In this document: positions 1-39,994 of the stretch, in pieces
How the letters are laid out: each line of letters begins with the position of its first letter
Position numbering within the stretch: position 1 is the stretch's first letter
From: an uncultured Schlesneria sp.
Lineage (GTDB): Bacteria > Planctomycetota > Planctomycetia > Planctomycetales > Planctomycetaceae
Reading direction: 5' to 3'
Assembly: GCA_903899985.1 (NCBI GenBank)
Contig: CAIULL010000267.1
Coordinates: 1 to 39,994 of the forward strand
DNA: 39,994 nucleotides
Notes under the pieces: generated by a model
Told to the model about the DNA's origin: nothing
What the model saw: only the letters and a program-made list of their open reading frames with translations
The model's database searches: none
Position numbers and translations under genes: made by a program

Positions 1-23
1 CCTCGCTCATGCATCCTTGCATG

Positions 24-83
24 TCGTGGCTCCTTGCCTAAATGGTTAGTTCGTAGTTTACCTAACCCTAGCAGGAGCCACGA
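24..83. repeat. Imperfect inverted repeat (hairpin)
   Basis: The arms TCGTGGCTCCTTGC (24-37) and GCAGGAGCCACGA (71-83) pair over 13 base pairs with one bulged T, around a 33-nt AT-rich loop. It lies just before a direct-repeat block, and no gene is visible in the first 560 bases. It could be a terminator of a gene lying left of the window or the end of a small non-autonomous element. There is no T-run, so a terminator role is uncertain. Confidence 0.5.
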
Positions 84-110
84 TTTTCATGAATATTGAA
101 CGGTATTGCG

Positions 111-464
111 TTTAACCCGCAGCCAGCGGCGCAGGCGAATCGGCGTCCAGCCGCTTTCTTCGAACGTTGCCTTATCCCCGACTTATCACACGTCCCAACG
201 AGATTTGACACCCCGGTTGACGGCAGTTCCGCCGCTTCGTTCCCGCTTCTCTGCGAGGCGCGGTTAAACGATAAGACTCCTGCTTTGTTTAACCCGCAGC
301 CAGCGGCGCAGGCGAATCGGCGTTCAGCCGATTTCTTCAAACGTTGCCGAGCAACAAGACGATCACGCACTGACCAAACGACAAATGACACCCCGGTTGA
401 CGGCAATTCCGCCGCTTTGTTCCCGCTTCTCTGCGAGGCGCGGTTTAACGATGAGACGCCAGCA
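111..464. repeat. Two-copy ~177-bp direct repeat
   Basis: Copy 1 (111 to ~284) and copy 2 (288 to ~464) align along their whole length. Both open with TTTAACCCGCAGCCAGCGGC and both end in a CTGCGAGGCGCGGTT(T/A)AACGAT block. The offset is 177 bases at the left and 180 at the right, so there is a small indel in the middle. Long open frames cross it on both strands, but they only encode the repeated peptide twice, have no usable ribosome binding site, and resemble nothing recognisable. I read the block as non-coding tandem duplication. Confidence 0.75.
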
Positions 465-490
465 CCTACTCGGTGTGCAGGTTAATTACG

Positions 491-510
491 TCCGCCCTTA
501 TAAGGGCGGA
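491..510. repeat. Perfect 20-bp palindrome
   Basis: TCCGCCCTTATAAGGGCGGA is a perfect palindrome about 50 bp beyond the stop codon of the minus-strand gene ending at 562. It could help end that transcript, but no T-tract follows it in the minus direction. An operator-like protein binding site is the alternative. Confidence 0.45.
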
Positions 511-561
511 ACAATTTCAAATCACAAACTTCCGGGACATGCCTTTTTTCAGTTGCCTGCG

Positions 562-1701
562 TCAATCATGATCGACACCGGCAAGTTCGTGCGTTTCCTT
601 CAGAGATTGTGTGGCGTGCCGATTCCCGTTTCGTTGATCGAATTGCTGGGTGAGTTTTTGTGCTTCGTTCTGATACCACGCGAAAAGTTCGGAAATGTCG
701 TACTTGGCATCCGGCCGGTATAGCGGATGTTCCGAGGGAAGCTGCAGCCGAACGGAACTGGTCGCTTTCCGGTTTTTGGTCTCCGAAGCATCGCTCGATA
801 CGTCCCTCATTTTTCCTTGAGCGAGTTTTTTGAGAAACGCCGAGGCGACGGCATTGAAACGCATACGCCGGAAGTGACATCCTGTTTTCAATGCCCAGAT
901 TGCATGCTTACTGAAGATTCTCTTTGCCCGCACCAGTGCGTTGGTGTGAGTGGCCAATAACAGGAACTCAGACACCTCACAAAGATGTTCTTCGTTCTTG
1001 GAAGTCAGACGGTAACCCTTTTCGGCGAATTTCACGGCGTCATCAATCCGTCCCAGACGCATTAGAGGGCGAATGATGTTCGCCAGAGTATTCTGGGGGA
1101 CCTCGGCACAAGCCAGCTTTCCTTCGAGGATCGGCCGGGCGATTTCCAGGGCTTTCTCATTTTGCCGAGTCTCTGCCCAGAAATAGACCTCAAAGTTGGT
1201 CTCACACGCTTCACAATCCTTCAATCCGTCCTTCAATGCGGGTCGCCACTTCAACATCTCGACCGCTGCAGCCTCAAAGTCACCCATCTCAGTAAGCATC
1301 TGCCAGCGTTTGTAAAACACAGGTCGTTGGCTATAGCCTGCCGCCTCAACTCGACGGCCCATGTCCGAAATCATCTCCAGGATCTGGGCCTTCGGAATCT
1401 GGGGAAGTTCGACCATCGGATTCAGAATCCACTTGTACTTCCACAGTAGGTCACGAGGATTGAGCGTGGCCCGATTTTGATCCGCATGTTTCAGATACGC
1501 GGCAAAAGCAACGATCGCTCGATCCCCCTGGCCATTGAACACGGCCGATTCAATCAAGTCCGACCGTAAGCGAAAGGCGACATCGAGCTCGCCATGGGCT
1601 TCCGCTTCGGCAATCGCTCGTTCAAAAGCTTCAATCTTCTGCAGGCCAGGAGGAAAACTCGATGCCTCGCTAATCAATTCCTCAAGTCGACTGTGGTTCA
1701 T
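562..1701 (-). CDS. Helical-repeat (TPR-like) protein, paralogue 1
   Basis: The 379-residue product has no signal peptide or membrane segment. It is rich in amphipathic helices with TPR-like spacing, for example LMRLGRIDDAVKFAEKGYRL near the middle, followed by a basic stretch with SVRLQLPSEHPLY towards the C-terminus. It is closely similar throughout to the product of 2007-3146, the same length within a few residues, so the two are tandem duplicates. I use the ATG at 1701 because it aligns with the paralogue start and has the same upstream GGAAAAGGAACG sequence; an earlier in-frame ATG at 1722 is less likely. Upstream lie an interrupted htpG-tail remnant and a twin-hairpin element, so this copy has lost the direct coupling to htpG that its paralogue keeps. 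No function is known to me; an alpha-solenoid protein-protein interaction role is inferred. Confidence 0.8.
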   Translation of the reverse strand: MNHSRLEELISEASSFPPGLQKIEAFERAIAEAEAHGELDVAFRLRSDLIESAVFNGQGDRAIVAFAAYLKHADQNRATLNPRDLLWKYKWILNPMVELPQIPKAQILEMISDMGRRVEAAGYSQRPVFYKRWQMLTEMGDFEAAAVEMLKWRPALKDGLKDCEACETNFEVYFWAETRQNEKALEIARPILEGKLACAEVPQNTLANIIRPLMRLGRIDDAVKFAEKGYRLTSKNEEHLCEVSEFLLLATHTNALVRAKRIFSKHAIWALKTGCHFRRMRFNAVASAFLKKLAQGKMRDVSSDASETKNRKATSSVRLQLPSEHPLYRPDAKYDISELFAWYQNEAQKLTQQFDQRNGNRHATQSLKETHELAGVDHD

Positions 1702-1970
1702 TCTCGTTCCTTTTCCCAGCAATCGATGACAAGTCTGTTGTCAAATCTTTCAGTTCGGGTTGTGTGCCACTGCATCAGAGTCTTCTTAAACGCAGTGTCT
1801 TCCCTTTTTTCGAGGAAATCGAAGAGCACTGCTTGACCGAGTACGGTCAAGCAGTGGCACAAGAATCTTTCGCTTTGACATGGCACCGGTTCAATCATCT
1901 CCAGAAGGGGGTCACGCAAGAGTCTTAGTTCTTCGGAATGACGCGGGTTATGCCTCCGGCAATATCGCAT
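1698..1970 (-). pseudogene. Duplicated 3' end of htpG, split by a repeat element
   Basis: Reading on the minus strand, residues like RHSEELRLLRDPLLEMIEPV correspond to the HtpG C-terminal stretch LRSEELKLMGDGLLGLIELV. The frame later closes with CWEKERE, matching the HtpG end REKERE. Between the two halves lies the ~97-bp twin-hairpin element at 1764-1860. This is therefore the tail of htpG carried along when the downstream helical-repeat gene was duplicated, and later hit by a mobile repeat. It is not expected to be a gene, although an open frame survives. Confidence 0.7.
1764..1860. repeat. Family A twin-hairpin element (copy 1)
   Basis: This 97-bp element has terminal inverted repeats GTGCCACTGC and GCAGTGGCAC. 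Each half folds on itself: the left half pairs CACTGC with GCAGTG around TCTTCTTAAAC, and the right half pairs CACTGCTTGACCG with CGGTCAAGCAGTG. It shares termini and layout with 14590-14689 and 21043-21140. It interrupts the duplicated htpG tail, which shows that it moved in after the duplication. Confidence 0.8.
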
Positions 1971-2006
1971 AACTTCAGGGGCACGGCTTTTTTTCAGTCT
2001 TCAGCG

Positions 2007-3146
2007 TCAATCTTGTTCGACACCAGCAAGGTCGTACGTTTCCTTCAGGCACTGCGTGGCGTATCGATTGCCGTTTCGTTGATCAAATTGCACGGCGAGT
2101 TTTCTCGCTTCGTTCTGATACCAGCCGGCGAGTACGGGAATGTCATACCTGGCATCAGGCTGGTACAGCGGATGTTCAGAGGGAAGCTGCATTCGAACAG
2201 AACTTGTTGCTTTCCTTTTTTTGACTTCCGAAACTTCGCTGGATGTTTCCTTCAGTTTTCCTTGAGCGAGTTTTTTAAGAAACGCTGAAGCGACGGAATT
2301 GAAACGTAGTCGCCGTGTGTAACAGCCTGTTTTCAATGCCCAGATTGCATGCTTACTAAAGATTCTCTTGGCACGCACCAGCGCGTTCGTGTGAGTGGCA
2401 ACGAGTAAGAACTCAGACACTTTCGTGAGAAATGCTTCGTTCTTGGACGTCATCCGGTAACCTCTTTCGGCAATTTTGACGGCGTCATCAATCCGCCCCA
2501 GACGCATTAAAGGGCGAATAACGTTACCAAGCGTATTCTGCGGAATCGCGGTGCAACTCAGCTTTCCTGTAAGGATCGGTCGGGCAATTTCCAGGGCTTG
2601 CTCATTATTCAAAGTCTCTGCCGAAAAATTGACCTCCGCGTTGGTCTCACACGCTTCGCAATCCTGCAATCCATCTTTCACTTCAGACCGCCACTTCGGG
2701 ATATCGGCCGCTGCGGCTTCAAAGTCACCCATCTCGGCAAGCACCCGCCAGCGAATGTAAAACGCCGGTCGCTGGCTATAGCCAGCGCTTTCCACCCGGC
2801 GACTCATGTCCGAAACCATGTCCAGGATCTTGGACTTCGAAATCTGGGGCAGTCCTGGCAGTGCATTGAGAATCCACTTGTATTTCCACAACAGGTCATG
2901 GGGATTGATTGTCTCCCAATTCTGATCCGCGTGTTTCAAATATGCGGCAAAAGCGACAATCGCTCGATCCCCCTGGCCATTGAAAATGGCCGATTCAATC
3001 AAGTCTGACCGTAACTTGAAGGCGGTATCGGCTTCGCCAAGGACATCCGCTTCGGCGATCGCTCGTTCAAAAGCTTCAATCTTCTGCAGGCCTGGAGGAA
3101 AACTCAACGCCTCGCCGATCAATTCCTCAAGTCGATTCTGACTCAT
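2007..3146 (-). CDS. Helical-repeat (TPR-like) protein, paralogue 2
   Basis: The product is 379 residues, soluble and helix-rich, and closely related to the protein of 562-1701. Its ATG overlaps the TGA of htpG in an ATGA arrangement, with GGAAAAGGAACG just upstream and inside the htpG reading frame, so translation is probably coupled to Hsp90 synthesis. TPR-like helix pairs are visible through the central part (AFKLRSDLIESAIFNGQGDRA; LMRLGRIDDAVKIAERGYR), and a conserved SSVRMQLPSEHPLY segment lies near the C-terminus. It matches no family I can name. Given the coupling, a role as partner, substrate adaptor or co-chaperone of HtpG is a reasonable inference, but nothing in the sequence proves it. 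Confidence 0.82.
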   Translation of the reverse strand: MSQNRLEELIGEALSFPPGLQKIEAFERAIAEADVLGEADTAFKLRSDLIESAIFNGQGDRAIVAFAAYLKHADQNWETINPHDLLWKYKWILNALPGLPQISKSKILDMVSDMSRRVESAGYSQRPAFYIRWRVLAEMGDFEAAAADIPKWRSEVKDGLQDCEACETNAEVNFSAETLNNEQALEIARPILTGKLSCTAIPQNTLGNVIRPLMRLGRIDDAVKIAERGYRMTSKNEAFLTKVSEFLLVATHTNALVRAKRIFSKHAIWALKTGCYTRRLRFNSVASAFLKKLAQGKLKETSSEVSEVKKRKATSSVRMQLPSEHPLYQPDARYDIPVLAGWYQNEARKLAVQFDQRNGNRYATQCLKETYDLAGVEQD

Positions 3147-4960
3147 TCACGTTCCTTTTCCCGGCCGTCAACCACCAGTTCAATTAACCCCAGAAGTCCA
3201 TCACCCATCAGTTTCAGTTCTTCGGAACGAAGCGGGTAATGCCCCAGCAACAAGGCTTGAACGTACAACATCTCAATCGCCTTTCGGACCAGTGACATAT
3301 CTTTCACATCCACCAGGCGACGAATCAGTCGATTGCGATAGTTCAAACAGAGTTGGGCCGTCGCCAGGGGAGTGCGACTGGCCGCCAGTCCGTCGAGAAC
3401 ACCCGACCAGAGATCGTCCGCCTGTTCGCGCGTCCGTTCCAGGTTTCGCTGAAATCCCGCCTCAGAACTGATCGTGTACAAAGTGGGCAATTGCTCGGGT
3501 TGAAACTTCCGGATTTCGGTCTGACAGCCATAACGCCTCAGAACCTGATCTGCTGTCCGTAACAGATCGAATACCTGATCGTGTTCGTTAACGGTTAACT
3601 CTTCAAACGAATCCGTCAGCTCCGACACATCGACGGGTTCGACTTGCCGATCAGGAAAGATCTCGGGCAGTTTTTCTAGCAAAGTTGTATCGTGAACGTA
3701 ACCACCATTCATCAGACAAAAATCCTGCGCGGCTGCGACCCCGGCAACCTGACGGAATTCATCCACCGTTCGGACATATTTCACGATCGGATGTTGTTTC
3801 AGATATTCCCCGAGCGTCATTTGACCGAGTGATGTCTGAAACGGCAGATAGTCGATAAACAGCTTGTAAAATTCGTCATCTTCCACCGCCAGCGATTTGA
3901 TTGCCAGAAAGTGCAGATCAATCAATTGATCCAACCGCTGACGGTCATTTCTGGCGAGATCCACCAGATAATTCCGCAGACAGTCACCCAGGTTGTCACG
4001 TGCTTCGGCCAGTCGCTGATCGTCATAAAACGATTCACGCGACGCGGTCGGTCGCAAAACGTGAGTGTTAATCACGCACTTCACGAAGAACGCCCAGTCG
4101 GGTAACAGCTTTTCTCCCGTCTCGCTCAGCAGCATCTGTTTCAGATAAACCCGGTGCGACTGTTTCGTTGCGAGACTCGCGGCATGCGGCAGGACAAACG
4201 CAATCCCATCGATGCCACCGATCTCAGATTTCAGGGGGATCGCATCGAAGAAATGCGTACCAAACACCTCATTCCCATACTCCAGATAGGCGACTTTACG
4301 CTCCTCATCACTGCGGTACGATTGATTCCACGGTGGGGGTTCGTTGATTGGCCGTTTTGAAGAACCCGCAACGACATCAACGGCGATCGGCAAATGGCGA
4401 CCGAATTTCTTCACATGTTCAAAAACAAAATCGGCATCGAACATCGCCTCACGCCCCGGCTTGGCCCGGAGATAGACCTGCGTTCCTGGCGCCAATTCGC
4501 GGTCCAGCGTTCGAAGGGAATAGGTCCCATCCGCTCGTCCCTTCCATTCAACGGCCGGTTGACCTGGCTTCACCGACCGTGTGATCAGGGTGATTTCGTC
4601 GGCGACGACAAAACACGAAAGCAGACCAATCCCGAATTGACCGATGAAATCGTCCCGGTCCAGCGATTCACGTTTCGACGATCGTCCAATTGTGGAAAGG
4701 AACTGGTGAATTTCTTCAGACGTCAAGCCGATCCCGTTGTCTGCCACAACCAGGGTTGGCGGCAACCCCCGTTTACCAGGGATCGTCTCGAACTGGACTG
4801 AACCGACATGACCTGACAGGGCCTGCGCGTGAGCAGTGATCGCGTCCACGGCATTCTGGAGTAACTCTCGTAAGAAAACCTCAGGACCGCTGTATAAGTG
4901 GTTCGATAACAGGTCGATGATGCCGCCCAGATCAACCTGAAACTTATGTTCGTCGGACAT
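3143..4960 (-). CDS. htpG: Hsp90-family molecular chaperone HtpG
   Basis: ATP-dependent cytosolic chaperone of the GHKL fold, 605 residues, slightly shorter than E. coli HtpG (624). The N-terminal ATP site is complete: RELLQNAVDA (31-40, with E32, N36 and D39), DNGIGLT (74-80) and GQFGIGLLS (107-115). The middle domain contains an Arg-bearing RPTASRESFYDDQ segment. The C-terminal dimerisation region is present, and the protein ends in a charged REKERE tail without the eukaryotic MEEVD motif. I start it at the ATG at 4960 (MSDEHKFQVDLG), the usual N-terminus of the family, rather than at 5044. Its stop overlaps the start of the helical-repeat gene at 3146. The last ~80 bp of the gene are duplicated at 1890-1970. 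Confidence 0.96.
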   Translation of the reverse strand: MSDEHKFQVDLGGIIDLLSNHLYSGPEVFLRELLQNAVDAITAHAQALSGHVGSVQFETIPGKRGLPPTLVVADNGIGLTSEEIHQFLSTIGRSSKRESLDRDDFIGQFGIGLLSCFVVADEITLITRSVKPGQPAVEWKGRADGTYSLRTLDRELAPGTQVYLRAKPGREAMFDADFVFEHVKKFGRHLPIAVDVVAGSSKRPINEPPPWNQSYRSDEERKVAYLEYGNEVFGTHFFDAIPLKSEIGGIDGIAFVLPHAASLATKQSHRVYLKQMLLSETGEKLLPDWAFFVKCVINTHVLRPTASRESFYDDQRLAEARDNLGDCLRNYLVDLARNDRQRLDQLIDLHFLAIKSLAVEDDEFYKLFIDYLPFQTSLGQMTLGEYLKQHPIVKYVRTVDEFRQVAGVAAAQDFCLMNGGYVHDTTLLEKLPEIFPDRQVEPVDVSELTDSFEELTVNEHDQVFDLLRTADQVLRRYGCQTEIRKFQPEQLPTLYTISSEAGFQRNLERTREQADDLWSGVLDGLAASRTPLATAQLCLNYRNRLIRRLVDVKDMSLVRKAIEMLYVQALLLGHYPLRSEELKLMGDGLLGLIELVVDGREKERE

Positions 4961-5015
4961 AAAAACTTGCTCACGCGAATTGCAGAGAATGGACGGAAGG
5001 GAAAGTTGAATACGG

Positions 5016-5044
5016 ATCAATGATTCTGTAAATGAGTGTGTCAA
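5016..5044 (-). promoter_or_regulatory. Candidate htpG promoter
   Basis: On the minus strand TTGACA (5039-5044) is followed after 17 bases by ATTGAT (5016-5021), about 55 bases upstream of the htpG ATG. The -35 box is consensus; the -10 box is poor. No CIRCE-type heat-shock inverted repeat is visible nearby. Confidence 0.4.
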
Positions 5045-5090
5045 CCAGAAACAGACGCGCCAAGCCTATAGCTGGTTCATTAAAGGTTCT

Positions 5091-5185
5091 GGGGTCGGGT
5101 GTTCAAATTTCAAAATTGGCACAAGGATGATTAGCCAATCCCAAGCCGGTTTCCTGCCAATTTTGAAATTTTAACACCCGACCCC
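5091..5185. repeat. Family B palindromic element, long-loop form
   Basis: The left arm begins GGGGTCGGGTGTTCAAATTT (5091-5119) and the right arm is its near-perfect reverse complement (5157-5185), giving a ~29-bp stem around a 37-bp spacer. The right arm is followed by CTCTT, as in the other copies. It lies between htpG (leftward) and the duplicated radical-SAM upstream region. The same arms recur at 6391-6430, 10205-10246 and 30777-30875. Confidence 0.8.
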
Positions 5186-5402
5186 CTCTTGCTGACGCTT
5201 CGACATGAAAATCGCCTCAAATCTGGAATCTCATCCAGTACATTCTCGATAAAACGTCTTAGAGTCGTAGATAATCATATCGGTAATCGAACGCTGTGAT
5301 TGTCTGTGCCCTTCTCACGAGATCGGAGAATCTGCCGTGAAGGCATTGAAGATCGGCCGATCGCCATGAGTGGGGTTCGTGCGTGGGACACGGAACTGCT
5401 GG
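5176..5402 (+). pseudogene. Duplicated 5' region and first codons of the radical SAM gene
   Basis: About 227 bases match 6421-6648 with only a handful of differences. They cover the upstream region and the first ~22 codons of the radical SAM gene. In this copy the possible ATG is ATC and one base is missing just before the GATCGCCATGAGTGG stretch, so the frame is broken, and homology stops abruptly at 5402. The stretch 5403-5542 shows no gene. It is a leftover of a segmental duplication on the far side of the toxin-antitoxin pair. Confidence 0.82.
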
Positions 5403-5542
5403 GCGAACGGCGTCAAGCCGATCACTTCAAACGTCGTGGTGGTTGGATGCTCACAGGACCATGATGATGTTTGTCGACTGAGGAAGTTGGCGACAAGACA
5501 TCCTCAATCGACGTTCAGGCTGCTGATCGAACATCCTGAAGA

Positions 5543-5905
5543 TCACGTCAAGCCGAGTGCTGCTTTCAGGCAATGATCGACATCCGACATCGTTCCTGCG
5601 GGTATCATACCGATCTTGCGCCGGATGAAACTTCGATCAATCGTCACCAAATTCTGAGCCTGAACCGCTGAGTCAAAAATCAGTCCGGCCTGTTTTCCGG
5701 CCTCCGATTGCACCGTGATGAGAAGTTCGGTCGAGCGACCGGACGTAAACCTTGTTTTACTCGTCATCAGAACCACGATCGTGTCGTCTAATCGTTGATT
5801 ATCAACATCGTTTTGCACAACGACACAAGGACGCACTTTTGACCCTGCCCGATCCGAATACGGATAATCAACCAGTACGACATCACCCCTTGAAACAGTG
5901 ATCAT
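5543..5905 (-). CDS. MazF/PemK-type endoribonuclease toxin
   Basis: 120 residues, the usual size for the family. The N-terminus has the MazF signature RGDVVLVDYPYSD, followed by KVRPCVVVQND, then a strand TIVVLMTSKTRF and the C-terminal part GLIFDSAVQAQNLVTIDRSFIRRKIG. MazF/PemK proteins cleave mRNA at short sequences and are neutralised by the partner antitoxin encoded just upstream. The ATG overlaps the antitoxin stop (ATGA), the normal antitoxin-toxin order. Nothing looks truncated, so the pair may be active. It lies between duplicated copies of the radical SAM upstream region, which suggests arrival by insertion or rearrangement. Confidence 0.88.
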   Translation of the reverse strand: MITVSRGDVVLVDYPYSDRAGSKVRPCVVVQNDVDNQRLDDTIVVLMTSKTRFTSGRSTELLITVQSEAGKQAGLIFDSAVQAQNLVTIDRSFIRRKIGMIPAGTMSDVDHCLKAALGLT

Positions 5906-6162
5906 TGCTGCTTTTGCTCATCGTAATTGTCGTAGGCATCCATTTCGGGATCATCCCATCCTGCCCGCACGCCTGCGTCATGCAGAATTTGACGTTGTTG
6001 TTCGATTGTCAGTGGCTCAACGTCGATCAATGACCTGAGTCGGTCAAACTGCTCGTCGGCAATCAAGACATAAACCCGCTGAGTTCGTGGATCGACAAAC
6101 CTGACGGGTGTGTCGCCCGAATGTTCTAACAGATCCTGTAATTCGGAGGGTAATGTGGTCAT
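5902..6162 (-). CDS. Antitoxin partner of the MazF-like toxin
   Basis: 86 residues. The first half (FVDPRTQRVYVLIADEQFDRLRSL) resembles the short N-terminal module of small planctomycete and cyanobacterial antitoxins. The C-terminal tail is strongly acidic and probably disordered (DDPEMDAYDNYDEQKQQ), as expected for the toxin-wrapping end of a MazE-type antitoxin. It precedes the toxin gene with a 4-base ATGA overlap. A classical AbrB-type or ribbon-helix-helix DNA-binding motif is not obvious, so autoregulation cannot be asserted from the sequence. Confidence 0.75.
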   Translation of the reverse strand: MTTLPSELQDLLEHSGDTPVRFVDPRTQRVYVLIADEQFDRLRSLIDVEPLTIEQQRQILHDAGVRAGWDDPEMDAYDNYDEQKQQ

Positions 6163-6250
6163 GTCACGAGTATATCATCAAACGATCGAACGAGGCTACG
6201 TGAACTATCCCGTTTGAATGTTTTCGAATCGAGAACAAGCGACCACTTTG

Positions 6251-6365
6251 TGCTCACACTTCGACTGGAAATCATGTCAATTTCGGAATCTGAACACGGA
6301 CGTTTCGACAAAACGTCTCAGATAGGCTGATAATCAAAAAGTGAGTGGCACGTTGTGATCGTCGC
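6251..6365. repeat. Old third copy of the radical SAM upstream segment
   Basis: This stretch aligns in patches with the segments at ~5190-5310 and ~6435-6555: TGCTCACACTTCGACTGGAA, then GAATCT, CGACAAAACGTCT, GATAATCA and TGTGAT(T/C)GTC in the same order and spacing. It is much more diverged than the other two copies, so it is an older duplicate. It also lies next to the antitoxin gene start and may carry that operon's promoter. Confidence 0.6.
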
Positions 6366-6390
6366 TACCGCATTCGAAGGGTGGTTCTGG

Positions 6391-6430
6391 CGTCGGGTGT
6401 TCAAATTTTGAAATTTGAACACCCGACCCC
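6391..6430. repeat. Family B palindrome, compact form
   Basis: The arms GTCGGGTGTTCAAATTT and AAATTTGAACACCCGAC are joined by a two-base centre, giving an almost perfect ~36-bp palindrome. The 3' side continues with CCCCTCTT, as in the other family members. It sits directly upstream of the radical SAM gene leader. Confidence 0.85.
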
Positions 6431-6581
6431 CTCTTGCTGACGCTTCGACATGAAAATCGCCTCAAATCTGGAATCTCATCCAGTACGTTCTCGACAAAAC
6501 GTCTTAGAGTCGTAGATAATCATATCGGTAATCGAACGCTGTGATTGTCCGTGCCCTTCTCACGAGATGGGAGAATCTGCC

Positions 6582-7937
6582 GTGAAGGCATTGAAGATCG
6601 GCCTGATCGCCATGAGTGGTGTTCGTGCGTGGGACACGGAACTGCTGGAACTGGGACTGAGCATGCCCGGTTTTGTCGAGCGAAAAGAGGTCATCGCGCA
6701 ATTGCCTAGCCTGGGCCTCTTGACGCTGGCGGGACTCACTCCCGCCTCTGACGAGATCACTTATCACGAAATCTTCGACTACGCGAAAGACTCGACGCCG
6801 GAAGACGACTTTGATCTGATCGCTATCTCCAGTTTTACGGCGCAGATCGAAGATGCCTATCGACTGGCTGATCAATTGCGTCAGCGTCGCAAGAGTGTGC
6901 GTATCGTACTCGGCGGACTGCATGTCAGTGCGATGCCGGATGAGGCATTACAACATGCTGACGCCATCGTGATCGGTGAGGCGGAAGAGACCTGGCCGCA
7001 GGTTGTTGAAGACGCTCGAAACGGTCGGCTGAAACGTGTCTACCGTCCTTCACGCCCATGGAATCTTGCCGAGACATTGACCCCTCGTTTCGATCTTTTG
7101 GACCCTGCGAAATACAATCGGATTACCGTGCAGACCTCGCGCGGCTGCCCCTGGAAATGTGACTTTTGCGCCAGTTCAATCCTGATCGCGCCTCGTTACC
7201 AGACGAAGCCAGTCGAGAGAGTTATCAAAGAAATCCGTCGGATCAAATCGATCTGGTCGCGTCCTTTTATCGAGTTCGCCGACGACAACACGTTTGTTCA
7301 AAAGGCTCATTCGAAAGATCTGATGCGGGCACTGATTCCCGAACAGATCCGATTCTTTACCGAAACGGATATTGGGTTCGGTGAGGATGATGAATTAATC
7401 TCGCTGGCTCGCGATGCCGGTTGCCGGCAGGTGCTGATTGGATTGGAAAGTCCGACAACGCTTGGCCTGGACGGGATGGAATTGCGGTCGAACTGGAAGT
7501 TGAAACAGCAGGATCGATATCTGGAAGCGATTCAGCGGATTCAGTCGGCAGGAATCACGGTCAACGGCTGCTTCATTCTTGGATTGGACGGACAAACGAC
7601 CGATGACTTCGATCGAGTTCTGGAGTTTGTCCGGCAATCGGGCTTGTATGAGGTTCAGGTCACGTTGCAGACTCCGTTTCCCGGCACACCGCTTTATGAT
7701 CGTTTGCGCCGGGAAGGGCGGTTGTTTGAAGATCGGTTCTGGGAAAAATGTACTCTGTTCGATCTGACTCACGAGCCACAGGGAATGACCGCGCCGGAAT
7801 TACGAGCCGGATTGATCCGGGTCAGTCAGTCCCTTTACAGCGAAGCAGCAACACATCACCGTCGTGAACAGTTCATCAACAAATTGCGAGATTCCAGTGT
7901 CATCAAACGACCAGAAGCCGCCCGAAACCGAGTGTGA
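6582..7937 (+). CDS. B12-binding-domain radical SAM protein
   Basis: About 451 residues. The N-terminal part (to ~160) is a cobalamin-binding-like Rossmann domain with IVLGGLHVSAMPDEAL and DAIVIGEAEETWP. The radical SAM core has TSRGCPWKCDFCAS, where the CX3CX2C cysteines bind the 4Fe-4S cluster, then GCRQVLIGLES and GITVNGCFILGLDGQT in the usual barrel positions. The substrate is not evident; relatives include methyltransferases and hopanoid or bacteriochlorophyll enzymes. I prefer the GTG at 6582, which has GGGAGA eight bases upstream, over the in-frame ATG at 6567, which overlaps that sequence. The gene end overlaps the next one by about 40 bases, so the following membrane protein is probably co-expressed. 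Confidence 0.9.
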   Translation: MKALKIGLIAMSGVRAWDTELLELGLSMPGFVERKEVIAQLPSLGLLTLAGLTPASDEITYHEIFDYAKDSTPEDDFDLIAISSFTAQIEDAYRLADQLRQRRKSVRIVLGGLHVSAMPDEALQHADAIVIGEAEETWPQVVEDARNGRLKRVYRPSRPWNLAETLTPRFDLLDPAKYNRITVQTSRGCPWKCDFCASSILIAPRYQTKPVERVIKEIRRIKSIWSRPFIEFADDNTFVQKAHSKDLMRALIPEQIRFFTETDIGFGEDDELISLARDAGCRQVLIGLESPTTLGLDGMELRSNWKLKQQDRYLEAIQRIQSAGITVNGCFILGLDGQTTDDFDRVLEFVRQSGLYEVQVTLQTPFPGTPLYDRLRREGRLFEDRFWEKCTLFDLTHEPQGMTAPELRAGLIRVSQSLYSEAATHHRREQFINKLRDSSVIKRPEAARNRV

Positions 7938-8754
7938 AAACGTCTCGCTGATAACACTCGTTAAATATCTGTTCGGGTACCGTTCCGCGATTCTGGATCT
8001 GGCGACGAATCGTGCGACGATCTGGCTGGGATTGATGTTTGTGATCTCCGCCGGTCTGTCCCGCGAATACGACCGCGTCAATCTTGCTCAGGAACCCTGG
8101 CATTTACTGGCACCGCTTGTCGCATCCCTGGCCACTTCCTGGATTTTGTACGTCATGGTTTACAGTGTGGCGATCTATCGGGGCGCTGAGATGGAGGGGT
8201 TCTGGAGCGGCTATCGACAGTTTCTGGGGCTGTATTGGATGACGGCTCCTTTAGCCTGGTTCTATGGAATTCCCGTCGAGAAATTTCTGCCGCCTGAAGG
8301 AGCGACCAACGCCAATCTCTGGCTGCTGGGGTTAGTATCATTGTGGCGTGTGATGCTCATTCTGCGAGTGATCGTCGTATTGTTCAACGCCTGGACCGTC
8401 AATGTTCTTCCGATCGTCCTGCTGTTTGCCGATTCCGTCGTGCTGTTTCTCTTCGCGATGGCTCCCCAACCCGTCATCTCGGTCATGGGTGGGGTTCGAC
8501 CTGGACATGGTCAGCTCACCGTCGAAATGGTGACACGCTACGCAACGTGGTGGGGAATCCTGACATATCCGTTCTGGGCACTCGGTTTTGTGTTGGTTTT
8601 TGTTTCGACAGAACCCGAATGGGTGAATGTCACGGCGACGGTCAAGCCTTCTCCACGAATTCAACAGACCGTTTGGATTCCGGCAACGGCATCACTCGTA
8701 GGATGGTTTTTGTTGCTGGTCGCCAGCAACCTTCTGCATCATCGGGCTTCTTAA
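7897..8754 (+). CDS. Polytopic membrane protein, paralogue 1
   Basis: About 285 residues with roughly six hydrophobic segments: TIWLGLMFVISAG, LLAPLVASLATSWILYVMVYSVA, FLGLYWMTAPLAWFYGIPVE, LWLLGLVSLWRVMLILRVIVVLF, VLPIVLLFADSVVLFLFAM and a C-terminal pair. It is a clear paralogue of the N-terminal two-thirds of the next gene, sharing the FVISAG.(S/A)REYD and FLGLYW(M/L)TAPLAW motifs. The start is uncertain: GTG at 7897 or GTG at 7864, both inside the 3' end of the radical SAM gene. The family is unknown to me and looks planctomycete-specific. Coupling to the radical SAM gene suggests a shared pathway but is not proof. Confidence 0.75.
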   Translation: MSSNDQKPPETECENVSLITLVKYLFGYRSAILDLATNRATIWLGLMFVISAGLSREYDRVNLAQEPWHLLAPLVASLATSWILYVMVYSVAIYRGAEMEGFWSGYRQFLGLYWMTAPLAWFYGIPVEKFLPPEGATNANLWLLGLVSLWRVMLILRVIVVLFNAWTVNVLPIVLLFADSVVLFLFAMAPQPVISVMGGVRPGHGQLTVEMVTRYATWWGILTYPFWALGFVLVFVSTEPEWVNVTATVKPSPRIQQTVWIPATASLVGWFLLLVASNLLHHRAS

Positions 8755-8783
8755 ACGAAACCGAACGGGACAAGGGGATTCTG

Positions 8784-10136
8784 ATGACGAGTCTCGAACC
8801 AATCGACCATGCCGATGAGCATTCCACTTCGAGCGATGCAGAGATCACTTTGACGACGATCGCTCAGTATCTCGTCGGTTCTCGAACAGCAATCTTGTTG
8901 CTGGCCGAGAATACCAGGACCGTCTGGCTCGGTTTGCTGTTCGTGATTTCTGCCGGGTTTGCCCGTGAGTATGACGGGGAAGATTTATGGAGTGAACCAT
9001 GGCATCTGCTGTTGCCGCTGGTGGCGTCACTGGTCACATCGCTGCTGCTGTTCCTGCTCGTCTATCTGCTTTCGCTCCGTCGACACGCGAATGTCAAAAA
9101 CGTCTTCATGAGCTTTCGCACGTTTCTCGGTTTGTACTGGTTGACCGCACCACTCGCCTGGCTTTATGCCATTCCCGTCGAGCGATTCCTTTCGGCAGCA
9201 AATTCGGCCGGGGTCAACTTCTGGTTACTCGGGATTGTCGCTTTGTGGCGAGTGATCCTGATCATTCGCGTGATTACGGTTCTGTTCAATGCCCGAATCG
9301 AAACCGTTCTTCCCGTCGTGATGCTGTTTGCCGACAGCGTCTTGTTGTTATTGCTGGCGTACATGCCAAGACCGATTCTTGCCGTCATGGGGGGCGTGCG
9401 AATCACCGACAGCGAAATGACCCTGGCAACCCTTTCATTTTTGGTCCACATGGTCGGGATGCTGGCCTTTCCCTTTTGGGTGATTGGCAGCTTCGTCGTT
9501 TTTTGTTTTCGTCAACCTGCCTGGTCTTACCAGACGTCCTCGGGCGAAGTCCCTCGGAAAATTCCTCCGTCAGTGTGGGCCGTGGCGTTGCTTTCAATTC
9601 TCGTGTGGATCTTCATTCTTCCCTTCACCCAGCCTGAACAGCGGCTTCGGTTTCAAGTAGAACGAGCTTTGCGAACGGGCCAACTGCAGGAGGGTGTCGC
9701 GCTGATGAGGGATCATCGACTCGAAGAATTCCCGCCCCATTGGGACCCGCCGCCTCGACTTGGCTACCATGAACGGACTCCCCCGATAATCGATCTGGTT
9801 GAAATTGTGGCCGAGGGACCTGATGACTGGGTCAGACATGTCTATCTCGACAAATTTCAACGGCAGCTTGCCAGCGACAATTTCTGGATGAGTAGTTTGC
9901 GAGATATGGAGGACAACGAGCGGCTGAAGGTCCTGAGCACAGTCGAATTGATGCTGGACAATGAATTATCGCTGACCGATCCAGAATCCCTGAAAAATCT
10001 GATGTTTTCATTGGCCCAGATCGGAGTATCAGATGAAACAAGCTGGAAATTCCCGCACATCTCTGACAAGGTTCGCAAGAAGGCGAAAGAGATTGCGTCG
10101 AGGTTGAACGACGTGCGAGCAATAAAAAGGGATTGA
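8784..10136 (+). CDS. Polytopic membrane protein with soluble C-terminal extension, paralogue 2
   Basis: 450 residues from the ATG at 8784, with AAGGGG about seven bases upstream. The membrane part (to ~290) repeats the design of the preceding gene product. After the last hydrophobic segment (VWAVALLSILVWIFILPF) comes a ~140-residue soluble tail that is helical and charged, including a DLVEIVAEGPDDWVRHVYLD stretch, and that the shorter paralogue lacks. The frame is open for another ~440 bases upstream, but that part overlaps the preceding gene and is not protein-like. Function is unknown. The pair looks like a tandem duplication in which one copy gained or kept a tail domain. Confidence 0.82.
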   Translation: MTSLEPIDHADEHSTSSDAEITLTTIAQYLVGSRTAILLLAENTRTVWLGLLFVISAGFAREYDGEDLWSEPWHLLLPLVASLVTSLLLFLLVYLLSLRRHANVKNVFMSFRTFLGLYWLTAPLAWLYAIPVERFLSAANSAGVNFWLLGIVALWRVILIIRVITVLFNARIETVLPVVMLFADSVLLLLLAYMPRPILAVMGGVRITDSEMTLATLSFLVHMVGMLAFPFWVIGSFVVFCFRQPAWSYQTSSGEVPRKIPPSVWAVALLSILVWIFILPFTQPEQRLRFQVERALRTGQLQEGVALMRDHRLEEFPPHWDPPPRLGYHERTPPIIDLVEIVAEGPDDWVRHVYLDKFQRQLASDNFWMSSLRDMEDNERLKVLSTVELMLDNELSLTDPESLKNLMFSLAQIGVSDETSWKFPHISDKVRKKAKEIASRLNDVRAIKRD

Positions 10137-10204
10137 CTACGCGCCACCAAGTCAGGGACGACGCGAGAATTTTGAGCAACCTATGTGAGAGGGCCGTCTG
10201 TTCT

Positions 10205-10246
10205 GGGGTCGGGCGTTCAAATTTCAAAATTTGAACACCCGACCCC
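10205..10246. terminator. Family B palindrome between convergent genes
   Basis: GGGGTCGGGCGTTCAAATTT and its reverse complement meet at the centre, giving a ~42-bp palindrome. It sits 68 bases after the stop of the rightward membrane protein gene and eight bases beyond the stop of the leftward amidohydrolase gene. It may act as a bidirectional terminator, but there is no long T-run, so the role is inferred from position. Confidence 0.6.
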
Positions 10247-10253
10247 TCTTCGA

Positions 10254-11942
10254 TCACTTCGCCACGTAGATTGTTTTCCCGTCCTTAATCGTCTCGACTA
10301 CTTTGATATCCTTGATCGACATCGGATCGACCTTCAGCGGATTCTTGTCCAGAATCACCAGGTCAGCCCGCTTGCCGACTTCGAGCGAGCCTTTGGTTTT
10401 TTCTTCCTGATACATATGAGCCGAATCGATCGTCAGGGCTTTCAGCGCCTGTATTGGCGTAATTCGCTGATCGGGTCCAATGACTTCCCCCTTACGCGAA
10501 ATGCGATTGACGGCCGACCACATCACAAATAACTGGTCGATCGGCGAGACATTGAAGTCCGTGTGATTGGCACAATGAATCCCCATTTCAATGGCGGTCT
10601 TCATCGGACTGAGAAAGAACGTTTGTTCTTTCCCTCGGTTCTTCAGATGAGTCTCACCAAAGTAAAAACAGTGCTCCGTAAAGAACGAGGCCATGATTTT
10701 GTAATCGACGTATTTTTCGAGCTGATCCCTTCGCACGAACTGCGAATGGATGACTGTTGTTCGTCGATCAGCGAACCGGTCTTTGGCCACCTTTTCATGG
10801 CATTCCAGAAACATGTCGATTGCCGCGTCACCATTACAGTGGATGATTAACTGCAAATTGTTGTCATAAACAAACTTGATGAACTCTTCCGCTTGAGCTT
10901 TCGGAAACAGTGGTTCGCCGCGCCAGTTCTTTTCACCCCCCGGCCCACCTGTCAGATAGGGGGTCGTGAAAAAGGCGGTTCGACCCTGAGGCGATCCATC
11001 AAGCGTGATCTTAATCCCGGCGAGCTTCAGATGGTTTGAGTATTCACCAAACTTCGCCGGAGGGGTCGTTTTGAACACGGTTTCGGCTTCGGTCACGAAT
11101 GGGTAGGCAGCGACATCGATAGAAAGTAATCCCTGCGCCGCAGCTTTTTGTAAAAGAGCGACATCTGCCCGCATTGTGGCCCCTTCCTGTGCGGTCGTGA
11201 TGCCGGCTGCGGCATAAATCGCCTGGCCTTCCTGGAACCGGGTCAGCAGTTCCTCTTCCGATGGCTTCGGCAGATTCATAAAGACCGGCATCCAGGCCGC
11301 TTCCATCAGCAGCCCTTCCGGTTCCATCGAATTGGGTTTGCGAACGATGACCCCTCCTGGTGGAGTTGGCGTTTCTTTCGAAATCTTGAATTTCTTGAGT
11401 GCCGCCGAGTTGCAGACCGCTCCGTGCAGCGACACGTGCTGGACGAACACTGGGTTATCCGGAAAAGCCGCATCCAGATCAGCCGCACTCATCTCGCGTC
11501 CATCGGTAATCGCATCACCGTCATAGCCATAACCGACAATGAATTCGCCGTTAGGAATCTTGAATTTGGCCTGGGTTGCTTTCAGAGAAGTGATGATGTC
11601 GGCAATCGACTTCCCTGGACCAGCGGGGGGAGCGAAGCAGTTCGCCTGGTGAGCGACCTGCAAACAGTTGATGAAGTGACTGTGTCCATCAAGGAACCCG
11701 GGAACAAGAGTTTTTCCGCCCAGGTCAACCAGCTTTGTGGTATCTCCCTTGAGTTTCAGCACATCGGCCTTCGTCCCGACGGCGATGATCTTGCCTTTGA
11801 AAACGGCCAGTGCTTCAGCAGCCGGATTCTTATCGTCAACTGTGACAATATCCCCGCCGTGATAGATGACATCGGCCGTGTCGGCACAATTTGCCACGAC
11901 TGGAAAAAGCAAAAACAAAGACAGCACCATGAATCGTTTCAT
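10254..11942 (-). CDS. Secreted amidohydrolase (YtcJ-like)
   Basis: 562 residues with a signal peptide (MKRFMVLSLFLLFPVVANCA), so the enzyme is exported. The mature part opens with the amidohydrolase composite domain DVIYHGGDIVTVDDKNPAAE and GKIIAVGTKADVL, then the metal-binding PGFLDGHSHF (D85-H89). Later metal-site elements fitting the family are LQLIIHCNGDAAID and TVIHSQFV, and the end has the conserved KGSLEVGKRADLVILDKNPL. This is the amidohydrolase-3 (YtcJ/AepA) family. These are hydrolases of amide or related bonds whose substrates are mostly unknown. It stands alone between convergent and divergent neighbours. Substrate cannot be assigned. Confidence 0.9.
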   Translation of the reverse strand: MKRFMVLSLFLLFPVVANCADTADVIYHGGDIVTVDDKNPAAEALAVFKGKIIAVGTKADVLKLKGDTTKLVDLGGKTLVPGFLDGHSHFINCLQVAHQANCFAPPAGPGKSIADIITSLKATQAKFKIPNGEFIVGYGYDGDAITDGREMSAADLDAAFPDNPVFVQHVSLHGAVCNSAALKKFKISKETPTPPGGVIVRKPNSMEPEGLLMEAAWMPVFMNLPKPSEEELLTRFQEGQAIYAAAGITTAQEGATMRADVALLQKAAAQGLLSIDVAAYPFVTEAETVFKTTPPAKFGEYSNHLKLAGIKITLDGSPQGRTAFFTTPYLTGGPGGEKNWRGEPLFPKAQAEEFIKFVYDNNLQLIIHCNGDAAIDMFLECHEKVAKDRFADRRTTVIHSQFVRRDQLEKYVDYKIMASFFTEHCFYFGETHLKNRGKEQTFFLSPMKTAIEMGIHCANHTDFNVSPIDQLFVMWSAVNRISRKGEVIGPDQRITPIQALKALTIDSAHMYQEEKTKGSLEVGKRADLVILDKNPLKVDPMSIKDIKVVETIKDGKTIYVAK

Positions 11943-12098
11943 CAGAGATCCTTCAGATTGAGAGCAGGGTATGCCGCCACGGGCTGGACATTGGAGTTAA
12001 CAAATCGTAGTCGGTCAGGTGCACCCCATCTACTGATTTCGTATGTTTAAGTGATCTCTCTCACGTCGAAACTTTGGCCTCGTTAACGGAGCCCGCTG

Positions 12099-13151
12099 AT
12101 GGCTGGAACGCCGCAATTGACCGCTGCGATGGGATTGATACTCGGTTCATTGACGACTCTGTTGAATGCCGCAGATCCTCAAAATGCTCAAGGGGTTCAG
12201 CCAGTAACATCAAATGCAGGTGTGATCCAATACCATGGCTATTCGCGGGCCATCGAATTGAAGCGGAAAAATGCCCGTGTCGTACTTTGCCCTCAGGTTG
12301 GCGGACGTGTTCTCGAGTTCTCGGTCGACGGGAAGGACTCGATGTTTATGGAGGACGCCGAGAAGCAATGGCAGCCGGGAAATCCCGTCAAAGTGACAGC
12401 GGGCCGATTTGACTATGGTCCTGAACTGACTGTGATTCCACATCCCGAGCTCTGGTCTGGCGAATGGTCCCACGAAATTACGGGGGAATATTCTGCCAGA
12501 TTGACGAGTCAGAAAGACGATCGGGCGGGCATTCAGCTTGTCCGTGATTTCCAGTTACTTGAAGGTGACACGTCCGAAACGAAATCGACGATCCATTTAG
12601 CCTGCAAGCAGACGATCCGAAACATTGGCAAAGAAGTCCGCGAAGTGTGTCACTGGGGTCGATCTTTCTCGCCGGGAGGCGGAATCTGCGTGATTCCACT
12701 CGGCGACCGACCGAGTCGGTTCCCCTCCAAATATGCGATGTATGAAGAGAGTGCGACGATCAACGTCCGAAACACTGACGAGAAGATTCGCGAACGGGAC
12801 GGCTTTCTGGAAATCCTGGCCCCGCCTCGCAAACCGAAACTGGGATTTGACGCAACCGCTGGTTGGTTAGGGTATCTGATGCCGGGTAATACGCTTTTCG
12901 TCAAACGGTTTCCGATCTTTCCCGACCGTGTCTACAACGAAGCGGCGGGCCTGACGATTTCGGTCTGGTGTCCAACGGGACCACGTATTGAACTGGAACC
13001 GATCGGTCCAAGAGAACGATTGCAGCCGGGCGAATCGGCGTCGTTTACCGAGGAATGGTGGCTATTGCCGTTTCCATTCCCAAAGGAAGGGGAACAGATC
13101 GATTTGAAGTCGCTCGACGCGTTGGTCAAGACTCAAACAGCCCGGCGGTAA
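12099..13151 (+). CDS. Exported DUF4380-like protein
   Basis: 350 residues with an N-terminal signal-like segment (AAMGLILGSLTTLLNAAD). The ATG at 12099 has CGGAG at suitable distance. The body is beta-rich and resembles the galactose-mutarotase-like DUF4380 family: YSRAIELKRKNARVVLCPQVGGRVLEFS near the N-terminus, a central SFSPGGGICVIPLG, and a late PGESASFTEEWWLLPF. Such folds bind carbohydrates, but no catalytic residues can be assigned here. The family call is by recognition, without a search. Its neighbours are unrelated enzymes with no operon structure. Confidence 0.8.
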   Translation: MAGTPQLTAAMGLILGSLTTLLNAADPQNAQGVQPVTSNAGVIQYHGYSRAIELKRKNARVVLCPQVGGRVLEFSVDGKDSMFMEDAEKQWQPGNPVKVTAGRFDYGPELTVIPHPELWSGEWSHEITGEYSARLTSQKDDRAGIQLVRDFQLLEGDTSETKSTIHLACKQTIRNIGKEVREVCHWGRSFSPGGGICVIPLGDRPSRFPSKYAMYEESATINVRNTDEKIRERDGFLEILAPPRKPKLGFDATAGWLGYLMPGNTLFVKRFPIFPDRVYNEAAGLTISVWCPTGPRIELEPIGPRERLQPGESASFTEEWWLLPFPFPKEGEQIDLKSLDALVKTQTARR

Positions 13152-13302
13152 TGCGATTTTGTTCCGGCAATCTTCTCACGGAACTTTGTCACAGCCTCGC
13201 GAGCCTCTGGAAACCGGTTGAAAACTTGGGTAAACCTTTAACGTTCGAAATACCGACGAGTGACTTCGCCGGGTCTACAAAGTTGTCCATCAGAAAGATT
13301 GC

Positions 13303-14526
13303 ATGTCCTTTCATCATACGACGCTGGAAAACGGTCTCGAAATTGTTGCCGAAACGAATTCTGACGTGCATAGCGTGGCGTTCGGTTTTTATGTGAAAGC
13401 GGGTGCTCGCGATGAAACCCCGGAAGTTTCCGGCGTCAGCCATTTTCTCGAACACATGGCCTTCAAGGGAACCGAACGTTTCACAGCCGAAGACGTAAAC
13501 CGGATCTTCGACGAAGTCGGTGCCGACAACAACGCGGCCACGGGGGAAGAGAGTACGGTTTATTATGCCGCCACATTGCCGGAATACCTGCCGCAGACGT
13601 TTGAGATCCAGTCAAGCATTCTGTTTCCTACGTTGCGCCAGGACGATTTCGATGTCGAAAAGAAAGTGATTCTGGAAGAGATCGGCATGTACGCCGACCA
13701 GCCCTCATCCGTCGCCTACGACAATGCGATGCAGGCTCACTTCCACGGACACCCGCTGGGCCAATCGGTCCTGGGTACGACCGAGAGTGTTGGTGGACTG
13801 TCATCCGAACAGATGCGCGAGTATCACCGTAAGCATTATCTCGCGGGAAATATCGTACTGGCCGTGACAGGTAATACTGACTGGTCCACGATCCTGGAAC
13901 TGGCGAATCGCCATTGTGCAAATTGGCCAAAAGGAAAGTCGGATCGCAAGGTGATGCGCGCATCGCCCAGGCCATCCACGAAATACATTCCGAAAGAGGA
14001 ATGCCAACAGGAACAGGTCATTCAGCTTTCTCCCGCACCCTCGGGAAGTGACCCCCTACGGTTCGCGGCCGAACTGATGTCAGTCATCGTTGGCGATGAC
14101 TGTAACAGCCGACTGTACTGGGAACTGCTAGACCCGGGCCTGGTTGAATCGGCTGAGATGGGTTACTACGAATACGAAGAGACCGGTGCCTATCTGACTT
14201 TTCTCAATGGGCCTCCTGAAGAGACGAAATCCAATCTGAAGCGAATCGCCAAGATCTACGCCGACGTGAATAAGCGTGGAGTGACTGCCGACGAACTTGA
14301 GCAGGCCAAGAACAAGGTTTGCTCGCGTCTGGTTTTGCGCGGCGAACGTCCGATGGGACGGCTGGGGGGACTCGGCAACAACTGGTTGTTCCGTCGTGAA
14401 TACCGCAGCATCGCCGACGATCTGGCGATCGTGCAGAACATCACGCTGAACGATATTCGTACGCTGCTCGACCAATTCCCGCTCGGGCAGATGACCACCA
14501 TTGGCGTCGGGCCACTAAAAGATTGA
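13303..14526 (+). CDS. M16-family zinc metallopeptidase
   Basis: 407 residues without a signal peptide, close to the length of bacterial M16B processing-peptidase-like proteins. The inverted zinc motif HFLEH is at residues 47-51, inside GVSHFLEHMAFKGTERF. The third zinc ligand is the Glu in VILEEIGMY around 125-126. The second half is the usual M16 C-terminal domain, with RPMGRLGGLGNNWLFR near the end. These peptidases cleave peptides inside a clamshell chamber, and in some bacteria they pair with an inactive partner; no partner gene lies next to it. The 151-base gap before it has no other feature. Confidence 0.94.
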   Translation: MSFHHTTLENGLEIVAETNSDVHSVAFGFYVKAGARDETPEVSGVSHFLEHMAFKGTERFTAEDVNRIFDEVGADNNAATGEESTVYYAATLPEYLPQTFEIQSSILFPTLRQDDFDVEKKVILEEIGMYADQPSSVAYDNAMQAHFHGHPLGQSVLGTTESVGGLSSEQMREYHRKHYLAGNIVLAVTGNTDWSTILELANRHCANWPKGKSDRKVMRASPRPSTKYIPKEECQQEQVIQLSPAPSGSDPLRFAAELMSVIVGDDCNSRLYWELLDPGLVESAEMGYYEYEETGAYLTFLNGPPEETKSNLKRIAKIYADVNKRGVTADELEQAKNKVCSRLVLRGERPMGRLGGLGNNWLFRREYRSIADDLAIVQNITLNDIRTLLDQFPLGQMTTIGVGPLKD

Positions 14527-14589
14527 CAGGCGTTGTTGTCGACTTCTCGTAGGGTCTTTTTCCAGGAAGTAATGGTTCTGCTGAAAACT

Positions 14590-14689
14590 GTGCCACTGCT
14601 TGACGGTCTTCCGTCAAGCAGTGCCGAGTTGCCAAGCGAATGTTGATTTCAAGACACTGCTTCTCCGAAGACCTCCGAAGCAGTGGCAC
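14590..14689. repeat. Family A twin-hairpin element (copy 2)
   Basis: 100 bp bounded by GTGCCACTGC and GCAGTGGCAC. Left hairpin: CACTGCTTGACGG pairs with CCGTCAAGCAGTG around TCTT. Right hairpin: CACTGCTTCTCCGAAG pairs with CTCCGAAGCAGTG. It lies 63 bases after the M16 peptidase stop codon and could form a strong RNA structure at the 3' end of that transcript. Confidence 0.85.
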
Positions 14690-14731
14690 ATTTAGATAAA
14701 GCCCGAGGAAAAATCACGGCATTTGTTGTAG

Positions 14732-14757
14732 GGTGGGTCGAGCTTCGAGGCCCACCA
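14732..14757. repeat. GGTGGG...CCCACC hairpin
   Basis: A short stem, GGTGGG with inner GAGC, closes on TTCG and returns as CCCACC. It is preceded by GTAG, like the GTAGGGTGGG extragenic palindromes scattered through many bacterial genomes. It is not placed as a terminator, since the next gene starts 47 bases on in the same direction. Confidence 0.5.
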
Positions 14758-14803
14758 TCTTCGCATTTTATCCCATCTCCTCCCCTCACAAACGGACAGA
14801 AAA

Positions 14804-16525
14804 ATGCAGCTCATTTTTAACCGTCTTGCAACTTGTTTTTTGATTGGTGCTTTGCTGGTTTCGTCATCGGCCTCTGCGCAAGAGACCCCAAAAGGGGAAC
14901 TCATTAAATACACGTTCGATCAATCAAAGATCTTTCCGGGGACAACTCGCGAAGTCTCAATCTACGTCCCGAAACAATATGACCCCGCCAAACCGGCGTG
15001 TGTCTATGTCAATCAAGATGGCGTTCAATACAAAGCCCCGGAAGTTTTCGACGCGTTGATCAGCAAAGGCGAAATGCCCATTACGATCGGGGTATTTGTC
15101 ACACCGGGTATCGTCAAGCCGACATCAGATCAGGCCTTGCCACGCTTCAATCGCAGCTTTGAATATGACGGTTTGGGTGACGGATATGCTCGGTTCCTGC
15201 TGGACGAGTTATTGCCAAACGTCGAGACCAAAACCACCACCGATGGCCGAGCCATCAAGCTGTCCAAGGACGGCAACGATCGAGCCATTGGCGGAGCCAG
15301 CAGCGGTGCCATTTGTGCTTTCACTGCCGCGTGGGAACGGCCCGATGCTTTCCGTCGCGTCTTCAGCGCAATCGGAACGTACGTGGGACTGCGTGGCGGA
15401 CAGAACTATTCAACGCTGATTCGCAAATACGAACCGAAGCCCCTTCGCGTTTTTCTGGAAGACGGCAGCAACGACCTCAACATTTACGGCGGTGACTGGT
15501 GGATGGCCAATCAGGCGATGGAACGATCACTGGTCTTCGCCGGTTACGAAGTGACCCATGTCTGGGGAGAAGGTGGCCATAACGGCGAGCACGCCACGAA
15601 GCTGTTCCCTGACGCGATGCGCTGGTTGTGGAAGGATTGGCCTGCCGGGATTAAAGCTGGAAAAGGCTCGCCACAGATCCAGGAGATTTTGATTCCTGGC
15701 GAAGACTGGAAGCTGGTTGGCGAAGGTTATCAGTTCACTGAAGGTCCCGCAGTGAACGCCAAGGGTCAGGTCTTTTTCAATGATGTCGGAGCAGGCAAAA
15801 CGTTTCAGGTGACATCGGAAGGAACCGTCAAAGAATTTCTAAGTGATTCGAAAAAGGGGGACGGTCAGGCCTTTGGACCCGACGGTCGATTGTATGCGAA
15901 TGCAGGGACGACGAGTCAGGTCCTTGCCTGGGACGCTGCGGGCAATTCCTCAGTCATCGCCGAAGGTTTTCGAGGAAACGATCTTGTCGTGGCCCATAAC
16001 GGCGGAATCTATGTAACGAATCCCGGCTGGAATGGAACGGACCCCAGCAAGATCTATTACGTCAGTCCGAAGGGAGAAAAGACTGTCGTCGATACCGGTT
16101 TGAGATTCTCAAACGGCATCTGCATGTCGCCCGACCAGTCGTTGCTATACGTCGCCGACAGTCGCACTCATTGGGTTTACAGCTACCAGATTCAGGCCGA
16201 CGGGTCGCTCGCACATAAACAAAAATATTTTCATTTGCATGTCCCCGACACGGCGGAGGACAGCGGAGCCGACGGCATCCGTTGCGATCGCGACGGCCGA
16301 GTTTGGGTTGCAACGCGACTTGGTCTGCAGGTCTGTGATCAACCAGGTCGAGTGAACTGCATCATCCCGACCCCCAACGGAAAAGTTTCGAACCTGACCT
16401 TCGGCGGCGAGAATTTCGATGTTCTCTACTGCACATGCGGAGACCGCGTCTATTCCCGCAAGGTCAAAGTAAAAGGAGCCAACGGCTGGGATGCTCCGAA
16501 TAAGCCAGGGAATCCTCGGTTATGA
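14804..16525 (+). CDS. Secreted esterase / SMP-30 gluconolactonase-like fusion
   Basis: 573 residues with a signal peptide ending near SASAQE (about 26). Residues ~35-280 form an alpha/beta-hydrolase of the enterochelin-esterase-like type: nucleophile S166 in GGASSGA, an acidic candidate in FLEDGSNDLN (220-224) and a His in GEGGHNGEH (259). Residues ~300-560 form an SMP-30/gluconolactonase beta-propeller, with EGPAVNAKGQVFFNDV, RFSNGICMSPDQSLLYVADS and DGIRCDRDGRVWVATR containing likely metal ligands. Planctomycetes often encode each half separately in polysaccharide or plant-ester degradation. Here they are one exported chain, suggesting hydrolysis of an ester followed by opening of a lactone-type product. 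The substrate is not known. Confidence 0.9.
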   Translation: MQLIFNRLATCFLIGALLVSSSASAQETPKGELIKYTFDQSKIFPGTTREVSIYVPKQYDPAKPACVYVNQDGVQYKAPEVFDALISKGEMPITIGVFVTPGIVKPTSDQALPRFNRSFEYDGLGDGYARFLLDELLPNVETKTTTDGRAIKLSKDGNDRAIGGASSGAICAFTAAWERPDAFRRVFSAIGTYVGLRGGQNYSTLIRKYEPKPLRVFLEDGSNDLNIYGGDWWMANQAMERSLVFAGYEVTHVWGEGGHNGEHATKLFPDAMRWLWKDWPAGIKAGKGSPQIQEILIPGEDWKLVGEGYQFTEGPAVNAKGQVFFNDVGAGKTFQVTSEGTVKEFLSDSKKGDGQAFGPDGRLYANAGTTSQVLAWDAAGNSSVIAEGFRGNDLVVAHNGGIYVTNPGWNGTDPSKIYYVSPKGEKTVVDTGLRFSNGICMSPDQSLLYVADSRTHWVYSYQIQADGSLAHKQKYFHLHVPDTAEDSGADGIRCDRDGRVWVATRLGLQVCDQPGRVNCIIPTPNGKVSNLTFGGENFDVLYCTCGDRVYSRKVKVKGANGWDAPNKPGNPRL

Positions 16526-17032
16526 GCGAGAGTCTCTGGCGATAAATCCGGGTCTGTACTTTTTGTTGAGATGCATCAACAAGTGCGATTCTCGGATTTC
16601 GAAATTGAGGGAGAACAGTGGGTGAGTCCATTCAAACAAACCGTTGACGACAACTTTTTCGCTCAATCCTCCGACCTGAAGGGCCGTTTGTTAAAATAGC
16701 CAGGGACAACGGCAGGCCGTGCGAAAGCAAAGAAGTGTTGCCACCGATGAACACAGAGTCACACTGATAAATACAAGAAATTGAACAGACAGGCCAAGGT
16801 GTTTCGTTCGATTCTATTCCTCTTTATCTGTGTGGTTCTGTAGTACTCACGTTTTGTTTCTTTGCGCCCCGCGAAGATTTTTCGTGGGAGGGCGAGGCTC
16901 CCGCCGAGCCGTGAAGTAGGGACACGCATCGACTCAGCGGCTCGGCAGGAGCCTCGCCCTCCCATTGGGTTGCGGGCGAAGCCCGCGCCGGGTGTATCAG
17001 TGGCGAAATTCTCATGAAGGAGCTCTCTAACG
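16526..17032. other. Gene-free interval with an extragenic palindrome
   Basis: No convincing gene lies here; short frames on the minus strand only read through the palindrome at 16885-16964. A smaller GC-rich hairpin GCGGGCGAAGCCCGC follows at ~16973. The ribosome binding site of the next gene (GAAGGAG) lies at its right edge. Confidence 0.7.
16885..16964. repeat. GGGAGGGCGAGGCTCC inverted repeat
   Basis: The arms TGGGAGGGCGAGGCTCC(C)GCCGAGCCG (16885-16911) and its reverse complement (16938-16964) enclose 26 bases. This GC-rich element is of a kind seen repeatedly in planctomycete genomes, where it gives rise to spurious short predicted proteins beginning MGGRGSCRA. I treat those frames as artefacts of the repeat. 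Confidence 0.85.
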
Positions 17033-17470
17033 ATGTCTTACTCGTCAGAAGTCGCCAACCTGATCGCCAGTCAGCTTTCGCGGTTTATGACGCTCAGCCG
17101 ATATCAACTCGCAGGTCAGGCGGCAAATCTTGATTTCTGGCTGAGTGAGGCTCGCCATGCCGTCGAGGTAATTGATCGGTATGGCCAACGATTTGAGCAG
17201 ATGAAATCAACGCAAAATCGTTACGTCAGCGAGCATGAGACCCTGGCCCATGACAGCAGAGACGAATTTTCGAAACCGAAACCCCCCGACCCGCCAATCC
17301 GTGTTTCCGATGTGGAACTGAAGCAGGCGCGGCGTGCCGTGACGGATACCGCGTACCGATTCTTTGTGCTATGCACGAATGAAGGCTTCATCACCGAATC
17401 GCGACTACGCGAGGCGTGTGACAATCTCGGAATTGGTGTTGAGGTCAGCGACCTTAAACGTCGCAACTGA
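17033..17470 (+). CDS. Hypothetical protein
   Basis: 145 residues, soluble, with a good ribosome binding site (GAAGGAG) upstream of the ATG. The N-terminal half is helical (SQLSRFMTLSRYQLAGQAANLDFWLSE is one long helix-like stretch). A proline-rich linker KPKPPDPP follows, then a second helical region with ARRAVTDTAYRFFVLC. The C-terminus (EACDNLGIGVEVSDLKRRN) may contact nucleic acid or be a short wing. I do not recognise the family. The next gene begins 162 bases downstream on the same strand. Confidence 0.75.
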   Translation: MSYSSEVANLIASQLSRFMTLSRYQLAGQAANLDFWLSEARHAVEVIDRYGQRFEQMKSTQNRYVSEHETLAHDSRDEFSKPKPPDPPIRVSDVELKQARRAVTDTAYRFFVLCTNEGFITESRLREACDNLGIGVEVSDLKRRN

Positions 17471-17632
17471 GATTTGTGTAACAGGGTCTTCAGAATCACA
17501 TTGGGATGATCTGAGAAGCTGATGGAGTGATCAATGACATTCCGAAAGAAAAATTGACAATAAATAGAAGCCCGTGGGTATACTCCAAGTTGTTCGTTTC
17601 TTGTCCCCACTCCAAATCACAAAGAACGATTC

Positions 17633-17887
17633 ATGGACAATTTGAATGACATTTTTGAGAGCCTTGAATTTTCGAGAGCTGAACTTTCTGAAGCGGATTT
17701 GGCGTCGCATGTGAGAGACGTTTTATTTTTTGTACTAAAATGTCAGCGAGACCGAATATCTGTTGACTCCGAATGGAAGGAATTCCTCGACAGAAAACTC
17801 GCCCCCTTCCGCAAATCTAAAGATTTTCACAATCCTAAAGCTGATGAAGCGTTCAGACTTTTCTCGGAGGATGAAGTCAATTTCTGA
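17633..17887 (+). CDS. Small hypothetical protein
   Basis: 84 residues, acidic at both ends and basic in the middle, with no membrane segment. The sequence is helix-prone (LSEADLASHVRDVLFFVLKC) with a clustered DRKLAPFRKSKDFHNPKADE segment. The local base composition is more AT-rich than the neighbours, hinting at a recently acquired or fast-evolving gene. The Shine-Dalgarno sequence is weak (AAAGAA). No family is recognised; it could be a small accessory protein of the preceding gene. Confidence 0.5.
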   Translation: MDNLNDIFESLEFSRAELSEADLASHVRDVLFFVLKCQRDRISVDSEWKEFLDRKLAPFRKSKDFHNPKADEAFRLFSEDEVNF

Positions 17888-18018
17888 CATCCGGTGATTC
17901 GCGGGTAGCTCAATATATATGCCAGAAATGGCCAGTGAATTTGATAGCCGTGTCAGGATAATCCGAAAACAGACCATGCAACGGCGAAAGAATCCTTCAT
18001 GATCGAAGGGCATGTCTC

Positions 18019-18359
18019 ATGGGCGACTTCTGCGGATGGCGACCAACCCTGAGCGGTTCTTTGGCGATCGCCAACTGCGTGGCCTGGATTGTGTTTGTTG
18101 TTTCTGTACTACATCTGCCTGTCGACGACAATCGAGTTCCAGTTTTGATTTTTGGACCCAAGTCTTCCGTGGTTTTCCATTCGCCTGGCTCGCAATTCCA
18201 GCGCACACCTACGGTATCCACTGGACGGGATTCTTCATTGGTCTCAAGAGTTTTGTCTGGGGGTTGATGATGGCGCAGGTAGTGAGATCGTTTTACAGGA
18301 TCTTGGACGAGCCCGGACAAGACACCGTTCACGAATGCGATGAAATGCAAATTCCATGA
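18019..18359 (+). pseudogene. Frameshifted small membrane protein
   Basis: Two frames look like one protein broken in the middle. From the ATG at 18019 (GAAGGG upstream) one frame reads MGDFCGWRPTLSGSLAIANC then WIVFVVSVLHLPVD, a membrane helix, but loses protein character after about position 18150. The frame ending at 18359 then becomes membrane-like: FPFAWLAIPAHTYGIHW and GFFIGLKSFVWGLMMAQVV. Its stop overlaps the ATG of the next short frame (ATGA). A one-base change near 18150-18170 would restore a ~113-residue protein with two or three membrane segments. Either a sequencing error or a real inactivating mutation explains it. Confidence 0.45.
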
Positions 18360-18472
18360 CGTCTCACATTCCCATCAAGAAGACAAGTCTGGTTTTGCTG
18401 ACTATGTACTGGGTTGTGCCGTGGGCGTGGGAACGGTCCCCGGCGATGCGCTTGGGCTTGTTCCTTAAATGA
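18356..18472 (+). CDS. Short ORF, 38 residues, possible membrane peptide
   Basis: ATG at 18356 overlaps the preceding stop (ATGA), and the TGA at 18470 overlaps another ATG. The peptide has a hydrophobic centre (TSLVLLTMYWVVPWAW) between basic ends. The double stop-start overlaps suggest translational coupling in a chain of small membrane genes. With only 38 residues and no family, it could also be a fragment of a decayed gene. Confidence 0.35.
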   Translation: MTSHIPIKKTSLVLLTMYWVVPWAWERSPAMRLGLFLK

Positions 18473-18483
18473 CTGGAGGATCG

Positions 18484-18879
18484 ATGTCCGAGTTTCCGGC
18501 TTCCAACCTTGAAAGACGACTCTTTTGGGGAATTACAGGTGCAGTGAGTGCGGTGTTACTGAATTTTGGGCTGCCGTTTTTATTGATTGTGATTGGACGA
18601 GTTGCTCCAAAATTCCCTATTCAGCCGGGACCATATGGTGGCATGGGTGTCGGGATTGTCATCATGATCGGAATCGTTTTTTCCGGATTGTCCGGTTTTG
18701 TTGCTGGCTTCGTGCGAGCGGGAACAAACGCCGCGATGCCAATCCTGATCTGCCTCGTGTTGGCAGACATCTGTCTGACGACCCTTTCGACGCGGCTGTA
18801 TGCCATTTCTGGAGCAATCAAAGTTGCGTTGATTGTTGCTTTCATCACACATGACATACACCGCCGCCAACCATCATAA
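18484..18879 (+). CDS. Small polytopic membrane protein
   Basis: 131 residues from the ATG at 18484, which has TGGAGG just upstream; an earlier in-frame ATG at 18469 overlaps that site. Three or four hydrophobic segments are visible: VSAVLLNFGLPFLLIVIG, MGVGIVIMIGIVFSGLSGFVAGF, MPILICLVLADICL and ISGAIKVALIVAFI, with a basic C-terminus (HDIHRRQPS). It is the last of a chain of short membrane frames. No known family is recognised. Confidence 0.7.
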   Translation: MSEFPASNLERRLFWGITGAVSAVLLNFGLPFLLIVIGRVAPKFPIQPGPYGGMGVGIVIMIGIVFSGLSGFVAGFVRAGTNAAMPILICLVLADICLTTLSTRLYAISGAIKVALIVAFITHDIHRRQPS

Positions 18880-18900
18880 ACATGATTTGACAGATGCCGA

Positions 18901-18994
18901 GTGACACTGGCGTGGTCCTCGCTCGCCAGTTCTCTTGTGCTTTTTGACGATCAAAAAGAAGCCACTGGCAGCTCAAAGCAGCCGCCAGTGGCAC
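18901..18994. repeat. Family A-like twin-hairpin element (variant)
   Basis: 94 bp bounded by GTGACACTGG and CCAGTGGCAC. The left half pairs ACTGGCG with CGCCAGT, and the right half pairs ACTGGC with GCCAGT. It has the same architecture and length as the GTGCCACTGC copies but CTGG/CCAG replaces CTGC/GCAG, so it is a sub-family. It lies 21 bases after the stop of the membrane protein gene. Confidence 0.7.
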
Positions 18995-19107
18995 CCATTA
19001 TGGTGCCTTTCTGGTGCAAAAGCAGGTGGTTCCCAACAATACAAACATTATGTCATCAGCTTGTTTCAACAGGCCAGCCTCCCCCTCCCGAAGAATTCCG
19101 ACTCGAT

Positions 19108-19136
19108 TTGACTCCAATCGGACGAACGTTTATCAT
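19108..19136 (+). promoter_or_regulatory. Promoter of the cimA leader transcript
   Basis: TTGACT (19108-19113) and TATCAT (19131-19136) are separated by exactly 17 bases, a good vegetative sigma factor promoter. Transcription would start near 19143, about 45 bases upstream of the leader ORF start codon. Confidence 0.7.
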
Positions 19137-19186
19137 CTCGGGCGTAACTCCCACTTGAGTAAAAACGTTTCTGCAAGGTTTTCTCG

Positions 19187-19279
19187 ATGTCGTTTTCGTC
19201 GTCAGGTCGAAGTCTGCATGATTCAACAGCGATGATCGCTGCTCGAATTATTGTCATTTCGATTATTGGAGACGTGTAA
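19187..19279 (+). CDS. Isoleucine-rich leader peptide of cimA
   Basis: A 30-codon ORF starts at the ATG at 19187 with AAGG eight bases upstream. Its second half reads MIAARIIVISIIGDV and stop, with six isoleucines (one ATC, five ATT) and two valines in the last 14 residues. The first half is Ser-rich and unremarkable. It resembles in design and length the ilvL-type leaders of enteric bacteria, whose translation measures charged branched-chain tRNA. It lies between a promoter (19108) and an intrinsic terminator (19315-19344), with cimA next, an isoleucine-pathway gene. The peptide is probably made only as a sensor: ribosome stalling at the Ile codons when charged tRNA-Ile is scarce. A shorter version starting at the internal ATG at 19232 is possible. 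It is too short for ordinary gene callers. Confidence 0.78.
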   Translation: MSFSSSGRSLHDSTAMIAARIIVISIIGDV

Positions 19280-19280
19280 G

Positions 19281-19327
19281 CGGCCTCGGGGTGTTATTGA
19301 ACGAATACAACACAAGCCCTCAGGTTG
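19281..19327 (+). promoter_or_regulatory. Proposed antiterminator of the cimA attenuator
   Basis: Bases 19281-19292 (CGGCCTCGGGGT) can pair with 19316-19327, which includes most of the terminator's left arm. Eleven of 12 positions pair, four as G-U, with one C-C mismatch. The left strand starts two bases after the leader stop codon. A ribosome finishing the leader would cover it and allow the terminator to form, while one stalled at the Ile codons would leave it free. The pairing was found by eye and no energy was computed. Confidence 0.5.
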
Positions 19328-19344
19328 CACCTGAGGGCTTTTTT
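19315..19344 (+). terminator. Intrinsic terminator (attenuator) upstream of cimA
   Basis: AGCCCTCAGGT (19315-19325) and its perfect reverse complement ACCTGAGGGCT (19329-19339) form an 11-bp stem with a TGC loop, followed by a run of six T. It ends 31 bases before the cimA ATG, so by default it would stop transcription from the upstream promoter. Its position after a short Ile-rich ORF marks it as an attenuator rather than the end of another gene. Confidence 0.9.
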
Positions 19345-19375
19345 CTTAATGCGAATCGATACCGAAAGCAGACTC

Positions 19376-20953
19376 ATGCCGAGAATCCAGATCTATGATA
19401 CGACACTGCGAGATGGCAGTCAGGGCGAAGGAGTCAACTTCTCGCTGCAGGATAAGCTGCTGATCACCCAGAAGCTGGACGATGTCGGCATCGATTTCAT
19501 CGAAGGTGGGTACCCACTTTCGAATCCGAAAGATGCAGAATATTTCGTTCGGGCACGTGAGCTGACGCTGAAGCACGCGAAGATTGTGGCGTTCGGGATG
19601 ACGCGGCGACGAGGCTGCGCCGCAGAAGACGATATCGGCATGTGTGCTTTGCGAGATGCCCATTCGCCGGTCGTGACGATCGTTGGCAAGACCTGGGACT
19701 TGCATGTCTTCGAAGTCTTGAACGTCGATGAAGCGGAAAACCTGGCGATGATCCGCGATTCCGTGGCATTTCTGAAGGCGGAAGGCCGCGAAGTCTTTTA
19801 TGACGCCGAACATTTCTTCGACGGATTTCGGGCGAATCCCGAGTTTGCACTTAAGACGGTCGTGGCGGCTCAAGATGCCGGGGCCAGTACGATCGTCCTG
19901 TGTGACACGAACGGTGGGCGCCTGCCGGAAGACATCGCCAAGGCGGTCGAAGCGGTTCGTAAAGAACTCAAGATTCCCGTTGGGATCCACTGTCATAACG
20001 ATTGTGAACTGGCCGTGGCGAACTCACTCACCGCCGTCGATCATGGGGCGATCCAGGTGCAGGGGACAATCAACGGAATCGGTGAACGTTGCGGGAACGT
20101 CGACCTGATCAGCGTTGTGGGGAATCTGGCTTTGAAGAAGGGCTACGACGTCCTGCTGCCAGGTGGCATGGTGCACCTGACGGAACTGTCTCGTTACGTC
20201 TACGAGATCGCCAACATGAACTTTCGGTCGGGTCAGGCGTTTGTCGGGACGAGTGCCTTCGCTCACAAAGGAGGAATGCACGTGCACGCCGTCAACCGTC
20301 TGGCATCCAGCTATGAACACATTCCACCGGAAACCGTTGGTAATCAACGACGGGTGCTGGTGAGCGAACTTTCCGGTCGATCCAACATCATCGCCAAGAC
20401 AACAAAATATCAGATCGAAAATGACAAAGTTCTGATGGGACGTATTCTGGAACGAGTGGTCGATCTGGAGAACGAAGGCTATCAGTTCGAGGCAGCGGAA
20501 GCGTCGTTTGATCTGCTCGTCCGCAAAGAGGCGGGGGTCTACGAGCCGAAGTTCCAGCGGCTGCATTACCGCGTGAATGTGGAAACGACGGCAGGACAGG
20601 GGACTATCACCGAAGCGACTGTCAAACTGCGAGTTAACTCGCACACAGAACACGTCGTGGCGGAAGGGGATGGTCCGGTGAATGCTCTCGATAATGCGTT
20701 GCGAAAAGCGCTGTCAGTGGTCTATCCGAACCTCGCCGAAATGCAACTTGTTGATTACAAAGTGAGAGTCATCAATTCAGCGGAAGGAACGGCAGCCCGC
20801 GTTCGCGTCGTGATCGAAAGTCGCGACCATACCGACGTCTGGAGTACTGTCGGTGTCAGTGAGAACGTGATCGAAGCAAGCTGGCTGGCTCTGGTCGATA
20901 GTGTGGAATACAAACTGTATAAAGATAGTGAGGTCAAGGCGGGCGTCGTTTGA
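19376..20953 (+). CDS. cimA: (R)-citramalate synthase
   Basis: Condenses pyruvate and acetyl-CoA to (R)-citramalate, the entry to threonine-independent isoleucine synthesis. The 525-residue product has the length and layout of long CimA proteins. The N-terminal HMGL-like TIM barrel has IYDTTLRDGSQGEGVNFS (6-23), catalytic and metal-binding residues, VLCDTNGG and the metal-binding GIHCHNDCELAVANS. A C-terminal LeuA-type allosteric domain (about 390-515) is normally the site of feedback inhibition by isoleucine. The ATG at 19376 gives the usual MPRIQIYDTT start; an ATG at 19349 is in frame, and further extension would run into the terminator. The alternative names 2-isopropylmalate or homocitrate synthase are less likely, given QGEGVNFS and the Ile-rich leader. 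Confidence 0.93.
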   Translation: MPRIQIYDTTLRDGSQGEGVNFSLQDKLLITQKLDDVGIDFIEGGYPLSNPKDAEYFVRARELTLKHAKIVAFGMTRRRGCAAEDDIGMCALRDAHSPVVTIVGKTWDLHVFEVLNVDEAENLAMIRDSVAFLKAEGREVFYDAEHFFDGFRANPEFALKTVVAAQDAGASTIVLCDTNGGRLPEDIAKAVEAVRKELKIPVGIHCHNDCELAVANSLTAVDHGAIQVQGTINGIGERCGNVDLISVVGNLALKKGYDVLLPGGMVHLTELSRYVYEIANMNFRSGQAFVGTSAFAHKGGMHVHAVNRLASSYEHIPPETVGNQRRVLVSELSGRSNIIAKTTKYQIENDKVLMGRILERVVDLENEGYQFEAAEASFDLLVRKEAGVYEPKFQRLHYRVNVETTAGQGTITEATVKLRVNSHTEHVVAEGDGPVNALDNALRKALSVVYPNLAEMQLVDYKVRVINSAEGTAARVRVVIESRDHTDVWSTVGVSENVIEASWLALVDSVEYKLYKDSEVKAGVV

Positions 20954-21042
20954 CGAACGTCAATATTGTTCGCCTTGTTGACAAATTCAAGATTCCGTTG
21001 GGCATCACCATGAAGGATTTATCAAAAGGGTATGGACGTGAC

Positions 21043-21140
21043 GTGCCACTGCATCGGAGTCTTCTCCGACGCAGTGTCTTCGCCACGTAAACTCGCGGTT
21101 GAAAGACACTGCTTGATCGAAGACGCTCAAGCAGTGGCAC
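21043..21140. repeat. Family A twin-hairpin element (copy 3)
   Basis: 98 bp bounded by GTGCCACTGC and GCAGTGGCAC. Left hairpin: CACTGCATCGGAG pairs with CTCCGACGCAGTG around TCTT. Right hairpin: CACTGCTTGATCG pairs with CGCTCAAGCAGTG. It is close in sequence to 1764-1860 and lies between cimA and the Uma2 gene. Any transcript running from cimA to valS must cross it. Confidence 0.85.
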
Positions 21141-21234
21141 AAGATTTTGTTCGAACCCCTTTTTTCATGATGAAAAACCCTTCATGGCGTTTCCACAAGT
21201 TTCTAAAAACCCTGTCCAGATTGGAGGATGACTT

Positions 21235-21864
21235 ATGAGCGTTGGTCTTCTTGATGATCTGCGTGACGGGGTCAATTTGAATCTGGCACCGCTGACCGTC
21301 GACCAATACCACCAGATGATTCGCGATGGAATTCTGCACGACGCCGAACCAATCGAATTGATCCAGGGAACGCTGCTCTATAAAGACCGCAGGGATCAGG
21401 CGGGAGGGATCAAGGCGCACGGATCGAGTCATCTGCGTTCGCTCAATAAATTGATGGCCGTTTTGTCACAGTGGGTCGCATCAAAGACTGCGTTTCTTCA
21501 AGTTCAGGGGCCGATTCTCATTAGTGACAACAGCGAGCCTGAACCAGACTGTTGTCTCGTTCGCGGAACACCCGATGATTTTGCCGACGCCGTTCCCCAT
21601 GGCACCGATGTGATGGCCGTGTTCGAGGTCGCCTACAGTTCGCTTTTGTCCGACCGGCGGACCAAGCAGCGACTTTACGCCAGCCAGGCCATACCGGTTT
21701 ATGTAATCGTGAATCTTCAGGACGAATTGATCGAAGTTCTTTCGGAACCTTTGGCCGATGAGCAGCGTTATCAGGCTCAGTCGGTCTATCGAACTTCTGA
21801 GACCGTCACTTTTGACGTTGATCAATTCGGACCACTTTCGTTTCTTGTCGATAGCGTGATTTGA
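21235..21864 (+). CDS. Uma2-family (DUF820) nuclease-like protein
   Basis: 209 residues with the Uma2 restriction-endonuclease-like core: an N-terminal LTVDQYHQMIRDGIL and EPIELIQGTLLYKDR with the conserved acidic residue, then SEPEPDCCLVRG, and the VFEVAYSSLLSDRRTKQRLY and PVYVIVNL segment typical of the family. Such proteins are abundant in cyanobacteria and planctomycetes; nuclease activity is assumed from fold and mostly untested. It is preceded by GGAGGATGACTT, so the ATG at 21235 is well supported. Its stop is eight bases before the valS start, so the two are probably co-transcribed, without an obvious functional link. Confidence 0.88.
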   Translation: MSVGLLDDLRDGVNLNLAPLTVDQYHQMIRDGILHDAEPIELIQGTLLYKDRRDQAGGIKAHGSSHLRSLNKLMAVLSQWVASKTAFLQVQGPILISDNSEPEPDCCLVRGTPDDFADAVPHGTDVMAVFEVAYSSLLSDRRTKQRLYASQAIPVYVIVNLQDELIEVLSEPLADEQRYQAQSVYRTSETVTFDVDQFGPLSFLVDSVI

Positions 21865-21872
21865 AAAGACAT

Positions 21873-24800
21873 ATGACGACCGAAATCCCCAAGCAGTACG
21901 AACCCGCCCAGGCTGAAGCTCGTTGGTCCCCTTTCTGGGAAGAACGGGGTGATTTCAACGCTAATCCGCCAAAGCCGGGTGATCCTCATCCTAAGCCGCC
22001 GCATGTGATCATGATCCCGTTGCCGAACGTGACGGGTGCGCTGCACATGGGGCATGCGCTCAATGGAACGTTGCAAGACCTGCTGACTCGCTGGCGCCGG
22101 ATGCAGGGTTATGAAGCCCTATGGATGCCGGGGACCGATCACGCGGGGATCGCGACTCAATCAGTCGTTGAAAAACGGATGCTTGAAGAAGAGGGTCTGA
22201 CGCGGCACGACATTGGCCGTGAGGCGCTCGTCAAAAGGATCTGGACCTGGAAGGATGCGTACGAAAAACGGATTCTCAGCCAGTTGAAAAGTCTGGGTGC
22301 AAGCTGTGACTGGCGACGGGTCCGGTTCACTCTGGACGAAGTTTGCTCGCGCGCTGTGCGACAGACGTTCTTCAAGATGTTCAAAGACGGGCTGATCTAT
22401 CGCGGCAAGCGGCTGGTGAACTGGGATACGTTCCTGCAAACTGCCGTGGCCGACGATGAAGTCTACGACGAAGAGATCGACGGTCACTTCTGGACGATGA
22501 ACTATCCGGTCATCGACGACGCGGGCCAACCGACGGGTGACCGCATTTCGTTCAGCACAACTCGGCCTGAGACGATGCTGGGTGATACCGCAGTCTGCGT
22601 CCATCCGACCGACGAGAGATACACTCATCTGATCGGCAAACGAGTTCGTATCCCCGTCAACGGGCGGCTGATTCCGATTGTGGCGGATGCACTATTGGCT
22701 GACAAAACACTGGGAACGGGCTGCGTGAAGGTGACTCCCGCTCACGATCCGAACGACTACGCCTGCTGGACTCGTAATAAAGAAGCGATGGGCGAGCCGA
22801 TCAACATTCTCAATCCCGACGGGACACTGAACGAGAACGGCGGGACATGGCAGGGTCTGGATCGACTGGTCGCACGCGATGCCGTGGTGGCCGAGATGGA
22901 AAAGCTTGGACACTTCGAGAAAGTGGAAGATCGCAAGATCCCACTCAAGCACAGTGATCGTTCAAAGACGCCTGTCGAGCCGTACCTGTCCGAGCAGTGG
23001 TTCGTGAAAATGGACACGCTGGCCCAGGCCGCGATCGATGCCGTCAATGACAACCGAGTGACGTTCTATCCCGAGCGATATCGCTCGTCATATCTCGACT
23101 GGCTGGGCGAGAAACGGGACTGGTGCATCAGCCGACAACTCTGGTGGGGACACCGGATTCCGGTCTGGTCGACCGCGTACGAAAGTGAAAGCGAAGCTCA
23201 AAAGGCAAAAGCGCAGTTTGAAGCGAATTCAAAATTCAATCCCGATTTGATTGAGTTCACGATTCACTCGGCGTCAGGTCCATCGGCTGCGACAGGTGGT
23301 GCATTGTTGCAGGCTTGCCTGGCGACTGACGATGCAGATTGGACTGCGGAAATTGAATCGCATGGATTCAAGCGGGACGAAGATGTCCTGGATACCTGGT
23401 TCAGTTCCGCCCTCTGGCCACACGCAACGCTCGGCTGGCCTGACCTCAAACACAATCCTCCGCTCGATGGCCATGCAGACCCTTCGGCGACCGGCAAGAA
23501 CGAAGTCCTGCCGTACTTTTATCCCGGCAGCGTGCTGGTGACCTCACGTGACATCATCACGTTGTGGGTTGCGCGAATGGTGCTGACGGGTCTCTACAAC
23601 ATGGGAGACGTTCCGTTCAAACATGTCTGTATTCATCCCAAGATTCAGGATGGATTCGGGCAGACGATGTCGAAGTCGAAGGGGAACGGCGTTGATCCGA
23701 TTGAGTTGATCGAGAAATATGGCTGTGACGGAATGCGGTTTACGATCGCGTCCTTCGCGGGTGAGACGCAGGACGTGCGGTTGCCGGTCGGCTACGAGTG
23801 CCCGCATTGTCAGGCAGTGATTCCTCAGGAACCACATCATCTCAAATTCAAGCCGGGCAAGCCGAAGATCAAATGCCCCAAGTGCAAGAAGGAATCACAG
23901 TACGCCACGCCGAACTACATTCCTGACGAAGGTGAACCGGTCGCGAGAATCGTGATCGAGCGCTTCGAGTTCGGTCGCAACTTCTGCAATAAACTGTGGA
24001 ACGCCGCCCGTTTCGCGATGATGAACCTGGAAGGCTATACGCCAGGCGCCGTTGATCCCGCATCGCTGGCGATTGAAGATCGCTGGGTTTTGTCACGACT
24101 GGCCACAGTTACGGATGAAGTGACGTCGCTGCTGGGCGTCTACAAGTTTGACGCAGCGACTCGTTCGTTACGTGACTTCGTCTGGAACGAGTTCTGTGAC
24201 TGGTATCTGGAAATGATCAAGCCTCGCCTGCGCGACGAAGCACTCAAGCCCACGGCTCAGCGAGTCCTTGTGGCCGTACTCGATACAACCTTGCGGCTGC
24301 TGCATCCGTTTACGCCATTCATTACAGAAGAGCTTTGGCAGCGATTGGCTGAGATCGCCCCTGAGCGAGGTCTGCCTGCCCCGACGAAATCGGCAGACGC
24401 GATCATCGTTGCCCCGTGGCCAACAGGTCTTGAGGGTTATCGAGACGCTTCACTGGAAGCCCGTTTCCAGCGACTACAAGACTTGATCGTGGCCGTCCGA
24501 AACGTGCGAGGGACATACAACATCAGTCCCGCCGTTGCCGTTTCGATCTCCGTACGTTGTTCGCCTGAGATTGCCGCTGACCTCAATCAAGTCAAGCCGC
24601 AATTCGAGATGCTGGCGAAGGCGACGTTGACCGACGCCGGACCAGGGGTAACTCGACCCAATGCCAGCGCCAGCTTTGCCCTTGGTGATGCCGATGGTTA
24701 CCTGCCACTGGAAGGCTTGGTCGATCTCCAGGCAGAAGTGACGCGTCTCAAGAAGGAAGCGGACAAGCTACGCGGATTCATCGCTGGGCACGAAAAGAAG

Positions 24801-24929
24801 CTCTCAAATCAAAGCTTCATCGATCGGGCTCCGCCAGAGGTCGTCGTCGAAGTTCGTGAGACCTTGGCGGGGCTTCAGAATCAACTTAACAGCATCGAAG
24901 ACGCAGCAAGGCAATTGTCGGGAGCATAA
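21873..24929 (+). CDS. valS: Valyl-tRNA synthetase
   Basis: Charges tRNA-Val in the cytosol. 1018 residues, longer than the E. coli enzyme (951). The class I signatures are present: PLPNVTGALHMGHALNGT with HMGH near 57-60, and TMSKSKGN near 600. The WWGHRIPVW and DVLDTWFSSALWP blocks and the C-terminal coiled coil (VTRLKKEADKLRGFIAGHEK onwards) are typical of ValRS. After the MSKSKGN region there is a two-CXXC insert, ECPHCQ (~642) and KCPKCKK (~668), which looks like a zinc ribbon and accounts for part of the extra length. I start at the ATG at 21873 (MTTEIPKQYEP). It lies downstream of cimA and Uma2 on the same strand. Confidence 0.97.
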   Translation: MTTEIPKQYEPAQAEARWSPFWEERGDFNANPPKPGDPHPKPPHVIMIPLPNVTGALHMGHALNGTLQDLLTRWRRMQGYEALWMPGTDHAGIATQSVVEKRMLEEEGLTRHDIGREALVKRIWTWKDAYEKRILSQLKSLGASCDWRRVRFTLDEVCSRAVRQTFFKMFKDGLIYRGKRLVNWDTFLQTAVADDEVYDEEIDGHFWTMNYPVIDDAGQPTGDRISFSTTRPETMLGDTAVCVHPTDERYTHLIGKRVRIPVNGRLIPIVADALLADKTLGTGCVKVTPAHDPNDYACWTRNKEAMGEPINILNPDGTLNENGGTWQGLDRLVARDAVVAEMEKLGHFEKVEDRKIPLKHSDRSKTPVEPYLSEQWFVKMDTLAQAAIDAVNDNRVTFYPERYRSSYLDWLGEKRDWCISRQLWWGHRIPVWSTAYESESEAQKAKAQFEANSKFNPDLIEFTIHSASGPSAATGGALLQACLATDDADWTAEIESHGFKRDEDVLDTWFSSALWPHATLGWPDLKHNPPLDGHADPSATGKNEVLPYFYPGSVLVTSRDIITLWVARMVLTGLYNMGDVPFKHVCIHPKIQDGFGQTMSKSKGNGVDPIELIEKYGCDGMRFTIASFAGETQDVRLPVGYECPHCQAVIPQEPHHLKFKPGKPKIKCPKCKKESQYATPNYIPDEGEPVARIVIERFEFGRNFCNKLWNAARFAMMNLEGYTPGAVDPASLAIEDRWVLSRLATVTDEVTSLLGVYKFDAATRSLRDFVWNEFCDWYLEMIKPRLRDEALKPTAQRVLVAVLDTTLRLLHPFTPFITEELWQRLAEIAPERGLPAPTKSADAIIVAPWPTGLEGYRDASLEARFQRLQDLIVAVRNVRGTYNISPAVAVSISVRCSPEIAADLNQVKPQFEMLAKATLTDAGPGVTRPNASASFALGDADGYLPLEGLVDLQAEVTRLKKEADKLRGFIAGHEKKLSNQSFIDRAPPEVVVEVRETLAGLQNQLNSIEDAARQLSGA

Positions 24930-24935
24930 GCGATG

Positions 24936-24976
24936 AACCCCCCCCCCCTGCGGGGGTGGTTAACGGGCCTTTGCAC
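24936..24976. repeat. Family C short element, reverse orientation
   Basis: A run of 11 C, then CTGCGGGGGTGGTTAACGGGC and CTTTGCAC, is the reverse complement of the short family C form at 39743-39784 (GGGCAAAGGCCCGTTAACCAC). It directly follows valS. The C-run can pair with the following G-run, so it may act as the end structure of the valS transcript, but there is no T-tract. Confidence 0.6.
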
Positions 24977-25002
24977 CAGCCTATTGCCACTTGCCCGTTT
25001 AT

Positions 25003-25518
25003 TCAGGAAAGACCATTATCGATGGTGGTTTTTGGTTTCGCAACACGCGGTTTGGTGAGTAACAGACACGCCGAAAGCAGTGTCAGCGGGAGGATGATCA
25101 TCCAAAATGGGACTAACCAGAAAGTTCCACTAATCGTTTGGTCATCGTCTTTTTTGATGATTTCCCCCGCCTCGAATCCACAACAGCGCCATCTCCATTT
25201 GAAACGTTGGCCGTCCTCTTCATTTTCACGCGGACCTACATCATGAACCAAGTGACAATCGACGAAAACATAAGCAAATTCTTTGAATAAACCTGCTGCA
25301 TATGTCTGTTCTACGGCGTTTAACGTCATCGGACGAACAAAGTAAACCCGTTCCCAATACAGAGCATTCGGACCAGACCTGATGTCGTAGAAAGTGTCGG
25401 GGCCGATTGGAAATTGAATTTCATCCGTTCTTCGCATCCATATTGCCATGAACGCGAATGCCACGAACAGCGTCACAACGCCAATCTTTCGTCGCCACGG
25501 CTTGAAAAAGTCGCCCAT
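25003..25518 (-). CDS. Small membrane protein, MGDFFKPWRRK family, paralogue 1
   Basis: 171 residues. It begins MGDFFKPWRRKIGVVTLFVA, a membrane anchor after a basic signature, has a ~95-residue extracytoplasmic part with CHLVHD and RWRCCGFE, and ends with a second membrane segment (FWMIILPLTLLSACLLLTKP) and a RVAKPK tail. The two-helix layout and the N- and C-terminal signatures are shared with 25572-25928 and with many small proteins found only in planctomycetes, as far as I know. Function is unknown. The cysteines in the loop could form disulfides or bind metal. Confidence 0.82.
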   Translation of the reverse strand: MGDFFKPWRRKIGVVTLFVAFAFMAIWMRRTDEIQFPIGPDTFYDIRSGPNALYWERVYFVRPMTLNAVEQTYAAGLFKEFAYVFVDCHLVHDVGPRENEEDGQRFKWRWRCCGFEAGEIIKKDDDQTISGTFWLVPFWMIILPLTLLSACLLLTKPRVAKPKTTIDNGLS

Positions 25519-25571
25519 GTTTCATGGTCCTGCCTGGTACCAGTTGACCGACTATTCGGTAACTTGCCCGT

Positions 25572-25928
25572 TTAGTCAGGGATCGTAATTTCGCTCAGCG
25601 ATTTCGGCTTTGCAACTCGCGGTTTGCTCAGTAGCAGATACGCCGTGAGCAGGGTCAGAGGTGTGATGATCGACCAATGCGAAACTTCGACATCCCAGAT
25701 ACGATTGAGCTGACGCATGCCTGTCGCTTTATCAATCGCGATTTCCCCATTGAATAATTGGAATCCTCGAGAATCGAGGGTTAGAAAACACTCCGTTGTC
25801 GTTGTGTACCAAACGTCAATCGATGTTGCGTTCCCCTGACCCCATCCCCACGCCAAGAGGAACATACACGCCATCGCCAACGTGACGAATCCCGCTTTTC
25901 GTCGCCACGGTTTGAAGAAGTCGCCCAT
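25572..25928 (-). CDS. Small membrane protein, MGDFFKPWRRK family, paralogue 2
   Basis: 118 residues, same design as its downstream neighbour: MGDFFKPWRRKAGFVTLAMA, a shorter ~50-residue loop (with ECFLTLDSRGFQLFNGEIAI), then HWSIITPLTLLTAYLLLSKP and RVAKPKSL. The two genes are 53 bases apart and even share the sequence around their start codons, so they are a tandem duplication with a variable loop. The variable loop between conserved anchors is the notable property. No function is known. Confidence 0.82.
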   Translation of the reverse strand: MGDFFKPWRRKAGFVTLAMACMFLLAWGWGQGNATSIDVWYTTTTECFLTLDSRGFQLFNGEIAIDKATGMRQLNRIWDVEVSHWSIITPLTLLTAYLLLSKPRVAKPKSLSEITIPD

Positions 25929-26002
25929 GATTCATGGTCCTGATTTGGAACACGGCCGTTACACCCGATTAGTTATTGGATGGCATACTGTTGGCGGATG
26001 CT

Positions 26003-26156
26003 AGGGCAAAGGCCCGCTAACCGCCTTTGCCCGAATAATGGGTCTGACCCCCTACCTGTCGTTTTCCCAGAGAAATCTAATACCACCCATGAGGGGTCTG
26101 ACCCATTTTTCGGGCAAAGCCCCGCTAACCACCCTCGCAGGGAGGGTGGGGTTTCG
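26003..26156. repeat. Family C long composite palindrome (copy 1)
   Basis: The outer shell is GGGCAAAGGCCCGCTAACCG with TTTGCCCGAA at the left and TTCGGGCAAAGCCCCGCTAA with CCACCCTCGCAGGGAGGGTGG at the right. Inside, AATGGGTCTGACCCC (26037-26051) and GGGGTCTGACCCATT (26093-26107) bracket a 41-base centre. It ends one base before the stop of the SNF2 gene. A second long copy is at 31883-32036, with the inner core in the opposite orientation. Confidence 0.8.
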
Positions 26157-29100
26157 TTATGTCTGATGGCCGCCCAGCTTGATCAGATCGACCAGTTCGG
26201 CTGTCGACAACTTGGCGGCGGCGTCGGTTCCTTCCAGGATTCCGGCAACCAAACCTCGCTTGTCGGCGTGTAGCTTAAGGATCTGTTCTTCGATCGTGTC
26301 TTTGGCGACCAGTCGATAGACCGTGACGGGTCGAGTCTGGCCGATCCGGTGGGCGCGGTCGGTGGCCTGATCTTCGACGGCCGGGTTCCACCAGGGGTCG
26401 AGATGCACGACGTAGTCGGCCCCGGTGAGATTCAGGCCGGTTCCGCCTGCTTTGAGGGAGATCAGAAACAGATCACCTTCACCACGTTGAAAGGCATCGA
26501 CGGCCTCTTGTCGCTTCTTCACCGGTGTTCCGCCGTCGAGGTATTGATACGTGATCTTCCGTTTGTCGAGTGCTTCGCGGACCAATGCCAGGTGCTGAGT
26601 GAACTGGCTGAAGACGAGCGCACGGTGACGTCCTTCTCGTAGCTCGTCGATCGTTTCGAGGAACAGATCGAGCTTGGCTGACGAGAGTTTCCATTCCTTA
26701 TCAACCAGTCGTGGATGGCAGGCGAGTTGCCGCAGTTTGGTTAATGCGGCCAGAACCTGGAATCGCTGATCCTTATCCGTCCCATCGATCATGTCCGTCA
26801 GGTTTGTAACGGCCCACAGTCGAGCGTCTTCGTAGACGCGACGCTCTTCTTTGGACAGCTCTGCTGTGAGTTGGATTTCGGTCCGAGCAGGAAGCTCGGT
26901 CAGAACTTCACTCTTGGTACGGCGCAGAATGAACGGTCGGATGACCCGCGACAACGCTTGTTTACGGACGACATCCTTTCCTTTCTCGATCGGGTCGGCG
27001 AAGACTTCTCGAAACCGTTCCCAACTGCCGAACAGCCCCGGAGCAACCCCGCGGAAAAGGCTCCAAAGATCGCCGAGGTGATTTTCCGCCGGGGTTCCCG
27101 TCAGCGCCAGTCGCCAGTCGGCTTCGATCTCGCGAACGGCTTGCGAGGTCTTGGTCTGACTGTTCTTGATCGCCTGGGCTTCATCCAGAACCAGTGTTCC
27201 CCATTTGATGCCGCTCAATTCGGCCGCATGCTGCTGCAACAGGTGATAACTGGTAATCAGCAGATCTCCGTTCCCGAGTGTCTTCAGGAATTCCACTCGG
27301 TCGGTATCCCGATAAAGGATCGGGCGCAGCGTCGGTGCGAACCGTTCCACTTCGCGCATCCAGTTGAAGCCGACGGAGACCGGGGCGACGATCAATGTCG
27401 GACCAATCTCACGTCGATCCAAAAGGACGGCAATGGCCTGCACGGTCTTGCCCAGACCCATGTCGTCGGCAAGACAACCACCCACGCCCCATTCGGCAAG
27501 CCGCCTTAACCACTTATAGCCGTCCACCTGATAATCTCGCAGGTCGGCGGTCAGCGTCGATGGGACAACCGGATCAAGATCGGTCGCCAGTTGCAACCGC
27601 TTCAGAGATTGCTTCCATTTCTTGCTCGCCTTCAGTGTCACTTCATCTTTGAAGAGATCAGCCAGCACCGGAGCCGCAGTCGCGTTGAATTCCAGCTTTC
27701 CCCGGTTGGAATGGATCATATCGGTCACGCTGGCCAGACGATTGCGGAACTCTTGCGAGATCGCCGCGAACTGTCCTTTGCCAAGATCAAGATATCGACG
27801 TCCACCCTTGATCGCCGTCAGTAATGTCGTCAGTGGAAAGCTCTGCCCGCCGATTTCGATCGTACCCGTCAGGCCGAACCAATCGTGTTGATCTTTGACT
27901 TCGACTCGCAGCCCCGCAGGCGAGACTTCGCCCAGCACCTGCATTTTGCGGGCTTCTTTGGCTTCGGGCCACAGCACCACAGGATCGTTCTCGGGTCGAG
28001 CCCTGAGCACATCAAGCATATCCAAGACATCATCGTCGGAGGGCATCGACCATTTGAATGGTTCCACGGTCTGAAATCGTTGTAGAAACAATTCTTTCGC
28101 CAGCGAGTCCGCTCTCTGCCGTTCATCGAAGTGGTCTCGGCTGACTTGAACACGAGCCTGGTCGATCTGGCCAGTAATCTCTGTGGGACCTTCGCCCGGC
28201 AGGTAATAAGCTCCATTTGGAGCGGGTCGGACCTGGATTTGGATCGTGGCCCCGGCGGGTTCGATCGGTGTCAGCCGAGCGACTAACCGTTGTTCCGCTG
28301 GGACAAATTCGCCTTTGAGTGACCCGGGTAGCCCGACAGGCAACTTCGCCTCAAGGGCAGGTAGCCGCTTTAGAAATTCCGCTTGGACTTCCGGAGGAAT
28401 CGTTGGAACCTCTTCCAGCAAACTCATTGCCATTCGCCACAATTCATAGCTCGCACGGACGACGAAGATCTTGCCTTGATCGATATCACAGGCGAATCCA
28501 CACTCACTATCCCCTGATGAAAACTCAGTGAAGTCTGCCAGACTACGACCGTCAATCGCTGGAACAAGTTTCCAATCCTTGTCGGATTCTTCGAGTAATA
28601 ATCCCAGCTGGCCGCGCACGACGTTCATTGGATCGGCATCGAAATACACGTACGGGTGACCGATCAGCTTTTCCAGAATCGCTCCGATCTGATTCGTCGT
28701 TGGACCACCGTAGTAACGGAGTTTGTCACTCATCGCACGAAGAACTTCGTGGTCCTGAGGAAGGAATTGCACGTGGGATTGCGAACGAACGCGATCCCAG
28801 CCAATCATGCGACCCTTGTTCCATCCCCCCTTTTTGCCAGGAGTCTGGTCGACCGGATCGAGCTTGAAGTTCGTCGCCCCGTAGATCGTCAAGCGCCAGG
28901 CGAGTCGCGACTTGGCTGGTCCGTCTTCCGGCTCGTCCGGTATCGATTTCTGATTGATAAATTGATCGAGCGTTCTAAGAGCGATCGTCCACGACGGTTC
29001 GGGTTCTCCAAGAACCGCAGTCACCATTTTCGAATCCGATTTTGTGAACTCACGATGCAGGACCGTCAGTGCGGCGAACGTATGCGGGCAATGGAACCGT

Positions 29101-29414
29101 GATCCGGAATGTGGACACGAGCAGCTGGCATGAAAGTGAAGACTCGTTTCGAAGGGCCGCTCGAAGACGATCGATGCGATCTGTGACGTGCCATCACTAC
29201 TGTTGAAATAGAAGAGTATGGTCGATGTGCCGATCTCGAAATTCGCTTTCGTGATCTGACCAATACAGTTATTTCCTTTGAAAATAAGATCGTGACGATG
29301 GATTCTGATCTGTTCGGCGATCCGACTCAGCCAAATTTTGCGAGCGTGTTCCCTGCTGAGCTTCGTATTCCTCGACATTGGTGACACTTGTCCGATTCCA
29401 TTCGATGGGAACAT
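26157..29414 (-). CDS. SWIM-domain SNF2-family helicase
   Basis: About 1085 residues. A SWIM zinc finger near 100-113 (CSCPHSGSRFHCPH) is followed by a long variable region, then the SNF2 ATPase: LADDMGLGKTVQAIAVL (Walker A, ~650), VLDEAQAIKN (DEAQ box, ~748), LTGTPAENHLGDLWSLF, and a helicase C lobe with VFSQFTQHLALV, LISLKAGGTGLNLT and TDRAHRIGQTRPV. This is the bacterial RapA/HepA-like SNF2 class. They translocate on double-stranded DNA and remodel protein-DNA complexes, often in transcription or repair. GGAG lies nine bases upstream of the ATG at 29414, with an in-frame ATG at 29420 just before. It is the only large gene between the membrane pair and bioB. Confidence 0.94.
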   Translation of the reverse strand: MFPSNGIGQVSPMSRNTKLSREHARKIWLSRIAEQIRIHRHDLIFKGNNCIGQITKANFEIGTSTILFYFNSSDGTSQIASIVFERPFETSLHFHASCSCPHSGSRFHCPHTFAALTVLHREFTKSDSKMVTAVLGEPEPSWTIALRTLDQFINQKSIPDEPEDGPAKSRLAWRLTIYGATNFKLDPVDQTPGKKGGWNKGRMIGWDRVRSQSHVQFLPQDHEVLRAMSDKLRYYGGPTTNQIGAILEKLIGHPYVYFDADPMNVVRGQLGLLLEESDKDWKLVPAIDGRSLADFTEFSSGDSECGFACDIDQGKIFVVRASYELWRMAMSLLEEVPTIPPEVQAEFLKRLPALEAKLPVGLPGSLKGEFVPAEQRLVARLTPIEPAGATIQIQVRPAPNGAYYLPGEGPTEITGQIDQARVQVSRDHFDERQRADSLAKELFLQRFQTVEPFKWSMPSDDDVLDMLDVLRARPENDPVVLWPEAKEARKMQVLGEVSPAGLRVEVKDQHDWFGLTGTIEIGGQSFPLTTLLTAIKGGRRYLDLGKGQFAAISQEFRNRLASVTDMIHSNRGKLEFNATAAPVLADLFKDEVTLKASKKWKQSLKRLQLATDLDPVVPSTLTADLRDYQVDGYKWLRRLAEWGVGGCLADDMGLGKTVQAIAVLLDRREIGPTLIVAPVSVGFNWMREVERFAPTLRPILYRDTDRVEFLKTLGNGDLLITSYHLLQQHAAELSGIKWGTLVLDEAQAIKNSQTKTSQAVREIEADWRLALTGTPAENHLGDLWSLFRGVAPGLFGSWERFREVFADPIEKGKDVVRKQALSRVIRPFILRRTKSEVLTELPARTEIQLTAELSKEERRVYEDARLWAVTNLTDMIDGTDKDQRFQVLAALTKLRQLACHPRLVDKEWKLSSAKLDLFLETIDELREGRHRALVFSQFTQHLALVREALDKRKITYQYLDGGTPVKKRQEAVDAFQRGEGDLFLISLKAGGTGLNLTGADYVVHLDPWWNPAVEDQATDRAHRIGQTRPVTVYRLVAKDTIEEQILKLHADKRGLVAGILEGTDAAAKLSTAELVDLIKLGGHQT

Positions 29415-29557
29415 TGGCATCGTCTCCTATGATCCTTGCTTCGATTTGACTGACGTTGCAGTGCGAAAATCCCGTGAAAAATCACAGTCAATCACATCCG
29501 CTGTGGAAATTCCAGTTTATCCGAGTTTAATGAATTGGGAGATTGACCAACGTGTCA

Positions 29558-30643
29558 TCAACCGTGACACGAGATCGGTTCACCTTTTTCGCAGCAGGTT
29601 TCAGTTTGGGATTGGGTCTGAGTTGCTTTCCAAGCCTGGTAGGCTTCGTGGTCGCCAATCACGATCTCGAAACCGAGGTCCGCGACCATTTTAAAATCGT
29701 CCTCGGCGGGTTGACCTTTTGTGGTCAGGTAATCACTGACGAACATCGAATTCGCAGCGTAGAGACTCATCGCCTGCATCGACCGAAGGTTGACTTCTCG
29801 GCCTCCTGAGACTCGCAGTTCCACCGACGGATTCGCCAGCCGGAACATGCACAGGGTCTTCAAACAATACCGAGGATTGAGGTCCCACTTGCGTTCCAGT
29901 GGAGTTCCATCGATCGAATGCAGGAAGTTAACTGGAGTCGAATGGACACCCAGCGTCCGCAATTCAAACGCGACGTCGACGAGATCCTGATCGGTTTCAC
30001 CCATCCCCACAATCAGTCCGCTGCACAGTTCCATCCCGGCGTTTCGAACCGCTTGCAACGTCTGCAGCCGGTCGTCATAGCTGTGGGTCGAAACAACCTT
30101 GTCGTGGAATGTTCGGCTGGTATTCAAATTGTGATTGATCCGGTCGACCCCTGCCGCTTTCAAGGTCTCGGCCTGTTCAGGCTTGAGAAGACCCAGGCAG
30201 CAGCAGATATGCAGCCCGTATTTGTCTTTGATTTTGGTCACGGTGCTTGCGATATGGTCGACTTCGCGGTTACTGGGACCACGTCCTGATGCCACGATGC
30301 AGTATGTTCGAGCCTGCGAGGCGACCGCTCGCTCGGCCCCTTCCATCAGCTTGGCTTCGTTCAGCATGGCGTATCGAGGAATCTCGGCTTCCGACACGAT
30401 CGATTGCGAGCAATAACCGCAGTCTTCAGGGCAGAGACCACTTTTGGCATTCTTAAGGAAGTAAAGATGGACTTGCTTACCAAAATGTTTCCGACGGACG
30501 CGATATGTCGCTGCCAGCAGATCTAAAAGATCATCGTCGTCCGATTGAAGGATGCTCAGTCCCTCTTCGGCAGTCAACTGATGCCCGTCTAGAACTCGGG
30601 AGGCCAGGTCATTCCAGCGGTCTGCAGCCAGCATGCAATCCAT
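29558..30643 (-). CDS. bioB: Biotin synthase
   Basis: Radical SAM enzyme that inserts sulfur into dethiobiotin, the last step of biotin synthesis. 361 residues, slightly longer than E. coli BioB (346). The 4Fe-4S motif is GLCPEDCGYCSQS (C71, C75, C78). The family motifs ICCCLGLL, DRINHNLNTS and LRVSGGREVNLR (Arg for the 2Fe-2S cluster) are all present. The tail after AYQAWKATQ is polar and ends ETCCEKGEPISCHG, with three cysteines that are not part of the usual core. No other biotin gene is adjacent; the SNF2 gene lies downstream and a repeat-rich stretch upstream. Confidence 0.96.
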   Translation of the reverse strand: MDCMLAADRWNDLASRVLDGHQLTAEEGLSILQSDDDDLLDLLAATYRVRRKHFGKQVHLYFLKNAKSGLCPEDCGYCSQSIVSEAEIPRYAMLNEAKLMEGAERAVASQARTYCIVASGRGPSNREVDHIASTVTKIKDKYGLHICCCLGLLKPEQAETLKAAGVDRINHNLNTSRTFHDKVVSTHSYDDRLQTLQAVRNAGMELCSGLIVGMGETDQDLVDVAFELRTLGVHSTPVNFLHSIDGTPLERKWDLNPRYCLKTLCMFRLANPSVELRVSGGREVNLRSMQAMSLYAANSMFVSDYLTTKGQPAEDDFKMVADLGFEIVIGDHEAYQAWKATQTQSQTETCCEKGEPISCHG

Positions 30644-30776
30644 CGACGAAAATCCTTCGATTCAAAAACGCATAGTTCGGGTATTACGTGAACCCCTGAT
30701 TCTAATCGCGAAACGGCCTCTGACGACAGGCAACCGCAATTTTTCCTGACCAAACCAAGTGGGATGCTTTCAAAGA

Positions 30777-30875
30777 GGGGGTCGGGTGTTCAAATTTCAA
30801 AATTAGCCGGGAAAACGTCATGTGATTGATCACAGGGACCCGTCGGCCAATTTTGAAATTTGAACACCCGACCCC
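30777..30875. repeat. Family B palindromic element, long-loop form
   Basis: The left arm GGGGTCGGGTGTTCAAATTT (from 30777) pairs with the right arm ending at 30875, around ~43 bases. The right arm also begins the tandem repeat that follows. It sits ~135 bases upstream of the bioB start, where the bioB promoter should lie. Confidence 0.78.
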
Positions 30876-31100
30876 CTCTTTTCTCCCAATCAACGCGCAA
30901 TCGATAAACCTATTCTAAACCCTTCGCCCGACGCGCAATAACCGGCTGTGCCGGGCCAATTTTTGAAATTTGAACACCCGACCCCCTCTTTGCTCCCGAT
31001 CAACGCGCAATCGATAATCCTATTCTAAACCCTTCGCCCGACGCGCACTAACCGGCTGTGCCGGGCCAATTTTGAAATTTGAACGCCCGACCACCTCTTG
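30845..31100. repeat. 2.3 tandem copies of a ~110-bp unit
   Basis: Units at 30845-30953 and 30954-31063 are nearly identical, and a partial third runs to ~31100. Each starts GGCCAATTTTGAAATTTGAA, runs through CACCCGACCCCCTCTT (the family B right arm), then CAACGCGCAATCGATAA, CTATTCTAAACCCTTCGCCC and ACCGGCTGTGCCGGGCC, the last a hairpin. Units one and two differ at about eight positions, so the amplification is fairly recent. Confidence 0.85.
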
Positions 31101-31194
31101 GTCACGCCGCGACTGGAATACCGAAAAAAGTTGAAGAAAAGACCTGCGCACATCGAGAAGCCGAACGACTCACGTACGGTTCCGCTGCTTCACA

Positions 31195-31497
31195 TCATTT
31201 CGTTCTACCGAATGGCAGATAGTAGATATGATTTATCCATTCTTCAGGTTCCGAGGATTCAGCCACAAGCATGATGTCATCAATACAGACACCGATCGGT
31301 GCCAGGTCGTCGACAATCAATACGCCAGAAATGGAAAGCCCTTCGGCCAATCGCGTCCGAACATGCGACGGCATCGTTCGCCCAATTCAAGATCACACTA
31401 TCGGTAGCACCAGAATGTCAAATGTCGTGCACGCGAATGATGTTGTGACCGATTTCGAGCAGTGGCGGACGTTCAGCGTGAATTATCAGGGACATTT
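31195..31497 (-). pseudogene. Decayed DUF5615 PIN-like toxin gene
   Basis: On the minus strand one frame reads LEIGHNIIRVHDI, a stop codon, then SGATDSVILNWAN. A second frame then reads MPSHVRTRLAEGLSISGVLI, VDDLAPIGVCIDDIMLVAES and WINHIYYLPF to a stop at 31195. Together these follow the DUF5615 (PIN-like) pattern of IVRVQDVGLSGADD, a THD core, MPGV, RVPIG.AIEDILL and a C-terminal YLPL. The N-terminal ~20 residues and the central TH(D) segment are missing, and there is an internal stop and a frameshift, so it cannot make the toxin. No DUF433-type antitoxin is visible upstream. Confidence 0.6.
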
Positions 31498-31882
31498 GAG
31501 GTTTTCTGAAAATTGAAGCAAAACCGAATGATAACATCACATCCGCAGCCCGCATCATTTGGCAAATTGAAACCAATCTCTGTGATTCGATTCCAAAACA
31601 TGCGGGTGAATCCGGTCTGATTATACAATTCAATTCCGTCGTACCCCAATTTGAGCAGTTGGTAGTAACGAAAGTGGATGGGGGGGCGCAGTCGCGTCCC
31701 GATTTGAATACGGTCCCAATCAAAAGTGAGAGGGCGACCTGTTTTTCTTGCTCACGCTTCGACTGAAACTCGGGGAAGAAATTGAAGAGGAGACCTTCGG
31801 TCGTGACGAGTACAGGGACGGGAGATCTTCTCACAACGAGCGAGGCCCTTCATTCACTGACAAATCGTCATGCGAATTCCAG
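31498..31882. other. Gene-free stretch
   Basis: No credible gene, RNA or promoter was found here. A frame on the minus strand is open for 138 codons but is low-complexity in character and extends into the decayed DUF5615 sequence. Confidence 0.5.
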
Positions 31883-32036
31883 GGGCAAAGGCCCGTTAAC
31901 CCGCTTTGCCCGAAAAATGGGTCAGACCCCACATGGTTGGTGATAGGTTTCTCTGGGCAAACGACAGGTAGGGGGTCAGACCCATTTTTCCGGCAAAGCC
32001 CCGTTAACCACCTCCGCAGGGGAGGTTGGGGTTCGC
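31883..32036. repeat. Family C long composite palindrome (copy 2)
   Basis: The shell is GGGCAAAGGCCCGTTAACCC with TTTGCCCGAA at the left and CGGCAAAGCCCCGTTAACCA with CCTCCGCAGGGGAGGTTGGGG at the right. The inner core AATGGGTCAGACCCC (31916-31930) to GGGGTCAGACCCATT (31972-31986) matches copy 1 (26003-26156) only when reversed: both contain TTTCTCTGGG and ACGACAGGTAGGGGGTC, but on opposite strands relative to the shell. Confidence 0.8.
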
Positions 32037-32153
32037 TTTCGATCGCAACTCTTTGCGAGGCTCCTGCCGGTGTCCGCAACGAACCGAACGCGAGAAACAC
32101 GAAATCCGCTTCTCACTTGTGAGAGATCCCCTTTTTCAGTGGTTTAGCGTCGC

Positions 32154-32181
32154 TTGCGTTGATGGTGTGGCGGCCTATAAT
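32154..32181 (+). promoter_or_regulatory. Promoter of the nuo cluster
   Basis: TTGCGT (32154-32159), 16 bases, then TATAAT (32176-32181). The -10 box is perfect. Transcription from about 32188 would leave a ~92-base untranslated leader before nuoI. Confidence 0.65.
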
Positions 32182-32279
32182 CCATCAGTCTAAATCGCGG
32201 TGGAGCCTTGCGCTGTGCTCTGGCTTCGCGGCTTACGCGATAGCGAGCGTCTTGGACAGCGATATCCAGCGAGACCCCT

Positions 32280-32849
32280 ATGCAGGCGTTTTTGAATTTC
32301 CGCGACTGGTGCCGCAACGTATACGTTGCTGTTTCGACCTTGCTGCAAGGCATGTGGGTCACGATGCGGACCATGATCTGGACGTACCGCCGTAAGACAT
32401 TTACGGAAGTGTACGAATATCCCGAAGTTCCAGTTCCGGTCAAAGCCCGCTACCGGGGCTTCCACCGATTCGATCTGACAACCTGCATCGGCTGCGAAAA
32501 ATGTGCGGTCGCCTGCCCGGTTGACTGTATTTATATCGAAAAAGAAAAAAGCCCGGTTGGCAAAGGCTTTCGCGTCAATGGCTTTACGATCGATTATACC
32601 AAGTGCATGTTCTGTGCTTTGTGTGTCGAACCATGCCCTGTTGACTGTATTTTCATGGGTTCAAACCACGATCTCAGTTGTTACAGTCGCGATGGATGTA
32701 TCGTCGACTATGCCAAATTGCCGTTGGAAGTGAGTTGGGGTCAGGCGACACTGAATCCGACTGCTGTTGCCGAATCGAAGGTGTTGTACGAACCAGTCTG
32801 GGTGAAGGGTGAGACAAGCCCGTTCCAGTTTACCGAAACCAAAGAATAA
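32280..32849 (+). CDS. nuoI: NADH-quinone oxidoreductase subunit I
   Basis: Carries the two 4Fe-4S clusters (N6a, N6b) that pass electrons along the peripheral arm of complex I. 189 residues. The ferredoxin motifs are [15 protein letters not shown] and [15 protein letters not shown], each a CX2CX2CX3CP pattern. The N-terminal amphipathic region ([20 protein letters not shown]) attaches it to the membrane side. It is the first gene of a cluster that continues with DUF2203, nuoA, nuoC and nuoD, an order unlike the usual nuoA-N operon, where nuoI follows nuoH. Confidence 0.95.
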
Positions 32850-33021
32850 TTGATGATGCCGGTGACTGTCGCTTCGACGAACGACCGTCACAATCCTGCC
32901 GTATTGAGAATGATAGTGAAGTGGGCCGTTGTGAAACCGAATTTAGGTCTGACCTCAAGTTGTTGTGCGACATGGGCTTAACAACGTAAGTCTCAGATCC
33001 TTTCCACGAAATCCTGCTACT

Positions 33022-33073
33022 GCGGAGCGGTAGCTCAATCAGGGAGTTTCGATGAGTGCCAAGCTGGCTCCGC
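33022..33073 (+). promoter_or_regulatory. tRNA-like hairpin around the DUF2203 start
   Basis: GCGGAGC (33022-33028) pairs with GCTCCGC (33067-33073), enclosing the ribosome binding site AGGGAG and the start codon at 33052. The left side reads GGAGCGGTAGCTCAATCAGG, much like the acceptor 5' strand and D-arm of a tRNA, but no anticodon or T-arm follows. It may control translation of this gene or be a truncated tRNA relic. Confidence 0.35.
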
Positions 33074-33504
33074 GTCAGTACTTTTCGGTTGCCTCGGCAA
33101 ATCAGACTTTGCCGTTAGTCCGGGCGATCGTCAGTGATATTGTCGAGTTATTTCCCGAAGTCCGTGATCGTGAAGAGCGTCTCTCGCGAATCACTCGCGG
33201 TCGCTCCAAAGACGCACGAACCGACGATCCGTACAGTGAAGAGGTCGAACAAGTTCGGCACGATCTTGAACGGGATGTCGAACGTCTGCAGGGCTACGTC
33301 GACGAATTGCTCGAGTTAGGTGTCGAATTTAAAGATCCGGTGCTGGGTTTGGTCGACTTTCCTGCCAAGCGAAACGGTAAAGAAGTCTGCCTCTGCTGGA
33401 AACTCGGTGAGCCCTCTGTCGATTTCTGGCATACGGTTGAAGCCGGGTTTCAAGGTCGAGAGAAGTTGAACGAAGGCGATACCGACGCCAATCCGAAGGA
33501 ATAA
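33052..33504 (+). CDS. DUF2203 protein
   Basis: 150 residues, soluble. It matches the DUF2203 pattern: YFSVASANQTLPLVRAIVSD at the N-terminus, a long charged coiled-coil-like helix (SEEVEQVRHDLERDVERLQG), and the signature KDPVLGLVDFPAKRNGKEVC then LCWKLGEPSVDFWHTVEAGF. Function is unknown. Its place inside a nuo cluster, between nuoI and nuoA, may point to complex I assembly or only to shared transcription. The ATG at 33052 has AGGGAG upstream and lies in a possible hairpin. Confidence 0.9.
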   Translation: MSAKLAPRQYFSVASANQTLPLVRAIVSDIVELFPEVRDREERLSRITRGRSKDARTDDPYSEEVEQVRHDLERDVERLQGYVDELLELGVEFKDPVLGLVDFPAKRNGKEVCLCWKLGEPSVDFWHTVEAGFQGREKLNEGDTDANPKE

Positions 33505-33511
33505 ATCAGCC

Positions 33512-34087
33512 ATGACCGAAGTTGTCGGACATTTTTTGGTATTTACGGTCGCTGCAATCGGCTTCCTGATCGCCCCCTTGCTGATCGGCAGGCTGGTTCG
33601 TCCCCGCTTACCTTCGGCGGAAAAAGACGCCACTTATGAATGCGGTGAACCGACCATCGGTTCAAGCTATATCCAGTTCGATCTGCGGTTTTACGTGGTC
33701 GCACTGCTGTTCATTATTTTCGACGTCGAAGTCGTGTTTTTCTTTCCGTGGGCAACAGTCTTCGGAACGGCGATGCAACTGGCTGACCCCGGACTTTCAA
33801 ATGAAGCTCGTCGAGTCCTCAGCGAACAATTGCTGACCGTTCCTGCCGGTTCGATTACCGATCAAACCGCAGTGTCGGCCGCAACGGCGTTGCAACTGGG
33901 TTGGACGGCGTTTGTCGACGTCGCCGCCTTCTTCGCCGTGCTGCTCGTCGGATTCGCCTATGTCTGGAAACGTGGCGACTTGGATTGGGTCCGTACGACC
34001 GCCGAACGAAAAAGCACGATTGGTGGGACGTCCCTGCCGCTTTCGCAAGTCTCGGCAAACAAACCCGCGCCGGTCACCGCGAGTTGA
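33512..34087 (+). CDS. nuoA: NADH-quinone oxidoreductase subunit A
   Basis: Membrane subunit of complex I with three helices, near the quinone-entry region. 191 residues, longer than the usual 120-150. The conserved YECGEP...GSSYIQFDLRFYVVALLFII and FDVEVVFFFPWA block (about 43-88) is intact, including the conserved Cys and acidic residues. Between TM2 and TM3 lies a ~45-residue insert (DPGLSNEARRVLSEQLLTVP and on), and after TM3 (VDVAAFFAVLLVGFAYVWKR) there is a ~30-residue polar tail. The stop of DUF2203 is seven bases upstream. Confidence 0.94.
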   Translation: MTEVVGHFLVFTVAAIGFLIAPLLIGRLVRPRLPSAEKDATYECGEPTIGSSYIQFDLRFYVVALLFIIFDVEVVFFFPWATVFGTAMQLADPGLSNEARRVLSEQLLTVPAGSITDQTAVSAATALQLGWTAFVDVAAFFAVLLVGFAYVWKRGDLDWVRTTAERKSTIGGTSLPLSQVSANKPAPVTAS

Positions 34088-34230
34088 GGTCCCTGGAATG
34101 ACGCGGGAAATCAGCCTGAACACGAATGATTTCGAGTGCATGACGATCAGCAGAAACACTCGATACCTGGCTTTAATGACTTTGATCACCATCAGAAACC
34201 CAGCCTGACGCTTACGGCGGAATTGCATCA

Positions 34231-34755
34231 ATGAAGATTGAAGAGATTTATCAGCGACTGGTCTCCCGCTTCGGCGATGCCATTCGTGAACTGAAGACGG
34301 GTGTCAAAGATCCCTGGATCGAAGTCGCACCAACCGCGATCGCGGACGTTTCCGAATTCTTGCGGACAGAATCAGACCTGAAGTTTGAAGCTCTGAATGA
34401 TCTCACCGCAGCCGATTGGCTCGAGACCGACGCAAAGAAAAAGACTCCTTGCGATCCACATGTCGAAGTTGTTTATCACCTTTACAGCTATTCACTGAAG
34501 CACACGTGCAAGCTGAAGGTCAAGGTTCCACGCTGGAAAGACGGCGTCGCGGGTGAACTTCCCGAGATTCCTTCGGTTTCACACGTCTGGGGGATCGGCG
34601 ACTGGCACGAGCGGGAAGCCTACGATCTTGTCGGCATCCATTTCACCAACCATCCCAATCTGCGGCGAATCCTTTGCCCGGAAGACTGGGAAGGTCATCC
34701 GCTGAGAAAAGATTACGAGTTCCCTCTGGAATACCACGGCGTTCGCGGCAAATAG
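34231..34755 (+). CDS. nuoC: NADH-quinone oxidoreductase subunit C
   Basis: Peripheral-arm subunit of complex I (30 kDa family). 174 residues, with the C-terminal signature HVWGIGDWHEREAYDLVGIHF and ILCPEDWEGHPLRKDYEFP. The N-terminal half is less conserved, with a FEALNDLTAADWLE segment and the VEVVYHLYSYSLKHTCKLKV beta region. It lies 143 bases after nuoA; nuoB, normally between A and C, is absent there. The gap holds only a 36-codon frame at 34098-34208 that resembles nothing. Confidence 0.95.
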   Translation: MKIEEIYQRLVSRFGDAIRELKTGVKDPWIEVAPTAIADVSEFLRTESDLKFEALNDLTAADWLETDAKKKTPCDPHVEVVYHLYSYSLKHTCKLKVKVPRWKDGVAGELPEIPSVSHVWGIGDWHEREAYDLVGIHFTNHPNLRRILCPEDWEGHPLRKDYEFPLEYHGVRGK

Positions 34756-34788
34756 GTCGTTCGCAGCATATTGCTTGAAGAAAATCAA

Positions 34789-36042
34789 ATGAGCCTGACA
34801 CTCGAAGACCCACGTATCGTTGAATTTGACGTTCGTACCGACGAAATGTTGGTCAACATGGGCCCACAACATCCCAGTACTCACGGAGTGCTGCGGCTGC
34901 TGTTGCGGACCGACGGCGAAATCGTTCACGAAGTGACGCCGCACATCGGATATCTACATCGCTGCGCCGAAAAGATCGGCGAAAATCTTTCGCCACCACA
35001 ATGGATTCCGTACACCGACCGCATGGATTACCTGGCGGCAATGAACATGAATCTCGGATTCAGCCTCACCGTCGAGAAGCTGATCGGGATGGAAGTTCCT
35101 GAAAAGGCGATGACACTGCGAGTCATCATTGGTGAGTTGAACCGAATCGCCAGCCATCTGGTCGGAATGGGTGCCTACGGTCTCGATCTGGGGACGTTCA
35201 GTCCATTCCTCTATGCCTTCCGTGAACGCGAGATCATTCTGGATCTGCTGGAAGAAGTCTGCGGTGCACGCCTGACTTACAGCTACATCACGATCGGCGG
35301 AACGACTCACGATCTGCCTGATCAGATCACGATTCCCCCCGGCCTGGCTCAGTTGACCGAGCGCAATCCGAACATGCAGTTAAGCTGGATCAACGCTCTG
35401 CGAATGTTCCTCGACTGGATGGGACCTCGGATCAAGGAATACCACACGTTGCTCACCCGCAACGCGATCTTCGTTCGACGAACCGCAGGTCTGGGAATAT
35501 TGTCACCTGAGATGGCGATGAGCTACGGCTGCACCGGCCCGGTTCTGCGAGGCAGTGGCGTTGATTACGACCTGCGTCGTGACGGTGAAGCGATCTATAC
35601 GCGGATGTACGAAGGCTACAAATTCAAGATCCCCGTCGCACCATTCTCTGATCCTGCCTTCGGCGGTATCCCTCAGGAAGTCGCGTTAGGCGATAACTGG
35701 TGCCGATTCTTCGTCCGCATGATGGAAGTGGCTCAGTCGATCGAGATCATCCGCCAGGCATTGGATCGTTACCCGACATCGAAGGGTGAGTACCGTCTGC
35801 CGTTCAAGATGAACCAGAAGCTACCGGCCGACGAAGTCTATCTGGAAACCGAATGCCCCAAGGGTTCCATGGGCTTTTATCTTGTCGGCGACGGCGACGC
35901 CGAACCATTCCGCGTCCGCGCCAAGAGCTCCTGCTTCTGCAACCTGTCGGTCACTGGACCACTTTGCCAGGGCGTGTTGATCGCCGACATTCCCTCGATC
36001 GTCGGTTCGCTCGACATCGTGATGGGTGAAATTGACAGATGA
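34789..36042 (+). CDS. nuoD: NADH-quinone oxidoreductase subunit D
   Basis: 49-kDa subunit lining the quinone-binding site. 417 residues from the ATG at 34789 (MSLTLEDPR); a TTG at 34771 is in frame but less likely. Family motifs: NMGPQHPSTHGVLRLLLRTD with the conserved His residues near the quinone, PHIGYLHRCAEKIGE, DRMDYLAAMNMN, GELNRIASHLVGMG and the C-terminal GDGDAEPFRVRAKSSCFCNL then DIVMGEIDR. It follows nuoC by 33 bases and is the last gene of the cluster, ahead of hairpins at 36055-36079 and 36166-36204. Confidence 0.96.
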   Translation: MSLTLEDPRIVEFDVRTDEMLVNMGPQHPSTHGVLRLLLRTDGEIVHEVTPHIGYLHRCAEKIGENLSPPQWIPYTDRMDYLAAMNMNLGFSLTVEKLIGMEVPEKAMTLRVIIGELNRIASHLVGMGAYGLDLGTFSPFLYAFREREIILDLLEEVCGARLTYSYITIGGTTHDLPDQITIPPGLAQLTERNPNMQLSWINALRMFLDWMGPRIKEYHTLLTRNAIFVRRTAGLGILSPEMAMSYGCTGPVLRGSGVDYDLRRDGEAIYTRMYEGYKFKIPVAPFSDPAFGGIPQEVALGDNWCRFFVRMMEVAQSIEIIRQALDRYPTSKGEYRLPFKMNQKLPADEVYLETECPKGSMGFYLVGDGDAEPFRVRAKSSCFCNLSVTGPLCQGVLIADIPSIVGSLDIVMGEIDR

Positions 36043-36054
36043 CGTGAAATTCCG

Positions 36055-36079
36055 CACGCCGTTTATTTTTAACGGCGTG
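36055..36079. repeat. Hairpin just after nuoD
   Basis: CACGCCGTT pairs with AACGGCGTG across a TATTTTT loop. There is no T-run downstream. It may protect the 3' end of the nuo transcript. Confidence 0.5.
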
Positions 36080-36165
36080 GGGAATCAGAGAGTTTTCTGG
36101 CATGGCCTGAAATAGGGCACATCACTGTGAATATGGTGCATCAAGAACTCCGTATCGACCCAACA

Positions 36166-36204
36166 ACAGACCTCCTTCAAACAGTGAAGTCTGGTCTGTT
36201 TTTA
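36166..36204 (+). terminator. Intrinsic terminator of the nuo cluster
   Basis: ACAGACC (36166-36172) pairs with GGTCTGT (36193-36199), with an inner CTTCA/TGAAG stem, followed by a T-run (TGTTTTTATT). It is 124 bases after the nuoD stop. Confidence 0.7.
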
Positions 36205-36315
36205 TTGACGGCTTCATCGTTTCACCGGCTTACCGAGTTCTCTGAAACAAACCGTGTATCGATGAACTCCTGGTGAGTCCAACGATAGATAACGTGAGAT
36301 GTTGAAAGGGCAAAA

Positions 36316-36591
36316 ATGGATGCCGACAGCCCCTCGTCACTTCCCACTTGGCCTTATTGGGTCGCTGTTCCAATATGTTCGTTGGCTTACGCAGGTTTCT
36401 GCACATGGTTCATGTTGGAGGCATGGGGGAAACTTGGAGAAACAAAGCCAGCCTGGTTTGACGTGGCATATTTTCTGGCGTGCCCGGGAATGTTTCTTAT
36501 CCCCATACCTGTCATTGGGCCACTCGTCGTGGGAGCGGCAGTGAGTTTCGTCATGATCTGGTTTCCTCGTCAGCTTTTCGAAAGCAAATGA
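36316..36591 (+). CDS. Small two-helix membrane protein
   Basis: 91 residues with AAAGGGCAAAA before the ATG. Two hydrophobic stretches: YWVAVPICSLAYAGFCTWFM and VAYFLACPGMFLIPIPVIGP continuing into LVVGAAVSFVMIWF. A short charged loop (EAWGKLGETKPAWFD) connects them. It is not similar to the MGDFFKPWRRK pair. A competing frame on the same strand (from 36299) is less protein-like. No function can be assigned. Confidence 0.65.
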   Translation: MDADSPSSLPTWPYWVAVPICSLAYAGFCTWFMLEAWGKLGETKPAWFDVAYFLACPGMFLIPIPVIGPLVVGAAVSFVMIWFPRQLFESK

Positions 36592-36656
36592 CGAAAGCCG
36601 CAATTGATCGGGGGCTTTCCAGGGCGATGAAAGAATGGGCTTGCCAAAGAACATCC

Positions 36657-37310
36657 TTCGCCCGGATTAATCGTGAGCCCGACGCGCGAGTTTAGAAGTT
36701 GCGCGTTTGAGGTTTCGAAAACGGGTTTCGTACAGGCGACTTTGGAAACCGCCGGGATTGACATTCCGGTTGGACTAAAAAGGCTTTCCACCTTGGCTCG
36801 TCCAGGTGGGAGCGAATTTGGAAACCAGTCAACCGCACCACCCCTACATGCGCATTCCTGCTTTCCACCCTGGCTCGCCCAGGTGGGAGCGAATTTCGTG
36901 CGGCTTTGACGAATGATGGTTTCCAAACTCAACTTCCTTCTACGCGAGGGGGGTGGACACCATGTCTCGTGACCAGAAAACAAGACTGAAGTCGCGTCAT
37001 CGCACCCGGCGAGCTTGCCTCATCGGTCGCCAGGATTGGCGCAATCAGGTTTGTATGTCGTGCGACGAAATTCGCTCCCACGTGGACAAGCCAAGGTGGA
37101 AAGCCAAAACAAAGACGCTGTTCTCCGTGCATTTTTTCTGGTTCCCAAATTTCCTTCCACCTGGGCGAGCCAGGGTGGAAAGCTTGTCATTGAACGCCTT
37201 CAGATATCCTTGAGGTTTCAAAATCCGTCACCCTCTGGCACCCTTCAAATGAATTCTTGATTTCACCCCAGATATCGAAAATGCGCAACTTCAAAACCCG
37301 CGAGCGAAGA
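36657..37310. repeat. Repeat cluster with inverted copies in a gene-free stretch
   Basis: A ~36-bp motif, CTTTCCACC(T/C)TGGCTCG(T/C)CC followed by AGGTGGGAGCGAATTT, occurs forward at ~36782 and ~36861 and reversed at ~37065 and ~37149. The outside is bounded by GACGCGCGAGTTTAGAAGTT with GCGC (36680-36703) and its inverted relative at ~37286-37307. Short frames cross it on both strands but read through the repeats. No gene is supported in 36592-37490. Confidence 0.7.
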
Positions 37311-37490
37311 ATTTTTCCAGGTTATCGCGTGAATAAAACCGGATTGGCCGTTCCCAGGAATATTTCATCTGGCTTCGTTTGTTGATGGTTTTGCATGCGG
37401 TGAGGCACGTCCGGCATCACCTGTCATTTATCGACGAGAAGCGCGCAGCGATCTGACGCGTCAACAATATTATGACAATACCCATCAAGG

Positions 37491-38498
37491 CTATTTGTCG
37501 CTCACCGACCAGTTGCTGATGACGTTTTTGTTGGGTGTTTCAGTCCAGATGTCAGGTTGCTTTCCCTTATTCCGCTTTCCGGAAACATCATATTTGAACT
37601 CTTTACCCCACAGATCAAGCAGCGACTCTTCCCGCAAAATCTCGATGTCCACAAGCGTCTTGAGATCCGGCGGGAAGGTTTTTCCCGCACCGTATTTCGT
37701 ATTCCCGTGGAAGCGTGAAACGGCACTATCCAGAATCCTGATTCGGATTGAAACATCGTCCTTCTCTGTACCACGCTCATGTTCTTCGACCCTTGCATCG
37801 ATATCTCCCGTCCAGCGGAGATGCAGATGCTCGTCGTTCAACCGAACGATGGAGAACTTTGACGGAGACCCCGTTAACACCAATGTTGGCGGCAGTTCGC
37901 TCCACTCGATTTTCCACCTCCCCGTTTTAAACGCGCCCGCTCCCGGCCCGTAATCAGCATGATGATACGTCCCGTCAGACTGAAAAACCCAATTTCCGAC
38001 GCACGGACCATGCCCGATCCACGCACCGACCAGTTTCGTTTCCATCGCAGCCAGTTTTCCCGTGCAAGAAGCAGGGACACGCACACCCTTCGCTTCATCG
38101 GCAGCCCGCGCTCTAAGTGGCTTTAAATTGACGGTTTTGACACCCTCTCGGCTGACTTTAAGAAAGAGGTAGCCGAAACCGGGACCATCCACGAGCGTTC
38201 CAAGGACCACGAATTTCAAATCCCCCTTTTCGTCCAGCGATGGCTGAAACCCAACCCTGTTTGGCCCCGGCACGACGCCGACAAGGATGATTTCCTTTGA
38301 GAAATCCACCGTGGGAATCTCCTCTTCAGGCCTCCATGCCTTCCAGACGGTCTCCAGCGATTTGGCATCGGCGAGAAAGCCATCTTCTGGAGCAAGTTTC
38401 CGAAGCGAATCATCCTTAATGATGCCCTGCCAGCGGCCGGTCGGCTCAACGGGGTTGGCAGCGAGCAGAGTTGCGAAAAGCAAAATGACAACACTCAT
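37491..38498 (-). CDS. Exported protein with lipocalin-like middle and GspG-like tail
   Basis: 335 residues starting at the ATG at 38498 (AAAGGAG upstream), with signal peptide MSVVILLFATLLAANP. Residues ~16-140 are an unrecognised domain, with VDFSKEIILVGVVPGPNRVG. About 150-240 is beta-rich, similar to secreted lipocalin-like modules (GAWIGHGPCVGNWVFQSDGT). The last ~85 residues (KTFPPDLKTLVDIEILREES, LLDLWGKEFKYDVSG, PDIWTETPNKNVISNW) follow the C-terminal fold of type II secretion pseudopilin GspG, but there is no pilin N-terminal methylation helix. The frame stays open another 117 codons upstream, without signs of coding. Confidence 0.75.
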   Translation of the reverse strand: MSVVILLFATLLAANPVEPTGRWQGIIKDDSLRKLAPEDGFLADAKSLETVWKAWRPEEEIPTVDFSKEIILVGVVPGPNRVGFQPSLDEKGDLKFVVLGTLVDGPGFGYLFLKVSREGVKTVNLKPLRARAADEAKGVRVPASCTGKLAAMETKLVGAWIGHGPCVGNWVFQSDGTYHHADYGPGAGAFKTGRWKIEWSELPPTLVLTGSPSKFSIVRLNDEHLHLRWTGDIDARVEEHERGTEKDDVSIRIRILDSAVSRFHGNTKYGAGKTFPPDLKTLVDIEILREESLLDLWGKEFKYDVSGKRNKGKQPDIWTETPNKNVISNWSVSDK

Positions 38499-38984
38499 GA
38501 TGATCAGTTCTCCTTTGCAATATTTGACGGCTTCACTGCAGGAAAAGTTTCGAGTATTTGCAGGAGATCTCAATTTAACTCGTTTCGCTGAAAACACACT
38601 GAGGAAAAACTTCCGCTTGCCCAAAACCTGATCCATTGAATGACGGGTCGACGGGAATTGCGGCAACGCATCGTGCGAGGTTCGTTTCGTCAATCGTATC
38701 AGTTGATGATTGTGAGAATCATTTTTTCGGTAAACAACCTGGGTTTGCCTGAAAGCGTGGGGACGCTCTTTTGGTAATCGTCCGCGGAAATGTTGGGTGG
38801 TATGGAATGTCTCGTTCCTGACCGTCGGTGACAGATTCATCCCTTTCATGCTGCTGGTTCCTTTTCACAACGAATAAATACCGTTTTGCTGGTTAAACCG
38901 ATTCATCTTTTGCGGTCTTTCCGTCGTAGCAGATGACTGCAATAGCGATGACCGTAAAACAAACAATGCTGACAGGAGACGACC
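38499..38984. other. Gene-free interval
   Basis: No gene, RNA or repeat could be supported. It must hold the promoters of the two divergent transcription units (minus from 38498, plus from 38985), but no convincing pair of -35 and -10 boxes was found. Confidence 0.5.
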
Positions 38985-39197
38985 GTGACAGAATCCAACA
39001 CAACCGAACCAACGAACTGGCCAGATCTGGCAATGTCATTATTTGATGGCTTGACGGGCCGAAAGGCCGAGATCACCTATGATTTTGATCAGCTTGAGGT
39101 CTCTGTTCCCCACCACGTTGGGGAAGCCTGCAAGTATGCCACATGGAAGTTGAATGGTGTTTTGAAAATCCGAACCGCTGAAAAGACTCAGGCCTGA
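38985..39197 (+). CDS. Small conserved-looking hypothetical protein
   Basis: 70 residues from a GTG at 38985, with AGGAG seven bases upstream. The sequence has a short variable N-terminus, then MSLFDGLTGRKAEITYDFDQ and LEVSVPHHVGEACKYATWKL, ending LKIRTAEKTQA: a compact alpha/beta protein without cysteine clusters. No family is recognised. Its stop is two bases before the next start codon, so the two form a bicistron. Confidence 0.7.
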   Translation: MTESNTTEPTNWPDLAMSLFDGLTGRKAEITYDFDQLEVSVPHHVGEACKYATWKLNGVLKIRTAEKTQA

Positions 39198-39199
39198 TC

Positions 39200-39529
39200 A
39201 TGCATTCTCAAATCGGATTCGCCATTGATATGGAAGTCGTTGCCAATGGCGAATCCTTTTTCGTTCGTGGTGATGACCAGCGAGTGGTCCTGAGTTTTCC
39301 ATCGATGGGTGTTGCCCGGCGAATTCTTGCATCGGCCTCGAATGGCCGAACCAAAACCTTCTTCCAGACGGCACAATTGCCGGTCGACACGATTTTCGAA
39401 TCACAAGTCTCCGGCCGTACGATCGCATTGAGTGGTCGTGGAATCAGATCGAGTTTACCGGCGCGGATGCTGGGAATTCCGGGGACTCGATTTTTCATTT
39501 TCAATCTGTTGCGGTGCGTCTTTAGTTGA
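39200..39529 (+). CDS. Hypothetical protein
   Basis: 109 residues, beta-rich (IDMEVVANGESFFVRGDDQR; VDTIFESQVSGRTIALSGRG), ending with RMLGIPGTRFFIFNLLRCVF, a hydrophobic tail. It follows the 70-residue protein with only two bases between stop and start, so the pair is probably translated together. The first gene's acidic, regular sequence and this basic partner suggest they may bind each other, which is only inference. No family is recognised. Confidence 0.72.
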   Translation: MHSQIGFAIDMEVVANGESFFVRGDDQRVVLSFPSMGVARRILASASNGRTKTFFQTAQLPVDTIFESQVSGRTIALSGRGIRSSLPARMLGIPGTRFFIFNLLRCVFS

Positions 39530-39598
39530 AGCTGATAATCAAATTCCGCTGCGGCCAAAGACGCCAGCGTCGTGATTTTATTTCGCGATCGTCTTGTT

Positions 39599-39692
39599 GT
39601 GCCCCTGCTTCGGAGTCTTCGTAGAACCAGTGTCTTGACGTTCTAACGATCGAAGAACACTGCTTGATGGAAGGCCGGCAAGCAACAGCACG
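39599..39692. repeat. Family A element, degraded (copy 4)
   Basis: Begins GTGCCCCTGCTTCGGAGTC and contains CAGTGTCTTGACG and ACACTGCTTGATGG in family order, ending GCAAGCAACAGCAC. Terminal repeats and stems carry several mismatches, so this is an old copy. Confidence 0.65.
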
Positions 39693-39742
39693 GTTGTCAG
39701 CGCGAGCAACCGTTCAACGATGTGGCCGCTTGTAAATTGCTA

Positions 39743-39784
39743 GGGCAAAGGCCCGTTAACCACCGCCGCAGGGGCGGTGGGGTG
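39743..39784. repeat. Family C short element, forward orientation
   Basis: GGGCAAAGGCCCGTTAACCA followed by CCGCCGCAGGGGCGGTGGGG. It is the shell of the long family C copies without the inner core; the second half forms a CCGCC/GGCGG hairpin. Confidence 0.7.
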
Positions 39785-39811
39785 GCGTCTTTATGATGCC
39801 TTCATGGTGAT

Positions 39812-39893
39812 GTGCCACTGCTTCGGAGTCCTCGTAGAAGCAGTGTCTGGAAATGGACACTCGCTTGAACAATCGGCACTGCTTGCCGGAGGA
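39812..39893. repeat. Family A element, degraded (copy 5)
   Basis: Starts with a perfect GTGCCACTGCTTCGGAGTC, and the left hairpin CACTGCTTC/GAAGCAGTG is intact. The right half is eroded, with CACTGCTTGCCGGAGGAC at the end but no closing GCAGTGGCAC. Confidence 0.65.
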
Positions 39894-39899
39894 CTGAAT

Positions 39900-39994
39900 A
39901 GACCGGGGTCAAGGGTAACAGGTGTTCGGGGACATGGGTAACACATTTTCTTATTCCCCAACGGGGGTGGCACGGACGGAGTGAGCGCAGCGAA
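39900..39994. other. Possible insertion-sequence end
   Basis: The reverse strand reads TGTGTTACCCATGTCCCC then GAACACCTGTTACCCTTGAC. The doubled TGTTACCC with CATGTCCCC resembles the ends of IS481/IS3-like elements. The window stops before any transposase, so this cannot be settled here. Confidence 0.3.

Follow-up and report, generated by a model that had tools for sequence, protein, structure and literature searches.

The attenuators of the enteric ilv and leu operons combine a leader rich in branched-chain codons with a terminator and an antiterminator. To our knowledge, the enteric ilvGMEDA, ilvBN and leu operons are without cimA, the gene of the pyruvate route to isoleucine. In the available portion of PMC1183508, these three are described as the branched-chain attenuator operons of enteric bacteria, and the Salmonella leu attenuator as having rare CUA control codons. 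The ilvB-II motif of Corynebacterium consists of a branched-chain-rich uORF followed by a terminator, with low expression in rich medium, and the ilvB-OMG and Leptospira ilvB motifs also contain a branched-chain-rich uORF (PMC10272879, accessible excerpt). For actinobacteria, the accessible text of PMC1262725 reports candidate ilvB and leuA leaders (short ORFs in which branched-chain codons occur in runs), altered ilvB control codons without effect in Streptomyces, and a LEU element, a pseudoknot region that base-pairs with the Shine-Dalgarno box of leuA. T-box systems, as at Geobacter leuA and at isoleucine-related tRNA-ligase genes of other phyla, sense tRNA charging and control genes of a similar kind. 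A 2008 survey, to the extent of its available text, found no T-box in the one planctomycete genome that it covered (PMC2494555). According to the accessible part of a 2010 survey, amino-acid leader peptides had previously been found only in Proteobacteria and Actinobacteria, to which it added a case from Firmicutes (PMC2965389).

Here, we analysed a window of 39,994 nucleotides from an uncultured Schlesneria sp., and conclude, with a probability of about 0.9, that its cimA gene is controlled by a ribosome-mediated (classical) transcription attenuator. This conclusion was reached in silico, and read-through is unmeasured. It supports the attenuation proposed in an earlier note on this DNA, with charged tRNA-Ile as an inferred signal. 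The parts identified from sequence and computation stand in the order expected for an attenuator, namely promoter match, leader, antiterminator, terminator and cimA, and are listed here with the downstream gene valS.

19108–19136, + strand: promoter match TTGACT-17-TATCAT, sigma-70-type, for the leader transcript (10 of 12 consensus positions)
19183–19195, + strand: segment 1 (protector), pairing with 19278–19290 in the absence of a ribosome (minimum free energy fold)
19187–19279, + strand: leader peptide ORF MSFSSSGRSLHDSTAMIAARIIVISIIGDV, 30 codons, ATG...TAA, conserved in the genus
19235–19267, + strand: control codons Ile17, Ile21, Ile22, Val23, Ile24, Ile26 and Ile27 (codon listing, ribosome-position folding)
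19280–19291, + strand: segment 2, the antiterminator 5' strand, directly 3' of the leader stop (duplex with segment 3)
19314–19344, + strand: intrinsic terminator with a 12-bp stem, a 3-nt loop and six T (−20.8 kcal/mol)
19317–19328, + strand: segment 3, common to the antiterminator and to the terminator 5' arm and loop (duplex and folding)
19376–20953, + strand: cimA, citramalate synthase, the gene under control (TIGR00977, 679 bits)
21861–24929, + strand: valS, valyl-tRNA synthetase, maybe co-transcribed with cimA

The promoter sequence, the 30-codon ORF with six isoleucines among its last 14 codons and the cimA start had all been claimed in the earlier note, and each was recovered: the promoter match and the ORF lie at the positions given above, the isoleucines were counted, and an ATG at 19376 opens a gene whose product is citramalate synthase by TIGR00977 (cut-off 450 bits). 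Like the enteric ilvGMEDA, ilvBN and leu operons, the cimA system has a branched-chain-rich leader with a terminator and an antiterminator; unlike them, it concerns cimA and the phylum Planctomycetota, its isoleucine codon choice leans towards ATT, and a protector effect is missing in most relatives. The ilvB-II, ilvB-OMG and Leptospira ilvB motifs share the branched-chain-rich uORF, but stand before ilvB. Membership of ilvB-II or ilvB-OMG is not met, as the leader lies upstream of cimA and has no Rfam match (presence of these motifs in Rfam 15 was unchecked). Runs of branched-chain codons upstream of pathway genes are shared with the actinobacterial ilvB and leuA leaders, whereas a terminator/antiterminator switch distinguishes the cimA leader from the LEU element. 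Unlike T-box systems, the window contains no T-box match; a T-box or listed riboswitch was rejected because no Rfam family reached its gathering score in the window.

The promoter match TTGAC-17-TA..AT is kept in all 13 leader-bearing members of the genus (window counted), 162–180 nt upstream of the leader end. The attenuator requirement for a promoter upstream of the leader is met by this conserved consensus match without transcript data, and the promoter remains putative. The leader stop codon (19277–19279) is separated from cimA by 96 nt that include the terminator, whose T-tract ends just 31 nt before the cimA ATG. Neither a promoter match nor a terminator match was found at 20900–21900, the cimA–valS region, and valS is possibly carried on the predicted cimA transcript.

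The leader meets the requirement for a short ORF rich in end-product codons, its six isoleucine codons being five ATT and one ATC. Sensing of isoleucine had been proposed earlier; the leader is indeed Ile-rich, but leader codons are for Ile and Val, not Ile alone. Among the last 12 leader codons in the genus, synonymous and nonsynonymous single-base codon differences number 67 and 65 in frame (10 distinct rows); the two shifted frames, counted over 12 rows without deduplication, give 44/140 and 46/286. Across 51 loci, Ile/Val is common at codons 5–12 before the stop (frequency 0.41–0.63) and rare in the last four (0.10–0.27); stalling at codons 5–12 would keep the ribosome off the stop-proximal segment 2. 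Leaders prefer ATT and CTA, codons far less used by their genes: ATT makes up 132/186 isoleucine codons of leaders versus 286/1286 of cimA genes, with a higher fraction in the leader at 47 of 48 loci, and CTA 23/64 leucine codons of leuA leaders versus 1/441 of leuA genes. CUA codons likewise serve in the leu attenuator of Salmonella (PMC1183508, available portion). The leader peptides diverge widely and have little in common across clades beyond the Ile/Val block, while Ile/Val identity, pre-stop position, terminator and antiterminator are kept. A subset of loci has a near-invariant in-frame 15-mer within the leader, encoding AQGVR, and some Gemmatales-type leaders conserve the hairpin of this 15-mer at the nucleotide level.

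The leader amino acid is cognate to the gene, as required of an attenuator: Ile/Val at cimA and Leu at leuA. In the window's genus, the last 14 codons of 12 cimA leaders (of 14 regions, omitting L127, which has a leader, and L136, which has none) comprise 59 Ile, 29 Val and 3 Leu, and those of 13 leuA leaders (of 15 regions, omitting L142, where a Leu leader was not seen, and L146, truncated upstream) comprise 1 Ile, 2 Val and 64 Leu. That leuA has its own Leu leader points to a wider branched-chain scheme.

An intrinsic terminator lies between the leader ORF and the gene, here as in relatives, which meets a further attenuator requirement. Its stem pairs 19314–19325 with 19329–19340, and TTTTTT occupies 19339–19344; the terminator described earlier is thus present with its six T, although the stem has 12 bp, not 11. 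The antiterminator pairing also exists, shifted by one position from the coordinates first proposed: 19280–19291 and 19317–19328 pair at 11 of 12 positions, the exception being a C.C mismatch, and the segment 2:segment 3 duplex has −18.6 kcal/mol (shuffle p 0.015). The fold of 19143–19345 has z = −5.2, and 0 of 200 shuffles were equally stable. Folding of this region, suggested in the earlier note, yielded mutually exclusive structures depending on ribosome position in the nascent RNA. In this model, the predicted antiterminator probability is 0.86–0.89 with the ribosome A site on codons 22–24 or 26–28, 0.55 at Ser25, 0.45 at Asp29, 0.22 at Ile21, 0.00 at codon 30 and the stop, and 0.02 without a ribosome. 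Ribosome position thus decides the hairpin in silico in nascent RNA, as an attenuator requires; this dependence is absent in full-length RNA at equilibrium, where the terminator is preferred in every ribosome state (P 0.96), and the switch must therefore be kinetic.

Under a looser measure, any pairing between segment 3 and upstream RNA, ribosome states separate in 32/51 loci; the window gives 0.51 at the stop versus 0.79 at the best Ile/Val codon, and 0.53 without a ribosome. By the same measure, the protector has no effect in most relatives (median antiterminator share without ribosome 0.66, 51 loci), and the protector 1:2 hairpin found in the window is not general among them. The antiterminator duplex reached p ≤ 0.05 in 30 of 46 rows, for which ORF stops and terminators were hand-assigned and some ORFs are below threshold (L014, L034, L037 and L041); these rows include L003 and L004, near-identical to the window, and the poor row L064 (p 0.955). 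The search for duplex starts began at −9, and many −9 values are therefore at the search edge. The 51 loci are these 46 rows minus L003, L004 and L064, plus 8 genus rows. A swap test was used in place of column-wise covariation, after removal of 9 near relatives from the 51 loci and without correction for relatedness: in the 42 loci, own segment 2:segment 3 duplexes had a mean of −17.5 kcal/mol versus −13.5 for swapped ones (0/20000 permutations). The requirement for an antiterminator that excludes the terminator is met, while column covariation in the genus alignment (12 rows, excluding L127 and L136) was not significant. None of 12 terminator pairs had changed on both sides there, and the antiterminator, 84.9% paired with two pairs changed on both sides, did not exceed shuffles (127 to 307 of 500); MAFFT placed gaps within its helix in five rows.

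We infer that transcription begins near 19140 and that a ribosome follows the RNA polymerase, translating the leader peptide. With plentiful Ile-tRNA, this ribosome would reach the stop at 19277–19279 and cover segment 2, segment 3 would pair with segment 4 to form the terminator, and the transcript would end near 19344. Scarcity of charged tRNA-Ile, and partly of tRNA-Val, is instead inferred to stall the ribosome on codons 22–27. Segment 2, left exposed, would then bind segment 3 before segment 4 exists, and the polymerase would continue into cimA and perhaps as far as valS; this starvation read-through and its kinetic outcome are likewise inferred. In the window sequence, if no ribosome has loaded, segment 1 would sequester segment 2 and transcription would stop.

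Conservation beyond the window was established by the comparison of upstream regions that the earlier note had recommended: the Ile-rich short ORF and the terminator persist through sequence drift. A leader ORF with terminator precedes cimA at 42 of the 81 nearest planctomycete loci, including at least one doubtful case (L064), and is found in 1/202 regions before other long ORFs, 0/405 shuffles and 1/81 reverse complements. Of 80 cimA upstream regions (the window and 79 loci; L038 was too short), 50% contain a 10-residue stretch with at least 5 Ile/Val; the share is 3.3% for 210 other-ORF regions, 8.7% for 80 reverse complements and 3.1% for 1600 shuffles. Thresholds for both measures were fixed after viewing the first upstream listing, and control ORFs (≥250 aa) were mechanically called, not verified genes. 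Within the window's genus, 13 of the 14 genomes that could be read carry the leader (L136 lacks it), as do 17 of 18 cimA regions of a Gemmata genus, all 17 with a terminator 5' arm downstream. A phylum-wide sample of 38 loci, hand-picked among the matches listed and reduced to 37 because L188 was too short, gave 9 positives, judged by eye as a leader ORF with a strong hairpin no more than 40 nt beyond it; L174 (terminator with a sub-threshold ORF), L161 (ORF without terminator) and L168 and L187 (weak hairpins) were excluded. With 39/81 nearest and 28/37 phylum-sample loci not meeting the leader-plus-terminator definition, the cimA leader is, as judged from sequence, widespread yet patchy across the phylum.

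A same-strand valS lies 3' of cimA in 42/78 loci. Leader Val content is higher where valS closely follows cimA (0.56 in 18 near versus 0.28 in 24 other loci, p 0.0015), also after dropping 5 rows with little downstream DNA (0.56, n=18, versus 0.25, n=19, p 0.0006) and seven Gemmatales-type rows grouped by title or leader likeness (0.44, n=11, versus 0.25, n=19, p 0.028); independent contrasts gave r 0.32 (p 0.05). The link between Val content and valS proximity is of moderate strength. Leader composition appears to shift with downstream genes (Val with valS), which suggests a natural experiment in sensor retuning.

Instead of acting through ribosomes that stall at Ile/Val codons under starvation, the leader could work as a nascent peptide causing ribosome arrest, or through reinitiation or translational coupling. 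Leaders close to a main ORF have been proposed to help reinitiation (PMC4833913, in its accessible part), and the near-invariant AQGVR-encoding 15-mer in a subset of leaders would fit such a role. We consider this improbable, since the peptides diverge while Ile/Val identity, pre-stop position, terminator and antiterminator are conserved, and since 96 nt and a terminator separate the leader stop from cimA. The divergence also bears on a small protein with its own function: the conserved frame and synonymous change would be expected of one, but peptide likeness across clades is slight outside the Ile/Val block and leader amino acids follow the downstream gene, which leaves this idea hardly any credence.

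The strong terminator and its alternative pairing would equally suit a metabolite- or tRNA-binding riboswitch (a T-box or a new aptamer) with an incidental ORF, and the nucleotide-level conservation of the 15-mer hairpin in some Gemmatales-type leaders speaks for it. Only a very slim chance remains for such an element, given the absence of Rfam matches at gathering scores in the window, the synonymous change in the leader frame and its cognate codons; moreover, what the clades share, as judged by eye, is the stop-proximal strand and the terminator, and an aptamer-like core common to them is absent. As short ORFs abound and other terminator-like hairpins lie nearby, an ordinary terminator of an upstream gene, a chance ORF and a separate cimA promoter might coincide. 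This is scarcely believable in view of the controls (1/202 regions, 0/405 shuffles), the conserved promoter match upstream of the leader, and the T-tract just 31 nt from the cimA ATG.

Attenuation by a translating ribosome, the reading that we prefer, is a known mechanism; its occurrence at cimA and in Planctomycetota is apparently undescribed, as no earlier description of either was found among the open-licence literature matches listed. Ribosome-mediated attenuation would gain both a gene, the one that opens the pyruvate route to isoleucine, and a phylum. Because the ribosome must be close behind the RNA polymerase, the leaders imply coupled transcription and translation, those of a Gemmata genus included. 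We think it likely, though well short of certain, that attenuation is widespread in planctomycete branched-chain synthesis (Ile at cimA, Ile and Val near valS, Leu at leuA) and is thus a footprint of tight coupling. If true, the 17/18 Gemmata regions are hard to square with the strict spatial segregation claimed for Gemmata obscuriglobus, which itself is not established as one of the 18. A claim of separate transcription and translation in Gemmata is reported in the available part of PMC6212462, and that of PMC5394234 argues for a Gram-negative cell plan in planctomycetes; the mechanism provides a direct genetic test of the dispute over this separation in planctomycetes, above all in Gemmata.

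Elsewhere in the same genome, the best threonine deaminase match scored 180.6 bits versus a cut-off of 378.75 (TIGR01127 family only), and CimA may be the main route to isoleucine, on weak evidence since only TIGR01127 deaminases were searched. Short-ORF listings inspected by eye revealed no cognate-rich leader before ilvB (TIGR00118 match), ilvC, trpE or hisG. An ilvH-like frame, also recognized by eye, lies immediately 5' of ilvC.

The earlier note had proposed ribosome-mediated transcription attenuation of cimA by an Ile-rich leader. Its layout held apart from an offset of one base in the antiterminator and of one base pair in the terminator stem: the order and the parts stood, while the exact limits of the stem and antiterminator did not, the terminator stem being 12 bp long and the antiterminator segments lying as listed here.

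18961–18992, minus strand: terminator-like hairpin of 13 pairs, then TTCTTTTTGA, roughly 115 bases upstream of the promoter of cimA
19108–19344: promoter match, 30-codon ORF (the leader) and strong terminator with six T, in this order
19280–19291 with 19317–19328: antiterminator
19376: start of cimA, after the leader parts

The product of this cimA is a true citramalate synthase, matching an equivalog model. For comparison, we took loci encoding CimA relatives, the 80 best from a longer list, and scored a 10-residue stretch with at least five Ile or Val within 300 nt upstream. Among 80 cimA upstream regions, those of the window and of 79 loci, 50% had such a stretch. The share was 3.3% for 210 control regions lying before other ORFs of at least 250 amino acids in these loci, 3.1% for 1600 dinucleotide shuffles and 8.7% for the reverse complements. 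When an Ile/Val leader ORF was combined with a terminator 8–85 nt past its stop, 42 of 81 cimA regions passed. Among the controls, the combination occurred in 1 of 202 regions before other ORFs, in 1 of 81 reverse complements and in none of 405 shuffles. The thresholds for both features were fixed after a first listing had been inspected, and the control ORFs are mechanical calls, not verified genes. Examples of cimA leaders are MTTANASIIAIAIIITYPM (ZRK32), MFFATSIIAISIIIGTGKA (a Pirellulaceae MAG) and one ending in VVVITTG (Gemmata sp. IIL30).

Within the window's genus, a cimA start with upstream DNA was obtained from 14 of 15 genomes, and 12 of these 14 regions met the Ile/Val criterion; a thirteenth leader (locus L127, MSLLTPDRRSLKSIAIDVRKMTISIIGDR) was recognised by eye, and no cimA leader was found in locus L136, where a different frame ends close upstream. 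The promoter match TTGAC-17-TA..AT is conserved in 13/13. Of 19 genomes in the genus that includes Gemmata sp. IIL30, 18 had a cimA match, 17 of them with a leader. Single-base codon differences were counted as synonymous or nonsynonymous, in frame on distinct rows and in shifted frames on all rows. The in-frame counts were nearly balanced (67/65 in the window's genus, 215/166 in the Gemmata genus), whereas those in shifted frames were not (44/140 and 46/286; 29/368 and 108/326), so that by these counts the leader ORF looks like coding sequence. A phylum-wide sample, among the matches listed, held leader and terminator in 9 of 37 usable cimA regions, and the device is thus widespread yet patchy. 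It was missing from the cimA upstream regions of Aquisphaera insulae (L046) and Singulisphaera sp. GP187 (L047); a MAG bearing the latter's name (L026), unlike L047, has it.

In front of leuA in the window's genome, too, lie a separate promoter match, a leader of 14 residues (MTFESFLLLGLLTR) and a terminator. Over the last 14 codons in the window's genus, cimA leaders contain 59 Ile, 29 Val and 3 Leu (n = 12), and leuA leaders 1 Ile, 2 Val and 64 Leu (n = 13). Codon choice in the leaders is sharply unlike that of the genes that follow: ATT makes up 132 of 186 Ile codons in cimA leaders versus 286 of 1286 in cimA, and CTA 23 of 64 Leu codons in leuA leaders versus 1 of 441 in leuA (window's genus). 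In Salmonella, exchanging CUA for CUG made the leu attenuator less sensitive (work of Carter et al., cited from PMC1183508). Nine genomes of our choice, mostly named strains, gave eight readable leuA regions (one was without a usable start motif), all with a Leu-rich leader, albeit weak in L203 (4 Leu in 10). The same held for 12 of 12 leuA regions examined in the Gemmata genus. A broader sample of 30 loci, 29 of them counted because one was without a start motif, had at least five Leu in 10 residues in 14, with a hairpin next in 9 of these, and the leuA leader is thus patchy too. The cimA and leuA attenuators may have been gained or lost independently. Leu-rich leuA leaders occur across many Planctomycetota: in L085/L002 (own genome), L096, L097, L099, L110, L118, L119, L121, L123 and most of L138–L151, L199–L206 and L235–L246. 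L046 and L047 are without a cimA leader, yet the leuA loci of the same two organisms, L201 and L203, have a Leu leader, weak in Singulisphaera sp. GP187.

In a survey of 46 rows, assigned by hand, the strand able to pair with the terminator 5' arm sits around the leader stop (starts −9 to +3) and varies in step with terminator type (CCCTCAGG, CCCCGGAG, CCCTGAGGCCG, GCCCTACC). Own antiterminator pairs averaged −17.5 kcal/mol versus −13.5 kcal/mol when swapped (0 of 20000 permutations, 42 loci). With a ribosome footprint masked in the nascent RNA of the window, taken as far as 19328, we computed the antiterminator probability by A-site position: 0.86–0.89 at codons 22–24 and 26–28, intermediate at Ser25 (0.55), Asp29 (0.45) and Ile21 (0.22), 0.00 at Val30 and the stop, and 0.02 without a ribosome. 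Most Ile codons are thus located where stalling would free the antiterminator; across 51 loci, Ile and Val are scarce in the last four codons and common at codons 5–12 before the stop. Against this stands the folding of the finished RNA, which favours the terminator in every ribosome state, so that on this model the switch must be kinetic. Classical attenuators are kinetic switches. Also against the model, column covariation of the terminator and antiterminator pairs was not significant in the genus alignment, and a looser pairing measure separated the ribosome states in only 32 of 51 loci.

cimA and valS form a recurrent same-strand pair (19376–24929 in the window), valS lying 3' of cimA in 42 of 78 related loci, with a gap of at most 300 nt in 28; in 24 loci, where the sequence continues for 2500 nt or more past cimA, it is absent from that stretch, which leaves 12 undecided. 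Between cimA and valS the window shows neither a promoter match nor a terminator match. The Val share of leaders was 0.56 with valS within 300 nt versus 0.25 elsewhere (18 versus 19 rows, p 0.0006), 0.44 versus 0.25 after exclusion of seven Gemmatales-type rows (p 0.028), and independent contrasts gave r 0.32 (p 0.05). Our interpretation, moderately supported, is that an Ile sensor was retuned to respond to Val as well once valS joined the unit. A 209-residue ORF (21235–21864) between the two genes had no NCBIfam match; by eye we take it to resemble a Uma2/DUF820 protein.

Branched-chain leader peptides are known from enteric ilv and leu operons (PMC1183508, in part) and Corynebacterium ilvB; the ilvB-OMG and Leptospira motifs are candidates (PMC10272879, in part), as are those of Actinobacteria, partly contradicted by mutation (PMC1262725, in part). 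One survey counts Planctomycetes leader genes solely by distance, and its main text, as far as available, is without ilv, leuA and cimA (PMC4833913). We found no description of a cimA or planctomycete attenuator in the open-licence literature, partly among the matches listed. The mechanism requires a ribosome closely behind RNA polymerase. In Gemmata obscuriglobus, transcription and translation are reported to be spatially segregated (Gottshall et al. 2014, as cited in PMC6212462 and PMC5394234). The conserved attenuators of the Gemmata genus argue, on sequence grounds, that at least these leaders would be translated during transcription.

A hairpin-forming 15-mer, GCGCAGGGAGTGCGC, lies upstream of cimA in L023, L024, L026, L031, L037, L041, L218, L220, L221, L222 and L233. 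Being kept at the nucleotide level, it suggests an RNA element unexplained by classical attenuation, possibly a pause hairpin, an internal Shine-Dalgarno or a CsrA-like site. In the leader frame it encodes AQGVR, invariably 6 nt past an ATT, and its 11 matches in 1.11 Mb of loci (mostly cimA or leuA loci) are all upstream of cimA, the final base deviating in L026.
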